From Stentor roeselii (taxonomy: Eukaryota; Ciliophora; Heterotrichea; Heterotrichida; Stentoridae), in the NCBI GenBank assembly GCA_006503475.1, contig RSEH01000010.1, forward strand, positions 124,001-188,000: a stretch of DNA of 64,000 nt, given 5' to 3'. Of the stretch, positions 1 to 64,000 are shown piece by piece; position 1 is the first letter of the stretch, and each line of letters starts with the position of its first letter. The translations under genes were made by a program, and so were the position numbers. The notes under the pieces were generated by a model. It had not been told where the DNA came from. It did not search any database and saw nothing but the letters and a program-made list of their open reading frames with translations.

Positions 1-297
1 CTTCTAAAGTTTCCATCTCGGGAAGATACCTGATGAGCAGTTCAAATCCGAAGAAACTTGTCTTGTGAAGGTTTTTTTTTATTGCCCTGGCATGCTTCAA
101 TGACTTCGCCTTGACTAAAAATTCTTCACAAAAGTTAAAATCTTTGATTTTTTGGATCCTATTTAAACCTACTCATCAACTCTTCCGTGTTTTTCACATT
201 CCAAGAGAAGTTCATGAGCCAAGCCAAGTTTCGGTACATTCGAGACAATAAAAAAGAAACTTTCTTCAGCAAGAGTATAAACTTTATCTTCACTCAT
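1..297 (-). CDS. Hypothetical protein, 5' part only (3' end outside window)
   Basis: The reading frame starts at the ATG at 297 and runs off the left edge. The first exon encodes MSEDKVYTLAEESFFFIVSN and continues to about residue 43, where it meets in-frame stops. Removing a 14-nt GT-AG segment at 159-172 restores an open frame to the window end, giving IQKIKDFNFCEEFLVKAKSL and onwards. I do not recognise the family. The second exon is basic and helical in character. The 14-nt length is one base below the usual 15 nt seen elsewhere in this window, so the junction is inferred from frame only. Confidence 0.5.
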
Positions 298-396
298 AAT
301 AAAAAAGTCTAAATATAAGAGTTAATTTATTACATTAAAGAATTTTCAAGATTTTAGAAAAACAATTGAAAGGCTTTCATTTACCAAAATTGACTA

Positions 397-984
397 TTAA
401 CTCAGTTTTTTAAATGGACTGATGGTTTGACGGTGCAAAGGCGACCTTGGAGAAATCCGAGCGTTTAATGGAGCCAGGTCTTTACGGGAGAGACTTCTGG
501 GTGTTAGTCTTTTAGTTTGAAGTTTTTCCACTTTTTCAATGGTTTCGGCTCTGTCTTCAACTTGAATGATTTCATTTTTACTTGCAGACCTAGGAAGAAT
601 AACAGGTTCAGGCATTTTCGCCCTGGTGGTAGGACTCAAGTAGTCTCTATCAACATAATGAGTTTTTTTTTCAATGATTTTAAGTCTTTCATGGGCTAAT
701 TTAGTTTCTTCTCTTTTCGCTTTTCTTTCTCTTTCTAACACCTTCTCGACCCAGATGTCTTCATGTCGAATAATCGGTTTTCTTAAAGTTTGCAAAAATC
801 CATCATCAGCAAGTCCTTCTTCATAAAAACCATTGTTTAAGTAGTTATCTTTAATGCCTCCTTTTCCTTTCGGGCTTCCAATTTCTTCAAATTTTCTTGG
901 ATCATCATGAAAAGGATGAGATTTTCTTAAGTCTTTTACTTTGACATCTGGAAGTTTCGTGTTTAAATCATGAGTGAACTCCAT
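397..984 (-). CDS. Hypothetical basic protein, 195 aa
   Basis: This is an uninterrupted 195-residue frame starting at an ATG whose first base is at 984, only 27 bp from the divergent start of the DHHC gene. The N-terminal half is charged. Residues about 75-105 look helical (VEKVLERERKAKREETKLAH), and the C-terminal third is rich in R, S and P with SPR/TPR-like sites, suggesting a disordered, possibly phosphorylated tail. No catalytic motif, signal peptide or membrane segment is visible, and I do not recognise a family. Confidence 0.7.
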   Translation of the reverse strand: MEFTHDLNTKLPDVKVKDLRKSHPFHDDPRKFEEIGSPKGKGGIKDNYLNNGFYEEGLADDGFLQTLRKPIIRHEDIWVEKVLERERKAKREETKLAHERLKIIEKKTHYVDRDYLSPTTRAKMPEPVILPRSASKNEIIQVEDRAETIEKVEKLQTKRLTPRSLSRKDLAPLNARISPRSPLHRQTISPFKKLS

Positions 985-1011
985 TTATTAGAGTAATGAA
1001 CCATCTTATAA

Positions 1012-1797
1012 ATGGACGCGTATCTGGCCTGGCTCATTGCAGGGTCTTCTTGGTTTTTCTTGTTGCTTGGCGCTTATACGATGACCTTTGAATTGGTGCC
1101 TAAGTGGCTGGCAGATGGTTTTGGAATCACTTATACTGGAGTTTTTATGATTGGGTTGTTTTATGTGTTTTTCTTCAATGCGATCATTTCTCATTTAAGA
1201 GCAACTTTCATGGAACCTGGATATACTCCGAAGTTCCCAGTACCTTTTGATATGCCTTTGGAACTTGTTAGGTACTGTGAGTATTGTGATCAGTGGAAAC
1301 CTGACAGGACACATCATTGCCGAGCTTGTAAAAAGTGTATTCATCGAATGGATCATCATTGTCCTTGGATCAATAATTGCGTTGGAGCTAGAAATCAGAA
1401 GTTTTTTTGCCTGTTTTTGTTTTATGTGTTCTGCTGTTGTTTTCAGACTCTTGTTATTATGGCTTATATTTCTTTTACTTACTTTGGGTTGAAAGATAAG
1501 TCTTTTCGTGGAGGGCTGGTTAGTTTGCTTGTTGCGGTATTCACTGGAGTCATTGCTAGTGTTTTTGTAATATTTACTGCTATTATGTTTTATGACCAGA
1601 TTGAAGTGGTCGTGAATAATCAGACTGAAGTTGAAAAGATGTCTAACAAAGCTGGAAAAACTCAAAGTATTTATGTTAATTTTCAAGCTGCTTTTGGTCA
1701 AAATTGGATAAATTGGCTTAATCCACTAGTGAATTCTCCTGAGCCTGATTATAGCGAAATGTTGTTTTTGACAACGAATAATTTAAAGCAGCAGTAA
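1012..1797 (+). CDS. DHHC-type protein S-acyltransferase
   Basis: This is a predicted palmitoyltransferase that attaches fatty acids to cysteines of membrane-associated proteins, probably at endomembranes or the plasma membrane. The protein has 261 aa. It shows two N-terminal membrane helices, a cysteine-rich domain (CEYC...HHCRACKKC) and the catalytic Asp-His-His-Cys at residues 114-117 within MDHHCPWINNCVG. Two further hydrophobic helices follow. Length and order match short PFA3/ZDHHC3-like enzymes, but the substrate cannot be told from sequence. It is transcribed divergently from the hypothetical gene at 984, with 27 bp between start codons, so the two probably share one tiny promoter region. 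Confidence 0.93.
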   Translation: MDAYLAWLIAGSSWFFLLLGAYTMTFELVPKWLADGFGITYTGVFMIGLFYVFFFNAIISHLRATFMEPGYTPKFPVPFDMPLELVRYCEYCDQWKPDRTHHCRACKKCIHRMDHHCPWINNCVGARNQKFFCLFLFYVFCCCFQTLVIMAYISFTYFGLKDKSFRGGLVSLLVAVFTGVIASVFVIFTAIMFYDQIEVVVNNQTEVEKMSNKAGKTQSIYVNFQAAFGQNWINWLNPLVNSPEPDYSEMLFLTTNNLKQQ

Positions 1798-2009
1798 ACG
1801 ATATAATGCTTAGAGTAAAATGTAGGGTAATTAAGGATTAGTGTGTTTATAATAATTCTTTCAATAGATCATCATTCCTAACAATCCAAATAATTCTGAA
1901 TATTTTTCAAAAAATAAAAAATATTCACTATAAACCATCCTCCATTCCCTTCCTCCTTTCTTCATTCATAATTCTCTCAACATTAGATTATCCCAACTAA
2001 TCCTCATAA

Positions 2010-3452
2010 ATGGCCAGTCCTAAACCTCCACCCCAAAAGAAGAAAGACCCAAAAGAAGCCTTCAGTGCAAACACGCGTGACAAAGCTCAAGCCGCAAAAG
2101 ACTATATCGAGAGAAAGTACTCAAAACTAAAAAAAAACGAGCAAACCCGTCATGAAGACTGGGAAGAATTGAAAAAAACTATGGAAGAGTTGAGCCTGTC
2201 GACCACAGAGCAAGAGCTGATTAAAACGAAGATAATGAAGCAAGAGTCAGAAATGATGAGGAAGAAACGTCAAAGAATCACTGTTTTTGACTTTGAACCC
2301 ATCAAAATTATTGGAAAAGGAGCTTTTGGAGAGGTTCGCGTCGTCCGATATAAACCGAGTGGAGAGATCTTTGCTATGAAAAAATTGAATAAGACTGAAA
2401 TGTTGTATAAAAATCAGGTACAACATGTTAAAGCTGAAAGAAATGTACTTGCTACTGTTGAAAATCCTTGGATTGTTGAACTCAAGTTTTCTTTTCAAGA
2501 TGATAAAAATTTGTATTTGGTCATGGAATATCTGGGAGGAGGGGACTTGATGACTTTACTTATTAGGAAAAATATATTGACTGAAGCTGAAGCAAGGTTT
2601 TATATTGCTGAGTGCATCCTCTCAATCGAATCAATCCACAAAATGAACTACATCCACCGTGACATAAAACCAGACAACATCCTAATCGACAACCGAGGGC
2701 ACATAAAAATTTCCGATTTTGGTCTATCAAAAATGGCTGAAATAACTCCAACCCCTGAAATTCTTGACAAGCTAGACGAAGACGCTCGACATCGTCAAAA
2801 GTTAGAACAACGAGCAGAATTCCGTCGTAACCGAAAGCTTGCTTACTCAACAGTGGGTACTCCAGACTACATCGCTCCGGAGGTATTTTCCCGAAACGGT
2901 TACAGCGAGACAGTAGACTGGTGGTCAGTGGGTGTTATTTTATACGAAATGCTTGTGGGTTACCCTCCCTTTTACGCAGAAAAACCTGCTGATATTTGTC
3001 ATAAAATCCTTTCTTGGCAGAAGTACTTTTCAATCCCTCGAGATGCAAGACTCAGTGCACAGGCTTCAGACCTTATCAGAAGACTTGTCTGTGAAGCGCC
3101 GATAAGACTGGGCAGTGGAGGTGCCCAGGAGATAAAAAATCACGCGTTTTTTAATGGAGTTGACTGGAATAACCTGAGGAAAATGACCTCGCCGTATATT
3201 CCTCAACTTTCAAGTGAAGTCGATACTAGCAACTTTGACCAGTTTGAAGAAACTGAACCGTTTTACCCCCCGCAGGTAAAGAAAAGGACGAGGAAAGACC
3301 CGCAGTTCATTGGGTATACCTTTAAAAGAGATGATGAACTACAGAGAAATGCTCTCGTCGCTGCTATGGAAGAACTGGAAGAGGTCAAGTCGTCGATGAG
3401 TAAGACTGACAAGTATATCCCTGCTTCTGAAGACTTTTATAGTAGAGGATAA
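2010..3452 (+). CDS. NDR/LATS-family AGC protein kinase
   Basis: This is a nuclear Dbf2-related Ser/Thr kinase. The family works with MOB co-activators in cell-division, polarity and cortical patterning pathways. The 480-aa protein has an N-terminal helical MOB-binding region (about 20-90), the glycine loop GKGAFG at 102-107, a VAIK-type lysine near 124-125, HRDIKPDN with catalytic Asp218, DFG, and the long basic insert before the activation segment AYSTVGTPDYIAPE that is diagnostic of NDR kinases. A hydrophobic-motif phosphosite sits near the C-terminus (FIGYTFKR). No key residue is missing. Its stop codon abuts the stop of the convergent RPA2 gene with no base between. Confidence 0.95.
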   Translation: MASPKPPPQKKKDPKEAFSANTRDKAQAAKDYIERKYSKLKKNEQTRHEDWEELKKTMEELSLSTTEQELIKTKIMKQESEMMRKKRQRITVFDFEPIKIIGKGAFGEVRVVRYKPSGEIFAMKKLNKTEMLYKNQVQHVKAERNVLATVENPWIVELKFSFQDDKNLYLVMEYLGGGDLMTLLIRKNILTEAEARFYIAECILSIESIHKMNYIHRDIKPDNILIDNRGHIKISDFGLSKMAEITPTPEILDKLDEDARHRQKLEQRAEFRRNRKLAYSTVGTPDYIAPEVFSRNGYSETVDWWSVGVILYEMLVGYPPFYAEKPADICHKILSWQKYFSIPRDARLSAQASDLIRRLVCEAPIRLGSGGAQEIKNHAFFNGVDWNNLRKMTSPYIPQLSSEVDTSNFDQFEETEPFYPPQVKKRTRKDPQFIGYTFKRDDELQRNALVAAMEELEEVKSSMSKTDKYIPASEDFYSRG

Positions 3453-4079
3453 TTAATTATTCACAAGGTAATGATTCCAGTCTTTTCCTATTGAAAGAAT
3501 GTTTTCGGATTGAAGCTGGTTGCAGTGGTCTTCTAGGATTTTTAACTGGTATTTGAAATTAAGACCGGTGTGGATCTCTTGGATTGTTACACCGATACGA
3601 TTTGATGATGGGTTCAGGGATTTTATTGTTTGAAGGATCTCTGAGGTTAGAGAGTTGTGCTTTGTTGATGGCTTTAGAGTTGATATTAGAATTGTTGTGT
3701 AGAACTCGTTTATTGTGGACCTGCTTCGGATTGTTTCGATGTGGGTTCCGATTAGGTTGATTTGACCCTGAACTTTCTTAATCTGAGCAAAAATCTTGAC
3801 ATAAGCATGAGACTCAAATACAAAGTTTCTCATAGACCGAGGTTCATTCTCCTCCGTCGGTTTTTTATAAAAAATAACAGAAGCACTTCCAGTACAATCC
3901 TGAACAATCAAGTCAATTTTCGAAGGAGTCCTTGTTTCCAAGACAAGTCGTGCAATGATTTCAACAGAATCAGTGGGTTTTCCACAAACCAAGTAAAAAT
4001 CATCTTTTTCCTTTAAATTCCTGATCATTTTAAGAGTGACAGGCGGCACTTGTACCGGTTTAGAAGAATAAGAATTCAT
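3453..4079 (-). CDS. Replication protein A 32-kDa subunit (RPA2) homologue
   Basis: This is predicted to be the middle subunit of the single-stranded-DNA-binding RPA trimer used in replication and repair. The 208-aa protein begins with a short Ser-rich tail followed by VPPVTLKMI, then an OB fold (about 20-125) with the pattern of RPA2 DBD-D (VEIIARLVLE, IDLIVQDCTGSASVIFYK, SHAYVKIFAQIKKVQGQINLIG, INEFYTTIL). A C-terminal winged-helix region follows (about 145-208). The N-terminal phosphorylation tail is shorter than in animals. The gene is convergent with the NDR kinase with no intergenic base, so 3' UTRs must overlap the neighbour or be absent. Confidence 0.85.
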   Translation of the reverse strand: MNSYSSKPVQVPPVTLKMIRNLKEKDDFYLVCGKPTDSVEIIARLVLETRTPSKIDLIVQDCTGSASVIFYKKPTEENEPRSMRNFVFESHAYVKIFAQIKKVQGQINLIGTHIETIRSRSTINEFYTTILISTLKPSTKHNSLTSEILQTIKSLNPSSNRIGVTIQEIHTGLNFKYQLKILEDHCNQLQSENILSIGKDWNHYLVNN

Positions 4080-4098
4080 TTTCGCTAATTATGGGGTG

Positions 4099-4323
4099 TT
4101 AATTTAAACGATTTAGGCGGGAGCGGATGTTTGGATCAGAAGAACTTGAAAAGATTTCTCTTTTAGGTTTAAGGTCAAAAGAAGAAGAGTCCTGATATCG
4201 TTTGAGACTCGGCCTGGATAAGTAAGGGTCAGTTACGGCTTTGTACCTTTTATAACCGAATTCGAAGTGAAAGACGGCCATGACATATATTGCGAAAGCA
4301 GAGGTATTTCGGATTACTGACAT
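4099..4323 (-). CDS. Small hypothetical protein with an N-terminal membrane segment
   Basis: This 74-aa frame sits between the stop of the cap methyltransferase gene (5 bp away) and the RPA2 start. Residues about 8-22 (AFAIYVMAVFHFEFG) form a short hydrophobic stretch and the rest is basic and Ser/Arg-rich. It could be a small mitochondrial membrane subunit, but no family is recognised. Support is its position in a tightly spaced minus-strand series and its intact frame. Confidence 0.5.
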   Translation of the reverse strand: MSVIRNTSAFAIYVMAVFHFEFGYKRYKAVTDPYLSRPSLKRYQDSSSFDLKPKREIFSSSSDPNIRSRLNRLN

Positions 4324-4328
4324 TATTA

Positions 4329-5387
4329 CTACTCTTCTATCTCACGCATATATCGGATCTTCACGTCAGGGTTTATCGAATGTGAGTGCTTCGGTGGTGA
4401 TATGAATTTACCTTCTTTTTGAAAAATGAAAGCTGAGTATAGATATGTTATGTCCCACTGTTCTTCGTCAAGAACGACACCAACCAGAAACTTTTTTAAC
4501 AAACCTTCATATTTTTCCTTATTTTCCACATAAAATTCATGAAAATTCTGAAGTTTGATAAGTTTCAATCCAAACTTCTCCGCAATTTCCTGAAGTTTTT
4601 TCTTAGTGATAAGATATTCAGGTACATAGTTATATTCAATCCCTTCACTTCTGTTAATCTTATCACCAATGCTATCCTCCAAATAAAACCCATATTCAAG
4701 TCCAAACTCTCCTTGACTGACCGGAAATTCACTTCTATCAAACTTAACCGAGTAATACTCATTTCCAAAAACACAATTGGAAGCAATTTTCCTCAACTTC
4801 GTGACAAGGACCTGTGCATCAGGAATAGTTCCAATAAAAACTCCTCCAGGCTTCAGATTTTTTGAAACATTTTCAAAGAACCTGCAGGCATTTTCTTCTG
4901 ATTTCCAAATGTAATTCAAAGCGAACTGACAAGAGACCAGGTCATATTCTAATGAAAACTCGCGTGAAACGATTTCCTCGATGCTTGTCTCTGGGTCTGC
5001 CACGTCTCCGCATATTAATAAAGCATCGAAACGACATTTTAACTTTTGGAACCTTTCTCGGGCTTCGATGAGATTTTGCTTGCTCATGTCGACTCCTACG
5101 TAGAAGGAGATCTTTTGACGGTTGAACTTGCCGATGTCTCCTCCTTTACCGCAGCAGAGGTCTAGAACTGTGAAGCCTTGCTGGGTGTGATTTTGGAATA
5201 GAACTGATTTTACCCAGTTGTTGAACTTTCGAACACCTTCTACACGACTTGCTGCAGCTGGAATGTTTCTACGGCCTTCGTAAAAGTCTTCTTGGCGGAT
5301 GTCACGGGTTATAACTTCTTCAGCTATTTTCTGATGTTTATTTCCAAAAGAACCTTGAAACTCATGGGGCCTTTTACTAGGAATCAT
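4329..5387 (-). CDS. mRNA cap guanine-N7 methyltransferase
   Basis: This enzyme transfers a methyl group from S-adenosylmethionine to N7 of the cap guanine of nascent mRNA, in the nucleus. The 352-aa protein has the Abd1/RNMT layout: an N-terminal FYEGRRNIPAAASRVEGVRKFNNW motif region, SAM motif I LDLCCGKGGD at 75-84, the acidic VGVDMS motif, and the FALNYIW... segment with LKPGGVFIGTIPD. It also carries the C-terminal YLYSAFIFQK strand. It is monofunctional, with no guanylyltransferase domain, as in animals and fungi. It lies 15 bp downstream of the next minus-strand gene. Confidence 0.93.
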   Translation of the reverse strand: MIPSKRPHEFQGSFGNKHQKIAEEVITRDIRQEDFYEGRRNIPAAASRVEGVRKFNNWVKSVLFQNHTQQGFTVLDLCCGKGGDIGKFNRQKISFYVGVDMSKQNLIEARERFQKLKCRFDALLICGDVADPETSIEEIVSREFSLEYDLVSCQFALNYIWKSEENACRFFENVSKNLKPGGVFIGTIPDAQVLVTKLRKIASNCVFGNEYYSVKFDRSEFPVSQGEFGLEYGFYLEDSIGDKINRSEGIEYNYVPEYLITKKKLQEIAEKFGLKLIKLQNFHEFYVENKEKYEGLLKKFLVGVVLDEEQWDITYLYSAFIFQKEGKFISPPKHSHSINPDVKIRYMREIEE

Positions 5388-5402
5388 TTATTTATACTAC
5401 CT

Positions 5403-5855
5403 TTAGACTAATACAGATCCTTTCGCTTTTCGATGAGTTCTAACTGATGAAGTTGGGTTAAAAAATTCACTATCTTTCATCGACTTCGACTTAGTATTAG
5501 GTTTTTTCATTTTCATCACTTTTTTTGTTTTTTTTGTTTTCGCAGGACTTAATGGTTCACTTTTTTTGGAGGATTTTTGAGTTTTTACATTAACAGTCTT
5601 AACAGGAGTGATATGAAAAAGTATTTCTTGTTTAATTTTCATAATTTTTTCAAGTTTTTGATTGTTTTTCACTGAAAACTCAGAGTTAATAAATTCCATC
5701 ATTTCTTGAAACTGAATCGCTTCAGTAGGTGACTGGTTGCTTCTAGTGGCTAAAGTCGTGTCATCTTCGATGTTTCTTTTGATTTTCTCTTCATCTTCTT
5801 TTCTGATGTTGAACTCTTCATAAGCTGCGCATGCTCTACGTCTGGAGTGTTTCAT
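5403..5855 (-). CDS. Hypothetical lysine-rich protein, 150 aa
   Basis: This is an intact 150-aa frame beginning MKHSRRRACAAYEEF. The middle (about 45-75) is a short amphipathic helix (FINSEFSVKNNQKLEKIMKI). The C-terminal half is a Lys/Ser/Thr-rich low-complexity tail (for example KTKKTKKVMKMKKPNTKSK), which would suit a nuclear or nucleic-acid-associated protein. No domain is recognised. It is spaced 15 bp from the cap methyltransferase and 25 bp from NFU1 on the same strand. Confidence 0.6.
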   Translation of the reverse strand: MKHSRRRACAAYEEFNIRKEDEEKIKRNIEDDTTLATRSNQSPTEAIQFQEMMEFINSEFSVKNNQKLEKIMKIKQEILFHITPVKTVNVKTQKSSKKSEPLSPAKTKKTKKVMKMKKPNTKSKSMKDSEFFNPTSSVRTHRKAKGSVLV

Positions 5856-5880
5856 ATATATCGTTAATTAAACATGAAAA

Positions 5881-6465
5881 TTACCCGTCAATAGACTTTA
5901 CTTCTTTTACTGTTTTGATGTAGTGCTTTATCATCTTTTCCATACCGTTCTTTAAGGTTATTGCACTTGATGGACAACCAGAACAACTTCCTCGCATTTC
6001 TAGAAGCACTTCTCCGGAAACCTCGTCGAAGTGCACAAGTCGAACGTCGCCGCCGTCGTCTCTGAGGAAGGGACGGATACGTAGGTCGATTATTTCTTTT
6101 AGTAATGCTAGATCGGCTGAGTCGGTTTCGAGAATCACTGTGTCTTGGCTTGGCTCAACTTCGTAGATTTCGTCGCCTGAAGATAAGTGACTCATTAATA
6201 CTTCAAATACCAAAGGTTTGATAATGCTCCAGTCCAAATTATCAACTTTCCCAATAGAAACATAATCCTTCGAGAAAAAAACTCTAGTAATCCCTTCAAT
6301 CTGGAACAACCTCTGAGCAAGAGGGTATTTCTGAGCGCTTCTAGGTGCAGGGAAGTCTAAAGTCCCTTCTTTCAGAAGAGGAACTCCTGGAAAGAATTGC
6401 AAAAACAAAGGATTCGGAGTAGTTTGAGTCCTTATGAAGATCCTCCTAAAGATAGAGTAAAACAT
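5881..6465 (-). CDS. NFU1: Mitochondrial NFU1-type iron-sulfur scaffold
   Basis: This protein delivers Fe-S clusters to mitochondrial targets such as lipoate synthase and complex I/II. The 194-aa protein has a short basic N-terminus that could be a presequence. The Nfu_N domain starts at TQTTPNPLFLQFFPG, and the NifU C-terminal domain carries the cluster-binding pair Cys161-x-x-Cys164 in MRGSCSGCPSSAITLKNG. The length matches eukaryotic NFU1. The start codon at 6465 lies 6 bp from the likely divergent start of the OTU gene at 6472. Confidence 0.95.
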   Translation of the reverse strand: MFYSIFRRIFIRTQTTPNPLFLQFFPGVPLLKEGTLDFPAPRSAQKYPLAQRLFQIEGITRVFFSKDYVSIGKVDNLDWSIIKPLVFEVLMSHLSSGDEIYEVEPSQDTVILETDSADLALLKEIIDLRIRPFLRDDGGDVRLVHFDEVSGEVLLEMRGSCSGCPSSAITLKNGMEKMIKHYIKTVKEVKSIDG

Positions 6466-6471
6466 ATAAAT

Positions 6472-7572
6472 ATGAACTTAAGTCGAAACGAAAACCTCAA
6501 AAAGTTTTTCAAACAAGAAATCAGCGTCAACGTGGAAGAATTGATAGAAAAAAAAAACCAAAAAAGCGAAAGTTTTGAAATTCTTAATATTGTTCAAGAA
6601 TTCCCACTTTATATAAAATATCAAGACTATCACCAAGTCTCTAAAAAATTCCAAATTCATAAATTCTCGAAGTTTGCCATGCACTCCTTTACAAGCCTTG
6701 TGAAAACAGTGAGCCCTATCTGGCTTCCGATTGAAACATTGAAATACGAGTCAAGATTCAATCAAAAATATTTAGAAAACATAGATAAACTTAAAAAAAC
6801 TATTGTTGCTTGGAGGAAAATCCGTGGTGATGGAAATTGTTATTATAGGTCTGTACTAGTTGGGTATTTATTGAAAATTTATCATTATTCCTCTGATCCT
6901 GAATATATTGAAAGATTTCTTGAAAAGTTGAATGGTCTAAGAGAACCTTACCAAAAGTTTCTAGAGAAGTTAAATAATCCAAAAGAACAATACCAAAAAA
7001 TCGACTTTGTTAATGATTTAGTTCAAAAATTAAAGAGTTTTAATGAATTTTCAATGGAAAATATTGGTAGGGATTTTTCTGAGGAAAGTATTGGTAGAGA
7101 AAATTCAGAGGAAAGTTTTAATAGAGAAACTTCTGAAGAAATGTTAAAAGTTGAGAAATATAGGAAAATTGAGGCTTTTTTGCAGGATCAGCATTTTGAT
7201 CGCTGTCTTATTGAAACTGGTCGTTTATTATCTCTGCTTCAAATAGAAAAATCAAGAGAACAGCTTCTTCATTTTGCAGATGAGTCTTTATTTGCTGAAC
7301 TAGCTAAAAACATCTCTACTTGGGGAAATGAGGCTGAAACTTTTGAACTGCTTTTACTTCCTTATTCTTTAGGTATAAGAGTTAAACAAATGAATCTGTA
7401 TGAAATAGGAATTGCTGAAAATGATTTTCCGTATTTAGAGGAGACTACGGAGACTGATATTACTATAACAATTATATCAAAGACTAAAGGTCATTATGAC
7501 CTGCTGCTTTCAACTTCTGAGATGGAGAAACAAGACTATATCGTGAATGAAGGAATATTTTTAATCCCGTAA
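6472..7572 (+). CDS. OTU/otubain-like cysteine peptidase
   Basis: This is a predicted deubiquitinase. The open frame extends upstream into NFU1, but the first ATG is at 6472, which gives 366 aa. The catalytic Cys123 lies in RGDGNCYYRSV, the hallmark of OTU and otubain (peptidase C65) enzymes. His341 lies in KGHYDLLL near the C-terminus. A family-typical helical ubiquitin-binding region lies between them. It contains two internal repeats: FLEKLNGLREPYQK/FLEKLNNPKEQYQK, and an acidic IGRDFSEES-type triplet around residues 196-220. The gene is 10 bp upstream of DAD1 on the same strand. Confidence 0.82.
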   Translation: MNLSRNENLKKFFKQEISVNVEELIEKKNQKSESFEILNIVQEFPLYIKYQDYHQVSKKFQIHKFSKFAMHSFTSLVKTVSPIWLPIETLKYESRFNQKYLENIDKLKKTIVAWRKIRGDGNCYYRSVLVGYLLKIYHYSSDPEYIERFLEKLNGLREPYQKFLEKLNNPKEQYQKIDFVNDLVQKLKSFNEFSMENIGRDFSEESIGRENSEESFNRETSEEMLKVEKYRKIEAFLQDQHFDRCLIETGRLLSLLQIEKSREQLLHFADESLFAELAKNISTWGNEAETFELLLLPYSLGIRVKQMNLYEIGIAENDFPYLEETTETDITITIISKTKGHYDLLLSTSEMEKQDYIVNEGIFLIP

Positions 7573-7582
7573 TTAGCTAATA

Positions 7583-7909
7583 ATGGAAAGTGTGAAAGAA
7601 ATAGCTAAAATCCTCCAAGCAAATTACTTGAAAAACACGAGCTCCAGGACGAAACTAATCGATTTATTCATACTTTTCAACCTGGTCCTTACCTTCGTGC
7701 AGTACGTTTACATGAAACTCGCTGGAAACTTTCCCTACAACGCGTTTTTGGCTGGCTTTTTCTGCACCTTAGGAACTGCGACATTGACATCGTGTCTAAG
7801 AATGAGTGTAGAGTCGAAAAAGGCAGAAAAATCAGAAGAGAAGGCTTTTATTGAGTACATGGCTCTTTGTTTGCTCTTGTACTTAGTGGTCTTTAATTAT
7901 TTAGGATAA
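7583..7909 (+). CDS. Oligosaccharyltransferase subunit DAD1/OST2
   Basis: This is a small integral membrane subunit of the ER oligosaccharyltransferase that N-glycosylates proteins. The 108-aa protein has the family length and three hydrophobic helices. Motifs include the TKLIDLFILFNLVLTFVQY helix, the NFPYNAFLAGFFCTLGTATL segment matching the conserved FPFNSFLSGF motif, and the C-terminal FNYLG matching VVMNFVG. The start is the first ATG, 10 bp after the OTU stop. Confidence 0.93.
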   Translation: MESVKEIAKILQANYLKNTSSRTKLIDLFILFNLVLTFVQYVYMKLAGNFPYNAFLAGFFCTLGTATLTSCLRMSVESKKAEKSEEKAFIEYMALCLLLYLVVFNYLG

Positions 7910-7929
7910 GAGAAGGGCTAACTAGTTAT

Positions 7930-8211
7930 CTAAATTCGGTGTCCTAAACCGTAATACCGCAGGCCTTGAGGATTCTCTATCATTTTAGCGTAGTCTGTCG
8001 ATTTCACGTGCTCTGGCACTGGGGTTGGGTCTTCAGCCCAAGGGTGCTTGTAGTGGCCTGCGTATCTGTAGTATTCGATGAACTCTTGCTTTTTTTTCTG
8101 GGATTGCTCTCGAGATACTGACCATGAAACTAGCTCAACAACTACTGTATACCCCATGGCAAGGTAAAAGATATTTTTGTTTCGAGCAGGAAGACCTTCT
8201 AAGAACTTCAT
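7930..8211 (-). CDS. Small single-pass membrane protein, 93 aa
   Basis: This is an intact 93-aa frame convergent with DAD1, with 20 bp between stops. Residues about 12-32 (IFYLAMGYTVVVELVSWSVS) form one membrane helix with a short basic N-terminus. The rest is Tyr/Pro-rich and ends GLRYYGLGHRI. This layout resembles accessory subunits of mitochondrial respiratory complexes, which diverge strongly in ciliates, but I cannot assign one. Confidence 0.65.
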   Translation of the reverse strand: MKFLEGLPARNKNIFYLAMGYTVVVELVSWSVSREQSQKKKQEFIEYYRYAGHYKHPWAEDPTPVPEHVKSTDYAKMIENPQGLRYYGLGHRI

Positions 8212-8545
8212 CCAATAATTATAAAATATGGGAACAACAAACAGAAGCCTAGTGAAGGACAGTTACCAAACCTCCATAAAAAATTCCTAAAATACTTATC
8301 AAAATAAAACCCTTCAAATATTTCCAGGTTTTCTCGAAATTTTAGAACCACCTGAAAATATTAACTGAAAAGTTTTCACCTTCTCAATTAAATAAAAAAT
8401 TCAGACAAAGTCCTAATCTTTCAGAACCCGGGTTCGAGTCATCGATTCGATTTCAAAACTAAAAATGTCCCTTCGTATTCCACAGTTTATTTTAAATTCC
8501 CACCATTTACTTAATCAAAGAATTTAAATATAAACCTCTAGCAAA
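8212..8545. other. Intergenic region without a recognisable gene
   Basis: This 334-bp stretch separates two divergent genes. It is AT-rich with a C/A/T-biased plus strand and contains no convincing frame. The segment near 8430 resembles a tRNA T-loop, but the flanking bases do not form a T-stem. Confidence 0.5.
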
Positions 8546-9301
8546 ATGCAAGAAGCTCAGCCACCATCTCCAGGTTTTCCGAACCAGTCGCCTTTAAGTT
8601 CGAAGCAATCGAAGCGTGGTTGTAATTGCAAAAATTCTAGATGCCTTAAATTATACTGTGAATGTTTTTCTCTTGGCGAATACTGCAACAACTGCAACTG
8701 CGTCAATTGTCACAACAACTCGTCTTGTGAAGTAACTTTAAATTAGAATTCAAGAAAAGAAGCCATTCAGGGAGTACTCGAAAGGAACCCTCAGGCCTTC
8801 AGACCTAAGATTTCTCCTTATTCGCCCATGAACTATTCAAAAGATCTTGGAAGACATGCCAAAGGATGTGCTTGCAAACGCACCGGGTGCTTGAAAAAGT
8901 ATTGCGAGTGTTATCAAGCAGGCATTTCTTGCTCAGACAACTGCAAATGCATGGAATGGTAATTTTTAGGTAGCAAAAATGATTTGAAATGTGATGAAAG
9001 ATACTCTGAACTACCTGTTAAAAGGATAATTTTTAAACCAGAAGCAAGTTTGCCCAATTTGGAAGTGGTCAAAGGCTTCGTAGATAATGTTTTAAGGGGG
9101 TCGATAGTTAAGGTGAAAAAGGAAGAAGATATTGAGTGTAGTTTGATGTGTGAGGAAGAAACCTTGGCAAGTGAAGGAAATTCGAACCCTGGAATCGATT
9201 CACCTCATAAGAAAGTCTACACTTTTTCAAGTGATTATAAAAGGGTTGAGAGCTTGATATATGAAAATTTAATTGCTGCCTTGCAAAAGACTTCTGATTA
9301 A
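8546..9301 (+). CDS. CXC-domain protein (tesmin/TSO1/LIN54-like), two 15-nt introns
   Basis: This is a predicted DNA-binding protein of the family that includes LIN54 of the DREAM/MuvB complex. Its paired cysteine-rich CXC domains bind the CHR element. Three exons are joined by 15-nt GT-AG introns at 8732-8746 and 8959-8973, giving 241 aa. The first CXC is [19 protein letters not shown]...CNCVNC. The second, after the first intron, is [20 protein letters not shown]...CKCMEC. The second intron splits the final canonical Cys codon, so splicing is needed to restore CKCxxCKN. A conserved DLGRHAKGC linker-like element precedes CXC2. The C-terminus is acidic. Confidence 0.92.
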
Positions 9302-9335
9302 ACTCAATGAGTTTAGATTAGTTTAACGATAATAA

Positions 9336-9536
9336 ATGTCAATCGCTAGTGAAAACTATTTGAGTATTTTGTCTGTTAGAATGAAAGAAAAAGAGTCGAT
9401 TAAAGCTATTTTTGAGAGTTATCGGCAGGAAAGTGACATTTTTGTAAGTTTGTGTCTGGATAGCAGTGTTTCTAGTAGGAGAAATGTGGTAAATGATAAA
9501 GATGATAAGAAGTGCTTGATTTGTAGAGTATTTTAA
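9336..9536 (+). CDS. Small hypothetical protein, 66 aa
   Basis: This is an intact short frame 34 bp after the CXC gene. It is helical in its first 35 residues, then Ser/Asn-rich, and ends DDKKCLICRVF. A Cys four residues from the end after a lysine pair makes a weak prenylation-type terminus conceivable. No family is recognised, and it could be a chance frame. Confidence 0.35.
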   Translation: MSIASENYLSILSVRMKEKESIKAIFESYRQESDIFVSLCLDSSVSSRRNVVNDKDDKKCLICRVF

Positions 9537-10007
9537 GTTAAAAAGTTAAGTAGTGTAGAGATTCTTAAATTTTATCAAAATGGTTAGAATTTGTGTTTAA
9601 AGATTAATTTTGGTTTGTCGTTGGGACAAGCGCATATTGATTCTCTTTATACTTCTAAACCTCATTAGTTTACTTCATAAAATTTCTAAATATTATTAAC
9701 TTGCATGACAGCTATAAAATTTCTGTCTACTAATCAACTAATAAAAGCTTTTTCCATAAGCCGATTATTTTTATGATTTTCTTTTTAACAACTATTTTTC
9801 AAAAAGTAGAGCGTTAAGCATAAAATTAAATATAAATACTTCAACAACCATAAATAATTAAAAAAAATATTAATTTATACAAAACCCAAATTCCTTATAG
9901 AAATCTTAACATTTTTATCATTTTCTTTGAAAAATTCATTCTTCAAATCAACAGGTCTTATTAGTATCTAAACAGTTATCAAATGTAAAATGATGTAGTC
10001 TATTAAA
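9537..10007. other. AT-rich intergenic region
   Basis: These 471 bp have no convincing frame or RNA gene. They form the upstream region of the cyclic-nucleotide-binding gene. Only homopolymer runs and short AT palindromes are visible. Confidence 0.5.
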
Positions 10008-11588
10008 ATGGACTCAAAGTTGCAGAACCTCAAAAAAATCCTGGAAAAACCACAAGAGTCTCGTGACGCTATCGATTTGAAGCTGATAGCATCTTATATC
10101 TCTAAGGTCAAATTTTTCGAATCACTAAAAGATCAAAGGTTAATCTTTAAAGAGTGTTGCACTTATATTAAATACGAATTTGTGCAAGGAAATAGCTATG
10201 TATTCAAAGCAGGTGATGTCGGAGACAAGTTTTATATTTTGTTGAAAGGAGAAGCTGGGGTAATTATTACTATTAAAGAAAACAACTCATTCATCCCAAA
10301 AGAAGTGCTTGTCTACAGAGACGGCGGGAGTTTCGGAGAACTAGCCTTGACAGAGAATAAACCTCGAGCAGCTTCTATTTTCGCAAAGGTAGACTGTCAC
10401 TTCGCAATCCTAGACAAGTTAAATTACAATCGAATCCTATCCTCGATCCTAATCAAGAAGCGAAACGATTTAATTGAATTTTTACAGTCCCAAGCAATGT
10501 TCAAAAACCTAACAAAAGGTTCCCTTCTAAAACTTTCCTATTGCTTCGAAGAGAAGTCATTAAAAAAAGATCAAGTTTTATTCAGAGAATGCGAAAAAAA
10601 TGATTTTCTTTTTTTGATAAGAGAAGGTGAAATAAAGCTTTCTCAAAACTTAAAAATTCAAATGATTGACTCAAGTGAACCTGTGACAAAAGCAACCATT
10701 TGTCTTAAGAAGTTTGTAGTGAAAAAGGTTGATATTGGAATACTTGGCGTTGGAGAGATGATTGGATTAAGTGACTTGGATAAATCAGCATATTCGGCTT
10801 CTTGCATATGTTTCAGCCCGAATGCCAAAGTCCTCGCGATTAGTCTTTTTGACTTCAAGAGAAGAATCAATAATCAAGACTCTCTTAAAGTGATTACTGA
10901 TGGAACGAAATTAAGGAAGTTAATTCATGATGATAGTATAAAAAGTGCCACAAAAATCATCAAAGATCGGGTACAGTCTCCTTATAAAAGAATTTTGTTA
11001 AGCGAAACTTTAACACCTGGGTCAGTTGAAGAACTAAAAATGCAAAATTACTTGAAATTCACTTCAATTAGTCCTAAAAAAGACTCGGAAGATTCAGATG
11101 CTAGTGAAAATACAACACCTTATTGTAGCTTTGACTTGAGGAATCAATCGAAACCTGCACGTAGAATGTTTGAAGAAATAAAAATCAAAGGACCTTTTCA
11201 ATTCAGATCAGCCAGGCCAATGAGTTCAAAACACAGTACTTTAGATAGTGTTTCGCAGAAAATTACAAGACTAAGGAAAAATCAAATAAGACTCTCTAAA
11301 AATTCAGACACTTGTAAAAATTCGATTAGTTATGCTTCAAGAGATGAAAAAAATAACCTATCTTTGAATTCTTCGAATATGGAAAGTCTTATCAAAAAAA
11401 TTAAACCATTTGGAAGGAACCGAATCACTTATAGTAATATTAAAGAAAAGGAAGTTGTCAATTTTCATACATCTAGTAAAAAGAATTTAAATGTTAGGCC
11501 GAATACTCCGAAAAACTGGAGCTTTAGAATTGAATCGAAGGGAAGTCGAAGGCCGGTTTCTAATTATGTAAGAAACAAAATTACTTAA
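10008..11588 (+). CDS. Cyclic-nucleotide-binding-domain protein
   Basis: This 526-aa protein resembles PKA/PKG regulatory modules but has no kinase domain. The first cNMP domain (about 45-145) has a good phosphate-binding cassette, FGELALTENKPRAA at 109-122, with the ligand-binding Arg120 and Glu111. A second domain (about 155-295) keeps the fold pattern (VLFRECEKNDFLFLIREGEIK) but its cassette is degenerate (GVGEMIGLSDLD), so it probably does not bind. The C-terminal 220 residues are basic and Ser-rich with no domain. A decayed copy of its 3' end lies at about 18.2-18.4 kb, and the metallopeptidase gene follows 47 bp downstream. Confidence 0.85.
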   Translation: MDSKLQNLKKILEKPQESRDAIDLKLIASYISKVKFFESLKDQRLIFKECCTYIKYEFVQGNSYVFKAGDVGDKFYILLKGEAGVIITIKENNSFIPKEVLVYRDGGSFGELALTENKPRAASIFAKVDCHFAILDKLNYNRILSSILIKKRNDLIEFLQSQAMFKNLTKGSLLKLSYCFEEKSLKKDQVLFRECEKNDFLFLIREGEIKLSQNLKIQMIDSSEPVTKATICLKKFVVKKVDIGILGVGEMIGLSDLDKSAYSASCICFSPNAKVLAISLFDFKRRINNQDSLKVITDGTKLRKLIHDDSIKSATKIIKDRVQSPYKRILLSETLTPGSVEELKMQNYLKFTSISPKKDSEDSDASENTTPYCSFDLRNQSKPARRMFEEIKIKGPFQFRSARPMSSKHSTLDSVSQKITRLRKNQIRLSKNSDTCKNSISYASRDEKNNLSLNSSNMESLIKKIKPFGRNRITYSNIKEKEVVNFHTSSKKNLNVRPNTPKNWSFRIESKGSRRPVSNYVRNKIT

Positions 11589-11635
11589 TTTAATTAACTT
11601 AAAATTATTGGAATGGGTTTTGATTATAATTAAAT

Positions 11636-13744
11636 ATGTTACCTGGAAAACGTATCCGAGAAGATACTCCTAAAATTATTCAAGGCCCTTATAAAATCTT
11701 TACTAAAACGGGGAAATATGTAATACTTGTTTCAAGACTACCAGAAAACATCGAAATACCTACACATCCACAGTGTGTCATTTTTAACCCTAGGATCAGA
11801 AATCATGATGCAGGATTCTGCTTCATCACTTCCTCCAGTCTGAATGATCATAATGATATTAAATCTAAGTTAATAAGGATTCAAGACATCAAAATTATCG
11901 AAAATATTCCAACTAAAGAAAACATTAAAAAAAATATTGAAAAGTCTTTAATAGATATTCAAAATCATTTCAAGCAAATTATTTTAAAGATGTTTAAAGT
12001 ATCAAAAAAGATTAGGCCAAGATATCTAGCTTCAAATGAGGTCTTATTAGAATTATCTAATATTTGTGATGACCTGAAAACATTCTGTGAAAATATTCTA
12101 ATCCAACACTCTAAAGAAATTATCAAAGTCTTTGGTAGTTTCTGTAGTAAAGAGAAAATAGATGAGGATCTAACTCGAGAGCAGTTTGCAATCCATTTGC
12201 TCATTGCGACATCTTGCTTCCTTCAAAAAAAGCTGCAGCCTGATAGCATTTGTCAAAAAAAATTTTTCCTTACATCCTTTCATATTGATGATTTGTTTAC
12301 ATTTTTTGAAACATTTTCAGCTGAAAAGAAAATTTACATAATCGATGTATTTTATCAAATTGCTTATTTATCAAAACAGTTTATTGAGGAAGAATCAGTT
12401 TATCAAAGTATTTTCAATTTAAATACTGTTGATAATTCATTAACTTTAACTTCTGATATGAAACCTCTTGGAAATACTTTAAAACAAATTTTAAATATAA
12501 TCGGCTCGAAGTACTTTTCGAAACTTAAACCATCTAAGTATTTAAAAATAGTTGAAAAGTTTATTTGCTCTGTCCATGTAGTTAAAATGCCTGATTCATT
12601 AATTGGTTTGACCTTGATGAATTCTTCTGTATTAGTGAACAGTAAGTGCTTGGTTGACCATGAAAACTTACAAAAAAAGGGTAGATTTCCTGTTTGCGAT
12701 GCTTTTATTATAATTACATGCGTGCATGAATTTGGACACTTTGTTCAGCGAGTTGAATTCAAAAAAAAATATGAATGGTTTTCACACGATTCACCTGCTG
12801 ATATTATACAAAGTTTTTCAGAAAAGAGAGAAATATTCAGTGATTCAAAAAGTCAAAAAACCGCAAATTCAGATGTAAAGGAAAATTTTTTATACCAAAA
12901 TTCTTCAAGTCGCTCTAAAAGACACTCAAATTCCTTAAAAAGTCACTCAAAGAGTCCTAAAAATCTTTCGAAAAGACTCTCAAGTTCTCAGAAAAGTTTC
13001 AAAAGTTCTAAGAAAAATTTATCCAGTCCTCAATCAAGTCCTCATTCTATAAGTTTTTCTAATTCTAAGAAAAGTTTATTAAGTTCTCAGAAAAGGCTTT
13101 CTGATTTACCGAAAAATGAATCAGGCTTAGTCAAAAGTATTTCAAGCCAATTAAGAACCTACCCAAGTAATCCACCTGATATTATAAGCTTTAGATCTAA
13201 AAATGAAGATTCTCGTAATCATAGAAGTTTATCAAAAAGTTCAAAAAAAGGTTCAGATAGTCTTTCATTTGAAAAGTCAAAAGAAGTCTCTCTTACACAT
13301 AGACACCGATCAAGAAATTCAAGAAAAAGTTCAGAAAAAGCATTTTCTGATGATTTTCAAGAAGTTTCTTCTCAACAAAGACGTTTACCAAGAATAATTA
13401 AAAAAAGTAAAGTAAGGCCTTCATCTAAAGATTCAATCAATCCTAGAATTAAAAAATGTGAAAGTTTACAAGATTTAGAACCATCTTTGAACGAAGGAGG
13501 AGGACAGCTCATAACAGCAATATTCGGATATGAACCCGATATTTTGAACTATTATGATTCAATTTTTATTACCAATCCAAAAAACTGGGAACTTAGTGAA
13601 AGTGATTTTCGTGAAGAATTTCAAAAGCAAGCATCAAGACCAAATCCGAAAAGATTTAAAAAGTACTTCCCAGTACGCTGCAAACAAGTTGAGTCAATTT
13701 TTTCAGTGCGTTTGGGTATTTGTCTTAGTTCGAGAAGATTTTAG
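11636..13744 (+). CDS. Putative HExxH zinc metallopeptidase with S/K-rich insertion
   Basis: This 702-aa protein is of unassigned family. Residues 364-368 read HEFGH within a hydrophobic helix context (FIIITCVHEFGHFVQ), the zinc-binding signature of zincins. Glu620, in NEGGGQLITAIFG, lies in a helix that could supply the third ligand, as in gluzincins. Between them is about 200 residues of Ser/Lys-rich low complexity with repeated SSQKS/SSKKNL units. The N-terminal 350 residues are helical. No signal peptide is seen. Decayed copies lie at 14.5, 17.3 and 20.7-21.9 kb, so this belongs to a turning-over local family. Peptidase activity is inferred from motif only. Confidence 0.6.
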   Translation: MLPGKRIREDTPKIIQGPYKIFTKTGKYVILVSRLPENIEIPTHPQCVIFNPRIRNHDAGFCFITSSSLNDHNDIKSKLIRIQDIKIIENIPTKENIKKNIEKSLIDIQNHFKQIILKMFKVSKKIRPRYLASNEVLLELSNICDDLKTFCENILIQHSKEIIKVFGSFCSKEKIDEDLTREQFAIHLLIATSCFLQKKLQPDSICQKKFFLTSFHIDDLFTFFETFSAEKKIYIIDVFYQIAYLSKQFIEEESVYQSIFNLNTVDNSLTLTSDMKPLGNTLKQILNIIGSKYFSKLKPSKYLKIVEKFICSVHVVKMPDSLIGLTLMNSSVLVNSKCLVDHENLQKKGRFPVCDAFIIITCVHEFGHFVQRVEFKKKYEWFSHDSPADIIQSFSEKREIFSDSKSQKTANSDVKENFLYQNSSSRSKRHSNSLKSHSKSPKNLSKRLSSSQKSFKSSKKNLSSPQSSPHSISFSNSKKSLLSSQKRLSDLPKNESGLVKSISSQLRTYPSNPPDIISFRSKNEDSRNHRSLSKSSKKGSDSLSFEKSKEVSLTHRHRSRNSRKSSEKAFSDDFQEVSSQQRRLPRIIKKSKVRPSSKDSINPRIKKCESLQDLEPSLNEGGGQLITAIFGYEPDILNYYDSIFITNPKNWELSESDFREEFQKQASRPNPKRFKKYFPVRCKQVESIFSVRLGICLSSRRF

Positions 13745-14499
13745 TTTAATCTTAGAGTTTAGTTATTTCGCATTTAGATTTTTACTTTATATTATTTACT
13801 TTTAGAGATTAAACAGCATTATCTTATTAATTTAATCCTTTCAGGATTTGGAGAACTTATAAAACTAAAAAAAGTTTTATTCCCGAAGGGGATAATACAA
13901 GAAAATAATTAAATTGAAGACTTCTGGAAAAACCAATTCACTCGCAGAGTTAATATTATTGAATTTTGTTTAGAAATTTTTCTGAATCAAGTTGTCTAAA
14001 AGACAAACCTCTATAGTAAATTTTATGTATTCACATCGTAGATGTGATATACTCAAATGTTGTTATTTTAATTAAGATGCATCTTATAAGGTAGGCTCTT
14101 GAATATCAAATAGCTGAAGCTACAAAGAAATTCACTGTATTTAAAGGATGGATTTGATTGAAAGGCCTTATCAATACAGAGGTTGGTTGATTTAGAATGG
14201 TATTGTAAGTTAATGCTGGCTTTTATCGTACTGAAATCATTTCGCCGCTAAAACGCCTAACTATTGATTTTACTACTCTAAACCTCTGTTTTCTGCTCAA
14301 TTCATTTTCAAGGTGTTTAATTTTCAGAAAGAAGATATTAAAGAGATAATTCCATTGTAAACTCCAGAGTACTATATGCCCATCAACCTAATAAGCCATT
14401 TTGATTAATCTAAAAGTAAATATTGAAATAGGGCATAGAGTTGTCATAAGTCTTTTAAGGTATGAAAATTCTTTCAGAAAAACAATTTTAAAGTTTTTC
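13745..14499. other. Non-coding stretch after the metallopeptidase gene
   Basis: No intact frame is present. A perfect 7-bp hairpin (TCACATC-gta-GATGTGA) lies at 14031-14047. Parts may be further eroded copy of the neighbouring metallopeptidase gene, but the similarity is too weak by eye to claim before about 14.5 kb. Confidence 0.4.
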
Positions 14500-15138
14500 A
14501 TCTCTAAACATAAAAAATTTTCAAAGGATATTCCTTAATCCTTCTACATTGAATAAAGCCCATTTAAAAGTTAATCAGGCCAGCAAAGAAGCTATCTAAA
14601 CTAATAAAATCATAAGCTCCTGATTCAAATAAGTTCCACTTAATTTCGATTTTACCAAAGAGTTCGAAATTGGTTCAAATATTTGATCAGAAGAGTTAAA
14701 TAAAGTTCTTCTCAACTAAGACACTGATCAAGATACTCAACGCAAGGTTCATAGAAGGGTTATAAAGGCTTTATCTAAAGGTTCAAAAAAAATTTTCTCT
14801 AGACAGACACCTATTAAGATATATTAAAAGCACAGATGGGCTTCTTTTTGAAAATTTAGCTAATCATTGAATCAAAAGAGAAAGTTCAGCAGATATAAAT
14901 GATAATTCAACTATGGTGGAAATAGGTTATTATAGAAACATTTGAAGCAAGACAAATGTCCTGAACAATTATGATGCAATTTATTAAGATTTCTAAACAT
15001 TTTTGAAATTTATTTCTTGATGAATTTCAACAAGCATCAAGAAAATATTCGAAAAGTTTTACATGTACTTTCAAGTAAAAAACATAAATAAACATATTAA
15101 GTGTATTTTGGTATTTGTTTTATTTCGAGGAGATTTAA
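14500..15138 (+). pseudogene. Decayed 3' copy of the HExxH metallopeptidase gene
   Basis: This segment aligns by eye, in the same orientation, with the last roughly 650 bp of the gene ending at 13744. Shared blocks include attatgatgcaatttatta against attatgattcaatttttatta, gaatttcaacaagcatcaag against gaatttcaaaagcaagcatc, and a common end of the form ttttggtatttgt...ttcgaggagattta near the stop. Reading frames are broken by many stops and shifts. It is a host gene duplicate, not a mobile element. Confidence 0.75.
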
Positions 15139-15788
15139 TGATATAAGATTAACTCTAAACAAATGAAATATTTTATATTCGTAGTATTCGCTATTTTTTA
15201 TGTATTACAAGAATAGAAAACCTTTGTAAATAAAAACTTTGAATTAATCAAGCATATGCTGTGATAATAATACAAAAACACCAGCTAGCATACATTTTAT
15301 ACCTTGATCTATTTTATTTGATTTAAGCATTTTCGTTGATTTGGTTTGTTAATTAAGTAGGATAAAGCACTAACTCGAATAAAGAAGATTTATTGGATAA
15401 AAGACACTTTCTTGGTGAGGCTTAATAGGGAGAAGCGACTGAATAACTTAGTGGTTTAATTAAATACTGTAAAGAATTCTAAGTAAATAAAAGTTGATTT
15501 GTGAAAAAAATTAGGTGTCAAAATGAAAAAAGAATTGTCATTCTAAAGATGAAAAATGATTATGATTAACTTGGTAGCTTCTCAATTCAATGGTAAGTGT
15601 TATAGGTAAAAGCATGTCTAGATACAATATCATTCCTATTCAATAATTAGACTTATAAAATTATAACAAAACTTTATCATATTATATTATTTTTTATTGA
15701 CTTGAAATCTACGAGTCAGCGATAGCTCTAATTGAAAAAAAAAAGTTTTAGAAAGGCTTTCAAAATATTTGTTAATAAAACATCAAGA
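15139..15788. other. AT-rich stretch, no gene seen
   Basis: No frame of note is present. The sequence has many in-frame stops in all phases and lies between the decayed metallopeptidase tail and a tandem repeat. Confidence 0.4.
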
Positions 15789-15942
15789 TATATAGCATAT
15801 GATAAAATATATAAAGCGTCTGTAGAAAACTAATATTAAATAAATTCTGAATTCTTTCTAAGACTATATAGCAAATGATAAAGGTATATAAATCTTCTCT
15901 ATATAATTAATATTAAATAAAATCCCAAATTCTTTCTAAGAC
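15789..15942. repeat. Two imperfect tandem copies of a ~77-bp unit
   Basis: Copy 1 is 15789-15864 and copy 2 is 15865-15942. Each begins tatatagcawatgataaa, continues through an aatattaaataaa block, and ends attctttctaagac. They lie 43 bp upstream of the IFI6/ISG12-like gene start and probably overlap its promoter. Confidence 0.8.
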
Positions 15943-15984
15943 TTTGCATAATTCAAGTAATCTATTTCTGACATACAAATAAAT

Positions 15985-16788
15985 ATGTCATCCTCAAATG
16001 AAAAATCTGAAAGCCGATGGAATCTCTTAAAATATCTCCGAAGAAGTGAAAATTCCAATACCACTCCCACAACAAAAGACCATCATCTCAAAGAATCCAC
16101 AAATCCCGAAATCCCTTCAAAATCAAATGAAGATCAACCAAATTCTCCATTAATCTCCGAGAACCCGCTTCCAAATAATGATAATCAAGCCACTTCAACA
16201 GGTAGTTTATCGAAAACAATACTTAAAACATTATTGATTAGTGGAACTATCACGGCAGCGGCATCAGCTGCGCCTTGGCTTTTAGGCTTTGGAACTGCTG
16301 GAGTAAAGGCCGGGTCATTTGCAGCTTGTATTCAATCTGGAATCGGGGACGTCACTGCTGGAAGCTTGTTTTCTATCATGACATCGTTGGGAGCCAAAGG
16401 AGTTTATCTCAAAACGCTTGTTGGAGGACTCACTGCTGCAGTAGCTGGAGGAATCGGTCCGAAAGGTGAAGGAAAGGATAAAGGAAATGATGATGCAACA
16501 GGTGAAATTGATCTTGGAGTTGGTGCAAGATTGAAGAATGAGTTTTTAGAAGAGGTGAAAAGATCGAATATTCAAAAGGAAAATGATTTTAGTTGGGTTG
16601 AAGAGTTTCGAATCAAGATGTTTTTCAATCAATTGGAAGATAAAGGAGAGAGGATGAAAAATGGATTTTTAGAGAATTCTGAGAATAGGATTTACTTTAG
16701 AACTAGTTGGTCAGATATTCTGAAAAGGGGTCAATTCCAAAGTCGAAAATGTCGAAAGGGTGATGAAGTCACTTATATTTTTGAATGA
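15985..16788 (+). CDS. IFI6/ISG12-family-like hydrophobic protein
   Basis: This is a 267-aa protein. A Ser/Asn/Pro-rich N-terminus (1-85) precedes a small-residue hydrophobic segment (about 85-160). That segment has the order seen in Ifi-6-16/ISG12 proteins: LLGFGTAGVKAGSFAA, then GDVTAGSLFSIMTSLGAKG, then a Gly/Ala-rich helix. ISG12 proteins act on mitochondrial or ER membranes and on innate immunity and apoptosis in animals, and their role in ciliates is unknown to me. The C-terminal 100 residues are charged and helical. The frame ends at TGA. A second protein with a similar core starts at 23643. Confidence 0.6.
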   Translation: MSSSNEKSESRWNLLKYLRRSENSNTTPTTKDHHLKESTNPEIPSKSNEDQPNSPLISENPLPNNDNQATSTGSLSKTILKTLLISGTITAAASAAPWLLGFGTAGVKAGSFAACIQSGIGDVTAGSLFSIMTSLGAKGVYLKTLVGGLTAAVAGGIGPKGEGKDKGNDDATGEIDLGVGARLKNEFLEEVKRSNIQKENDFSWVEEFRIKMFFNQLEDKGERMKNGFLENSENRIYFRTSWSDILKRGQFQSRKCRKGDEVTYIFE

Positions 16789-17249
16789 AGATAGATTAGG
16801 TTTATGAATTTCGAATATAAATAGATAGAGAATGATGGAAAGAATCGTGTAATTTAAGTTTGCATTTTATTAGGTTATTTTGTAATTAAGGGTTTAATAA
16901 TATATTGTCTTTTGCATTTTTATAGATCTTTGAAAATAATTGAGAGCGAGGTAATGATGGATGCTAATTATTTTAAAATCATTTCTAATAATTATTAGTT
17001 TGAATGAATTAAATAAATTTATCAGAGGTTTTAAGTACTGTTTCTGAAGTCTTCAAGTTGATATTGGGCTGTGAAGCTTGTCTCAAAGCTATCTTATTGA
17101 TTAAATCTATAAATAAACCTCTTATCCTTATGCTTAAAACTAAAGATTATCCAAGAAAAATCAGGTAAGTTATTAAAATTCATATGAAAAGTTAAAGTTA
17201 TATTAATGGAAATCATATTTTGGTCTTTCAAACACTTATAGAAATACTG
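16789..17249. other. AT-rich stretch, no gene seen
   Basis: This is the 3' flank of the ISG12-like gene. It may include further eroded duplicate sequence, but I could not align it with confidence. Confidence 0.4.
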
Positions 17250-17900
17250 ATATTTAAGTAAAAATCCAAAGCTTTATAAATAATTATTACATGCATACAT
17301 ATAATTACTATAAAACCATCAGTCATAGGATATATATTGATATTTTTTTAGCTTTCATCATCAATCAAGCACTTAATGTTCTCTAATACAAAAGAATTCA
17401 TCAAGATCAAACCAATTAATAAATCAGGCATTTTAATTAAATTGACTGACCAAATAAACTTTTTAACTCTTTTAAATACTTGGATGCTTAAAGTTTCGAA
17501 AAGTACATCGAGCCTATAATATTTAAAGTTTGTTTTAAAGGATTTCCAAGAATTTTCAGATACAATGTAAACTTAATGAAGTATCAACAGTATATCAAGG
17601 AATACTTGATAAACTGATTTATGTAATTTTTCTCTCAGCTGAAACGTTTCAAAAATGTAAACATATCATCAATCTGATGGATTCAAGGACAAACTTTTTT
17701 GATAAATGCTATCAGGCTACAGCTTTGTTTCAACTAAGTACGATATTGCAATGAGTAATTGGTTGTCAACAGCTCTCGAGTTAAATTCTCATCTATTTTC
17801 TTGTTACTAAATCTTTCAAAGAATTTAATAAATCCTAAAAAGTTTTAGATTAAAATATTTTCACTGAAAAGTGTTCTATTTATCACAGATTTACATAATT
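17250..17900 (-). pseudogene. Decayed internal copy of the HExxH metallopeptidase gene, inverted
   Basis: The reverse complement of this segment matches about 12060-12740 of the intact gene. Shared blocks on the plus strand here include aagaattcatcaag, tcaaaccaattaat, aatcaggcattttaa, agtttcgaaaagtac and gacaaactttttt/gacaaatgctatcagg-type words in the same order as the reverse complement of the parent. Both ends of the gene are missing and the frame is destroyed. Similarity is clearly visible, yet third-position and indel changes are plentiful, so the duplication is not recent. Confidence 0.85.
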
Positions 17901-18200
17901 CTAATAAACCCTAATATGTAGCTAATATCTTCTGAGCAATAAAATCTTAAACCCCGGCACCCCTAATCCCCAATAAAAGACTATTTATCATACTTCTTTG
18001 TTTATCCTTTTTCATATATCACTTAACCTCTATATCTATAGATAAGATTTAACTAATATTACTTTTAAACTTATGGTTGGTTTAAATTATTTCGATAGGA
18101 CTCGAAGATAAAAAATTGTAATTTTTAATAGAAATAAACCAATTTTCCAATAATATTTGTTACTAGTTTCAGAAAGTAAGTTTTTCTTTAATACTTATAA

Positions 18201-18420
18201 TATGAAAAAGTTTAATAAAATAATGATCCTTTTGAAAAAAATGAATCTTTACAGTAATATTAAAGTAAGAAAGTTATTAATTTCATACCTCTATCAAAAG
18301 AATTAAAAATTAAACTGAAATATTCAGAAAACTGAAGCTTTGGAAATGAATCGAAGGGCAGTATAGCTCGACTACTAATTATGTAAAAATATAATTATTT
18401 CGTTTAAGGTTAATCAATTT
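18201..18420 (+). pseudogene. Decayed 3' tail of the cNMP-binding gene
   Basis: This segment aligns with about 11378-11610 of the cyclic-nucleotide-binding gene in the same orientation. Shared words include agtaatattaaag, actgaagctttggaa against actggagctttagaa, gaatcgaaggg, and ctaattatgtaa near the end. It has no open frame. It shows that the cNMP-binding gene, like its metallopeptidase neighbour, has been duplicated and lost in this region. Confidence 0.8.
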
Positions 18421-18670
18421 TATCGAAAGATTATTATAATTCTAATCTGAAAGTTAAATTGTTTTTTTTTTAAATTTTACGTGATTAGTAATTAATTAGA
18501 TCCATTCATGTAAATCACGATGAAAAATATCAGTTCTAGAAATACCTCAATCAGTGAAAACATTTTTTCATGTAAACTTTAAACGAATTAACTAATAAAT
18601 CACTCTATACAAGTATATTTCTTTTACTTAATCATCATCTTTTTGACCTAAACTAAATAACAAGTAATAC

Positions 18671-19498
18671 TTAAAGATTAAACTTAAAACTATTATCAGC
18701 TTCAATGATAGAAGTCTCAGTAAGTTCCTGCTTAATAATACTTCGACTTCTCTTGACACTCGGAAGTCGAACAGCAGGTTTAGGTGTTAAATCAACTGAC
18801 ATAAACTCTTTACTTTTTCCAATTTCCAAGCCACTGCTAAATTTATCCAGGTTAACTCTGCCACTTTTCAAGAAATCAAGATTAAAAGTATCTCTTTCTT
18901 TCAAAGAAGAGCTTTTAACAAACTCATCTTCCAGTTCATTAATCAAAGCAGAAGGAAGGCCCTGACATTCTTTATAAGTACTGATCAGAATTCGAATTTT
19001 GCTTGAAAGTTCTTCAATTTTCATTTCAAGTTTAATGATAATGTTATTGTGAACTGTGCACTTTCCATCAATCTGCTTTTTTTCCATTCTGTTTAAATCT
19101 TTGTAAAGTTTTTCTACTTCTTGTTTTTTCTTATGTAAATTCGTTTCTGCTATTTTTAGCTTCCCGGATGAAATTTCTAAGTAGTTTTTTAAGTTCTTTA
19201 TTTGAAGCTTTAAGTCTTCGTTTTGACGGTTTAGGTACTCGTGGATCTTTGAGTGGGAGTCTGATTCTTTTTTTAGTTTCAGAAATTCGGGAATGGCTGA
19301 TGCGAGGTTGAAGTTTTTTGGAACATCTTCGATGTTATCGGAATACAACTGGATTCTGCATATTGGGCAAAAAAGATATTCTTGGATTAAGGAGCTACTG
19401 ATACATGAACGACAAATTGTATGACCACACTTGAAAACTCTTGGATCTCGAAAAATTTCAAAACATATGGGACATTCAATACTTTGGGTTGAAAACAT
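18671..19498 (-). CDS. RING-finger coiled-coil protein
   Basis: This 275-aa putative E3 ubiquitin ligase has an N-terminal C3HC4 RING. The ring reads CPICFEIFRDPRVFKCGHTICRSC...CPICR (about residues 9-47). A long coiled coil follows (about 75-165, with LKLQIKNLKNYLEISSGKLK), then a Ser-rich tail. It is TRIM-like in layout but no B-box is seen. It is the only clearly intact conserved gene in the 17-22 kb stretch, and its codons look constrained compared with the eroded sequence around it. Confidence 0.82.
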   Translation of the reverse strand: MFSTQSIECPICFEIFRDPRVFKCGHTICRSCISSSLIQEYLFCPICRIQLYSDNIEDVPKNFNLASAIPEFLKLKKESDSHSKIHEYLNRQNEDLKLQIKNLKNYLEISSGKLKIAETNLHKKKQEVEKLYKDLNRMEKKQIDGKCTVHNNIIIKLEMKIEELSSKIRILISTYKECQGLPSALINELEDEFVKSSSLKERDTFNLDFLKSGRVNLDKFSSGLEIGKSKEFMSVDLTPKPAVRLPSVKRSRSIIKQELTETSIIEADNSFKFNL

Positions 19499-20187
19499 TA
19501 AACTACTTTATAATTCATATTTTAGATCAACTAATACATAAATGTGATCTGTTTTTATTCTCAATTGGGTACTTGAACAGATTAATCTTATACTCTTGGC
19601 AGAGGAACTTTTTTTAATTATAATAGTAAAGGAATCAGTTTTTGGTATTCAGAATGATTGCTTATAATAATCCTGATATATCAGATAAGAGACTTTAAAC
19701 CTTTTGATCAATATCTCACCTTACAGACATCATAAATCCAAATCTACTCGAAAAATTCAGAAGTAGTTTTTAACAGTACCGATATATTTCATAAAATATA
19801 AAATTTTAATGCTTATAAACGAATTAATGATTTAAATCAATATCTGTTGTTGTTTCCTCTCAATTACTTCTATTATCTGTTAATAAAAAACCAAATAAAT
19901 CGCACTCTTATTGAACTATATCTTTCAATTCTTATTTAATTAAAAAATCCCCAACTAATTATTTATTTTATATTCAACACCTAATCTATATTCAGTTAAA
20001 GCATTATTAACTTCTTTATATTTTCAATAATTTCCAAATAAATATGATTTTTTTCTCATTCTAGAACCTAAATCCTTTTAGTCTAAATTTTATAATTATT
20101 TAAGCTTAGTGGTCTGAAAGTCCAGACAGTATGCAATCCTTTAATTACCTTGCTACCAATTAAGCTCTTTCTTTATCTCCTAAACTT
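19499..20187. other. AT-rich stretch, no gene seen
   Basis: This is the 5' flank of the RING gene. A short inverted repeat (gtctg...cagac) occurs near 20120. No open frame of interest is present. Confidence 0.4.
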
Positions 20188-20439
20188 CTATAAGGTTTGC
20201 GAATATTTCATCCGCATCTCCTTCATTCTTCTTTTATCTCTTAGCCGCTTCTCTAGCTTCTTCCGCCCCTTATCACTAAATCTTGAGATATAATCCTTTA
20301 TTCCAAATGATCTCGCAAAAGCAAACAAATACCAGCCATAAAGTCGGCAATTCTAAACTGATCTTAGCCTATAATCAGCTTTTCCATTATCAAATCCTAA
20401 AAATAAGGCACTGTTGAAATAATTACTGAAGCACCTCAA
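20188..20439 (-). pseudogene. Coding-like fragment with one 15-nt intron and one in-frame stop
   Basis: On the minus strand this segment reads LYGWYLFAFARSFGIKDYIS followed by a strongly basic helix (SDKGRKKLEKRLRDKRRMKE) to a stop at 20188. Upstream, a 15-nt GT-AG segment (20397-20411) joins it to another short coding-like piece. One TAG interrupts the joined frame shortly after the junction, at a position where CAG would give Gln. It is therefore either a decaying gene or a misread base. I do not recognise the product. Confidence 0.35.
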
Positions 20440-20699
20440 TTAATCAATAATATTTTGGTTTTATTTTAATGGAGTTCCTTTGTTATTTATTATTAGTATG
20501 GGTACTCTTGAAATTTTCTATTAAAATACTCTTCATTAGTTAGGCTTAAACTTCTTGGTTAAGTTTTACTCTAAGAAAAAATTCTTTTTTCATATACAGC
20601 TTATGATATCAGTTATAGACTTGCATAAATTTTTGGTGAATTCATCAAATTGTTAGTTAATTTGATTAATTTTTGAGTGGGATTCATTCATTTCTGCAG

Positions 20700-21876
20700 G
20701 GCTGGATAGAAATTTGGGGTTAAGATGAGTTTTGAGAACTTGAGTAATTTTAAGAAATATTTAGACTTTAGAGGATTTAGTTAATATTAAGATAATGAAT
20801 TTATCTCTAAGCTCTATTTCAGAGATTTAAGACTTCTGAATCTCTATATATTTGTTCAGGCTTTAAGAAATACTTTATAAAATATTTTGTTTTTGGAATC
20901 TACTGTTTGAATTAATGTCCAAATTCATGCACACATGTTAAAAAAATCCAAACATGAAATATTTATTTTTCTTTATACTGAATAATTTATCAAAGTAAAT
21001 CAATTGATGAATCAGTAATATCAACAATGTTAACAGTATTATTGAACTTTTTTACAATTTATATTTGGATTCTTTAATATTGTAAAATTATTTTGTCTGG
21101 TATTACTTGAAATTTGTTCAATTTAAAATCCAAGATATTTTAAATCCAAACTAATTTTTTTATAGAAAATTTTCGGAATATTGATTCTTCATCTAAAACC
21201 TAGTTTTAAGTGAACAATCGAGCAAAATAAACAATAATATAGGTTTCTTTTTCCAATGATAAATATTGAAAATAAGAAAATAAATTATGAATTTGAAAGG
21301 ATTAAGTGAAAAAATTGTAAAATTTTTCTTTTTTGAACATATCAAGAAGTTGCAATAATTAATTAATTGAAAACTACTCTTGAGTTAGATCCTTTTCATT
21401 TTCTTGTAATATATCTCAGAGAGTGAAATAATTTCTAATAGTATTGTATTAAGTGTTTTCATATAAAGGTAATATCATCACAGATTCGATAATTTAATAA
21501 TCTATTATTTGAGACAAATTCTCTGATCAAATATTTTTTGCTTAAAGAACTTGAAATTTTATGAAAATCTTTGAATATCAATATTTTTGAAATTTTTTTC
21601 TTTGTTCAATATTTCCTATTATTTTAATGTCTTGAATTCTTAGTAGCTTAGTTTTTTTCAACATTTTAATCATTATGACTAGAGTATGTGATTAACGGAC
21701 TTTGCATCATGATTTATGAACTTTGATTTGAATAATCCTAACAGGATGTTTTGGGGATTTGATGTTTTGAGGTAGTCTTGAACAAATAATAAGTATTTTC
21801 CACTAGTTGTTGTGTTTAATGAGTACTTTGAACAGTTTTTGAATATTTTTTCAGTTTCATCTTCCTGGCTTAACAT
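20700..21876 (-). pseudogene. Decayed, more complete copy of the HExxH metallopeptidase gene, inverted
   Basis: The 5' end is still an open frame of 65 codons (21876 down to 21679). It is similar to the N-terminus of the intact protein (ML...TEKIF...YSLNTTTSGKYLLFV against ML...TPKII...YKIFTKTGKYVILV). Further on, the reverse complement retains gtccaaattcatgc at about 20923-20936, the region that encodes HEFGH in the parent, at nearly the expected distance. The frame between is broken repeatedly, and the S/K-rich part and 3' end are eroded. Confidence 0.8.
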
Positions 21877-22437
21877 TTTTATTTAAATTATTTTTTCAGT
21901 TAGATATATGAAGCTTTTGTTACTTTCGTAAATAAGGCAAACTAAGTACTTTGGAATTATAATAAAGCTCAAAATTCTCAAGGTATTTGCTTAATATTAA
22001 TTTTATTTCTAGAGATAGGAAATTAACGATTTCTTTGGTTTTATTTTGATGAAATGATTAGATTTCTAAAAATAGTTTTATCTTTGATGAGATTATCCAT
22101 ATAAATATATATAAAGAACCTTTTCTATTTCATTTATTAAATAAAAAAATCTTTTTCCTAGGTCAAAAATTAAATTTTTGAAAAATGATTTTCATTATCT
22201 TAACTTATAAATCAGTATTTCAGATATTGAACTCATGAATCAGAAATTGTAATTACAAAAAATTCAATAAGCCTTGTTCAATAAGAGTAAGTCCAACACT
22301 ATCATTAATTTTATAGAAGAAATATAAGTCCTTATTATATTTATAAAATTTCCTGCCACTATGCTGGGTGCAATTAAGAAATCAACTCTTTATGAAAATC
22401 ATGCCAACCAACTATATACCTATGCATAAATCACTTT
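21877..22437. other. AT-rich stretch, no gene seen
   Basis: No gene, RNA or repeat stands out in these 561 bp. Confidence 0.4.
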
Positions 22438-23233
22438 ATGGATCATTACTCCTACACTGACCATGTAGGAAAAACATTAAGATCCAAGGATATAGATTCG
22501 ATTCATATGAAACTAATCAAAACTGAGCTAAAAACAATAAAGAATCAGATATTAAAAGATACAAGAGAAATAATAGAAGCATTAACAAAATCAACTAATA
22601 ATGCACTCCAAGAACTAAATTATGCAAAAAAAAAAAATAAAAAGATTTTCTGATTTAAATATCTCAAAATTTAGCAGAGAAAGAATTTCCTTCTTGATCA
22701 ATGAGGTTCAATTAATTTCTCACCCAATGGAAACATATCCAATAAAAGTTATAAGAAACTTGAATGAAGAGCTCGATGAAATAAAAGGTCTATTATCGAG
22801 AAAGAATTATGAATTAGAAATCATTCATAGAGAATTCGGTTTAAATAGGGCCTTGGCTAAAGTTGATTTTGATAATAATCAAATTAATTATAAATATACT
22901 GATAATCTGGGTAAGTTATACAGCCAATCTGATATAGAAATATCTAGCCTTGAAAACACTGATCGATATGTACTGGGAATGATTCAAGATAACCTATAAT
23001 TAGAATTAGATGATTCGAGATTTCCTGAAAATGAAGAAGAGAGACATAAAATTTGGAAGATTAAAGGTATATGATAAATATATTTCAATCGACTTGAAAA
23101 AGACAAGCTTCAGTTATAATTCCAGAAGAAGAAATTGATCTTTTAACAACAGATATACGAATAAGTAGAGATGGTGAATACCTTTTGAATTGTATTGAAT
23201 ATTTAGGTATATTTAATCAAGATCGTATCATAT
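22438..23233 (+). pseudogene. Broken gene for a coiled-coil protein
   Basis: A first frame (22438-22653, MDHYSYTDHVGKTLRSKDID...) and a second (22622-22999) overlap at a run of twelve A residues at 22626-22637 and read in different phases. After the stop at 22999 the same phase continues as coding-like pieces (LDDSRFPENEEERHKIWKIK; later ISRDGEYLLNCIEYLGIF), each ended by further stops. Coding-like composition with several breaks indicates a decaying gene. The first break alone could be a homopolymer sequencing error. The family is not recognised. Confidence 0.5.
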
Positions 23234-23642
23234 AATGAAGATGGATGTAAAAGTTATCAAAGTTTGTGATATCAACTAAAGACCGTACAATTTAAAACAG
23301 CTCGTGATATATACAAAGATAGTGAAATTAATAAGGTTATTGTAATATAGATATGCGTTACAGTGATTTATAAACAAAGATTGCTATGAACAACAGATAA
23401 TTAATCAAGAGTTTCATAATAAAAAATTAGAAAATTAGAGAATACCTAATCATATTAGAACAAAAAATATGATGACAATAAATAAAACCTAAAAATAACT
23501 TTCACAAGAACAATTGTTTGTCAATACTTCTCTTAATACTCATCAATCCATCAAAATATAGATTTTCTTTGATATCAATAACTAATAAATTTCTCCAAAC
23601 TACAAAATTTCAAAACTGATGCCAAAATAATGTATTATAAAA
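23234..23642. other. AT-rich stretch, no gene seen
   Basis: This is the 5' flank of the secreted ISG12-like gene. It contains no convincing frame. Confidence 0.4.
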
Positions 23643-24401
23643 ATGCTTAGCATCCTTTATTTGATTGCTATCTTATCGGGAAGTTCATTCGCTAACCTAA
23701 GAGGAGATTTCAATAGCCTAGGAAAGAAAATCTCTAAAAAAATCAATTCAGTTGAAGACCAACTGAAAAAAACCAGCTCATCAGCAGCTGTGAAATTTTC
23801 ATCCTTAGGAGACAAAATCTCAGACAGCACCAGAAAAATCTCCTCATCCTTGATGGAAGATTTAAACTCATTCAAATCTGATGTAAAAGAAAAATCATCA
23901 GAAATCCAGTCTATCAGTTCACATTGGGCAGAAGTTATAGACTCGAAAATAACATCTCTAGGAGAAGAAATATCAGAAAAAGTAGTTATTTTCGCATCGG
24001 AAATCGCTGAAGCTGCTGAAAAAACGGTTTCTTCTCTGAAAGACTTCGATTTCGGTGAATTCCAAAAAAATAGCGAATTTGCCTCGTTTGGAGAAGTTTT
24101 GGTGACTGGAACGCTTGTTGATGTTGGACTGAAGATTGCTTTCGCAGTGATTTCTCCTGCTGGAACTGGCTTTACAGCTTCTAGACTCTGGACTATCTGC
24201 AAATTAGTCTTCAGGGTGTTAGGGTTCCAGAAAGATGGAATCAGAAGTGATAGTTTCGCTGCGAAACTACAGAGTTTGATCCATCCTGTCGAGAAAAGGA
24301 GTCTTTTCGCGATTTTGACGGCGATAGGAATGAAAGGAGGGTTTGAAGAGGAGGCTGATTTTCTTCCTATACTGTTGAGTGTAATGATAGACTTTAATTA
24401 A
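23643..24401 (+). CDS. Secreted or membrane protein with IFI6/ISG12-like core
   Basis: This is a 252-aa protein. Residues 1-18 (MLSILYLIAILSGSSFAN) look like a cleavable signal peptide. Residues about 20-135 are Ser/Lys/Glu-rich with recurring FxSLGxKISxS units and look like amphipathic helix. Residues about 150-235 are hydrophobic and contain GTGFTASRLW, then GIRSDSFAAKLQ, then RSLFAILTAIGMKGG. This follows the order of the ISG12 core (GFTAxGI, SxAA, GSLxAxLQSLGAxG) seen more plainly in the protein at 15985. The assignment is by pattern and moderate at best. Confidence 0.55.
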   Translation: MLSILYLIAILSGSSFANLRGDFNSLGKKISKKINSVEDQLKKTSSSAAVKFSSLGDKISDSTRKISSSLMEDLNSFKSDVKEKSSEIQSISSHWAEVIDSKITSLGEEISEKVVIFASEIAEAAEKTVSSLKDFDFGEFQKNSEFASFGEVLVTGTLVDVGLKIAFAVISPAGTGFTASRLWTICKLVFRVLGFQKDGIRSDSFAAKLQSLIHPVEKRSLFAILTAIGMKGGFEEEADFLPILLSVMIDFN

Positions 24402-24503
24402 TAACTAGTTTTTGAAATGAGTTTTAAGTGTTTTTTATTATTAACTATTCTGATCTTCGGATTATATTAATAAGGGTTGGCTTATATAAAAAATTTCTTT
24501 CTT

Positions 24504-24638
24504 TAAGATTTCCAAATACTCCACTTTTAGATAAAACTATTCTAAAGAGATAAAATTGTTTTCGAATATTTAAGATATTCCAAATACTCCACTTTTAGAT
24601 AAAACTATTCTAAAGAGATAAAATTGTTTTCGAATATT
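24504..24638. repeat. Recent 67/68-bp tandem duplication
   Basis: Copy 1 is 24504-24570 and copy 2 is 24571-24638. They begin taagatttcc and taagatattcc and are otherwise identical as far as I can read, ending gttttcgaatatt. The location is the 3' region between two convergent genes, so it probably has no coding effect. Confidence 0.9.
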
Positions 24639-24784
24639 GATTATTTCCAGTATTGACTGCAAATTCTTCAAGTCCAAACATTCCTATTCATCAAAATTGA
24701 AATCAACTAAAACCCTCACAAACCACTTTCCTCTTAATTCCAAAAATTAATATCTTAAAGACAAAATCATAAAAATCCCTAAAA
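24639..24784. other. G-poor intergenic tract
   Basis: The plus strand is almost free of G here (C/A/T-rich). It is the region beyond the stop of the minus-strand gene starting at 25039. Confidence 0.5.
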
Positions 24785-25039
24785 TCAATCAACAAACTTC
24801 TTCTCCATATCCTCAAACCCTTCATCCTTCTTCAATTTTTCCACCTCCTGCAAAACCAATTCAGCTTTATACCAAGAAAGTCCACCAGCTCCCAAAGACA
24901 AAATAACAGGTGCCAAATTAATCCAAAACATTTTCCTATCCTTATAAGGAAAAGTCCTTCTAAACTCATACGAAAAGTAAAAAGTCAAAGCAAAGAAAAA
25001 CCATTGTCGAGTCTTCAAACACTTATAACAATCCTGCAT
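24785..25039 (-). CDS. Small two-helix membrane protein, 84 aa
   Basis: This is an intact 84-aa frame with two hydrophobic segments (about 12-27, WFFFALTFYFSYEF, and about 39-55, INLAPVILSLGAGGLSW) joined by a basic loop. It has an N-terminal CxxC (CYKCLK) and an acidic C-terminus. It may be a small mitochondrial inner-membrane protein, but no family is recognised. Its start codon is 27 bp from the divergent start of the RING-H2 gene. Confidence 0.6.
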   Translation of the reverse strand: MQDCYKCLKTRQWFFFALTFYFSYEFRRTFPYKDRKMFWINLAPVILSLGAGGLSWYKAELVLQEVEKLKKDEGFEDMEKKFVD

Positions 25040-25066
25040 ATTATCTAATAATCCAACTCAAATCAA

Positions 25067-25789
25067 ATGGAAGTGCAGAAGTTTCTTTTACTAACCTTGC
25101 ACTTTTTCCTAATCTTCAAATGCATCAGAAGCTACATAAACAGTAAAGACAAGTGGGTGGCCTGCAGGTACCCAGTAGACAAGACAGAGTTAGCATTGTT
25201 CACATCTTTATACTCGACATTCATTCTAAACCTGATCTGCCTTGTACTAAGACGAATCTTTTCACCTCCTCCAGCTTGTCGAGGTTGTCTTGTGATATTT
25301 TTTTTAATTGTTCAGTTCTTTAACATCGTCATGTGCATCGTTCTCTCAGTCCTTGCGGGTCTTACCCTTCACAAAGATGATAACTGCGTAATTTTCAATT
25401 AGGTTGAAATAGAAATGCATAAAATTGTGATTGTTGTGATCTCTGCTTTCATTTATTGGCTTGTTGTTTGCTGTGTTACTACTTTTAATGTGATTTTCAG
25501 GTAGATTGGAAGTCTCATTCTTCCACCACCTTCAATGTTTGATAATGATTTTAATGATCTTGATGTGGGACTTAGTATCTCTGTTATTGAAAGTATGAAC
25601 TCGGAAATTGTAGTGGATGATATTGTCTGCTCTATTTGCCTTGAAAATATACAGATTGGAACTTCTGCGAAAGTTATACCGAATTGTTTGCATAAGTTTC
25701 ATGAGGATTGCATCAAACCTTGGCTTATTAATAATGCGATATGCCCTTATTGCAGAAGAAATGTGGTACTTGATAATGCTAATAAATAG
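25067..25789 (+). CDS. Membrane-anchored RING-H2 E3 ubiquitin ligase, two 15-nt introns
   Basis: Three exons joined by 15-nt GT-AG introns at 25388-25402 and 25490-25504 give 230 aa. The N-terminal part has about four hydrophobic helices, the last one (MHKIVIVVISAFIYWLVVCC) encoded by the middle exon. The last exon holds a C-terminal RING-H2 finger: CSICLENI...CLHKFHEDCIKPWL...CPYCR. The enzyme is predicted to ubiquitinate membrane proteins, in the RNF/ATL style of layout. Without the splices the locus appears as two unrelated short frames. Both introns keep phase 0 and end in TAG. Confidence 0.88.
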
Positions 25790-26110
25790 ATTTTTAGAAG
25801 AATGATTTTGGGTATGAGTGTTTTAGGTGTGATTTTGAGAAGTTGTAGGAATATTGTTTAAGTATTTTCATCAGTAATCATGAGTGTTATGCGGAATACT
25901 CTTATCGAAAAGGAATTTAGATAGAGAATCATAGAAATTAAATACTTATTTTAATGATTTTTATAAATCTCAATCACGCAACATTAATTATTTCAATCAA
26001 AGATCTTCCCACTCATATCCAAATCTTAATAAATCCTAAATCCAAAATCACCTTAAATAAATCACATCTAAACCTCACACAACTTCCCAAATTCCTTAAA
26101 ATACCTTATA
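25790..26110. other. Intergenic region ending in a G-free leader
   Basis: No gene is seen. From 26003 to 26112 (110 nt, running to the T of the USP start codon) the plus strand contains no G at all. Confidence 0.7.
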
Positions 26111-28648
26111 ATGGACGACACAAGTAAAAATGACTCAAGCATGATGACAGATCAAAATCCTTCAAGTTTCTTCCAGAGCCCATCCGAAGAATTTTCAAAT
26201 TTCCAGACTTTAAACCATTTCGAGTGCAGTTCACCAGGAGAGCCTTATCACCTTCTCTCTAAAAAATGGTACGAAAGCTGGTTAGCCTTCTTGAAAAACA
26301 ATTCCTCAAGTCCAGGAAAAATCGAAAATTCCGACCTAATCGACAAGTCCTTATCTTTAAAGTTCTTCCGTCACACATCTCGAAATTACGAATTTGCAAA
26401 CATTTTGCTTAAAGATTTTCTGATGGAAGGAAAAGATTTCATCATCTGCACTTCAAAATCTTACAATTTCCTGAAAAATATCTACTCAAGTTCAGGTCCA
26501 GATATCGAAAGAAGAAGTATTGACATGGGTGAAGGTCGATTTTCAATAGAAATTCATTTAAAAGCCTTAAACCTGGTAATTTACCCAGAAATTTCTAGAA
26601 ATAATCCAAACAAGTGGCTTCAGGTAAGTCATTCAGAAAAGGTTGGAAAAGTTGTGGAAATTATTCAAGGTGTTTTGAAGTCTTACTTTGAAATGACTGG
26701 ACTTGACCTTAACACGATGCGTCTCTGGAAAATCGATAAAGACAGTAAATTAGAAAAAGGATTTTATGGAGAGATCTTAACTCCTGGAACTATTCTTGAT
26801 AATTCTCTTACTATTGAAGAATGTCAGGTTTCTGTTAATGACTTGATCATTGTTGAGTGCTGTAGAGCTTCAGGAAAATGGACTTTAACCCGAAAAGAAC
26901 TAAAAAAGCGCTGGAAAGGTGAAAGGAACTCTTTAACAGGTCTTCATAATTTAGGAAATACTTGTTTTATGAACTCTGCCTTGCAATGTGTATTATCGAC
27001 TCAGTTTTTAAAGACTTTTTTCCTTAGCAACTCGTATTTGACTGACTTGAACACGAGCAATCCTCTTGGAAGTAAAAATGCTGAACTTGCCAGGACCTTT
27101 GCTGCACTTGTTCAAAGTGTTTGGAAAGGAGACCAGTCAAGTGTCTCGCCCTGGGAATTCAAAAAGGTCATCGGGAAACAAGCTGCACAGTTCCAAGGGT
27201 ATTATCAACATGACTCACATGAATTACTGTCTTATTTACTCACTGGACTTCATGAGGACTTGAATCGTGTCAGGAATAAAACTTATTATGAAATGCCTGA
27301 ACTCTCTTCTGATGTTCATGATGAAGAAGCTTCGCAAATTCATTGGGAATGGTTTCAGAAAAGGAATCAAAGTGTGGTGGTTGATAATATGTATGGACAG
27401 TATAAGTCTAAACTTACTTGTCCTCTTTGTGGAAAAATTTCTATCACTTTTGATCCTGCTTTGTCTTTTACTGTCACCATGCCCAAACTAGACATAAAAA
27501 AAATCCTAGTCTCTCTAATCCCTTACGACCTAGACAAGCCAATTTTAAGAATCTTCATCACAGTTCTCGGAATCTGGAAAATTTCCAAATTAAAAGAAAT
27601 TCTCTTCGAAAGTTCAAGAACAAAATACTCAATAGCAATATACCACAAGTTCAACTTTCTATGCATGGCAGACGACGACCTAGAACTCTCAGAAGTTTAT
27701 TCAAATTCCCTTTACGGCTACGAAGAAATCGACGAAGACGGAATATTCATTCCCGTGATTCTTTCAAAATCCGGTGAAAAAGGCTACATTTTCAACAGCG
27801 ACAAAGAAGTAGTTTCCTTTCCTCGAGTAATAAAATTTCCATTATCAAGTACACCTCAACAGATGTTCAATCGCCTATTATCAAGATTTAACACCCTAGT
27901 CCTTCAAAACCATCAAAACAACCCTCCCTTCATCTTAAACTACGTGAATTCCTCTAAAATCATCGAAGGTTTCTTCTTCAATTCTCAACTACCCTGCGAC
28001 TTCTGCAAGAAAAAATGTAAAAACTGCCAAATTGACTTAAAAAGTGACTTAACCTTACAACAGCTCCTTGAAAATCGAAAAAACTCAGAAGGTCCTTTCA
28101 AGGTCGAAGTCGAGTGGCACCCGGCTACGAAAAGTCTCAGCATGTTAAACAGAGCAGTAGACAACTCATTGCACATCATTCCAGAAGAAACAAAAAAAAC
28201 TGAAAGTCACTCATTGTTAAATTGTCTTCAAAAGTCCGCAGAAGTTGAGAAGCTTGATGAGAATAACATGTGGTACTGTTCTCAATGCAAAAAACATGTA
28301 CAAGCCTTTAGGACTTATCAAATGTTTTCAGCTCCTAAGTACCTGGTCCTGCATTTTATGAGGTTTAAAAGTCGTTTTCATTCCAGTGAAAAAAATAATA
28401 TTTTTGTTGATTTTCCTGTGAATGGGCTGGATTTGAGTGAGGTTGTTTTAAGTTCAAGGAAGCCGGAAGTTTATGATTTGTATGCGGTTTCAAATCACTT
28501 TGGAGGGACTTCTGGAGGACATTACACAGCTTTTGTTAAACATGAGGAAGGGTGGTTTGAAATGGACGATTCTCAGGTGATTCCTGTTCAAGAGCAAAAA
28601 ATTGTTTCTTCAGCTGCTTATATCTTGTTTTATAAACAACGAGAGTAA
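26111..28648 (+). CDS. Ubiquitin-specific protease (USP4/15-like, with DUSP domain)
   Basis: This 845-aa deubiquitinase has an N-terminal DUSP-like domain (YHLLSKKWYESWLAFLKN region, about 50-150). A ubiquitin-like region (about 175-260) follows. The catalytic domain begins at GLHNLGNTCFMNSALQCVLS with Cys285. The Cys box, the zinc knuckles CPLCGK and CSQCKK, and the His box GGTSGGHYTAF with His804 are all present. A large insert separates the two halves of the catalytic domain, as in USP4/11/15. Strand composition switches abruptly at about 27480 within the gene (see findings). Confidence 0.93.
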   Translation: MDDTSKNDSSMMTDQNPSSFFQSPSEEFSNFQTLNHFECSSPGEPYHLLSKKWYESWLAFLKNNSSSPGKIENSDLIDKSLSLKFFRHTSRNYEFANILLKDFLMEGKDFIICTSKSYNFLKNIYSSSGPDIERRSIDMGEGRFSIEIHLKALNLVIYPEISRNNPNKWLQVSHSEKVGKVVEIIQGVLKSYFEMTGLDLNTMRLWKIDKDSKLEKGFYGEILTPGTILDNSLTIEECQVSVNDLIIVECCRASGKWTLTRKELKKRWKGERNSLTGLHNLGNTCFMNSALQCVLSTQFLKTFFLSNSYLTDLNTSNPLGSKNAELARTFAALVQSVWKGDQSSVSPWEFKKVIGKQAAQFQGYYQHDSHELLSYLLTGLHEDLNRVRNKTYYEMPELSSDVHDEEASQIHWEWFQKRNQSVVVDNMYGQYKSKLTCPLCGKISITFDPALSFTVTMPKLDIKKILVSLIPYDLDKPILRIFITVLGIWKISKLKEILFESSRTKYSIAIYHKFNFLCMADDDLELSEVYSNSLYGYEEIDEDGIFIPVILSKSGEKGYIFNSDKEVVSFPRVIKFPLSSTPQQMFNRLLSRFNTLVLQNHQNNPPFILNYVNSSKIIEGFFFNSQLPCDFCKKKCKNCQIDLKSDLTLQQLLENRKNSEGPFKVEVEWHPATKSLSMLNRAVDNSLHIIPEETKKTESHSLLNCLQKSAEVEKLDENNMWYCSQCKKHVQAFRTYQMFSAPKYLVLHFMRFKSRFHSSEKNNIFVDFPVNGLDLSEVVLSSRKPEVYDLYAVSNHFGGTSGGHYTAFVKHEEGWFEMDDSQVIPVQEQKIVSSAAYILFYKQRE

Positions 28649-28665
28649 AGTATTTAGAATTATGT

Positions 28666-30234
28666 ATGGATAGAATGTCTTTTATGATTTTTAATACTAT
28701 AAAGAATGTCTTTTATAAATCAATGGATACTGGATCCATTATCAATAAACTCAAAGGATCGTTTAGGAAATCTCTTTTGATGCAAATTTTATTATTGTCG
28801 CTTAGATATCGCATACAGAAATATCGAGGTAAAGCGGCTGTGGCTATTCAGAAGTACATCAGAGGGTATAATGTTAGGAAGGATCTTGGATTTGCTAGAC
28901 CTTCTAAACTTTCGCTTTTAATTAAGTGGCAGGATCCAGCTCAAAGTGTTTCTTTTGCTGGGTCGTTTTCTGAACCTCCCTGGGGAGTTCAAATCCCAAT
29001 GAAAAAGAGTCGATTTCTAAACTACCACATCTCCCCTTACTTTATCGAAAACTCTTTAAAGCCAGGTAGATACTACTTAAAGTTCATTCTCGAAAACGAC
29101 TGGGTCTGCAACAACCGAATGCAAACCTCAATAGACCTAAACCAAAACATGAACAACCTAATCGAAGTCCTAAAAGAAAAGCGCTACGTTCCACGTCCTC
29201 ACAGTTCACGAAACTTGGTCCCAGACGTATTCCGAATGTCTTCAAAGCCATTCAAAAAGCCTGAAATTCCTCGAGTAAGTTCAGTTGAACATAACACCCT
29301 ACGTCCATTGAAATTCTTAAAAGAAGACAAAAACTCTAAAAAGTTGAAATTAATCTTCGGCTCTTTCATGGCCGCACATCCCAAATCACGTTTCGCTCCT
29401 TTAGAAAGCACGAATTCAGCAGATGCTCTTCTTGCAGATGAAGGTCTTCAGATCTTTGGAGTCGCCGACGGAGTCGGCGAATGGGAAACTTTTGGACTGG
29501 ACCCAGGACTGTTTCCAAAGGAACTTATGAGGTTTTTTACCGAAGGGTATCGAGAAGCAGTTGAAGAAATTAATGGAAAAGTCGGAGATATCTGCCCGAT
29601 CTTGAAGATTTTACTGTCAGAAGCGTATTTAAAGACTAGCAGCTATGGAAGCTCCACAGTACTTTTAGGAGTCTTGCAAAATAACACCTTGTATACGATT
29701 TCTTTAGGAGATTCTACTTTTGTTGTGTTAAGACAACGGGAAAAAAGGGCGAAGTTGTTTGAAGTGTTTCGACTTACTGAGCAACAACATTCTTTTAACT
29801 GTCCTTTTCAACTTGCACGATTTCCTGAACCGGACCAATACGAGATACTTATTAAAAAAGGGTTAAATTCTTTTGTTTCACTTTTGAAAAGGTCGAATTT
29901 AGAAATGCAGGATAAACCTCAAGATGCGAATTCTGAGATTTTTCATTTGATGGAAGGAGATATCATTGTTGCTGCATCTGATGGACTTTTTGATAACTTG
30001 TTTGATGAGGATATTATTAAGTTTGCGGAGACTTTCCTTGGGTATGAACTTTCTGATGAGGAGTATTGTAATAAACTTGCAAAGGAACTTGTTTGTAAAG
30101 CTGTTCAGAAAGGATGGGATACCACTTATAAGTCACCTTTTAGCAAAAATGCTGCAAAGTTTGGACAGAGGTATATTGGAGGGAAACTTGATGATACTAC
30201 TGTTGTTGTTGCTTTGGTGACTGAGGATTTATAA
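28666..30234 (+). CDS. IQ motif - CBM48-like - PP2C (PTC7-type) phosphatase fusion
   Basis: This is a 522-aa protein. Residues 57-72 (AAVAIQKYIRGYNVRK) form an IQ calmodulin-binding motif. Residues about 83-170 read as an AMPK/CBM48-type glycogen-binding beta-sandwich: LLIKWQDPAQSVSFAGSF, WGVQIPM, LKPGRYYLKFILENDWVCNN. Residues about 225-522 are a PP2C phosphatase of PTC7 type with GVADGVGEWE, AASDGLFDNLFDED and LDDTTVVVAL supplying metal-binding aspartates. All parts lie in one uninterrupted frame. A Ca2+/calmodulin- and polysaccharide-linked phosphatase is a reasonable inference. The frame starts 18 bp after the USP gene. Confidence 0.83.
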   Translation: MDRMSFMIFNTIKNVFYKSMDTGSIINKLKGSFRKSLLMQILLLSLRYRIQKYRGKAAVAIQKYIRGYNVRKDLGFARPSKLSLLIKWQDPAQSVSFAGSFSEPPWGVQIPMKKSRFLNYHISPYFIENSLKPGRYYLKFILENDWVCNNRMQTSIDLNQNMNNLIEVLKEKRYVPRPHSSRNLVPDVFRMSSKPFKKPEIPRVSSVEHNTLRPLKFLKEDKNSKKLKLIFGSFMAAHPKSRFAPLESTNSADALLADEGLQIFGVADGVGEWETFGLDPGLFPKELMRFFTEGYREAVEEINGKVGDICPILKILLSEAYLKTSSYGSSTVLLGVLQNNTLYTISLGDSTFVVLRQREKRAKLFEVFRLTEQQHSFNCPFQLARFPEPDQYEILIKKGLNSFVSLLKRSNLEMQDKPQDANSEIFHLMEGDIIVAASDGLFDNLFDEDIIKFAETFLGYELSDEEYCNKLAKELVCKAVQKGWDTTYKSPFSKNAAKFGQRYIGGKLDDTTVVVALVTEDL

Positions 30235-30246
30235 ACTAATTTATTA

Positions 30247-30639
30247 TTATCGGATTTCTCGGGTTTTTTGGCAGAGGTAGTCGAAGAGAAGGGAGTTGTC
30301 TACTGATGAACGAGGAGGGGCTGTTAGGTCGAAGGACTCTTTTAGGTATTGCGGCTCTTGGATTGATGGGACGTACTCAGACATGATATCTGGCACATAA
30401 GAAAGAGTTTTCAGGTAATCCTCAGTGATCTGTGGCTTCAAGTTTACCTGTTTCGGAAGTTCTGCCTCAATTCGAGGAAGATCCTGATACCTTTGAGCCG
30501 ATTGTTTTTTTTCTTGAGTAACTTGAACTTTCAAAGGGCCATATTGAGATTCGATTTCTTTTAGTTCTTGTTGCAAGAGCTTTAACCTTTCATCAATGAG
30601 GTTCACCGAGTTGAGAGTGACATTATCAAAGGTGTTCAT
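30247..30639 (-). CDS. Hypothetical short coiled-coil protein, 130 aa
   Basis: This is an intact frame convergent with the PP2C gene, with 12 bp between stops. Residues about 15-50 form a coiled coil (LIDERLKLLQQELKEIESQY). The remainder is Pro/Ser-rich with LSYVPDIMSEYVPS. No family is recognised, though the layout would suit a small ciliary or cytoskeletal adaptor. Confidence 0.6.
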   Translation of the reverse strand: MNTFDNVTLNSVNLIDERLKLLQQELKEIESQYGPLKVQVTQEKKQSAQRYQDLPRIEAELPKQVNLKPQITEDYLKTLSYVPDIMSEYVPSIQEPQYLKESFDLTAPPRSSVDNSLLFDYLCQKTREIR

Positions 30640-30697
30640 TGTATTTAAATTATAAATTTAATATTTTTAGTATGGCAAGATTAAGTAAAGTTTAATG

Positions 30698-30994
30698 TTA
30701 TTGCAATATACAGGAGCACATTTTCTTCAGCCTTTTTTTTCTTCTCAGTTTCTTTTTTCGTTTTTCGTACTTTTTAAGAGTGTTTTCTTCAATGCTGCCA
30801 TAGTCGATGTCTAGTTCAACTTGGTCGTACTCGATGATGCTTTCGATCGGTCTTTCAAGGATTTCGTCTTTGAAAGAAATTTTTTGTTCTAAGTAGCGAA
30901 ACTTGTTACCGAAGCGGTCTTGTCTTGATGGTGAACAGTCTGAATCGTTTTGTACGAGAATAGGCTTGGGAAATGTTTTGAAGCTACCTGACAT
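30698..30994 (-). CDS. Small polybasic protein with C-terminal CaaX-type motif
   Basis: This 98-aa frame has an acidic centre (IIEYDQVELDIDYGSIEEN). It is followed by a strongly basic stretch (KKYEKRKKKLRRKKRLKK) and ends MCSCILQ. The last four residues CILQ fit a farnesylation CaaX box, with a second Cys two residues upstream as a possible palmitoylation site. Polybasic sequence plus CaaX is the standard plasma-membrane targeting signal of small GTPases, but no GTPase domain is present here. Confidence 0.6.
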   Translation of the reverse strand: MSGSFKTFPKPILVQNDSDCSPSRQDRFGNKFRYLEQKISFKDEILERPIESIIEYDQVELDIDYGSIEENTLKKYEKRKKKLRRKKRLKKMCSCILQ

Positions 30995-31056
30995 TATTAT
31001 TAATCTATACCTAGATTAACTCAACAGAACCATTGAAAATAAACAATAAAAACACA

Positions 31057-32022
31057 ATGTTGGTCATGTACACTTTGCAGAGTGACAAGTCTAAAGAGTT
31101 CAACGGTTTCCTAGTGACTGCCGAGAACCAAGAGCTGACAGTAGGTGACATAAAACGTCAGCTTCCCTTAAAAGGTAACTTTTACATGCGGTTCAAAACG
31201 ATCCTCCAAGAAGAAGTCCCTCCAATATCAGTCTGGCTAGACGGTTTAGACGACTTGGCTCCAGTTCCAACATTCAAAGACAACATAATGATAAAAGTTC
31301 TTCAACTTCCCCCATTCGAAACTTCCCAAATTCCAAGAAAATTATACAAACAATTCAAATCCTTCGAAATAAAAATAACCACTTCAAAGCCATCAGAGCG
31401 CAAGCAAAGTGACTTGATCGGCGAGTACTCAAATCATTCAAAACACTCAGAAAGGTCTCATTCAGCCCATCAAAACTTCGCCGACTTCTCAAAATACTCA
31501 GAACCTGCAAAAAAGCCCTTCGACCCGATGGGGGACTTTCTATCAGCTCAGCCGAATCACCACAAGCAAGTCGCTTCGAAGCCTAAGGACCCGACAGACG
31601 GTCTTACTTCAGAGCAGTTGAAAAAGCGACTTGAAGACAAGATAAACATGCAGGTCAATAAAAAGACTGAAGAAGTTCAGAAGATCTGGCGTGAAGAAGT
31701 CAATTTAAGAAGTGAAAAACTCGACGCTGAGAAAGAATTCAGTGAAAAATTGAATAACTGGGAAAGTCGAAATCATCAGAAAAATAATATAAGGGCTTTA
31801 CTTGCGACTATGCATAATGTGCTTTGGAAAGACTCTGGGTGGGAAGCTATTGGACCTGGGGACTTGATAACTAACGCGCAGGTTAAACTTGCTTATCATA
31901 AGTCTTTGAATATCATTCACCCTGATAAGCACCAGAATGATCCACCAGGTATTCGATATGTGGCTGAACGTGTATTTAGCGCTGTCAATGAAGCGTTCAA
32001 AAAGTTTAGAAATAATCCTTAG
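31057..32022 (+). CDS. Auxilin-like J-domain protein with N-terminal DIX-like domain
   Basis: The frame is open from 31033, but the first ATG is at 31057 (321 aa). Residues 1-82 follow the DIX pattern: VMYTLQ strand, LTVGDIKRQL, KGNFYMRFK, VSVWLDGLDD-type acidic turn, VPTFKDNIMIKVLQL. The middle is Ser/Pro/His-rich, then a coiled coil (about 195-245). The C-terminus is an auxilin-type J-domain with HPD at 288-290 in NIIHPDKHQND, preceded by LWKDSGWEAIGPGDL. Auxilins recruit Hsp70 to uncoat clathrin. A polymerising DIX head on an auxilin J-domain is unusual. A ubiquitin-like or PB1 fold is the alternative for the N-terminus. Confidence 0.78.
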   Translation: MLVMYTLQSDKSKEFNGFLVTAENQELTVGDIKRQLPLKGNFYMRFKTILQEEVPPISVWLDGLDDLAPVPTFKDNIMIKVLQLPPFETSQIPRKLYKQFKSFEIKITTSKPSERKQSDLIGEYSNHSKHSERSHSAHQNFADFSKYSEPAKKPFDPMGDFLSAQPNHHKQVASKPKDPTDGLTSEQLKKRLEDKINMQVNKKTEEVQKIWREEVNLRSEKLDAEKEFSEKLNNWESRNHQKNNIRALLATMHNVLWKDSGWEAIGPGDLITNAQVKLAYHKSLNIIHPDKHQNDPPGIRYVAERVFSAVNEAFKKFRNNP

Positions 32023-32039
32023 GTAGAAATATGGATATA

Positions 32040-32160
32040 ATTTTGTGATGATGTCCGCGGGTGAAAATGATCTTTGATTAGAAACACGCGTTCTGAATAT
32101 TTTTATTTTGTGATGAAATCACGTCAGGCTTATTCAATGCTGATGAAGATCTTCTGAGTT
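32040..32160 (+). ncRNA. Possible pair of C/D-box snoRNAs
   Basis: The first candidate has a C box GTGATGA (32045-32051) and D box CTGA (32093-32096), with a guide-like 17-nt segment just before D. The second has C GTGATGA (32110-32116), C'-like TGATGA (32141-32146) and D CTGA (32154-32157). Both lie in the 275-bp gap between the auxilin and ThrRS genes, which is richer in G and C than most gaps here. No good terminal stem is seen and I could not match a guide to rRNA, so this remains a candidate. Confidence 0.3.
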
Positions 32161-32296
32161 TATCGAGTTAGGTTTAGTTGTTTATATGTTTGATAGGCCA
32201 GATGGGTTTCTTCCTCTCTTCCATCCATTTCACCCATTCTAATCCAAACCATCCCATCCACCTAAGCCGAAGTCCTTGACCGATCTAGAGCCATAA

Positions 32297-34741
32297 ATGT
32301 CTGACCAGAACAAGCGCTCAAACCAGGCCTCAGGTCCAGAGATGAAAACAACCGGAAAAATAGGAGGAGAATTCCAAAAAAGCCAAAACATCGAGTACCT
32401 CACATCACGAGGAGAGTTATTCGAAGAATTCTACAAGTCTTACCAGTCCCACCAGGCCTCTCTGCCTTCAGAGGCGATTTCAATAACCCTTCCAAATGGC
32501 TTGGTAAAGACAGGGACTTCTTTCAAGACGACTCCTTTGGACATCGCGAAAGAAATAAGCCGAAGCCTGGCAGAAAGAGTCTTGGTTGCAAAGGTAAAGT
32601 ACAGCAGAAGACTGACCACTGACCAGATAGTCTGCGCAGATGAAGACCATGAAGAAGTAAAAGACCCAGAGTTCGAATTGGTTGACTTGTTCAGGCCTTT
32701 GGAAGGTGACTGTTTAATGCACTTGCTTACTTTTGATGACGCTGAAGGAAAAATGGTCTTTTGGCACTCCTCGGCTCATATCTTAGGAGCGAGTTTAGAA
32801 AAAGTCTACGGCTCGCATCTTTGCATCGGCCCACCTTTGAGCCCTGGGTTTTTTTACGACTCTTATATGGGACAACAGCATTTAAGTCGTGAGAATTACG
32901 AGGAAATCAACAAGTCTGCCCAGGAAGTCATATCAAAAAAGTTCCCTTTTCAAAGAATTGTTCTGTCAAAAGACCAGGCTCTTCAGTTGTTCAGTAACAA
33001 CCCCTTTAAAGTCCAGTTAATTCAGAATAAAATCCCTGAAGGAGGAAAAACTACTGCTTATCGATGTGGGCATCTTATTGATCTTTGCACTGGACCTCAT
33101 GTACTTGATACTGGAAAAATCAAAGCTTTTGCTGTTACGAATAATTCTTCGTCGTATTGGCTGGGAAAGGCTGAAAATGATTCTTTGCAAAGGGTCTATG
33201 GAGTCTCTTTTCCTAGTAAAAAAGAACTGGATGAATATATTCAACTTCAGGAAGAAGCTGAAAGAAGGGATCATCGAAGGGTTGGAACTGCTCAGGGACT
33301 TTATTTTTGGCATCCTTTTGCTGCTGGAAGCACTTTTTTTGAACAGAATGGAGCTAGGATTTATAATAAGTTGATTGAACTTATTAGGGGGGAATATGCC
33401 GTTAGGGGATTCATTGAAGTTCATAGTCCGAATTTGTTTTCTGCTAATCTTTGGAAGACTTCTGGACATTATGCGAAGTATAAGGATGATATGTTTATGT
33501 TTGATATTGAAGGGCAGGAATATGGAATGAAACCTATGAATTGTCCTGGACATTGTCTTATTTTTGATCATACTTTAAGGTCTTATAAAGATTTGCCGTT
33601 GAGAATTTCTGAATTTGGAGTACTGCATCGAAATGAACTGTCTGGAGCTTTGACTGGATTAACCCGTGTAAGAAGATTCGTTCAAGACGACTGCCACATT
33701 TTCTGCAGAAAAGACCAAATCGAGTCAGAAGTAAACGGTTGTCTAGACTTTTTAGACTACATCTACCGCCTTCTAGGTTTTAACTACGAGCTAGAGTTAT
33801 CAACAAGGCCAGAGTCCGGTTTAGGAAGCAAAGAGCTCTGGGAAATAGCTGAAAACCAACTATCCAAAAGTTTAGACAAGCTCGGCAAGCCCTGGAAGAT
33901 AAACCCAGGCGACGGTGCCTTTTACGGTCCAAAGATCGACATAAAAGTCTACGACGCATTAAAAAGAAAGCATCAATGCGGAACAATCCAACTAGACTTC
34001 AACCTTCCGAAGCGTTTTAACTTACAATACAAGACAGGCACTCCCGACAAAGAATCAGAAAATGAAATAATTGAATACCCTGACATGATCGAGCAACATG
34101 TGAAAGTCGGCTTCGAAAGGCCAGTCATCATCCATCGAGCGGTTTTAGGCTCTCTTGAAAGAATGATTGCGATTCTCACAGAGCAGACTGGAGGCAAATG
34201 GCCGTTTTGGTTGAATCCGAAGCAAGTCGCTCTTCTTCCTGTATCAGAACTCCATTTGGACTTCGCTAATCGAGTGAAAAATCGACTTCTTTTGGAAGGG
34301 TTTTTCGCTGAAGTGGACACTGCTAGTCTTACATTGAATAAAAAGATCAGAAATGCCCAAATCGAGCAGTTTAGTTACATTGCAGTCATTGGACATGATG
34401 AAGTTGAAGCAAAAACTGTTGATGTCAGGGATAGAGACACTAATGCAAGCCTTGGAAAAATGAAGATCTCGGAATTTGTCGCTTTTCTCAATCAACAGAT
34501 GCCCAAACCTTCAGAAGCTCGAGTAAAACTTGAAGGTGAAGCGTTTTTTGAAGAGGAAGTCAAAGTCGTCACTAGTCTTTCTTTACCCCTGTTGAATGAA
34601 ACTCTTGAAAGAAATACTTTCATTACTGGAAATCAGGTTTCCGCTGAAGATTGGAAGGTTTTCACGTCGATTAAGAAATTAAATGCAGAAAAGTACCCGC
34701 ATGTTGCCAGGTGGTTCAATCATTTGAAGTCGATTAGTTAA
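32297..34741 (+). CDS. Threonyl-tRNA synthetase with C-terminal GST-C-like extension
   Basis: This 814-aa cytosolic class II synthetase has the usual order. A TGS domain is present (about 55-135, ISITLPNGLVKTG). The editing/SAD domain follows (HSSAHILGASLEKVYG ... YRCGHLIDLCTGPHV). The catalytic core contains MNCPGHCLIF, HRNELSGALTGLTRVRRFVQDD and GAFYGPKIDIKV, and an anticodon-binding domain comes next. The last roughly 75 residues (LPLLNETLERNTFITGNQVS ... YPHVARWFNHLKS) follow the C-terminal helical half of GST-like domains found in other multi-synthetase-complex enzymes. That tail is not part of standard ThrRS. Confidence 0.95.
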   Translation: MSDQNKRSNQASGPEMKTTGKIGGEFQKSQNIEYLTSRGELFEEFYKSYQSHQASLPSEAISITLPNGLVKTGTSFKTTPLDIAKEISRSLAERVLVAKVKYSRRLTTDQIVCADEDHEEVKDPEFELVDLFRPLEGDCLMHLLTFDDAEGKMVFWHSSAHILGASLEKVYGSHLCIGPPLSPGFFYDSYMGQQHLSRENYEEINKSAQEVISKKFPFQRIVLSKDQALQLFSNNPFKVQLIQNKIPEGGKTTAYRCGHLIDLCTGPHVLDTGKIKAFAVTNNSSSYWLGKAENDSLQRVYGVSFPSKKELDEYIQLQEEAERRDHRRVGTAQGLYFWHPFAAGSTFFEQNGARIYNKLIELIRGEYAVRGFIEVHSPNLFSANLWKTSGHYAKYKDDMFMFDIEGQEYGMKPMNCPGHCLIFDHTLRSYKDLPLRISEFGVLHRNELSGALTGLTRVRRFVQDDCHIFCRKDQIESEVNGCLDFLDYIYRLLGFNYELELSTRPESGLGSKELWEIAENQLSKSLDKLGKPWKINPGDGAFYGPKIDIKVYDALKRKHQCGTIQLDFNLPKRFNLQYKTGTPDKESENEIIEYPDMIEQHVKVGFERPVIIHRAVLGSLERMIAILTEQTGGKWPFWLNPKQVALLPVSELHLDFANRVKNRLLLEGFFAEVDTASLTLNKKIRNAQIEQFSYIAVIGHDEVEAKTVDVRDRDTNASLGKMKISEFVAFLNQQMPKPSEARVKLEGEAFFEEEVKVVTSLSLPLLNETLERNTFITGNQVSAEDWKVFTSIKKLNAEKYPHVARWFNHLKSIS

Positions 34742-34983
34742 GTAGTTTCTTTAGGGTAGGTTTTTTTTAAGGATTTTTAAGGGTTTTAAGGGGTTTGAAG
34801 AATGGGTATTTGATTATTGTTCTGGGAAAATAGGGTTTTTTTGGATTATTTTTAAGGTTTTTTATGGACTGGATTACATTTCTCAATGTTTCTAGAATTT
34901 TAGTCATAATGTAAAAGTTCAAGAAAACTTCTAAAGATTCGCATGTTTTGGATTAATGGAAAATTTATATAATTTTACATTTT
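34742..34983. other. C-poor 3' flank of ThrRS
   Basis: The plus strand has only two C bases between 34741 and 34868 while G and T are plentiful. No gene is seen. Confidence 0.6.
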
Positions 34984-35183
34984 TTACTTTAGATGATTAC
35001 TTGATAAGACTTTTGGAGGTCGTTGAAGAGCTTCGGTCATCTGGTGAACTTTACTAGAATCAATTTTTTTCAGTTTTCTGAGTTTTTCAAAAGTTTTTAA
35101 ATTTAATAAAAACTGGGAAAAATACATATCATAAGGAAAAATTCCTAAAAATCCAATATATTTCCTTTTCCTTAAAACTGCAT
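34984..35183 (-). CDS. Candidate 61-aa protein gene with a 14-nt intron after codon 2
   Basis: On the minus strand a coding-like frame reads KYIGFLGIFPYDMYFSQFLL, then a basic helical part, ending PPKVLSSNHLK at 34984. Its only upstream ATG (35181-35183) is followed by five coding bases and a 14-nt GT-AG segment (35165-35178). Removing it links ATG to the long frame (MQKYIGFL...). The segment lies 108 bp downstream of the stop of the TRIM-like gene on the same strand. Product unknown. It could instead be a remnant exon. Confidence 0.4.
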
Positions 35184-35291
35184 AATCGATTCAACCCCTT
35201 CAAATCCCTGTTTTCGAAGTCCTTCTATTATTCTAGAATATCAAAATGTCGACTTCCAATAATCTAATTATATTTAATCTGAAGTCCTCAT

Positions 35292-36218
35292 TCAATCAAA
35301 CAGCTGAGGACTCTTAAACTTTCCCAGATCCAAAACTTTCGGCAAAAGTCTCTGAGTTAAGCGCAAATCGCCAAAGTCAACCAACAGCCATTCAAGTCTT
35401 TGTGAGACAAACTTGAAGTTTTGCAAGACTTCTTCATTTCCGCAGCTTACAAAATGGTTGATATTCTCTAAAAACTCTTGTGCGGACCTTGCAACCTTCT
35501 CTATTTCATCAATTTTTTGGTTTGTTTTCATGAAATTTTTCACAAGTTTCTTCAAAAATCTTGAATTTTTTAAAGATTCTTCTAGAAACTTTTCCCAATT
35601 TTCACCGATTTTTCGAATTAAGTCTAAAAACTTCTTAAAAAAATTGGACTTTGTAGAGAGTATCTCGTCGATTTTTTCTGAGTCTAGAGGAAGAATTGAG
35701 TGATTTTTGTGTGTGAAAAGACATTTGCCGCAGAGTAAGCTTTGATCTTCTGAGCAATAGGCTAGAATTGTTGAGTTGTGCTCTGAACATAAAGTAACAA
35801 AAGGGTCCAGGGTCAGATTCATCAACGAGAAGTTAACTGGTAAAAGGTTTTCAATATTGATAAACTCCTTCTGGTCCATCGGACAAACCGACTTCACCTT
35901 TTGTTCCCTCAAAGTTTTCAAGCACTGTTTACAAAAAGTGTGACCGCAAGGAAGTAACAAAGGCAAAAAAAGTTTAGAGTTGAAATTTGTCCAGCAAGTC
36001 GAGCATTTGACATTATTTTTTACTTTAAAATTTTCAGAACTACAAAGATCCGCGATTTTCGTCGCTATTCGAATTATTTTTTGACTTTCTTCTGCTAATG
36101 TGAAAAGCTTTTGATGAGATTTTCTGAGGAGTTTCTCTAAATGATTTGAAATGTTTCCATTTCGCAGGGTTTCCTTCATTCCTCTTGACTTTTGATTTTT
36201 TTTGAATGATTTTTGCAT
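35292..36218 (-). CDS. TRIM-like RING/B-box/coiled-coil protein
   Basis: This 308-aa putative E3 ligase starts with a basic N-terminus and helix. The RING follows (CSTCWTNFNSKLFLPLLLPC, then GHTFCKQC and CPMDQKEF; about 79-125), then a B-box (LCSEHNSTILAYC ... LLCGKCLFTHKNH; about 140-175). A coiled coil makes up the C-terminal 120 residues. No SPRY, NHL or Kelch domain follows. The third zinc pair of the RING has CPMD, so one ligand is Asp. The frame ends at TGA. Confidence 0.85.
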   Translation of the reverse strand: MQKSFKKNQKSRGMKETLRNGNISNHLEKLLRKSHQKLFTLAEESQKIIRIATKIADLCSSENFKVKNNVKCSTCWTNFNSKLFLPLLLPCGHTFCKQCLKTLREQKVKSVCPMDQKEFINIENLLPVNFSLMNLTLDPFVTLCSEHNSTILAYCSEDQSLLCGKCLFTHKNHSILPLDSEKIDEILSTKSNFFKKFLDLIRKIGENWEKFLEESLKNSRFLKKLVKNFMKTNQKIDEIEKVARSAQEFLENINHFVSCGNEEVLQNFKFVSQRLEWLLVDFGDLRLTQRLLPKVLDLGKFKSPQLFD

Positions 36219-36757
36219 TGAAATATTCTAGAAACTATTTATAGCTGATGGTGGCTGAATGACTTTTGCCATTTTTAGATACTTTAAATCTAGAACTGAC
36301 TAGGGTGAATAGAAATCTGGGTAAATTTGGAATGTTCTTTTGGGATGGAATGTTTCTCGAAAGAATTGAATCCGACTTTTTAATAAAAACGTCAGTCAAC
36401 TAGCACTGGATTATCGAAGATACAAGTTTAACCTCAAAATACTCAATCATAAGTCTAGAGAGGCTCAGAGCTGCCAGACTATTTAATTAATATTTATATT
36501 AATCCATTATAAGAAAAACGTTGAAAAAATTACCATATTTACCTTGCATTTCTAAACTTCACCTTATCACAAAACATCTTCTTCGTCCATGGCCCAAGCC
36601 TCCACCTCAAAAAAAAACCAAAACCCAAAAAATCCACCACTCCAAACATAATTCAAAAACATTCAACTCCTAACCTAAAAAAAATCCCAAAACCTTCAAA
36701 ACAAACCCTCCAAATCCATCCCACCTCTCTCTTACCCTCTACTTAATTCTAATAAAA
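36219..36757. other. Intergenic region ending in a 161-nt G-free leader
   Basis: No gene is seen. From 36599 to 36759 (into the start codon of the next gene) the plus strand contains no G, which is extreme even for this genome and resembles the leaders at 26.0 and 52.7 kb. Confidence 0.7.
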
Positions 36758-38266
36758 ATGATGAAAAACCTGTTCAAAAAACGAGAAGAGGACATCATCG
36801 ACATCCAGACCCTATCAACAGTTTCCCATCAAGAACTCTGCCAAATAGTAATCAAATTTCACGCTGAGCTGAAAGAAGCAGGTCAAAAACTTGAATCACA
36901 GTCCGAGTCACTAAAAGCTTTAAAAAACGCAAACGACGAGTTATCTTTATACAAAACTCACTCAGAAAGTCTTCAAGGCTGCATCCAGCAGATGTCGATC
37001 GAAAACGAAAGTTACAAAACAATCATCGAGAGCAGAAACCACGAACAAAAATATTATAAAGAAAAAGTCGCTGAACTCGAAAAAATCTGCGAAAGCGCCA
37101 AAAACGTCCCGTCAATTTTAGCTGAACTTGAAATTTTCAAGGCAAAGGCAAAAGAAGCACAGGAAAAAAATGCTAGTCTCTTTGCTGAGAAGGAATTTCA
37201 TGTGAAACAAATCGCACATTATGAAAGTGAGCAGAAGTTGCTGGAAAAAAGACAGGAGGACTACCAGAAACGAGTCAATGACACAGAAAATGCTTTGAAG
37301 GTTAAAACTGATGAGTACTTTAAAGTTAAGCAAGATAATAAGAATCTTAAAGTGAAAATCAAGGAAAAAGAAGCGGAAGTTAAGGACCTTGATGCGGTTA
37401 ACAAAGGAAAAGCTCATCGCATTCAAGAACTGGAAACTCAAGTTAATAGTTTGGTACTGAGTCAGGAAAATTTAAAGAAATTACTGGAAGAGTCTGAAGG
37501 AAAAATCGAGGACCTGACAGAAAATCTGAAAAACGAGAAAACAAATAAAGATTCAGTAATTTCTGAAATGAAGGAAAAACTGGAAAAAGAAACTTCAGAA
37601 AAACTTCAAAATCTAAGTCAAAACCTGTTAAAAAGCATCGAAGACTACAAGATAAAAATCACCACCCTCGAAATCGAAAAATCTTCAAACTTTTCCCAGA
37701 TCCAAAAACTGACCCAAGACCTCGAATCCCTGGAAAAACAATTAAAAACAACTCAAGACTCTTTAGAAACCAGTCAAAAAAAGCGTAACCTTGCAAAAGA
37801 AGAGCTTTTAAAGTTAACTCAAAAGTTAGAAATTGTATCTCATGACCGAGCGCCAATTAAACCTCTTCACAATTTCGTTTCAGTCAATGTCTCTACCAGT
37901 TCTCTTCCTGAACATAAAGCCGTCGGAGTCATCAAGTCTCAGCTGGACACGCTTTACAAGTCTTTGATGGACTTGATGCTTTCGGCGAATACGACTCGTG
38001 ATGCGGTGAGTAAATCGATTTTGTATCATATCGGGGCGGAGGACTTTTCGAAGTTTGAAAAGGACTTGAATAAGATTGTCATGAATGCTCATGAAGCTGC
38101 TGAAAATCCGGTTTTTGTTGAACAAGGGTCTGGATGGGCTGGACGATTCTCCAATTGGGCTCCAAGCAAGTTTTTTAGTTGCATGTCGAATGATAGACAG
38201 GCTGATCGCAGCACTACTAGCAATGCCCCTGAAAAAAGAAGGTCTAGTTATAAGGGTTTCTTTTAA
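36758..38266 (+). CDS. Long coiled-coil protein, 502 aa
   Basis: Residues about 20-370 are almost continuous coiled coil (for example LEKICESAKNVPSILAELEI, KVKQDNKNLKVKIKEKEAEV). They are followed by a more globular C-terminal region (about 380-470, HKAVGVIKSQLDTLYKSLMD ... ISKSILYHIGAEDF-like) and a basic tail ending KRRSSYKGFF. This is golgin-like or a cytoskeletal scaffold in layout. No GRIP or other diagnostic domain is recognised. Confidence 0.75.
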   Translation: MMKNLFKKREEDIIDIQTLSTVSHQELCQIVIKFHAELKEAGQKLESQSESLKALKNANDELSLYKTHSESLQGCIQQMSIENESYKTIIESRNHEQKYYKEKVAELEKICESAKNVPSILAELEIFKAKAKEAQEKNASLFAEKEFHVKQIAHYESEQKLLEKRQEDYQKRVNDTENALKVKTDEYFKVKQDNKNLKVKIKEKEAEVKDLDAVNKGKAHRIQELETQVNSLVLSQENLKKLLEESEGKIEDLTENLKNEKTNKDSVISEMKEKLEKETSEKLQNLSQNLLKSIEDYKIKITTLEIEKSSNFSQIQKLTQDLESLEKQLKTTQDSLETSQKKRNLAKEELLKLTQKLEIVSHDRAPIKPLHNFVSVNVSTSSLPEHKAVGVIKSQLDTLYKSLMDLMLSANTTRDAVSKSILYHIGAEDFSKFEKDLNKIVMNAHEAAENPVFVEQGSGWAGRFSNWAPSKFFSCMSNDRQADRSTTSNAPEKRRSSYKGFF

Positions 38267-38811
38267 TTAGAGGTAATTACTACTATCCATAATCATATGT
38301 GCGAATAATTAATTTAATTGCAGAATTTACTAACTTAAACAATAATTTATTCTGTTTAATAGAAGTTTCGATTTCATTTATTTACTTTATAGGGTTGTTG
38401 TAGTATCAATAAGATAAATACTTATTCATTTTAAGTTTAAAGTAGGTTTATGATCCTAGTCATCAAATAAAATATTTTCGTAGAATAAAATGATTAGAGA
38501 AGTAGAAGTATATATATCAATGAAAATATTAATAAAGTTTTGATTCAAATATTAAAATAGCTTTAAAACTAGTTAAGCTATCATTCTAATTCATGCTTCC
38601 TTACAATCATGTGAATTATAAAACTGAGGCACTCTAGTTAATTTTAAATTATTTGGTAGATAGTTATTATTTTTCAACCTAGAATAGCATGTTAAAAAGT
38701 GTATTACTTACTACTATGATAATAAAATTAACTAAAATCTCATTATCTAATTCATGTTACCAACTTAAGTTCTGAAAATTTCCAAATATTATCTTTATTT
38801 AAAATAATCTA
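38267..38811. other. AT-rich intergenic region
   Basis: No gene, RNA or repeat stands out between the coiled-coil gene and the convergent PME-1-like gene. Confidence 0.5.
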
Positions 38812-39798
38812 TTACTGAATCTTAAAAGCTGAAAGGAAGGTGCTTATCTCCTTTACGAACCTTTCAGGGTCGTCTTCTTGAACCATGTGGCCTACGTTGT
38901 AAAAAATTGAACGTTTATACTTATGCTGTATATATGCTATCATCATCTGATGATCTGTTAAGTCATTTTCTGCGAGTATCAGCTCCTTTGGACCTTGAAA
39001 TGATAGAAACGCGTTATTCATTCCGCGGAACCAATCTTCCCAGAAAGGTAGAGTCTTTTTAAGGTCTGTTCTCCAAACTAAAGCTCCAGATACTGTTTTT
39101 AATTGAACAGGAATAGAAATTCTAGCACTATAAAGTTTTCTAACAGTTTTCGATAAAAAAGCCCATTCAATAGCTTTTTCAACATTCTCAAAACTTTTAG
39201 GTTTCTGATTGATAATAGCCTGCATATTTGGAATGGCACTAATTGCCTGTTCCTCAACAATATCAACAACAATAAGTCCAGCAATGACTCCTCCTTTATT
39301 TTGATACTCAACAGCGAGTTTAGTTGCAATGGCGCCTCCCATAGAGTGTCCAACAAGAACAATACTTTCATCAGGTTTTTTTGAAGTAATGAAAGAAAGG
39401 ACTTTAAGCCCATCAGAGATAAGACTGTTCGATGACAGATCATTGTCCAAATCGCTTTCAGCGCACTGGCCATGACCCCGGAAGTCAAAAGAAACAAGTT
39501 AAACTGGAATCGTCTTTGAAAGAAGAGCAGCTGGCGCGAATGAAGACCCAGAAAGTCCCGCGCCATGCAAACAAAGGATTATTGGACCTGAAGTCCCTGA
39601 CCAGTAGATGGGAATGTTGTCTGACCAGAAGGTGTGATCGAAGAACTCTGATATTGGAAGTGGTGAGTAGACCTGCCCCGGTCTGCTCGGATGTGAGTGA
39701 AAAATCCCCAGGTCTTCGACTTTATCGTTTTCTTCGTCTGATGATGAGCTACTTGTTTCGAGGTTCGGAAATTGTGTTTTTAAAGGTTCTACTTCCAT
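38812..39798 (-). CDS. Protein phosphatase methylesterase 1 (PME-1) homologue, one in-frame TAA
   Basis: This is an alpha/beta hydrolase predicted to remove the C-terminal methyl ester from the PP2A catalytic subunit. The N-terminal piece ends AALLSKTIPV. After one TAA (39499-39501) the same phase continues LVSFDFRGHGQ, then the nucleophile elbow VLVGHSMGGAIA and a C-terminal NVGHMVQEDDPERF with the catalytic His. Everything else in the 329-codon frame is intact and aligns with PME-1. No 15-nt intron removes the TAA. The gene is therefore broken by one stop, read through, or affected by a sequence error. Confidence 0.8.
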
Positions 39799-40997
39799 TT
39801 ATATAAGGTCAGGATGGTATTTATTAGTTTTTATTGCTTATGGTTTTTCAGTTGGTTTGAATTTAAAGTAATTTTTTTTATGATTTCTTGGTTGCAATCT
39901 CATTTTTATTTTATAGAAATCTTGATTTTAGAGACTTAACCTTTTTTCTTCAAGAAATGATAATTTCATAAATTCAAATTTTTTTTAGTTTTGAAAAAAT
40001 TAGAATTCGAGTTTATAATTTAAGAGTTTTTTTTGTGCCATATTTCATACAAGTATCCTTATGATTTGAATGGAAACAAATTTTTATTTCTCAGTTGAAT
40101 TTAGAAATGAATCAGTCAATTATGCTACTTTAAAACAAGAAAAAACTTTTAAAAACTTGAGAATTTTTTCGACTTTTGTTTAAGGAATATAATCCTGTAG
40201 GAGATAAAATATGAATACTTTTCCCCTATTTCCCTGTTTAAAATACATCGAAAAATCGCTTATTGAATTTTCAGAGCATCATTTGTAAAAACTATCTATT
40301 ATAATATATTACCTTTAAACTCGAATGAAGATTAAATCTAATGAAGATTACCAGCTAGTGAAAAAGCTACTATAAATGATGATTTATGAGGTTGCAACAT
40401 AATTATCAAGAGCTTATTTTGTGATCCCTAGTAAAAAGATATAAGATAATATATTGCTAGATAATTATCTTATATTATATAAGAGTTATTTATTATTATA
40501 AGTTTAAACTCATTCTCTAGCAAAGCTAGGGAGGTTATTACATATATTTATATCAAAATAACCCATTTTCATAGTTTAGCAATAATAAAGATTTATCATT
40601 TATTTATTGAGATAAAAAATACTGCAATCTGCCTAATATTATTGATATTTTTGCTTCGCTAGACTGTTACTTCATTGTCAAAAACCCTATCCTTAACCAT
40701 TTTTTAAATATCAGCATAAATCATTCATAAAGGAGTCAATTCGAATCAATAACTCTCGCCCTACATAAAATACTTAATTATATCTATACAAATGAAAAAA
40801 TTAGAACTATTCTCTTAACTATTATTAAGAAATCAAGTCATCTGATATGATAAACCCATCCTGTTAGAAGATACTAAGTCCTAAACTTTTGATTTTAGTC
40901 ATTTGATCTTCATTATTATCAGATTTCTTCACAGTTCTCTGATTAATTGACTGATCTACATAACTTCATTAATAATGAAGTCCTTTAAATCGTTTAT
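39799..40997. other. 1.2-kb AT-rich intergenic region
   Basis: No coding frame is seen. A perfect 10-bp inverted repeat (ATAAGATAAT / ATTATCTTAT) lies at 40441-40450 and 40464-40473. Otherwise only homopolymers and simple AT sequence are visible. It is one of the longest gaps outside the 13-24 kb region. Confidence 0.5.
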
Positions 40998-41963
40998 ATG
41001 AACAGTATGTCAAGAATTCGCAAACTCTCAGATGGTGACCAGATCTCTCTCCGTAAACTTCGTTATCGAACACCTTCTTCTCAGCAGATCCCTGTCCACC
41101 TGAACCCAAAACATCAATATTCTCCTTATAGAGAAGGAAAACTAGGAAAAAGTCCATCATTTCAGAGCACTTCAACCAAAAGACAACTTGATCGTTCTAG
41201 CTCTTCAAATAAGACTCGACTTCAAGAATCGAAACTTTCGTTCAGAACTGAAGACTTGTCATTTTCCGCTGCTCGAAACGGAACGTGGGATAAATTAATG
41301 CTCCATCAAAAAATCATCAGAGAAAAAATGAATGCATTCGAACCGAGTGCTTATTCTGAGAAGAATCACTCGCGGTATGTGGAACTTTTTGATGATATCA
41401 TTGAGAGGGATTTAATTTTTGCTGATGTGCTTGTTAGGATAAAAGGGTCTTATACTGATTTAATACAAAAACTTACAAATGATGCTTCTGCTTTGATCAA
41501 GCAGGTTGAGCAACTAACAGAACAAAAAGCCCACTTCAGCAAAATGCTCGACCGAATAGTAAAAGAAAACTACGATCTAGGCAAAGAAGTCCAAAAACTC
41601 GAAAACATCTGCCACGGTCTTCAATCAACACTAAAAGAAATCCAAAACATAGACCTCAAAAAGATACCTCAAGATCCAGAGAAATGGAAAGCGATAATCT
41701 ACGAGAACAGCGAATACTGCAACATGATATACGAGTTAAAGCTTGACCTAAAAGAGTTTCAGTTCAAAGAGTCAAAAATGCTGCAGCTTATCGCAGCTAT
41801 AAAAAATCGAGGAGTCGACGTTGACGGTATTTTTGACTCAGAAGTGAAAAATCATGACAGCTTTCTTGAAAGTTCTCATCAAATCTCGTTGTTTTCGCAA
41901 GGGTCTCAAAAAGTTCCTTCTTTGAACTTGTCAAGTATTCACACTAATCATAATGTAAGCTAG
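40998..41963 (+). CDS. Coiled-coil protein resembling TSNAXIP1
   Basis: This is a 321-aa protein. A basic Ser-rich N-terminus (1-85) precedes a helical region (about 95-165) whose YVELFDDIIERDLIFADVLV / RIKGSYTDLIQKL pattern resembles the N-terminal domain of TSNAXIP1-type ciliary proteins. A long coiled coil follows (about 165-260) and a short tail. The family assignment is tentative. The stop lies 5 bp before the COG4 start on the same strand. Confidence 0.55.
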   Translation: MNSMSRIRKLSDGDQISLRKLRYRTPSSQQIPVHLNPKHQYSPYREGKLGKSPSFQSTSTKRQLDRSSSSNKTRLQESKLSFRTEDLSFSAARNGTWDKLMLHQKIIREKMNAFEPSAYSEKNHSRYVELFDDIIERDLIFADVLVRIKGSYTDLIQKLTNDASALIKQVEQLTEQKAHFSKMLDRIVKENYDLGKEVQKLENICHGLQSTLKEIQNIDLKKIPQDPEKWKAIIYENSEYCNMIYELKLDLKEFQFKESKMLQLIAAIKNRGVDVDGIFDSEVKNHDSFLESSHQISLFSQGSQKVPSLNLSSIHTNHNVS

Positions 41964-41968
41964 TAAAT

Positions 41969-43891
41969 ATGTCAGAAGACTTGAATGACTTGGTCGCTTC
42001 TTTGAATGTACCCGACCATATCAATAGTCTTAGTTATTCACTCTATGATCGATTGACTCAAGTTGATGGCCAGCTGCAGACTATTGCTCAAAGTATTCAG
42101 TCTATTAGTGGGCCGGTTAAAGAGCTGGAAGTGCAGAGGACTAATGCTCGACTTGCTTTGACTTATGTGAATGATATAATTGAATTTCATACCAAGTTTA
42201 GAGAATTAACCTTAGCTGTTAAAACTGATAATTTACCAATCGCTGCACTTCTATGTGGACAGATATCTGACCTTCCAGTTCGATTTTCTTTTGACGAGAT
42301 GAATGAATTTAATATGGTAAAACTAGAAGTATGCGAAAAGGTTAAAAAGACATTCGGTTCAGCTCTAAGTGAAAACAACAAGTCAATAATCGAGCAATAC
42401 GCAGGTCTTTTCCACCACCTTCAACTAGGTCGTGAAGGTATCGAGAGTTACATAAAATACATAACCGATTCCTTACGCATTCAATTCGACTCAATCCTGA
42501 GCCTTCTGCCTTCAACGGGTAACTACGAAGACAGTCTCATAAAGATCTATCGTCTGACAGTGAAACAATACGAAAGCCAATACGAGAACATAACAAAAGA
42601 ATTCGGCATATCAGGGACCCTCGAACTTCTTCAGCAACTTCAAAGCGCAGTAGACGAGTTCGCAGTGACAATCATTGCGCAATACCTTCAAGTCGTTAAC
42701 AGTAAGTTCAAGTCTCAGTCTTTATGTGAGGAAATGACTAAAATCATCAAACATAGCGAAAGTTTCGAGATTTACATGCAAAAACTTGGAAAACAACTGG
42801 TGATGAACGGCGCAAAATCAAATGGTGATGATAAAAATAAACAGACTGGATTAGCGAAACTTTCTGTTTTAAAGGCGAAGATTATGGAACTTGCTGACTT
42901 GTATATATCGGTTGAAACACAGTTTATGACTGATGGAGTTGCTGCTTGCTTTGAAAAGTTTCAAATCAGCCCCGCTGCTGAGGCCTTGGCTAAGGAAAAA
43001 GGGCCTCTTGTGTCAGGGGTTCTTTTTGAAAGGCTTGATGACTCGTTTTTTACTATACAAAATGCTTGTAGTCGAGTTATGTCTACTTTTAACTTGAATT
43101 CGGTTTGTGCTTTTCTTAATAATGTTGCTTTACTTATTTCTGAAACTGTTATTGCAGCGCTTGCTAGTAAAATACCTCATTTGAAACCGACCTGGTCAGG
43201 CCAATCATCTCAAGAAAACACAAAATACATCCTTCTTCTAAATCTAATAATCACAACCCGAAAATGCATAAACCGAATGGTAACCAACCTCGAACTTCAA
43301 TTTTCCAAGATCTTCGGAGACTCAAAAGGCGATTTAGCAATGTTCCAGAACTGCATGGGTTCAATATCCGAGTCGGAAAAGCACTGCCAAGACCTTCTAG
43401 ACCGAATGTTATCAACTCTAGGCAAATCTCTAAACTTTCCTCAACTACTGGCAGGTCTAAAGGTCCTATCATTCGAGATCTCCTTAGAACAGCATTCAGA
43501 CTTCGAAGTCAACGACCCTTTCGCCTTATCTTTCATGAAAGACCTGAAATTACTATTAAAACAATGGAACTCCCAACTCAGTCTCGACAACTTCGAAGCA
43601 CTTGTCGAGGTCTCTGCAGTGGAACTTTCAGCTTTTATAGAAAAAGAAGTGAAAAACAAGAAATTTAATGAATTAGGAGCTCTGCAGTTCCAGAAAGACA
43701 TTCGAGAAATAATCGCTCAGGTGCAAAGCATGTCACAAAAACCTCTTCGGCATCGGTTTATTCGACTTAAACAAATCAGTGAGTTACTTCTTGCGATTGA
43801 CGAAGGAGAAGTGAAGATGTTGGTAAACGACCCTGAGTGGAAATTGACTGAAAGAGAAAGCAAAGCTTTTAGAACACTTCGGGTAGGTTAA
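41969..43891 (+). CDS. Conserved oligomeric Golgi complex subunit 4 (COG4)
   Basis: This is a predicted tether for retrograde vesicles within the Golgi. The 640-aa all-helical protein begins with an N-terminal coiled coil (LSYSLYDRLTQVDGQLQTIA). It has the RTNARLALTYVNDIIEFHTK segment typical of COG4 and ends with RFIRLKQISELLLAIDEGEV then WKLTERESKAFRTLRV, matching the conserved W-LT-E-R-L-LR end of COG4. It is shorter than animal COG4 (around 780 aa) but within the protist range. The next gene's ATG follows its TAA directly. Confidence 0.75.
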   Translation: MSEDLNDLVASLNVPDHINSLSYSLYDRLTQVDGQLQTIAQSIQSISGPVKELEVQRTNARLALTYVNDIIEFHTKFRELTLAVKTDNLPIAALLCGQISDLPVRFSFDEMNEFNMVKLEVCEKVKKTFGSALSENNKSIIEQYAGLFHHLQLGREGIESYIKYITDSLRIQFDSILSLLPSTGNYEDSLIKIYRLTVKQYESQYENITKEFGISGTLELLQQLQSAVDEFAVTIIAQYLQVVNSKFKSQSLCEEMTKIIKHSESFEIYMQKLGKQLVMNGAKSNGDDKNKQTGLAKLSVLKAKIMELADLYISVETQFMTDGVAACFEKFQISPAAEALAKEKGPLVSGVLFERLDDSFFTIQNACSRVMSTFNLNSVCAFLNNVALLISETVIAALASKIPHLKPTWSGQSSQENTKYILLLNLIITTRKCINRMVTNLELQFSKIFGDSKGDLAMFQNCMGSISESEKHCQDLLDRMLSTLGKSLNFPQLLAGLKVLSFEISLEQHSDFEVNDPFALSFMKDLKLLLKQWNSQLSLDNFEALVEVSAVELSAFIEKEVKNKKFNELGALQFQKDIREIIAQVQSMSQKPLRHRFIRLKQISELLLAIDEGEVKMLVNDPEWKLTERESKAFRTLRVG

Positions 43892-44737
43892 ATGATTTGT
43901 TGTAATAACATGTCCGAGTTTCATTTTAATGGCAAAGTCGTCGCTGTCACTGCCGGGTCCTCTTCGCTAGGCCAGGGTGTTATTTTAGAACTTCTCAGTA
44001 AAGGAGCTTCTGTGGTTGCCTTGGTCTCTGCTCAGATCACTGCAAATTGTCAGCAGTTCTTTGAAATTGAAAGTTTTGTAAAACATTTGGAAAATTTACC
44101 TAAAGTTGATGTTTTGATTAATTTGATGAGTTTTTTGAAGACTCAGAAGTTTGAGGATTGCTTTTTTGGCGATGTCGAGGATGCTGTTCGAACTGCTTTC
44201 AAGACTTGTAAAGCTGTCTGGAAAATGATGAGGAAACATAAACATGGACATATTCTTTATGTTTTGCCTGATGAGTACTTTTATTTTGAACAGTCTGAGG
44301 GGAAGAGATTAGAGGAACATTGTGGGGGTATTTCGGTTGTTGGGTCTGTCGCTACTCTTGCTTGGCAGGGACTTGTTAATTCTTTGAAGAGGGAAGGAGC
44401 GAAGTTTAATATTAGGACGAATACATTGGTTTATAGAGATGGATCGCAGAATGATGGGCTGTTGAATGACTGCACCATCCCAGTAGCATTATTCATGACT
44501 CATAATTCCTTCAAAGACTCAGGAGTAATAATAGAAGTATCCTCATCAAGAATATCTCGAATTCGTATCGAGCGAGGTTCAGGCAAATTATTCAACCTCA
44601 ACTTCACCGCAGAAGAAATTCCAAAATCAATCCACGAAATCTCCTCACTCACATCCAACTCAGACTACCCAGTGGCCTACAGCGAGTCCCTTCTAAAAGT
44701 ATTCTTCCTAAACGTCTTAGGAAAGCCAAGACTCTAA
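43892..44737 (+). CDS. Degenerate short-chain dehydrogenase/reductase (SDR)-like protein
   Basis: This 281-aa frame is read from the ATG that abuts the COG4 stop. The ATG at 43910 (MSEFHFNGKVVAV, 275 aa) is the likelier start. The Rossmann opening is present (GKVVAVTAGSSSLGQGVILE), as is a NLMSF strand in place of NAG. In the catalytic helix GSVATLAWQGLVNSLKREGA the usual Tyr-x-x-x-Lys is absent, so oxidoreductase activity is unlikely. The NIRTNTL strand is kept, as in MFE2-type SDRs. It is likely a pseudoenzyme or scaffold. Confidence 0.65.
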   Translation: MICCNNMSEFHFNGKVVAVTAGSSSLGQGVILELLSKGASVVALVSAQITANCQQFFEIESFVKHLENLPKVDVLINLMSFLKTQKFEDCFFGDVEDAVRTAFKTCKAVWKMMRKHKHGHILYVLPDEYFYFEQSEGKRLEEHCGGISVVGSVATLAWQGLVNSLKREGAKFNIRTNTLVYRDGSQNDGLLNDCTIPVALFMTHNSFKDSGVIIEVSSSRISRIRIERGSGKLFNLNFTAEEIPKSIHEISSLTSNSDYPVAYSESLLKVFFLNVLGKPRL

Positions 44738-44761
44738 CTTTTCCATCAAAACTATTAAATC

Positions 44762-47638
44762 ATGTCAGCCCATTCGCCAAAGCACCGAATCCAGCGTCTA
44801 AAAAAAGAAATCGAGGACCTAGACCACCAGATCAAATCTTCAAACCCAATAAAGCGTTCCTTAAACCTTCCACTTTCCCTTCTTCACTCCGTCAACCCCG
44901 AACGCGAAGAACTTCAACAAAAGTTGACTTCAATGCGAGTGACAGCGAGTTCCAAGGAGCAGACCCTTCACTCTCAGTTAAAAGGAATCCAGCAGAACCT
45001 TCGAGCGTCGGCGCTTAAAAAGCAAAACGAAGTCGGAACCTGCAAGTCTTACAGAGAAACCTTGAAAAAACGCATTGAAGAACTTAAGGCCAACCTGCAA
45101 AAATATCATGATGACTTCACCGTTCTTTCCACATCACTTGAAGAAAAAAGGAGAATGATTGAAAACTCAGCTTTCGCTAAAGCGAAAGTTTACAGTGAAA
45201 GTCTTCTTCCTTTAGAAAATGATGCAAAAGCTCTTGAAAGACTTAGAAAAAATTTAGAAAGAAGAATTTGTAAACTTGAAGATCAGGAAAATATTGTCGC
45301 TAATCGGATATTGATGTGTAGGGAAGAGTGGCAAGGGAAATATAGGTTAAAAGTAGAGATGATTGCGATGAGAGAGGAATCTGAAGTGAAACTTGAAGTT
45401 TTTTGTAAAGAATTTCATGATGAAATCGAGTTTTTTAAAGAAGAAGACGAGTTTTTTCGTAAAGTCGTTCATGTTCATTCTTTGCAAGGTAAGTACCGTG
45501 AAGAGCTAAGTAAACATCGAAGCTCTTTAGCAGGACTTGTTGTTAGTCTTGACAGACTCAGTAGTCGCCTGGAGCAGGTCAAAGACGATATAAAAAACAC
45601 CATCTTGATCTCAGCTGATTCAAAACTTTCCAACGAAATCTTGAAACTTGAACAAACCCTTCGCAGCAGATGTGAAAATCTTTCACTTGAACCTTTAGAA
45701 ACCCAAATTCTCGACCTTAACGTTCTGGAAGGCTTCGACATTGACGAAGAAGTCCTTAAAATCCAACTCACTGAAGTCAAATCTCTTGAAACTCAATTAA
45801 GACAAGAGTTCGAATTCGAAGAAACCAGTTTTTCTGAAAGTCTTATCATCAGAAACTACCAAAAACTCCCTACTGACGACTTAGAAGAAACCTTTCGAAA
45901 TAAAAAAATTCTTTTTCGAAATAGAGTCGCTGCGATTGGTCAATGGAAAGAAGAAGTTGAAGCCGTTATTTTTGATGCAAAACTAGAAGTTCCTGTGAAG
46001 GATAAAACTGTTGTTCAAGAGTTTTTCGCGAGTCTTGGAAAACTTTCACCGGATTTAAGAAAAGAATTAGAAAGTCTTGCAAATTCACTTTTAAGTAAAT
46101 TGACAACTCGTGATAAGTCAATTCAGACACAACTTTTAAATCTCAAGGAAAAACATGTGGAAAAAATGAAACTTAAGGAAAAATTTTTACGTTGTCGAGC
46201 GGAGGTCTTTCGAGTGAGTCTTGATATTTTAAGGTCACAGCAGCAGGTCTTACTTCTTTGTGACAAGGAAAAGACTTTAGTGTCGGAGTACAGGTCTTCT
46301 AATACAATCATTCAGGAACTGTTGAGTCTTCAGTCTGAAGTCACTTTCTTTGAAGGCTTTTTTACTGGGTATGCAAAGTCAACTGAGATTTTGGCACAGG
46401 TACAAATTGACTTGCAGGAAAATTTAAAAGCTTTGAAACGTGAAATTACTTTAGCGAAACTGGCTTTTAATGAAGCTTCTGATGACTTGAAAACTGTTTT
46501 TTACCAAATTGAGAAAATTAATGATAAAAAGGGGAAAAACTTGCCGAGTACTATGAAAAATCTTGATGATGAAAAAATTGCTATGTTGAAGGGAAAAATT
46601 GAAGAAACTTCTGCGGAGTTAGCGAGTTGTGTGCAAGAATTTAATAGTTTTGAAAATGAGTTTCAGGCGAAATTGTCGATTATTGAACAGGAGGAAAGCA
46701 TGCTTCGATCACAGCAGCAGGCTATTGAATCTGCTTTGAGGAATTTTGAAATTGAGGCTAAGAGGATTCAGGATATGGAAAGTCAACTTGGAAGACTTGA
46801 AGAGTCGGATGATGCTCCTAATCCTGAAACTCTTAAAGACCAGAATCGCTCGAAAAGTGCGGCGAAGATGAGAAGAGGACTCAGAGTCGAAGACCTCTAC
46901 ACGACCGAAATCAAAGACGGTGATGAAAGTTCATCCATAGTAGAAGGTAACCAATTCCTCGAACTCGTAGTAAAGCCCCTAGGCCGAGGAGCTCCAATAG
47001 TAACAGACCGTAGCACAGTTCAACGCACCATAAACAAAAAATACTACCGTTTCAACCTAGAAGACATCAGCTCAAACGAGGTGAGTTTCCTCGAAAAAAT
47101 CCGTCCATTATTAGAAGGTTCAGAAATCCTAAAGAAATTCATCAGTAAATCAAAAATCAAAAATTTCGACATTCTCGACTGTCTAAACCTGCAACCAGAG
47201 CAATGCGGATACGCGGCAAGGCACTTTTTTTTACATAAAACTTTAGGAAAAATCGAAGTGAAACAACCGTTGAAGCCAGGATTCGAGTCGACTATTTTGA
47301 CTGAAAGTCTTCTAGGCCCTGTCTTGTCGCCGAATGTTTTGCTTGTGTTGAAAGCGCAGGGTCATTTGAATAATGATGAACTTGATTATGACAAACTTAA
47401 TGAAAAAATCAAGGATTCTGTTAATTTTGATGTGAATAGTGAAAGGTTTAAGGACTTGTGTAGGGGGATTAGTCTTTACCCGTTTTCTATTAGTCTTGCT
47501 CAGGGTGACAAGGTCGAGTTGGTGGCTAGAGGATATGGGACTTTGAAGCAGTGGGTCAATGGAATCAATGCTTTGACCAAGTATAAGAGGTACATTCCCA
47601 AGCTTAGGTCTCGCATTGAGGCTTATACGACTGTTTAA
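44762..47638 (+). CDS. Large coiled-coil protein with C-terminal PH-like domain
   Basis: This 958-aa protein is coiled coil over about residues 5-690, with breaks (IQRLKKEIEDLDHQIKSS at the start). The C-terminal 250 residues are globular. The last roughly 110 (YPFSISLAQGDKVELVARGY, then LKQWVNGINALTKYKRYIPK) follow the end of a PH domain, where an aromatic strand is followed by a Trp-containing helix. A membrane- or cortex-attached scaffold is a fair inference. The family is not recognised. Confidence 0.7.
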   Translation: MSAHSPKHRIQRLKKEIEDLDHQIKSSNPIKRSLNLPLSLLHSVNPEREELQQKLTSMRVTASSKEQTLHSQLKGIQQNLRASALKKQNEVGTCKSYRETLKKRIEELKANLQKYHDDFTVLSTSLEEKRRMIENSAFAKAKVYSESLLPLENDAKALERLRKNLERRICKLEDQENIVANRILMCREEWQGKYRLKVEMIAMREESEVKLEVFCKEFHDEIEFFKEEDEFFRKVVHVHSLQGKYREELSKHRSSLAGLVVSLDRLSSRLEQVKDDIKNTILISADSKLSNEILKLEQTLRSRCENLSLEPLETQILDLNVLEGFDIDEEVLKIQLTEVKSLETQLRQEFEFEETSFSESLIIRNYQKLPTDDLEETFRNKKILFRNRVAAIGQWKEEVEAVIFDAKLEVPVKDKTVVQEFFASLGKLSPDLRKELESLANSLLSKLTTRDKSIQTQLLNLKEKHVEKMKLKEKFLRCRAEVFRVSLDILRSQQQVLLLCDKEKTLVSEYRSSNTIIQELLSLQSEVTFFEGFFTGYAKSTEILAQVQIDLQENLKALKREITLAKLAFNEASDDLKTVFYQIEKINDKKGKNLPSTMKNLDDEKIAMLKGKIEETSAELASCVQEFNSFENEFQAKLSIIEQEESMLRSQQQAIESALRNFEIEAKRIQDMESQLGRLEESDDAPNPETLKDQNRSKSAAKMRRGLRVEDLYTTEIKDGDESSSIVEGNQFLELVVKPLGRGAPIVTDRSTVQRTINKKYYRFNLEDISSNEVSFLEKIRPLLEGSEILKKFISKSKIKNFDILDCLNLQPEQCGYAARHFFLHKTLGKIEVKQPLKPGFESTILTESLLGPVLSPNVLLVLKAQGHLNNDELDYDKLNEKIKDSVNFDVNSERFKDLCRGISLYPFSISLAQGDKVELVARGYGTLKQWVNGINALTKYKRYIPKLRSRIEAYTTV

Positions 47639-47659
47639 TTTATGAGAGTAATTCGATAA

Positions 47660-48724
47660 ATGGGGAACAAGCACTCAAAGGCCTGGTACTTTGCTGGAGC
47701 CTTGCTTGTAGGAGGAGCCTTTTTCACATTTCTCGACGATAGCCAAACAACAGGTGTATCCGGAATATCAAACCTGGGAAACACCTGCTTCCTAAACGCA
47801 ATATTGCAAGCCTTATCCTCCTGCGACTCCTTTTCCTTATTTCTAACATCTCTGCGTCCATTACAAAGTCCATCAGATGCCGAAAGCGCAATAACAAAAG
47901 AACTTCTTGACTTTCTTCAGTCCTTATCAACAGGTCAAGCCCAAAGTCCTGACAATTTAATCGATGCCCTATCAAAAAAATTCCCTTTCTTCGGAGAACA
48001 ACACGACTCGCACGAGATTTTTTACGTGATAAGCGAAGCCTTAAGCCACATGAAAAAGCGAACCGACAACAGTTTTATTCTGAGTCCTCAACAAGAAAAC
48101 CCGATGTTGGGTCTTACAAGAACTGAAATAACCTGCGAAAGATGCAAGAATAAAACAGTCAACCTTGAGACCATCTTCGACTTGTCCTTGATTGTTTCTC
48201 GGTCTTTGTTTGAAAGTTTAGAAAATTTCGAAAAGACTCAAATTTTAGATGATTTTTTATGTTTAAAGTGCTCGACTGATGCTAGTGTCAGTTTTGTCAG
48301 GAATAACAGAAGTACACTTTTTTCTATTGGAAAGGAAATCATGGGTTGCAGGAAGGTCATGAATGAAAATGAGTTGATTAGAAGGGTTAAAACAAAGGCT
48401 TTGATTAGGACAAAGATTTCAAGATTTCCTTTATTGCTTTGTATTCATTGTAAGTGGCTTATAAGACATGATGGACTTTTACACAAGAGGGATAGAAAAA
48501 TGGAGTTTCCGGAAAGGTTTGAGGTGGAAAAAGGAGTTTATCAGTTGAAAGCTGTCGTGGAACATGCCGGGGGAGGCTATGGGGGACATTATTTTACTTA
48601 TAAGACTTTTCAGGGCGGCTGGTATCTTTGTTCTGATTTGGAAGTCAAGGTTGTTGCTTTGAGTCAGGTGTTGACTGCTCAGGCTTATATGTTGTTTTAT
48701 GAATTAATTTGTAGTAAGCGTTAA
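47660..48724 (+). CDS. USP30-like membrane-anchored deubiquitinase
   Basis: This 354-aa ubiquitin-specific protease has an N-terminal anchor. Residues 9-25 (WYFAGALLVGGAFFTFL) form a membrane helix directly before the catalytic domain GISNLGNTCFLNAILQALSS (Cys43). The His box is GGGYGGHYFTY (His310), and zinc-binding pairs CERCKN and CLKC are present. An N-terminal anchor followed at once by the USP core is the layout of USP30, which acts on the mitochondrial outer membrane. The start MGNKHS also fits an N-myristoylation signal, so location is uncertain. Compact for a USP. Confidence 0.85.
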   Translation: MGNKHSKAWYFAGALLVGGAFFTFLDDSQTTGVSGISNLGNTCFLNAILQALSSCDSFSLFLTSLRPLQSPSDAESAITKELLDFLQSLSTGQAQSPDNLIDALSKKFPFFGEQHDSHEIFYVISEALSHMKKRTDNSFILSPQQENPMLGLTRTEITCERCKNKTVNLETIFDLSLIVSRSLFESLENFEKTQILDDFLCLKCSTDASVSFVRNNRSTLFSIGKEIMGCRKVMNENELIRRVKTKALIRTKISRFPLLLCIHCKWLIRHDGLLHKRDRKMEFPERFEVEKGVYQLKAVVEHAGGGYGGHYFTYKTFQGGWYLCSDLEVKVVALSQVLTAQAYMLFYELICSKR

Positions 48725-48752
48725 GAGGAGATTAAAAATCAAGTAAAATTAA

Positions 48753-49658
48753 CTAATTAAATCCGTCTCTTTCTACCCTTTTATTGAACCACATGGTGAC
48801 TCTTTCCAGGATTTCATCGATTTCAGGCTCATGATACACATCATGATACATCCCTTCATAAGTCCAGAACTCTTTATCCCTCGATTTGCATTCATCATAA
48901 AATCTTCTCGCCATATCAAAATCCACGATTTTATCATCAGTTCCTTGCACAAGCACAAAAGGGACGTCAACATTGCTACAAACATCCTGAAGTCCCTCAA
49001 GTCCCGTCAACATCGAGTAAGCAGTTCCAACATCCATCCTTCCGGAGTAGTTAAAAGGATTTTCTCTGAAATACTCAATATAATCCTTATTTCTATTCGA
49101 CAACGTCCCATCAAATTCCTTTAATTTCAAGCAACCACAGCATAAATTCAAACATCTTACAAGTTTTCGCAAAAGAGGTTCAAAATCTGGAGCCACTCCA
49201 AGTCCTGGTGCGAATAAAACCATTCCTGAAATTAATTCTGGCACTTTTAAAGATAACATCGTGCAGATTGTTCCTCCCATGCTCAGTCCGAAGATGTAGA
49301 CTGGGACTTTTGGGTATCTTCTGATTGACTTTTTGAGGAATTTAATGCTGTCTTGAAGGTAGTTTTGTAAACTTTTGATTTTTCCTTTGGTTCCTTTGCT
49401 CTTGCCGTGACCTTCTTGGTCGAATGATAGGACTGTGAAACCGTTTTCGAAGAGGTGCTTGCAGAGATGAGCGGATTCGTTACTTTCTGAATACATACCG
49501 TGAAAGGAAAAGATTAGAGCTCTAGGATTTTCATTGTGGAATCTGTAGGTCATTAGTTTGTAGCCATTCACAGATTTAAGTGACATCCAATCTTCTTCAG
49601 GAAAAAATATTCCAGCTCCTGGAAATTTGTTGTTATACTTATGCCACCATTCAGTCAT
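48753..49658 (-). CDS. Monoglyceride-lipase-like alpha/beta hydrolase
   Basis: This is a 301-aa predicted lysophospholipase or monoacylglycerol lipase. The oxyanion region is FSFHGMYSESN, followed by SFDQEGHGKSKG. The nucleophile Ser126 lies in GLSMGG, the acid in VQGTDDKIVD, and His in GMYHDVYHEPE. The helix cap between them matches MGLL in length. No signal peptide is seen. It is convergent with the USP30-like gene, with 28 bp between stops. Confidence 0.9.
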   Translation of the reverse strand: MTEWWHKYNNKFPGAGIFFPEEDWMSLKSVNGYKLMTYRFHNENPRALIFSFHGMYSESNESAHLCKHLFENGFTVLSFDQEGHGKSKGTKGKIKSLQNYLQDSIKFLKKSIRRYPKVPVYIFGLSMGGTICTMLSLKVPELISGMVLFAPGLGVAPDFEPLLRKLVRCLNLCCGCLKLKEFDGTLSNRNKDYIEYFRENPFNYSGRMDVGTAYSMLTGLEGLQDVCSNVDVPFVLVQGTDDKIVDFDMARRFYDECKSRDKEFWTYEGMYHDVYHEPEIDEILERVTMWFNKRVERDGFN

Positions 49659-49988
49659 TTATTAAATAAATTGATGAGAAATTAGTTGATGAATTTGAGT
49701 CCAGTTGTAAATTACTTTAAAGATTCAAGATAATTAAATATAATTCTTTTATTCGAAGATTATAAATTTTCCAAAAATTTGGGTATTTTATGTATATTCC
49801 CACTTTTTCATTACTAGTTATTGTTAAGTTTTAGAAAGGAGTATTAAAGCCATACTTTAAAATCTTTCCGAAGAGTAAAATTAATATTAGAGTTTATGTC
49901 TTCCTTGTTCAACTAAAGATATTTTGCCTAAATTATTTCTCGTCATATTTCACACTTATTTTAAGAATAATTTCTATTAACTATTTCC
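49659..49988. other. AT-rich intergenic region
   Basis: These 330 bp contain no convincing frame, RNA or repeat. They separate the lipase-like gene from the saposin-like pair. Confidence 0.5.
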
Positions 49989-50729
49989 CTATCTAGAAAA
50001 TGAACTTCCTACAGTGAAAGATGTTCTTGCTGCAAACAAAGTAGTACTATCTTTTTGAGAAGTGCAGTGCTTACCAAGACAAGCTTTAAAACTTACAAAA
50101 TATTGACCATCTTGAAAAGGGTATCCTGGAATTAAATCATAATTAGTATCAAAAGTGTACTCAATATAGTAACTGTTTGGATTGAGTTTGTGAACAGGCA
50201 TAATTTCTTCAGCCATAAAATCATCCTCATAATAAACCCTAATTCGAATCTCCCAGTCAGGCACAACTTTCTTTGTAGTGAAATGCAAAAATACTCTAAA
50301 AATTTCTCCCATTTCCCCAGACACTGGAGAGCTTTCAGCAAGATCAAGTTTAACATCATGGTCAGGAAGTTCACAAGCATGAATAGCAATACAAAAATCA
50401 TTAACTGATTCGACTTCTAGAGTATCATTAACATAACTTTCTATTTGATTTCTTATTCCATGGCAAGTTTGAGAGCATACAACATAATACCAAAAGCCCA
50501 AGCCATAGCAATATTCATCACAATCATATTCGAACGTATCCAAAGCAGAATACAAACCGTCTTCTTTAAGCGCATCAATAACTGCAGTACTCATAACATT
50601 TTTACACACAGTGCAATATCCTAGTTGAAGGTTTTTCTCTGCTCTGGAATTTTCATGAAGCTTAATTTCAAAAGCATTGCAAATAACAAGCAGCAAGACA
50701 AGAGAGAAGACTGACTGTTTGAATGACAT
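49989..50729 (-). CDS. Secreted saposin-B-like protein, paralogue A
   Basis: This 246-aa protein has a signal peptide (about 1-19, FKQSVFSLVLLLVICNAF). A saposin-B-like domain (about 35-115) follows with the cysteine pattern YCTVCKNV ... CDEYC ... VVCSQTC ... FCIAIHAC. The last 125 residues form a beta-rich C-terminal domain (WEIRIRVYYEDDFMAEEIMP ... VSFKACLGKHCTSQ). Saposin-like proteins bind lipids and can open membranes. Dictyostelium countin and amoebapores are distant comparisons. The paralogue at 52203 shares both domains, including the ACLGKxC motif near the C-terminus. Confidence 0.75.
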   Translation of the reverse strand: MSFKQSVFSLVLLLVICNAFEIKLHENSRAEKNLQLGYCTVCKNVMSTAVIDALKEDGLYSALDTFEYDCDEYCYGLGFWYYVVCSQTCHGIRNQIESYVNDTLEVESVNDFCIAIHACELPDHDVKLDLAESSPVSGEMGEIFRVFLHFTTKKVVPDWEIRIRVYYEDDFMAEEIMPVHKLNPNSYYIEYTFDTNYDLIPGYPFQDGQYFVSFKACLGKHCTSQKDSTTLFAARTSFTVGSSFSR

Positions 50730-51477
50730 TTTTATTATTCTATGGAAATATGGGGTGTTCGATTTGTAGAAATTTGTTTTTTTATTGTGGTACTTTGAGG
50801 TAAGGAAAATTATTTGGAAATTTGATAAGATTGAGTATGAAATTTAAATTATGTTGAAATTGAAGTGGTTTTATTTTAATTTAGAAATTTTTTCATTGTT
50901 TGCTCATCATTATGTAACAAGAAATTTTTGAAATTTGTTTATCTCATCACATTTCTGGTCAAAGTAAATTTCTTAGAGTCTATGTTTTCAATCATATTAC
51001 TTTGCTTTAGATTGAAAATGCAACTAAATATCATCTTTATAATATAAAGAATATAAGTTTGATTTTAATCCTATTGCAATGATCAGTTAGTATAAGATAG
51101 ATTTTTCGACATTAGAGTTATTTAAACATCATATATTTTTAAATTGACTCTTAGGAGTATACAGAGATGAGAGGCTTTCACTTTCTTAGTATATCGAAAA
51201 GATCAGAAAACACTTATGTGATTTTTATGAGTATTTAATAATCGTCTTTTTCTGAAAGATATAACTACTTGTTACATGAGTCCATTTATAAATCCACAAC
51301 GAAATAATTAAATATATTAAATAATACAAGTAGATTATACATTATTAGTTTCCGATTTCATGAAATGAGATTTTTATTCAATATAAAGTGAATATTTTCA
51401 AAGGTTGGAGAATCCTTTTTCTCAGGATAATCAATTCCGATATTCTTCTACGAAATTATATTATTCTATCTAATCTA
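50730..51477. other. AT-rich gap between the saposin-like paralogues
   Basis: This 748-bp stretch has no open frame or recognisable RNA gene. It presumably contains the promoter of paralogue A and 3' sequence of paralogue B. Confidence 0.5.
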
Positions 51478-52203
51478 TTACTGAAGTATAATAACGGAAT
51501 TCACTGAGAACAGTACTACCGGTTTAGGTTGAGAGCTGCAATTCTTTCCAAGACAAGCATGGTAATAGTAGTGATAATCTCCTTTACGATATGGCATTCC
51601 TGGCTTCATGGTATTATTCGTTAAAAGATTGTAAGATAGAAAATCTTCTCCCTTGTAAGTGTTACTAAAAATAAATTTTTTATCGAATAAAAACATAGTT
51701 TTATAGTAAAATGAAAGCACTGTTTCCCATGCACCAATATAATCATTTACAGTATAATCAATAGTTAAGATAAACTTTTGTCCAATTTTTCCTTTAGGAG
51801 GTGTTGTGTATATATCACTCACGTGAATAAGTGACCCAGGAGGTGTGCAAGCATGAATTGCATAGCAAAAGTCATCTGTTGTATTGATTTTAACAAGTTT
51901 AGTTGAAAACATTTCAACTTTTTTTCTGAAAGCGTCACAACCTTTTATGCAAATAAAGTCGTAAACCGGATTTACAGTAAAGCAATGAAGATTGCAGCTC
52001 TTTTGTAATGCATTCAGTGTTTGGTTTAACCCTTCTTTGTTCAGTATTTGAATGATTGAATTACTTACTACTTTATGGCATAGGTTGCAAATAGTAGATA
52101 CTTGATTATCTTCAAGATTTTGCAATGAATCCTCTTTTTCGACGTCAGCATTGCACACAAAGACCATAACTAAAAGAATCATCAATGGCTTAGACAACAA
52201 CAT
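51478..52203 (-). CDS. Secreted saposin-B-like protein, paralogue B
   Basis: This 241-aa protein has a signal peptide (LLSKPLMILLVMVFVCNADV). The saposin-like cysteine series is ICNLCHKVV ... CNLHC ... FICIKGC ... FCYAIHAC. A beta-rich C-terminal domain follows (WETVLSFYYKTMFLFDKKFI ... YYYHACLGKNCSSQ). It matches paralogue A in domain order, cysteine spacing and the FCxAIHAC and HACLGKxCxSQ motifs, but overall identity looks low, so the tandem duplication is old. Confidence 0.75.
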   Translation of the reverse strand: MLLSKPLMILLVMVFVCNADVEKEDSLQNLEDNQVSTICNLCHKVVSNSIIQILNKEGLNQTLNALQKSCNLHCFTVNPVYDFICIKGCDAFRKKVEMFSTKLVKINTTDDFCYAIHACTPPGSLIHVSDIYTTPPKGKIGQKFILTIDYTVNDYIGAWETVLSFYYKTMFLFDKKFIFSNTYKGEDFLSYNLLTNNTMKPGMPYRKGDYHYYYHACLGKNCSSQPKPVVLFSVNSVIILQ

Positions 52204-52829
52204 TTTATATTGAAAGGAAAAAATGTCAGCATGTTAAATTGTAGAAATTGGAAAATTATTCATTTGACTCAGCTTGAAGAAAAAATTTGATTATTGAATT
52301 ATTTAGGATTTAAATTGAGTCTTTTCTTATCATTAGAAAAACAATAATCAACTATTGAAATTATTCAACTATAACTCGTTAGTTAATAGGTAAAAATTTT
52401 AAAAATCTGAACTTTTTTAATCATTTCCGGTATTTCTGAGAGCAGGTAAGCCAATTTGAAATCGATTTGAAAAATTGAATAGATAGCCTAAAGCATTTTT
52501 TATTTTTTTTTTAATTTTAGATTGGTCTTTATGCAAGATTTGTAGTGATTCTAGGTATTAAGGTATTCCGAATTGATAATTTTATAAATCAGACTTCTAT
52601 TAGAATATTAAGGATACTAAATTGGAAAATAATTGATTCTAACCAATAATATAAAGTCATTAGTATAAAAATAGTTAACTATAAATACCCGTAAAACATT
52701 CCCATTAAAACATAAAAAAACCCATTATTTAATCAACACTACCCAAAATAAAAATTTAACATTCCATTAAAAATCAAAAAATCTCTAATAAACTATCGAA
52801 ACCATTAAAACCCCTCAATTAAAATATAA
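52204..52829. other. AT-rich intergenic region with G-poor leader
   Basis: No gene is seen. The last roughly 130 nt before the DIS3 start contain very few G bases, as with other leaders in this window. Confidence 0.5.
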
Positions 52830-55412
52830 ATGGAATCAGTGATTATCTCAGTCCCAAAGAAATCTCGACGAGGTAACATATTCAACTCAGTACGTTGCCA
52901 CTACATTCGTTCAGACATTTCCTGCGGTCACCAGAGCTGCAATCACTGCATTTCCACGCACAGTCCTCTCTCAAAAGAAAAAATTTACATTTTTTCCCAT
53001 TCCTCAACAAGATCCTACCTATCCTTCTTAGAAACCCACGATTTCTTCAACAGCAGTAACACCTTACTTCTACATTCATCAGTGGTACTTCAAAAGAAAC
53101 AAGACCTGAAACTTTACGAAAGACTGACGACGCTAATCGAAGAAAAGCAATTCGCCGTTTTTTTCGACGACCACTTCAAGTCGACCTTTCCAATTCCAGG
53201 AGTTTCTTCATCAAATGACCCAAGTCATTTAGTAAAAGACTATCTTGAGTCTCACCTTCCTTCAATAAGTGCAATTTTAGTATCCTTAAATCTTCCTCAT
53301 CTTCTTCAAGGGACCGAATGGGTGGACTACCTGCCTTTCGAGTCCTTTGGTCCAAAAAGACTATTCGAAGACCATCTTCCTCACGACGAGGCCTTCGTCA
53401 AGGTGAAGTCAGGTGATTTATTTGAAGGAGTCTTCCACGTGCTTCGCGATGACCAGTCAAAAGCTTGGGTGAGTATTCAAAAAGGAGTTCCACGTGAACT
53501 GCAAGTCGCGATTCTTCCTCAACACAACAACCGCGCCATCGACGGTGACATTGTCGTGGTCCAGATGTCTTCTGACATGGAAATCGAGTCAACTCTAGAA
53601 ACTGACGAAGGGGTCGACGTGATCATCACAAGTAAACAATCACAGAAGCCACTTCCAACGATAGAAGGCAAAATCGTCCATATCTTTAAAAGAAGGCCGA
53701 AACAATACTGTGGAAGTATAAAAAGAACAGGTTTTAACACCTTAGGAAAAGAACTTTGTGTTTTCACCCCAGTCAACCCGAAGATCCCTGAAGTGTCCTT
53801 ATTTTTAGAGTATGGGGAAAAGTTGATTAATCAGAGAATCCTCATCGAAATTGACGACTGGAATGCTTTCAGTGAACGTCCTCGAGGACATATGATAAGG
53901 ATCATTGGAGACCTCTCTCGAATTGAAACTGAATCTGAAGTGATTTTGTTGGAACATGACGTTATCATCAAGCCCTTCACCCAGGCAGCCCTCGGCTGCC
54001 TGCCTCCGAAAGAATGGACCATTCCTCAAGAAGAACTCGCTTCAAGACTTGACTTAAGGGACAGGGTCGTGGCAAGTGTTGACCCTCCTGGGTGTAAAGA
54101 CATTGACGACGCCTTACATTGTGCTTTACTTCCTAATGGCAATTATGAGATCGGAGTTCATATCGCTGATGTCACTTATTTCGTCAAGGCTAATTCTGCA
54201 CTTGACTTAGAAGCTTCTGAAAGATGCACGACGGTTTATCTTGTTGAAAAAAGAACTGATATGCTTCCTGGAATTCTTACTGAAGTACTTTGTAGTCTTG
54301 TTCATAGTCAGGATAGACTCGCTTTTTCTGTGATTTGGGAAATGACTCCAGAGTTTCAGGTTGTTAGGACTTGTTATGCGAAAAGTATTATTCATTCGAG
54401 GGCTTCTCTTTCGTATCAGGCAGCATCGCAGATTATTAACTCTGATGCTCAGGATGAATTGGCACTTTCTTTAAGAAGACTTTTGAAGATTTCTAAGGTG
54501 CTTAGGGAGAGAAGGATTTTAAATGGAGCTCTTGAATTGGCTAGCACTGAAGTGAAATTTGAATTGGATCCTGAACGGCAGGGTAAAAACATAGCCCTTT
54601 ACAAAACCTACGAAACCAACAGCATGGTAGAAGAATTCATGCTTCTAGCAAACGTTTCAGTAGGTGAAAAAATCGTGAATTCATACCCAGCCTACAGCAT
54701 TCTCCGTCGTCACCCATCTCCAAAGCTAGAAGACCTTGGTAAATTGAGTTCAAAGTTAAAAAAGTTAGGTTTCTCATTAGACTACTCAAGTTCAAAAGAT
54801 TTAGCCTCAAGTCTAAACAAAATCCGTAATTCAGACCCTTACTTTAACACCCTGGTGCGAATGCAAGTGACCCGTTGCATGAACCAAGCAGTTTATTTCT
54901 GTTCCAGTGAGTTCGACCGTCTAGAATACCGTCACTACGGCCTTGCCGCTGAAATCTACACCCACTTCACGAGTCCTATCAGAAGATATGCAGACGTCTT
55001 GGTCCACAGGCTTCTTTCTGCTGCCATCGACATTGAAAGTCTTCCAGATTCAATGACTGACAGACGTATCATGGGAAAAATTTGTAAAAGGATGAACCTT
55101 CGCAATAGGATGTCTCAATTCGCTGAAAGGACTTCTGCTAATCTTCATACTTATCTTGTCTTTAAGAATAAAGGAAGTTCTGAAGAAGATGCGGTTGTTA
55201 CTGAAGTCTTGGAATTTGGAGTTAATGTTCTTGTACCAAGTATTGGACTTGAAGGAAGTATTCAACTTAAAGGATGTCATAGTCAGGATTTTATTGAATG
55301 GGTCTGTGAAAATGGGAAAAAAGTCAAAGTTTATTCACATTTGAAGGTCAGAATTTCTATCAGTTTTGTTAATTTCAGGAAAACTATTGATTTGGAACTG
55401 GTTGATTATTAA
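52830..55412 (+). CDS. Exosome 3'-5' exoribonuclease DIS3/RRP44
   Basis: This is the catalytic subunit of the RNA exosome. The 860-aa protein has the CR3 cysteine cluster typical of DIS3 (HYIRSDISCGHQSCNHC). A PIN-like region (about 45-150), two cold-shock domains and the RNB catalytic domain follow. The RNB signature DPPGCKDIDDAL starts at Asp418, with metal-binding Asp424, Asp426 and Asp427, and YTHFTSPIRRYAD is intact. A C-terminal S1 domain is present. In the PIN region the DTNVLL-type catalytic Asp is missing (the matching strand reads YIFSHSSTRSYLS), so endonuclease activity is probably lost. Confidence 0.93.
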   Translation: MESVIISVPKKSRRGNIFNSVRCHYIRSDISCGHQSCNHCISTHSPLSKEKIYIFSHSSTRSYLSFLETHDFFNSSNTLLLHSSVVLQKKQDLKLYERLTTLIEEKQFAVFFDDHFKSTFPIPGVSSSNDPSHLVKDYLESHLPSISAILVSLNLPHLLQGTEWVDYLPFESFGPKRLFEDHLPHDEAFVKVKSGDLFEGVFHVLRDDQSKAWVSIQKGVPRELQVAILPQHNNRAIDGDIVVVQMSSDMEIESTLETDEGVDVIITSKQSQKPLPTIEGKIVHIFKRRPKQYCGSIKRTGFNTLGKELCVFTPVNPKIPEVSLFLEYGEKLINQRILIEIDDWNAFSERPRGHMIRIIGDLSRIETESEVILLEHDVIIKPFTQAALGCLPPKEWTIPQEELASRLDLRDRVVASVDPPGCKDIDDALHCALLPNGNYEIGVHIADVTYFVKANSALDLEASERCTTVYLVEKRTDMLPGILTEVLCSLVHSQDRLAFSVIWEMTPEFQVVRTCYAKSIIHSRASLSYQAASQIINSDAQDELALSLRRLLKISKVLRERRILNGALELASTEVKFELDPERQGKNIALYKTYETNSMVEEFMLLANVSVGEKIVNSYPAYSILRRHPSPKLEDLGKLSSKLKKLGFSLDYSSSKDLASSLNKIRNSDPYFNTLVRMQVTRCMNQAVYFCSSEFDRLEYRHYGLAAEIYTHFTSPIRRYADVLVHRLLSAAIDIESLPDSMTDRRIMGKICKRMNLRNRMSQFAERTSANLHTYLVFKNKGSSEEDAVVTEVLEFGVNVLVPSIGLEGSIQLKGCHSQDFIEWVCENGKKVKVYSHLKVRISISFVNFRKTIDLELVDY

Positions 55413-55469
55413 TTCTTAGCCAGTTTGAATATTCTTAAGATTTGAATTTAAAATGGAGTAACAAATATC

Positions 55470-56000
55470 ATGGAAGTCTTTGCTAGTGTCTTTTATTTCG
55501 TAGTCGCTGCTGTTATTTACTGGATTGTTGCCCAGAAGTCACAGGTGGAGCTTAGGAAGTACTCAAGGGAACAACTTTTATCTTACTCAAATCTAAATTC
55601 AATCCCCGATGGATTTTCACCTGTTGAAAACATTCGCACAAGCTTCACAAGCAAACCAACACGTTTTAAAGGAAAAGGAAAACCGACAGAGGGTAAATCC
55701 CACTACAAAAATGACCGAGATTCTAAAAATGAAAGACCAAATACTGAAAAACAAATAAACCTATTAGAAAAGCCCTATCAAATAGAAAACAAGGAAAATT
55801 TTTTTGAAACCCAGTCAAGTCTTTCATCCTTCATATTAAAAGAACTAGAAAACTCAGTGAAAGAGTTAACAAATACCTCTAAACCGAAACCAGTGGCCCC
55901 TTCAGGTTACTCTTTGACCTCGATTTCTTCAGGGAACAGAGGACAAGCGAGGATATTAAACCCAAACGCTCAAGAATACACGATTCGTAGAATCCACTAG
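55470..56000 (+). CDS. N-terminally anchored protein with C-terminal PAM2-like motif
   Basis: This 176-aa protein has residues 3-22 (VFASVFYFVVAAVIYWIVAQ) as a membrane helix. The rest is polar and disordered (Lys/Asn/Ser/Glu-rich). The end reads ARILNPNAQEYTIRRIH, whose LNPNAQEY core fits the PAM2 motif (LNxxAxEF) that binds the MLLE domain of poly(A)-binding protein. It sits 57 bp after DIS3 and 28 bp before LSM2, both RNA-metabolism genes. This proximity is suggestive only. Confidence 0.6.
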   Translation: MEVFASVFYFVVAAVIYWIVAQKSQVELRKYSREQLLSYSNLNSIPDGFSPVENIRTSFTSKPTRFKGKGKPTEGKSHYKNDRDSKNERPNTEKQINLLEKPYQIENKENFFETQSSLSSFILKELENSVKELTNTSKPKPVAPSGYSLTSISSGNRGQARILNPNAQEYTIRRIH

Positions 56001-56028
56001 TTAATTTATAATTGGTTTAATATTCATC

Positions 56029-56310
56029 ATGTCAGTCTTCGTTCATCCGGTCTTCAGGGCCTTGGCTGAAAAGAATGTCGAGGTTAAAGTCACGTTAAAG
56101 AATAATATTTCAATCACTGGAATCATGACGTATGTTGATGCTAATCTTAACCTTTCTCTTACACCTTGCAATAGTTCTTGTCCTTGCTTGGCTAGCATGA
56201 AGAAATGCTTTATTAGGGGAAGTTCTGTCAAGTTTATTTCTATTTCTGAAAATAACTGCTCTTTTGCATTGTTTGACCAGCTTATTGAAAAGGAAGGAGA
56301 GTTTGTTTGA
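56029..56310 (+). CDS. U6 snRNA-associated Sm-like protein LSm2
   Basis: This 93-aa subunit belongs to the LSm2-8 ring on U6 snRNA and the LSm1-7 ring of cytoplasmic mRNA decay. The Sm1 motif is VEVKVTLKNNISITGIMTYVDANLNLSL, and the Sm2 motif is CFIRGSSVKFISI with the canonical I-R-G. A Cys/Ser-containing loop links them. The N-terminal HPVFRALAEKNVEV matches LSm2 (FFKSLVGKDVVV). The frame ends at TGA. Confidence 0.9.
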   Translation: MSVFVHPVFRALAEKNVEVKVTLKNNISITGIMTYVDANLNLSLTPCNSSCPCLASMKKCFIRGSSVKFISISENNCSFALFDQLIEKEGEFV

Positions 56311-56533
56311 GTTAAATTAGATGATTAGGGTAATTATATCGATAAGAATATTGAATTCATCTTCAAAAGTCAAAAAAACTTCGAACTAATCATCAAGATT
56401 TCAATTAAAACCTTCTAAAACCAAAATCAACCAAATCCAATCCCCAAAGAACCTTATTTCCAAAGCATAAAAAAATTCATCTTTTCATTCAAAATTCCTA
56501 ATATTAATCTTCAAATCCATCTAATATATTTAA

Positions 56534-57037
56534 ATGTCAGTTTCGATGAGAAGACCACCCGCTAAAAACCAAAGAAAAGGCCGGGCCGAGTTAACCGAAG
56601 AGCAAAGACAAGAAATAAAAGAAGCTTTCGACTTGTTCGACACTGATGGCTCAGGCAGTATCGACTCGAAAGAGCTGAAAGTCGCAATGCGAGCTCTTGG
56701 CTTCGAGCCTCGTAAAGAAGAGGTGAAAAGAATGATCTCAGAAATGGACAAAGACGGTTCTGGAACCATCGAATACCCGGAATTCGAAGAGATGATGGCA
56801 AGCAAGATGGCAGAAAGAGACCCAAGAGAAGAAATTTTAAAAGCTTTTAAACTCTTTGATGATGACAATACTGGAAAAATCAGCTTCAAGAATTTGAAAC
56901 GGGTTGCTAGGGAACTTGGAGAAAACATGACTGATGAAGAACTTATGGAAATGATTGAGGAAGCTGATAGAGATGGAGATGGTGAAATCAGTCAAGAGGA
57001 GTTTTTGAGGATTATGAAGAAAACGAATTTATTTTAG
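56534..57037 (+). CDS. Centrin
   Basis: This is a 167-aa Ca2+-binding protein of basal bodies and contractile fibres. A basic N-terminal tail is followed by four EF hands: [12 protein letters not shown] (36-47), [12 protein letters not shown] (about 72-83), [12 protein letters not shown] (about 109-120) and [12 protein letters not shown] (about 145-156). Loop 3 ends in Asn instead of Glu and may bind poorly. [17 protein letters not shown] is a typical centrin helix. In heterotrichs centrins form myonemes. Confidence 0.97.
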
Positions 57038-57161
57038 TAATTAGAGAGTATGAGTTTAGAGGGCTTGGGTTGGGTTTAGGCGGGTTTTTGATTGGTTTGA
57101 TTGATGTTAGTGACTTAAATCCTAAAATCTCATCCTAATTTCTATTCACATTAATTAATCC

Positions 57162-57812
57162 TTAAGCCACATCTCTCTTACAGAGATGACAAACCCGTTT
57201 CATATCCTTACATCGATTCGTAACATAAGGAATCAAAAAGCATCCAAAAACCCCTCCCATAAAAAAAATCCCCATAGATGCCCAAAACGTTTTACTCGAG
57301 TTCCTAAACTCAATTTCCGTGCTGGTCTCCTTAGCACAAAAAGCGCACCATCTAAGAGTAGGTACAGTATTCAATTCAAAATCCTCATCTAACTGCCTCG
57401 CTAAAGTAGACCTATCAGTAGTAAGACTTCTCGCATCTCTCAACAATTCAGGTAATTTTTCCCTAAAAGTCTCAATCGCTGTATCCCTGACAGTATTTCT
57501 GTCTGTATTCAAATCTTCTGATATTTTATTCAATTTTTCATCAAGTCTCTTCAGAGAAAATTCTTTCGACTTTCCTTCAAGTATAAAAGAGGACTTATTT
57601 GGAGGTGAAACAAAAGAAGACCCACTTCGAGTATGGGCTGTTATAAAAGAACCAGTGTTCACATGTCGCTTCGGTGAAATAAATGAAGTGCTTTTATTTC
57701 GAGAACCGAACAGGTCTGAAGTCGAGTCGATCAATGAGGCACGAGGAGTTCCTGACATGTTGATTGCTGAGGACTCGTCGAGTTTTGGCTTCATTTCTGA
57801 AAGGTCTTCCAT
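57162..57812 (-). CDS. LITAF-domain protein
   Basis: This 216-aa protein has a disordered Ser/Thr-rich N-terminus (1-75) and a helical middle (about 75-145). A C-terminal LITAF/SIMPLE-like domain follows: RWCAFCAKET, a hydrophobic membrane-dipping helix (ASMGIFFMGGVFGCFLIPYV), then CKDMKRVCHLCKR. The two CxxC pairs form one zinc site and the hydrophobic segment inserts in endosomal membranes. LITAF proteins function in endosomal sorting. Confidence 0.8.
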   Translation of the reverse strand: MEDLSEMKPKLDESSAINMSGTPRASLIDSTSDLFGSRNKSTSFISPKRHVNTGSFITAHTRSGSSFVSPPNKSSFILEGKSKEFSLKRLDEKLNKISEDLNTDRNTVRDTAIETFREKLPELLRDARSLTTDRSTLARQLDEDFELNTVPTLRWCAFCAKETSTEIEFRNSSKTFWASMGIFFMGGVFGCFLIPYVTNRCKDMKRVCHLCKRDVA

Positions 57813-57877
57813 TAATTATATCCAAATCTCCTGAAAGTGACTTTGACTAATGGAATGAGAATTTTTTACTTGTCGTA

Positions 57878-58570
57878 ATGGGAAACTTGGAAATAAGGAG
57901 TCGAATATGGGATGCGATCACGGCGAATGACTCGGATACTTTGAGGAAAATTATGAAAAAGTACCCGGAGTACCTGAATAGACCGATTTCATCTGACCGT
58001 AAGTCAAACGCGGTGACTCGCTCTGCGTACCTAGACCGTCCTCACCTATTAGCCCTTCTTCAGTCACTAGGAGCAGACCTAGACCAAACAGGCGAATCAG
58101 GAATCACAGGGTTGATGTGGGCTTCAGCAAAGGGCAGTTTAGACTCAATCAAGTTCTTAATTTCCGCAGGTGTTGACTTATCACTAAAAGGTCCTCATTC
58201 AATGAACGCCGCTGACTTCGGAGTTCTTTTCGGGACCTACAAGTCAGTTTTTTACCTGAACGAAAAAGGATGCATCCCAAGCAAGTCCAGTGAAGAATTC
58301 AAGAAAATCAGAGAAGAGATGAAAACTCCTCAAATTGACTTCGAGGCTTTTCTTCTCGCCTTGGAAAGAAAAGTCCTTCCCAGTCAAGCTCCTTTTTTCA
58401 GTAGTCAAAGCGAAAAAGTCCTCTTCAGTCCACGAGACCCAAACGAAACAATCGGAAGCTGGATGGTCTCAGTCCCAGATGCTTACCCTCGAGAAGGTCA
58501 AAGAAACATCGAGACAAGAGTTCGAGAAAGTTCTCAAAATGAAGTTCTTCAAGAATTCGATTTGGACTGA
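57878..58570 (+). CDS. Ankyrin-repeat protein
   Basis: This 230-aa protein has two to three ankyrin repeats at about residues 40-125 (LDRPHLLALLQSLGADLDQT, GLMWASAKGSLDSIKFLISA). A charged, Ser-rich C-terminus follows. The MGNLEI start could be N-myristoylated. No additional domain is seen. The frame ends at TGA. It is divergent from the LITAF gene with 65 bp between starts. Confidence 0.8.
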   Translation: MGNLEIRSRIWDAITANDSDTLRKIMKKYPEYLNRPISSDRKSNAVTRSAYLDRPHLLALLQSLGADLDQTGESGITGLMWASAKGSLDSIKFLISAGVDLSLKGPHSMNAADFGVLFGTYKSVFYLNEKGCIPSKSSEEFKKIREEMKTPQIDFEAFLLALERKVLPSQAPFFSSQSEKVLFSPRDPNETIGSWMVSVPDAYPREGQRNIETRVRESSQNEVLQEFDLD

Positions 58571-58655
58571 ACAACTTCTTAAAAACTTAAAAGTATTCAA
58601 GCCTTGTAAAGTCTTTTTGAAATTTTAACTGGCTTAGATATAAAAATTAATCGAA

Positions 58656-59519
58656 ATGATCCAAGACATTGACTTTCAATCACTGCCAGTCGACCTTCTG
58701 CAAGATGAACTTTCTTCCATCACGAAAGACTTGGACACTTTCATTGAAAAAAATTCTGAAAGAAGTCTTGAATACATGAAATTTGAAGCAATTGAAAGAC
58801 TTGCGAATTTCATCCATCAACACAAAGATATGATCGAAATCGCAAGACAACTTGAAGAAAATTTCTTAAATGACCCGAAAATCCTGGCACTTCAAAAAGA
58901 AGTAGAGTGGTTTGATGAACGGGTTAAGTACTTCGAACAAATGCAAGAGACTGACCTAGAAAAACTTTCTTATCTTCAAACACAATGCAAATCTTTAAAA
59001 GAAACGAAAAAAATGATAGAAGTTAAACTAAAAGACGAGAAACTTGAAGTCAACAAGTTAAAAAAATCTTTACAAGGCAAAAAAATCTCCTCGCCTTTGA
59101 AAAATTCTTTATCTCCGAATTTTTCCTCAGACCTCTCATTACCCTCAGTATTGAAATCAGAGAAGGAAAAAGTAGAGTACCTTGAAAATGCTTCAAAAAA
59201 ATTAAAAAAAACGTTGAAATCAGTGAAATTTGAAATACAACAATATAAGACCCAACAGTTCCAATCTCGTCAAGAGATCCTGCCAATTGAGAACTTCTTT
59301 CAAGACTGCTTCAAATCTGTTTATCATCTCATCTTCCAGCGACAGGCACAGTTGGATGACGGGCAACTTTCCTTGGCTTACCAGATGTTCCGTGAAAATA
59401 AGATGGACTTAAATGAAATCAAGCATAAACCCTTGGAAGTCTCTTCAAGTACTCATGGACATATCGTTCGAGAGGCACTTGCAGGTCAAAACGAGATGAG
59501 AAACGTAAAAAATACCTAG
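58656..59519 (+). CDS. Coiled-coil protein, 287 aa
   Basis: Coiled coil spans about residues 60-145 and 165-210, separated by a Ser/Pro-rich linker. The C-terminal part (NFFQDCFKSVYHLIFQRQAQ) is more globular. The N-terminus FQSLPVDLLQDELSSITKDL is amphipathic. This is a typical ciliary or cytoskeletal protein layout, but no family is recognised. Confidence 0.7.
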   Translation: MIQDIDFQSLPVDLLQDELSSITKDLDTFIEKNSERSLEYMKFEAIERLANFIHQHKDMIEIARQLEENFLNDPKILALQKEVEWFDERVKYFEQMQETDLEKLSYLQTQCKSLKETKKMIEVKLKDEKLEVNKLKKSLQGKKISSPLKNSLSPNFSSDLSLPSVLKSEKEKVEYLENASKKLKKTLKSVKFEIQQYKTQQFQSRQEILPIENFFQDCFKSVYHLIFQRQAQLDDGQLSLAYQMFRENKMDLNEIKHKPLEVSSSTHGHIVREALAGQNEMRNVKNT

Positions 59520-59588
59520 AAAAGAAAAAAAAACAAAGAATTTTCCTGGAATGAGTTTAAAAAATTACCAACTGAAACTATTTTTATC

Positions 59589-59759
59589 ATGATTTCTTCA
59601 AAAAAAATGCTCAGGGTGTTAAGGAGCAGTCTTTGCTCTGTCGCTAAAACTTTTATCACTTCGGAGTCAAAGTCTTCAGTTGAACAACTGGAGGAGTTTT
59701 GTAAGGGTTATGCAGACAGGCTGAAAATCAGGACTGACGGCAAAGGAAATGCTATTTAA
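59589..59759 (+). CDS. Small hypothetical protein, 56 aa, possible mitochondrial presequence
   Basis: This short frame begins MISSKKMLRVLRSSLCSVAK, which is basic, hydroxylated and free of acidic residues, like a mitochondrial targeting helix. It ends RLKIRTDGKGNAI. It lies in the 262-bp gap between two coiled-coil genes. Length and position are plausible for a real gene in this compact genome, but there is no homology argument. Confidence 0.4.
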   Translation: MISSKKMLRVLRSSLCSVAKTFITSESKSSVEQLEEFCKGYADRLKIRTDGKGNAI

Positions 59760-59781
59760 TTAAGTTATTTTAGATAAACGG

Positions 59782-60636
59782 TTAAAATATCATTTTGTTT
59801 AACTTTTCGTATCGAGACCAAAGGTCTCGATTGGCATCATGAAGAGACTCGAGTAATTTTGACTTGTTGAGAACTACTTGGTCAACTTTTTCTCGGCTTT
59901 GAGAGTTGAGAAGGACTTGGGTTATTCGAAATTCTGTTTCTTTTAACTCGAGGTTTACTGAATGAAGATTTGTTTTTAAATTAGATAATTTTGAACTGCT
60001 GGAAGACTTCGAGTGCTTTAACTCGTCTTGGAGACTTGATTCTGTCACTTCGAGTTTGTGTAAAAGATCGGTTTTTGATGAGGTTAGGTTTAGAAGAGAT
60101 GCTTTTTCTTCGGAAAGTCGATTGGTTAGGTCTTGTATTTCTTTTTCTTGGGTTTTTTTTAGGGTTTTTAGTTGGGTTTTTAAATTTTTTGTTTGGATTT
60201 GTTGGATTTGAGTGATTTTGGATGATATTTCTTGGAGATGGTTTGAAATGGTTTTTTTTTGGTGGGTTAAGTGGTCAAGTTCTTCGGTTAGGCTTTCTTT
60301 GATTTTTTCAGATGCTTTAACCACTTTAAATCTCTCATCAATTTTCCTTTTTTTCTCATCATCTGCTAGTCTTAATTTATCTTTGAGTTCAAACAGCAGA
60401 TTCTCACTTAATTCTTGCTCAGTTCGAATTTTAATTAAATATTTATCCTGCAAGTCTTTAATTCTTTCAGCGAAAATTTTTTGATGATTCAATAATTCAG
60501 CTTTGGTCATTGTGATATTCTTTTTCATCATTTTCACTTCTTTTTCATAAACTTCTTCTTGAACACGAGTTTTTTCTTGTAGTTCTTCAACTTTTTTACA
60601 GTAGTCAAGGCATTCCAAATATACTAAGCCACTCAT
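59782..60636 (-). CDS. Coiled-coil protein, 284 aa
   Basis: This protein is coiled coil over nearly its whole length (from about residue 12 to 275, for example VEELQEKTRVQEEVYEKEVK and LHSVNLELKETEFRITQVLL). It resembles the general pattern of axonemal or basal-body CCDC proteins. No diagnostic domain is recognised. It is 12 bp downstream of the lysine-ketoglutarate reductase gene on the same strand. Confidence 0.7.
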   Translation of the reverse strand: MSGLVYLECLDYCKKVEELQEKTRVQEEVYEKEVKMMKKNITMTKAELLNHQKIFAERIKDLQDKYLIKIRTEQELSENLLFELKDKLRLADDEKKRKIDERFKVVKASEKIKESLTEELDHLTHQKKTISNHLQEISSKITQIQQIQTKNLKTQLKTLKKTQEKEIQDLTNRLSEEKASLLNLTSSKTDLLHKLEVTESSLQDELKHSKSSSSSKLSNLKTNLHSVNLELKETEFRITQVLLNSQSREKVDQVVLNKSKLLESLHDANRDLWSRYEKLNKMIF

Positions 60637-60648
60637 ATTTTATGTATA

Positions 60649-62130
60649 TTACCTATTCTCTAAAATCTTTGCTATTTGTATTATCGCTGCTTTACTTTCA
60701 GGTGTTAACTCCTGTCCGAACCGTGAGTTGTCTACATCAGAAGCAAGGTGTGGGCAGGCTTTTAAGATTCTTGCTAGTTTTCTTAACTGGTCATCTGCAT
60801 CATCAAAATGTGGAACTGGAGACTTGTTTCTTAGTTCTTCAATATATTTATATTTTTCAGTTAGGATTCCTTTGTATAAGTGAATCGAGTCAAGTAGGTC
60901 ATTTGAAAGTCCTGAGTCTTCTAGTCTTCCATCGAAATTAGCAGAGCACAACTCTTGTATATAAGGAATCAAGCAATGACTTAAATGTGTAGACGAGTCT
61001 CGAGGTAATTCAGTAGGTAAAAAGTCCATACTATAATAAAGAATCGATCCCTCAACATGAGCCTTACAAAGTTCATACATTCGATCATCACCCGTATTAT
61101 AAAGAAAAAAAGGTTCTTCAGGTGTCGTGAATTTTCTACAAACCTCAACAGTTCCCCTCATATCACAAGTAATATCACAAACCCCAAGCAACTTCGGTAA
61201 AAACTTGAAATTCCCAGTAGACAACACCCTAGGAAACCTACTTTCATAATAAAGACAGTTGAAAACAACAGAAAGATATTTTGCATACTTGTTAAAAAAA
61301 ACACTTTCATACATTCCCGGGTTTTGTTCATATTCCTGCCGATTAAACCTTCCTCCATCATTCCTCGAATAAAGTTTCTGAACCGGAAACACAACAATAT
61401 AAATTTGAAACTTCGACTCCGGCCCTACCTTCAAACTTGCAAGTTGATCCGGATTTAAAACCTGATGCGGCAACAAGGACAACATCTCCTGAACCCCTAA
61501 AGAACATCGACCATTGCCGAGGACTCCCCAGACCATCGGAACGATAGGGTCGGGCAGTCCGCCATTAACAATAAATCCAGCGATTTTCGCGATTTCAGTC
61601 CTGATGTCTTTCAAATCTCGATACATATAAGCGAAGCCTTGGTATAAGAATGGAGTGCTCATGTTGCGCATCAAGAGATACTTGCCCAGGCCTTGAAGGA
61701 AGTCCATGACTCCAGCGTTGCCTCCGAACTTTCCTAAAGCCACTGTTCGGGTGCCGTTGTAGTTCTTGATACATTCATAGTCGACTAGAGTGATTCTGTT
61801 CGCGATCATCGAGTCAAGCATCGGCATGTTGTAGGCCTGCGCCTTGAATGTATGTGAAAAAAACATGAAAATACGACCGGGTAGAAAGTTACGAGGAAGG
61901 ACTTCTTTCACTCCTAGAATGAGACTTGCTTGTGATAAGTCTTCTTCTAACTCGGCTCCTGCTGCGATGTATTCAGAATCTTGAAAACAACGGTTGGAGG
62001 AAGGCTGAAGAATCACTTTTATTCCTCGGCTTGAAAGGATTTTCACGTCTGATGGGATTAAAGGCACTCGACATTCCCAGTAGTTTTTGGTTTCTCGCAG
62101 AACTCCGATCACATTTCTTTCGCCTTCCAT
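60649..62130 (-). CDS. Lysine-ketoglutarate reductase, monofunctional (AASS N-terminal half)
   Basis: This enzyme condenses lysine and 2-oxoglutarate to saccharopine, the first step of lysine breakdown. The frame extends upstream, but the first ATG is at 62130 (MEGERNVIGVLRETKNYWEC; 493 aa). Matches to the LKR half of animal and plant AASS include FSHTFKAQAYNMPML, ALGKFGGNAGVMDFLQGLG, GVCDITCDMRGTVE and the final LTEKYKYIEELR. The protein stops where the saccharopine dehydrogenase half would begin, so it is single-function. No strong mitochondrial presequence is seen. Confidence 0.9.
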   Translation of the reverse strand: MEGERNVIGVLRETKNYWECRVPLIPSDVKILSSRGIKVILQPSSNRCFQDSEYIAAGAELEEDLSQASLILGVKEVLPRNFLPGRIFMFFSHTFKAQAYNMPMLDSMIANRITLVDYECIKNYNGTRTVALGKFGGNAGVMDFLQGLGKYLLMRNMSTPFLYQGFAYMYRDLKDIRTEIAKIAGFIVNGGLPDPIVPMVWGVLGNGRCSLGVQEMLSLLPHQVLNPDQLASLKVGPESKFQIYIVVFPVQKLYSRNDGGRFNRQEYEQNPGMYESVFFNKYAKYLSVVFNCLYYESRFPRVLSTGNFKFLPKLLGVCDITCDMRGTVEVCRKFTTPEEPFFLYNTGDDRMYELCKAHVEGSILYYSMDFLPTELPRDSSTHLSHCLIPYIQELCSANFDGRLEDSGLSNDLLDSIHLYKGILTEKYKYIEELRNKSPVPHFDDADDQLRKLARILKACPHLASDVDNSRFGQELTPESKAAIIQIAKILENR

Positions 62131-62582
62131 TTTTATATGGCACAAGGTTTGAAGATGTTTCGATGGAAGTTGAAAATGGGTTGATTGGGTATTTAGGGAT
62201 TTGAGATAGGAATATTTTAGGATTAATATTCTCTTATCGTACAAAACTCCAGGTAAATAGCTGATTTAGTTTTCTTCATATTTTGGGATCATTTCTCAAA
62301 AAAGGTTCAAAGGATTAATTTTCATAGTTTACTAAAGGGTAAAAATAGAAAACTGATTTAAATATTTTGGCTCTTTAGGATTCTCATTTCATCATTATAA
62401 ACTTTTGATCTGAATACTTACAGCATCGTATAAAGGGATGCTCGCCTCATCATCCCAATTTTTATTTTTTTAACCTTTCATTAAGGTTTTATCATTAGCT
62501 TCACCTTAGTAAGGGGGATAATTTCAGTAAACTATCTTAACATAGAAAGATTTAATTATCTAATTAATCGGTATACAATTAT
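62131..62582. other. Divergent intergenic region with overlapping hairpins and a T-run
   Basis: At 62422-62456, AGCATC can pair with GATGCT (62437-62442), while the overlapping GGGATG (62435-62440) can instead pair with CATCCC (62451-62456). The alternative stems are mutually exclusive. A run of seven T bases follows shortly. It could be a small Pol III RNA or chance. No frame is seen. Confidence 0.4.
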
Positions 62583-63257
62583 ATGGAAGGGTAAGAGCTA
62601 AAAAGTAAGGGACTTCAGCGAGAGGACATAAAAAAAATCAGTGATGTAATCCGAGTAGTAGAAAAACGTCCAGAAGCCTCAGACTTTTTAAAACCAGTAG
62701 ACTTTAAAGCCTTAGGCCTAGATGACTACCCCTTAATAATCAAGACCCCAATGGACATATCAACAGTAAAAAAGAAGCTAAAAGGAAATAAATACTCAAC
62801 TTTAACAGAAGCCATCAACGACCTGATGCTAATCTGGGAAAACTGCAGGACTTACAATCAAATAGGAAGTGTATGAATCATTCAGGCAATCGTAAATCAA
62901 GCTGACATTCTCGAAGCCACTATGAAAAAACAATGCGAAATCAATGGAATCGCTTTGGAACTTCCGAAGAAAAGAAATCGAGAAGAAGTGATTCCTGAAC
63001 CTGCACAAGAAGCTCTTAATATTAACTCAAAAATCGAATTTGCTGAAAAAGTCAAAAAAGTTTCACATGAAATTCTTGCGGATATCGTGAAAATTGTTGA
63101 ATCTGATTGTAAACATGCACTTGAAGATCTTGATAGTGAAAGGTTGCAGATCAAAATTGACTGTTTGGATAAAGCAACTTTTGATAAGTTGTTACAGGTG
63201 GTGAATGGGTATATTGATGAAACTAAACCTGTGAAAAAACATAAAAAAAATAATTAG
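62583..63257 (+). CDS. Bromodomain-NET (BET-like) protein, two 15-nt introns
   Basis: Three exons: an 8-nt first coding exon (62583-62590), then 62606-62870 and 62886-63257, separated by 15-nt GT-AG introns at 62591-62605 and 62871-62885; 214 aa. The bromodomain spans about residues 15-95 (FKALGLDDYPLIIKTPMDIS, NDLMLIWENCRTYNQIGS) with the acetyl-lysine-contacting Asn in YNQ. The WPF shelf is absent. The C-terminus contains an NET/ET-like domain (VSHEILADIVKIVESDC, LQIKIDCLDKATFDKLLQVV) and a basic tail. This is predicted to be an acetyl-histone reader with a single bromodomain. Confidence 0.88.
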
Positions 63258-63404
63258 GTTAAGGGTTGAGTGGCGTTTTTATGAATATTTAGGCATGATG
63301 ATTATTACTCTTCATGATTAATTTTCTTTTGACCAATCCCTAAAAACCAAATCCAATTACATCACAAAACTAAAAATTTCCTTAAAAGTAATATTTCTAC
63401 GACA

Positions 63405-64000
63405 TTACTTAATCACTCTAAAATTTTTGTTAGAGAGTAAAGGCACACTTAAAGAATCTTGATAAATAGGTATCTCCCTAAAGAACATCATGCAAGCCAA
63501 AGCCACAAGAGCCAATCCACTAAGACACAAAATCAAAAAAGTAAAATTCTGAATATCCGGCTCCAGAATCTGAGCAATAAACGCAAACAAAGTTCCAATT
63601 CCAACCGTCATATAAAGCACTCCCCAGACCTTCATCCCAACGATCCTTCCAAACAATTTCCTGCAAATGGGAGCCAAAAGAGTGAAATGTCCTCCCAGAC
63701 TGACATAACTGATACAGATATAAAGAGTGAAAACCCAGTTGATATCATTTCCGAATCTAAAGCATCCTCCCATTACGATGATCAAAGTAATCAAAAGTAA
63801 ATAAACTACTTTGAACCCATATTTATCATTCATATGTCCAAAGACCACCTTGCAAAACGATGAAAGTAATGCGCCGACTGATCCAAGAATAGCAAGTGAT
63901 TGATCACTCATCACTTGTAAGTAAATCCCGATGTCTTTGTACTTCTGGACAATGTAAATCGGGTAAACTGATGTCAGAGAAAAGCAAATGAAGAGTAACC
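63405..64000 (-). CDS. MFS transporter, C-terminal part (5' end outside window)
   Basis: This open frame enters from the right edge and encodes at least 198 residues with about six membrane helices. The loop motif GHMNDKYGFK matches the G-x-x-x-D-R/K-x-G-R/K signature of the major facilitator superfamily between helices. The first visible helix reads LLFICFSLTSVYPIYIVQKY. The layout suits the C-terminal half of a monocarboxylate- or oxalate/formate-type transporter. The substrate cannot be deduced. Confidence 0.82.
   Translation of the reverse strand, partial: LLFICFSLTSVYPIYIVQKYKDIGIYLQVMSDQSLAILGSVGALLSSFCKVVFGHMNDKYGFKVVYLLLITLIIVMGGCFRFGNDINWVFTLYICISYVSLGGHFTLLAPICRKLFGRIVGMKVWGVLYMTVGIGTLFAFIAQILEPDIQNFTFLILCLSGLALVALACMMFFREIPIYQDSLSVPLLSNKNFRVIK

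What the first reader, a model, noticed from the sequence alone, without database searches (positions are those of the whole stretch)
31057..32022. DIX-like domain fused to an auxilin J-domain
The first 82 residues follow the strand and helix pattern of DIX domains (LTVGDIKRQL, GNFYMRFK, acidic turn, PTFKDNIMIKV). The last 80 are an auxilin-type J-domain with HPD. DIX domains polymerise head to tail in Dishevelled, Axin and plant SOSEKI proteins. Here polymerisation could cluster an Hsp70 co-chaperone on clathrin coats or cortical structures. I know of no described DIX-auxilin protein.
Basis: partly seen in the sequence, partly recalled or inferred. Interest (0 to 1): 0.72.

Follow-up and report, generated by a model that had tools for sequence, protein, structure and literature searches.

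The report
Ciliate DIX–auxilin co-chaperone (DARTAGNAN type)
A ciliate-like gene joins a self-assembling DIX domain to the J-domain of auxilin, the clathrin-uncoating helper; the pairing is real, but DIX proteins with a J-domain were described in related microbes in 2025, so it is a new member of a known kind.

Summary
One intron-free ORF (31057-32022, +, standard code, 321 aa) carries an N-terminal DIX domain (Pfam PF00778, E 2.8e-9, above the curated cut-off; residues 3-81) and a C-terminal auxilin-type J-domain (best PDB auxilin chain E 1.4e-16, residues 217-320; HPD 288-290). Pfam lists no PB1, UBX or ubiquitin family.

The claim that no such protein is described is wrong: DIX-DnaJ proteins of stramenopiles and alveolates were named DARTAGNAN in 2025; the oomycete one co-purifies with the DIX-only protein ATHOS (PMC12077222).

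New here: the assembly has three detectable DIX genes, this one and two short ATHOS-like ones. No second J-domain close to this one, DIX-kinase or DIX-ELMO protein was found (limits in the report). The ATHOS-like tails and this linker hold FD-type motifs resembling clathrin-adaptor ligands (motif class chosen after the fact).

A lead: Plasmodium clathrin light-chain pulldowns hold a DnaJ and a 177-aa DIX protein at similar counts (PMC12742282).

Best reading: a DIX-clustered auxilin that brings Hsp70 to clathrin coats.

The parts
31057..32022 (+). Intron-free ORF, 321 aa: DIX - linker - auxilin-type J-domain (DARTAGNAN architecture)
31063..31299 (+). DIX domain, residues 3-81
   Evidence: Pfam PF00778 E 2.8e-9; a profile with the two paralogues matches Axin, Dvl2 and Dixin DIX chains; top five Foldseek rows are Axin DIX, at non-significant E
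31519..31539 (+). FDPMGDF (residues 155-161) in the linker: resembles adaptor/clathrin-binding short motifs, function inferred
   Evidence: motif class defined after seeing the sequences
31609..31830 (+). Predicted long helix, residues 185-258, leading into the J-domain
   Evidence: block pLDDT 82-91 for residues 181-230, 76 for 231-240, 61 and lower after that
31705..32016 (+). Auxilin-type J-domain region, residues 217-320
   Evidence: PDB auxilin chains, best E 1.4e-16
31918..31926 (+). HPD signature of the J-domain (residues 288-290)
   Evidence: read from the sequence

Best explanation
The gene encodes an auxilin-type Hsp70 co-chaperone whose N-terminus is a DIX domain, i.e. a protein of DARTAGNAN architecture. 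Most likely the DIX domain assembles head to tail with itself and with the two DIX-only (ATHOS-like) proteins of the same cell. Those partners, and its own linker, carry FD-type motifs that could bind clathrin adaptors. The weak, multivalent assembly concentrates the J-domain on clathrin-coated membranes, where its HPD loop stimulates Hsp70 to strip the coat. Shown here: both domains, two candidate partner genes, clathrin repeats in the genome, and no second J-domain close to this one by direct search. Reported by others in relatives: polymerisation of SAR DIX domains including a ciliate one, ATHOS-DARTAGNAN co-purification, and a DnaJ and a DIX protein in clathrin pulldowns. Inferred: polymerisation, partner binding, motif function and coat removal by this protein.
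For: DIX above the Pfam cut-off; auxilin-type J with HPD. Two ATHOS-like DIX-only ORFs of 153 and 126 aa, both above the DIX cut-off, are the only other DIX places found in the 44.4 Mb assembly (3 of 3 places over the cut-off). Clathrin repeats: 14 of 17 matches lie in two long frames of 1747 and 1764 aa. The J region as query finds itself at 1.1e-68 and next a match at 0.0101. FD[LVIMP][LFMIV] occurs 2, 1 and 1 times in the three non-DIX stretches (66, 38 and 95 aa), with shuffle fractions 0.0002, 0.009 and 0.013; window ORFs of 180 aa or more hold 2 in 13,286 residues, one of the two being this protein's own. In Phytophthora palmivora ATHOS and DARTAGNAN co-purify both ways (PMC12077222). 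SAR DIX domains, Paramecium's among them, are reported to polymerise (PMC7042713 passages). In P. falciparum clathrin light-chain pulldowns a DnaJ (62, 68, 62 counts) and a 177-aa DIX protein (61, 62, 56) stand against 0, 0, 0 in controls (PMC12742282).
Against: No functional data exist for this protein among what I saw. The AlphaFold models are weak (DIX part mean pLDDT 63.2, full length 49.0), so polymerisation interfaces could not be judged on structure. The motif class was defined after seeing the tails. The Plasmodium DnaJ (PF3D7_1411300, 568 aa) was not shown to have a DIX domain or an auxilin-type J in anything I read; in the heavy-chain pulldown counts are lower (9, 10 and 3, 9), and the DIX protein is not significant with AP-1 gamma (2, 0, 0). 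DIX proteins may serve polarity or flagellar-base functions instead: ATHOS sits near the flagellar insertion in zoospores.
Confidence: 0.65

Rival explanations
1. Half of a split GAK: the DIX domain joins this protein to a DIX-NAK-kinase protein (PORTHOS), so that kinase and J-domain together act like cyclin-G-associated kinase.
For: Speculated by the authors who named DARTAGNAN and PORTHOS (PMC12077222).
Against: No DIX-kinase protein was found: the three DIX places lie in this ORF and in two short DIX-only ORFs. This is a limited test: PORTHOS DIX domains have a larger L1 loop and could be missed by the Pfam model, introns could split a gene, and NAK kinases as such were not searched.
Confidence: 0.12
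2. A polarity or cortical scaffold in which the J-domain recruits Hsp70 to basal bodies or cortex, unrelated to clathrin.
For: DIX proteins are polarity scaffolds in plants and animals, and Phytophthora ATHOS lies near the flagellar insertion point (PMC12077222).
Against: The J-domain is closest to auxilin, no second one of that kind was found by direct search in an assembly that has clathrin repeats, and the FD-type motifs point to coats (weak).
Confidence: 0.17
3. The DIX-like part does not polymerise and serves only as a ubiquitin-like docking domain for one partner.
For: It is divergent from animal DIX in single-sequence comparison (Axin rows only at E 0.35-0.47).
Against: It passes the DIX cut-off over nearly the whole profile, and the SAR DIX domains tested by others are reported to polymerise (PMC7042713 passages).
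Confidence: 0.1

Closest known systems
DARTAGNAN (DIX + DnaJ; Kostareli et al. 2025, PMC12077222)
   Same: N-terminal DIX, long middle region, C-terminal DnaJ-type domain; the group is described from stramenopiles and alveolates; here too it occurs beside ATHOS-like DIX-only proteins.
   Different: The parts of the paper that I read call the C-terminal domain DnaJ and compare it with GAK; here it is shown to be closest to auxilin. No DIX-kinase or DIX-ELMO companion was detected in this assembly. Sequence relationship to the named DARTAGNAN clade was not tested.
Auxilin / GAK
   Same: C-terminal J-domain closest to auxilin, with HPD and a preceding predicted helix.
   Different: No PTEN-like or kinase domain; a DIX domain takes the N-terminal place.
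Dishevelled, Axin and Dixin DIX; plant SOSEKI
   Same: DIX domain by profile.
   Different: Pfam shows no other domain of those proteins here; fused to a J-domain. SOSEKI was not compared directly.
ATHOS (DIX-only SAR proteins)
   Same: The two other DIX genes of this assembly (L007, L009) have this layout.
   Different: They lack a J-domain; 26% and 30% identical to the window's DIX.

Membership tests
DIX domain (PF00778) | Score above the curated cut-off over the domain | tested here: met
   37.1 against 22.2 bits, profile 4-77 of 77
DIX domain (PF00778) | Ubiquitin-like DIX fold | tested here: inconclusive
   Low-confidence model (pLDDT 63.2); its top five PDB rows are Axin DIX and 12 of the 50 rows shown (of 552) are DIX entries, but best E is 0.016 and none is below 0.001
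DIX domain (PF00778) | Head-to-tail polymerisation | not testable with these tools
   Needs protein; reported for other SAR DIX domains (PMC7042713 passages)
Auxilin-type J-domain | Closest to auxilin J-domains, with HPD | tested here: met
   Five rows named auxilin at E 1.4e-16 to 2e-14 plus 3ag7 at 5e-14; next J-domain row E 0.68; HPD at 288-290
Auxilin / GAK (whole protein) | Binding to clathrin or adaptors | tested here: inconclusive
   FDPMGDF in the linker; motif class chosen after inspection
Auxilin / GAK (whole protein) | N-terminal kinase or PTEN-like domain of animal forms | tested here: not met
   Pfam at E up to 10 lists neither
DARTAGNAN | N-terminal DIX-like domain and C-terminal DnaJ domain in one protein | tested here: met
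   (Pfam DnaJ itself is below its cut-off; auxilin chains match)
DARTAGNAN | Intrinsically disordered middle region | tested here: inconclusive
   Residues 1-152 have pLDDT under 50 in a single-sequence model, but that includes the DIX part
DARTAGNAN | Falls in the DARTAGNAN clade of the DIX tree | not tested
   No sequences of named DARTAGNAN proteins were available
DARTAGNAN | Binds ATHOS | not testable with these tools
   Co-purification shown for Phytophthora palmivora by others; two ATHOS-like genes exist here

The most novel reading that the evidence does not exclude
In this ciliate the cell's only auxilin is a two-part machine: small DIX proteins with adaptor-binding tails nucleate on clathrin coats, and co-polymerisation through DIX recruits the J-domain protein, so that the local concentration of coat components sets when the coat is removed. 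The same pair would explain the DnaJ and DIX proteins in Plasmodium clathrin pulldowns.
Probability: 0.3. Interest if true: 0.62.

Novelty: new member of a known kind. Interest (0 to 1): 0.42.

Why it matters
It adds what looks like a heterotrich ciliate to the DIX-DnaJ architecture, shows that the J-domain is closest to auxilin and has no close second by direct search of the assembly, and gives the 2025 family a concrete function to test: clathrin uncoating by a polymerising co-chaperone. It also connects two reports: the ATHOS-DARTAGNAN interaction in an oomycete (PMC12077222, April 2025) and a DnaJ plus a DIX protein in Plasmodium clathrin pulldowns (PMC12742282, December 2025), whose held text contains neither 'Kostareli' nor 'Musketeer' and names the two proteins only in Table 1 and its abbreviations. 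If the model is right, an animal and plant polarity module works in these protists as a coat-recognition device.

Tried and rejected
PB1, UBX or ubiquitin fold: no such family in Pfam at E up to 10, and none that I recognise among the 50 of 552 structure rows shown. Chance ORF or gene-model artefact: rejected, one continuous frame. DIX-ELMO (ARAMIS) in this genome: nine ELMO places at E up to 0.01; seven of the nine were scanned as whole frames and none showed DIX at E up to 1; the other two (L020, L021) lie in frames cut by a stop and were not scanned. Second auxilin: 61 DnaJ places at E up to 0.001. The window's own J-domain is not among them, so that list is not a complete test. I looked at two of the 61: a J protein with zinc-ribbon-like cysteines by eye (C46, L035) and an HscB-like protein (C31:84938, L036; name by recall). 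The direct search with the J region is the stronger test; genes split by introns could escape it. Relatives in prokaryote genomes and viral contigs: none confirmed (38 and 184 pattern matches, 0 relatives). A full-length alignment A2 was not used, because the tails do not align. A bacterial-type promoter scan of the upstream gap is of no use here. A MAFFT alignment with Dvl2 and Axin stretches was used only to look at positions; no interface claim rests on it. Literature searches: DIX with auxilin (2 papers, unrelated by title), ciliate (18), DARTAGNAN (6), DnaJ (17, 16 listed), Plasmodium (4), clathrin and polymerization (40, 15 listed); auxilin with Tetrahymena (6) and with ciliate and clathrin (9, 8 listed); gene identifiers (3 and 1). 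Papers seen: PMC12077222, parts 1 and 2 of 3 of the text, no supplements; PMC12742282, abstract, passages, sections 2.2 and 3; PMC7042713, PMC11594657 and PMC12095580, passages only; all others, search listing only.

Full report
Observation. The ORF at 31057-32022 (+) reads open for 321 codons in the standard code, starts with ATG and ends with TAG. It is one continuous frame. From the window's stop-triplet frequency about 8e-6 such stretches are expected in the window. It starts 62 bases from a divergent small ORF (30698-30994, minus strand) and is followed by a threonyl-tRNA synthetase gene at 32297.

Domains. Pfam DIX (PF00778) matches residues 3-81 across profile positions 4-77 of 77, with 33.9 bits for the whole protein and 37.1 bits for residues 1-91, against a cut-off of 22.2. 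No PB1, UBX or ubiquitin-like family is listed at E up to 10. The C-terminus matches auxilin J-domains of solved structures: five rows named auxilin at E 1.4e-16 to 2e-14 (best stretch residues 217-320) and 3ag7 at 5e-14, by recall a plant auxilin-like protein; the next J-domain row is at 0.68. HPD is at residues 288-290. Results against: Pfam's general DnaJ model is below its cut-off, and the single-sequence PDB search with the DIX part alone returned nothing above chance, with five enterotoxin rows (E 0.17-0.18) ranked above three Axin rows (E 0.35-0.47). A profile of the three DIX sequences of this genome does better: all 8 rows at E up to 1 are chains named Axin, Dvl-2 or Dixin, best E 0.0029.

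Structure. AlphaFold on the DIX part with three sequences gave a low-confidence model (mean pLDDT 63.2). Its five best Foldseek rows in the PDB are Axin DIX chains and 12 of the 50 rows shown (of 552) are DIX entries; no match reaches E 0.001. The full-length model is poor (mean pLDDT 49.0) except for part of a long helix, residues 185-258, best in residues 181-230.

Genome context. The window lies in a 44.4 Mb assembly of 522 contigs. One of ten contig ends read ends in repeats of GGGTGTTA (L015), which by recall is the telomere repeat of heterotrich ciliates. ORFs of 180 aa or more in the window end in TAA, TAG and TGA (23, 7 and 3), which fits the standard code. A heterotrich-like ciliate is therefore my reading, not a tool result. 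The DIX model finds three places, all above the cut-off: this gene and two others. The two others are short ORFs of 153 aa (L007) and 126 aa (L009), DIX plus a short tail. They are 26% and 30% identical to the window's DIX; invariant positions include W60, D62, D66 and K80 of the window protein. A passage on the plant DIX interface names a tryptophan and a lysine on the tail surface (W83, K103); I could not align that protein here, so the parallel is only suggestive.

Companions sought. No DIX-kinase ORF appears at the three DIX places. Of nine ELMO places, seven were scanned and none has DIX at E up to 1. Of 17 clathrin-repeat matches, 14 lie in two long frames. The J region used as a query finds itself at 1.1e-68; the next match is at 0.0101. 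Pfam DnaJ lists 61 places at E up to 0.001, without this gene's own, so J-domains are plentiful but none close to this one was found. Introns, or divergence, could hide one.

Tails and linker. The motif FD[LVIMP][LFMIV] occurs twice in the L007 tail, once in the L009 tail and once in the window's linker. Shuffled copies reach these counts in fractions 0.0002, 0.009 and 0.013 of 200,000 trials, and in none of 200,000 for all three together; ORFs of the window have 2 in 13,286 residues, one of them being this protein's own. The motif class was chosen after seeing the sequences, so these fractions overstate the case. That similar motifs bind clathrin and adaptor appendages in animals is recalled.

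Literature. Kostareli et al. 2025 (PMC12077222; parts 1 and 2 of 3 of the text) describe DIX proteins of the SAR supergroup: ATHOS (DIX only), PORTHOS (DIX plus NAK kinase), ARAMIS (DIX plus ELMO) and DARTAGNAN (DIX plus DnaJ), conserved in stramenopiles and alveolates, with ciliates named among the bearers of the group as a whole. ATHOS and DARTAGNAN co-purify in Phytophthora palmivora, and the authors speculate that DARTAGNAN and PORTHOS rebuild a GAK-type activity. The fusion is therefore published. Whether this organism's protein is in their table I could not see. The 2020 Cell paper on SOSEKI (PMC7042713; passages) reports that SAR DIX domains, Paramecium's among them, polymerise. Miao et al. 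2025 (PMC12742282; sections 2.2 and 3) list a DnaJ (PF3D7_1411300, 568 aa) and a DIX protein (PF3D7_1421000, 177 aa) in clathrin light-chain pulldowns with 62, 68, 62 and 61, 62, 56 counts against zero in controls; counts in the heavy-chain pulldown are lower (9, 10 and 3, 9), and with AP-1 gamma the DnaJ is low but significant (3, 5, 4) and the DIX protein is not (2, 0, 0). In the held text the two proteins occur only in that table and its abbreviations. A J-protein review lists PF3D7_1411300 as type III (PMC11594657, passage). I found no held paper other than Miao et al. that names PF3D7_1421000.

Mechanism. Shown: domains, gene set, clathrin repeats. Inferred: DIX-driven co-assembly with the two ATHOS-like proteins, recruitment to coats by FD-type motifs, J-domain stimulation of Hsp70, coat removal. 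In animals, Wnt signalling by Dishevelled and Axin is proposed to take place in clathrin-coated locales (PMC12095580, passages), which makes such a link less surprising.

Verdict. A real and well-formed DIX-auxilin protein; a new member of the DARTAGNAN kind by architecture, clade membership untested. Interest lies in the clathrin reading, which is testable, not in the fusion as such.

Noticed in passing
window 28666-30234 (+): One 522-aa ORF joins an IQ motif (PF00612), an AMPK-type glycogen-binding domain (PF16561, E 1.8e-12) and a PP2C phosphatase match (PF00481), all above their cut-offs: possibly a calmodulin-linked, glycogen-targeted phosphatase.
   Followed up: partly
window 32297-34741 (+): Threonyl-tRNA synthetase with a C-terminal Arc1p_N-like domain (PF21972, 28.7 bits against cut-off 27), an added domain that may dock it in a synthetase complex (inference).
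   Followed up: partly
window 49989-50729 (-) and 51478-52203 (-): Two neighbouring small ORFs, similar by eye, with signal-peptide-like starts and cysteine-rich N-terminal halves; no Pfam family at E up to 0.01.
   Followed up: partly
L007:1492-1953 and L009:1492-1872: Two ATHOS-like DIX-only genes whose tails hold FDVF, FDLLF and FDLF.
   Followed up: yes
L024, L026, L027 (ELMO loci): Long ORFs with a weak C-terminal ELMO domain and long N-terminal regions that look alike by eye: perhaps a lineage-specific ELMO family.
   Followed up: partly
window 60649-62130 (-): ORF with an AlaDh/PNT N-terminal domain but only a partial, sub-threshold C-terminal domain match.
   Followed up: no
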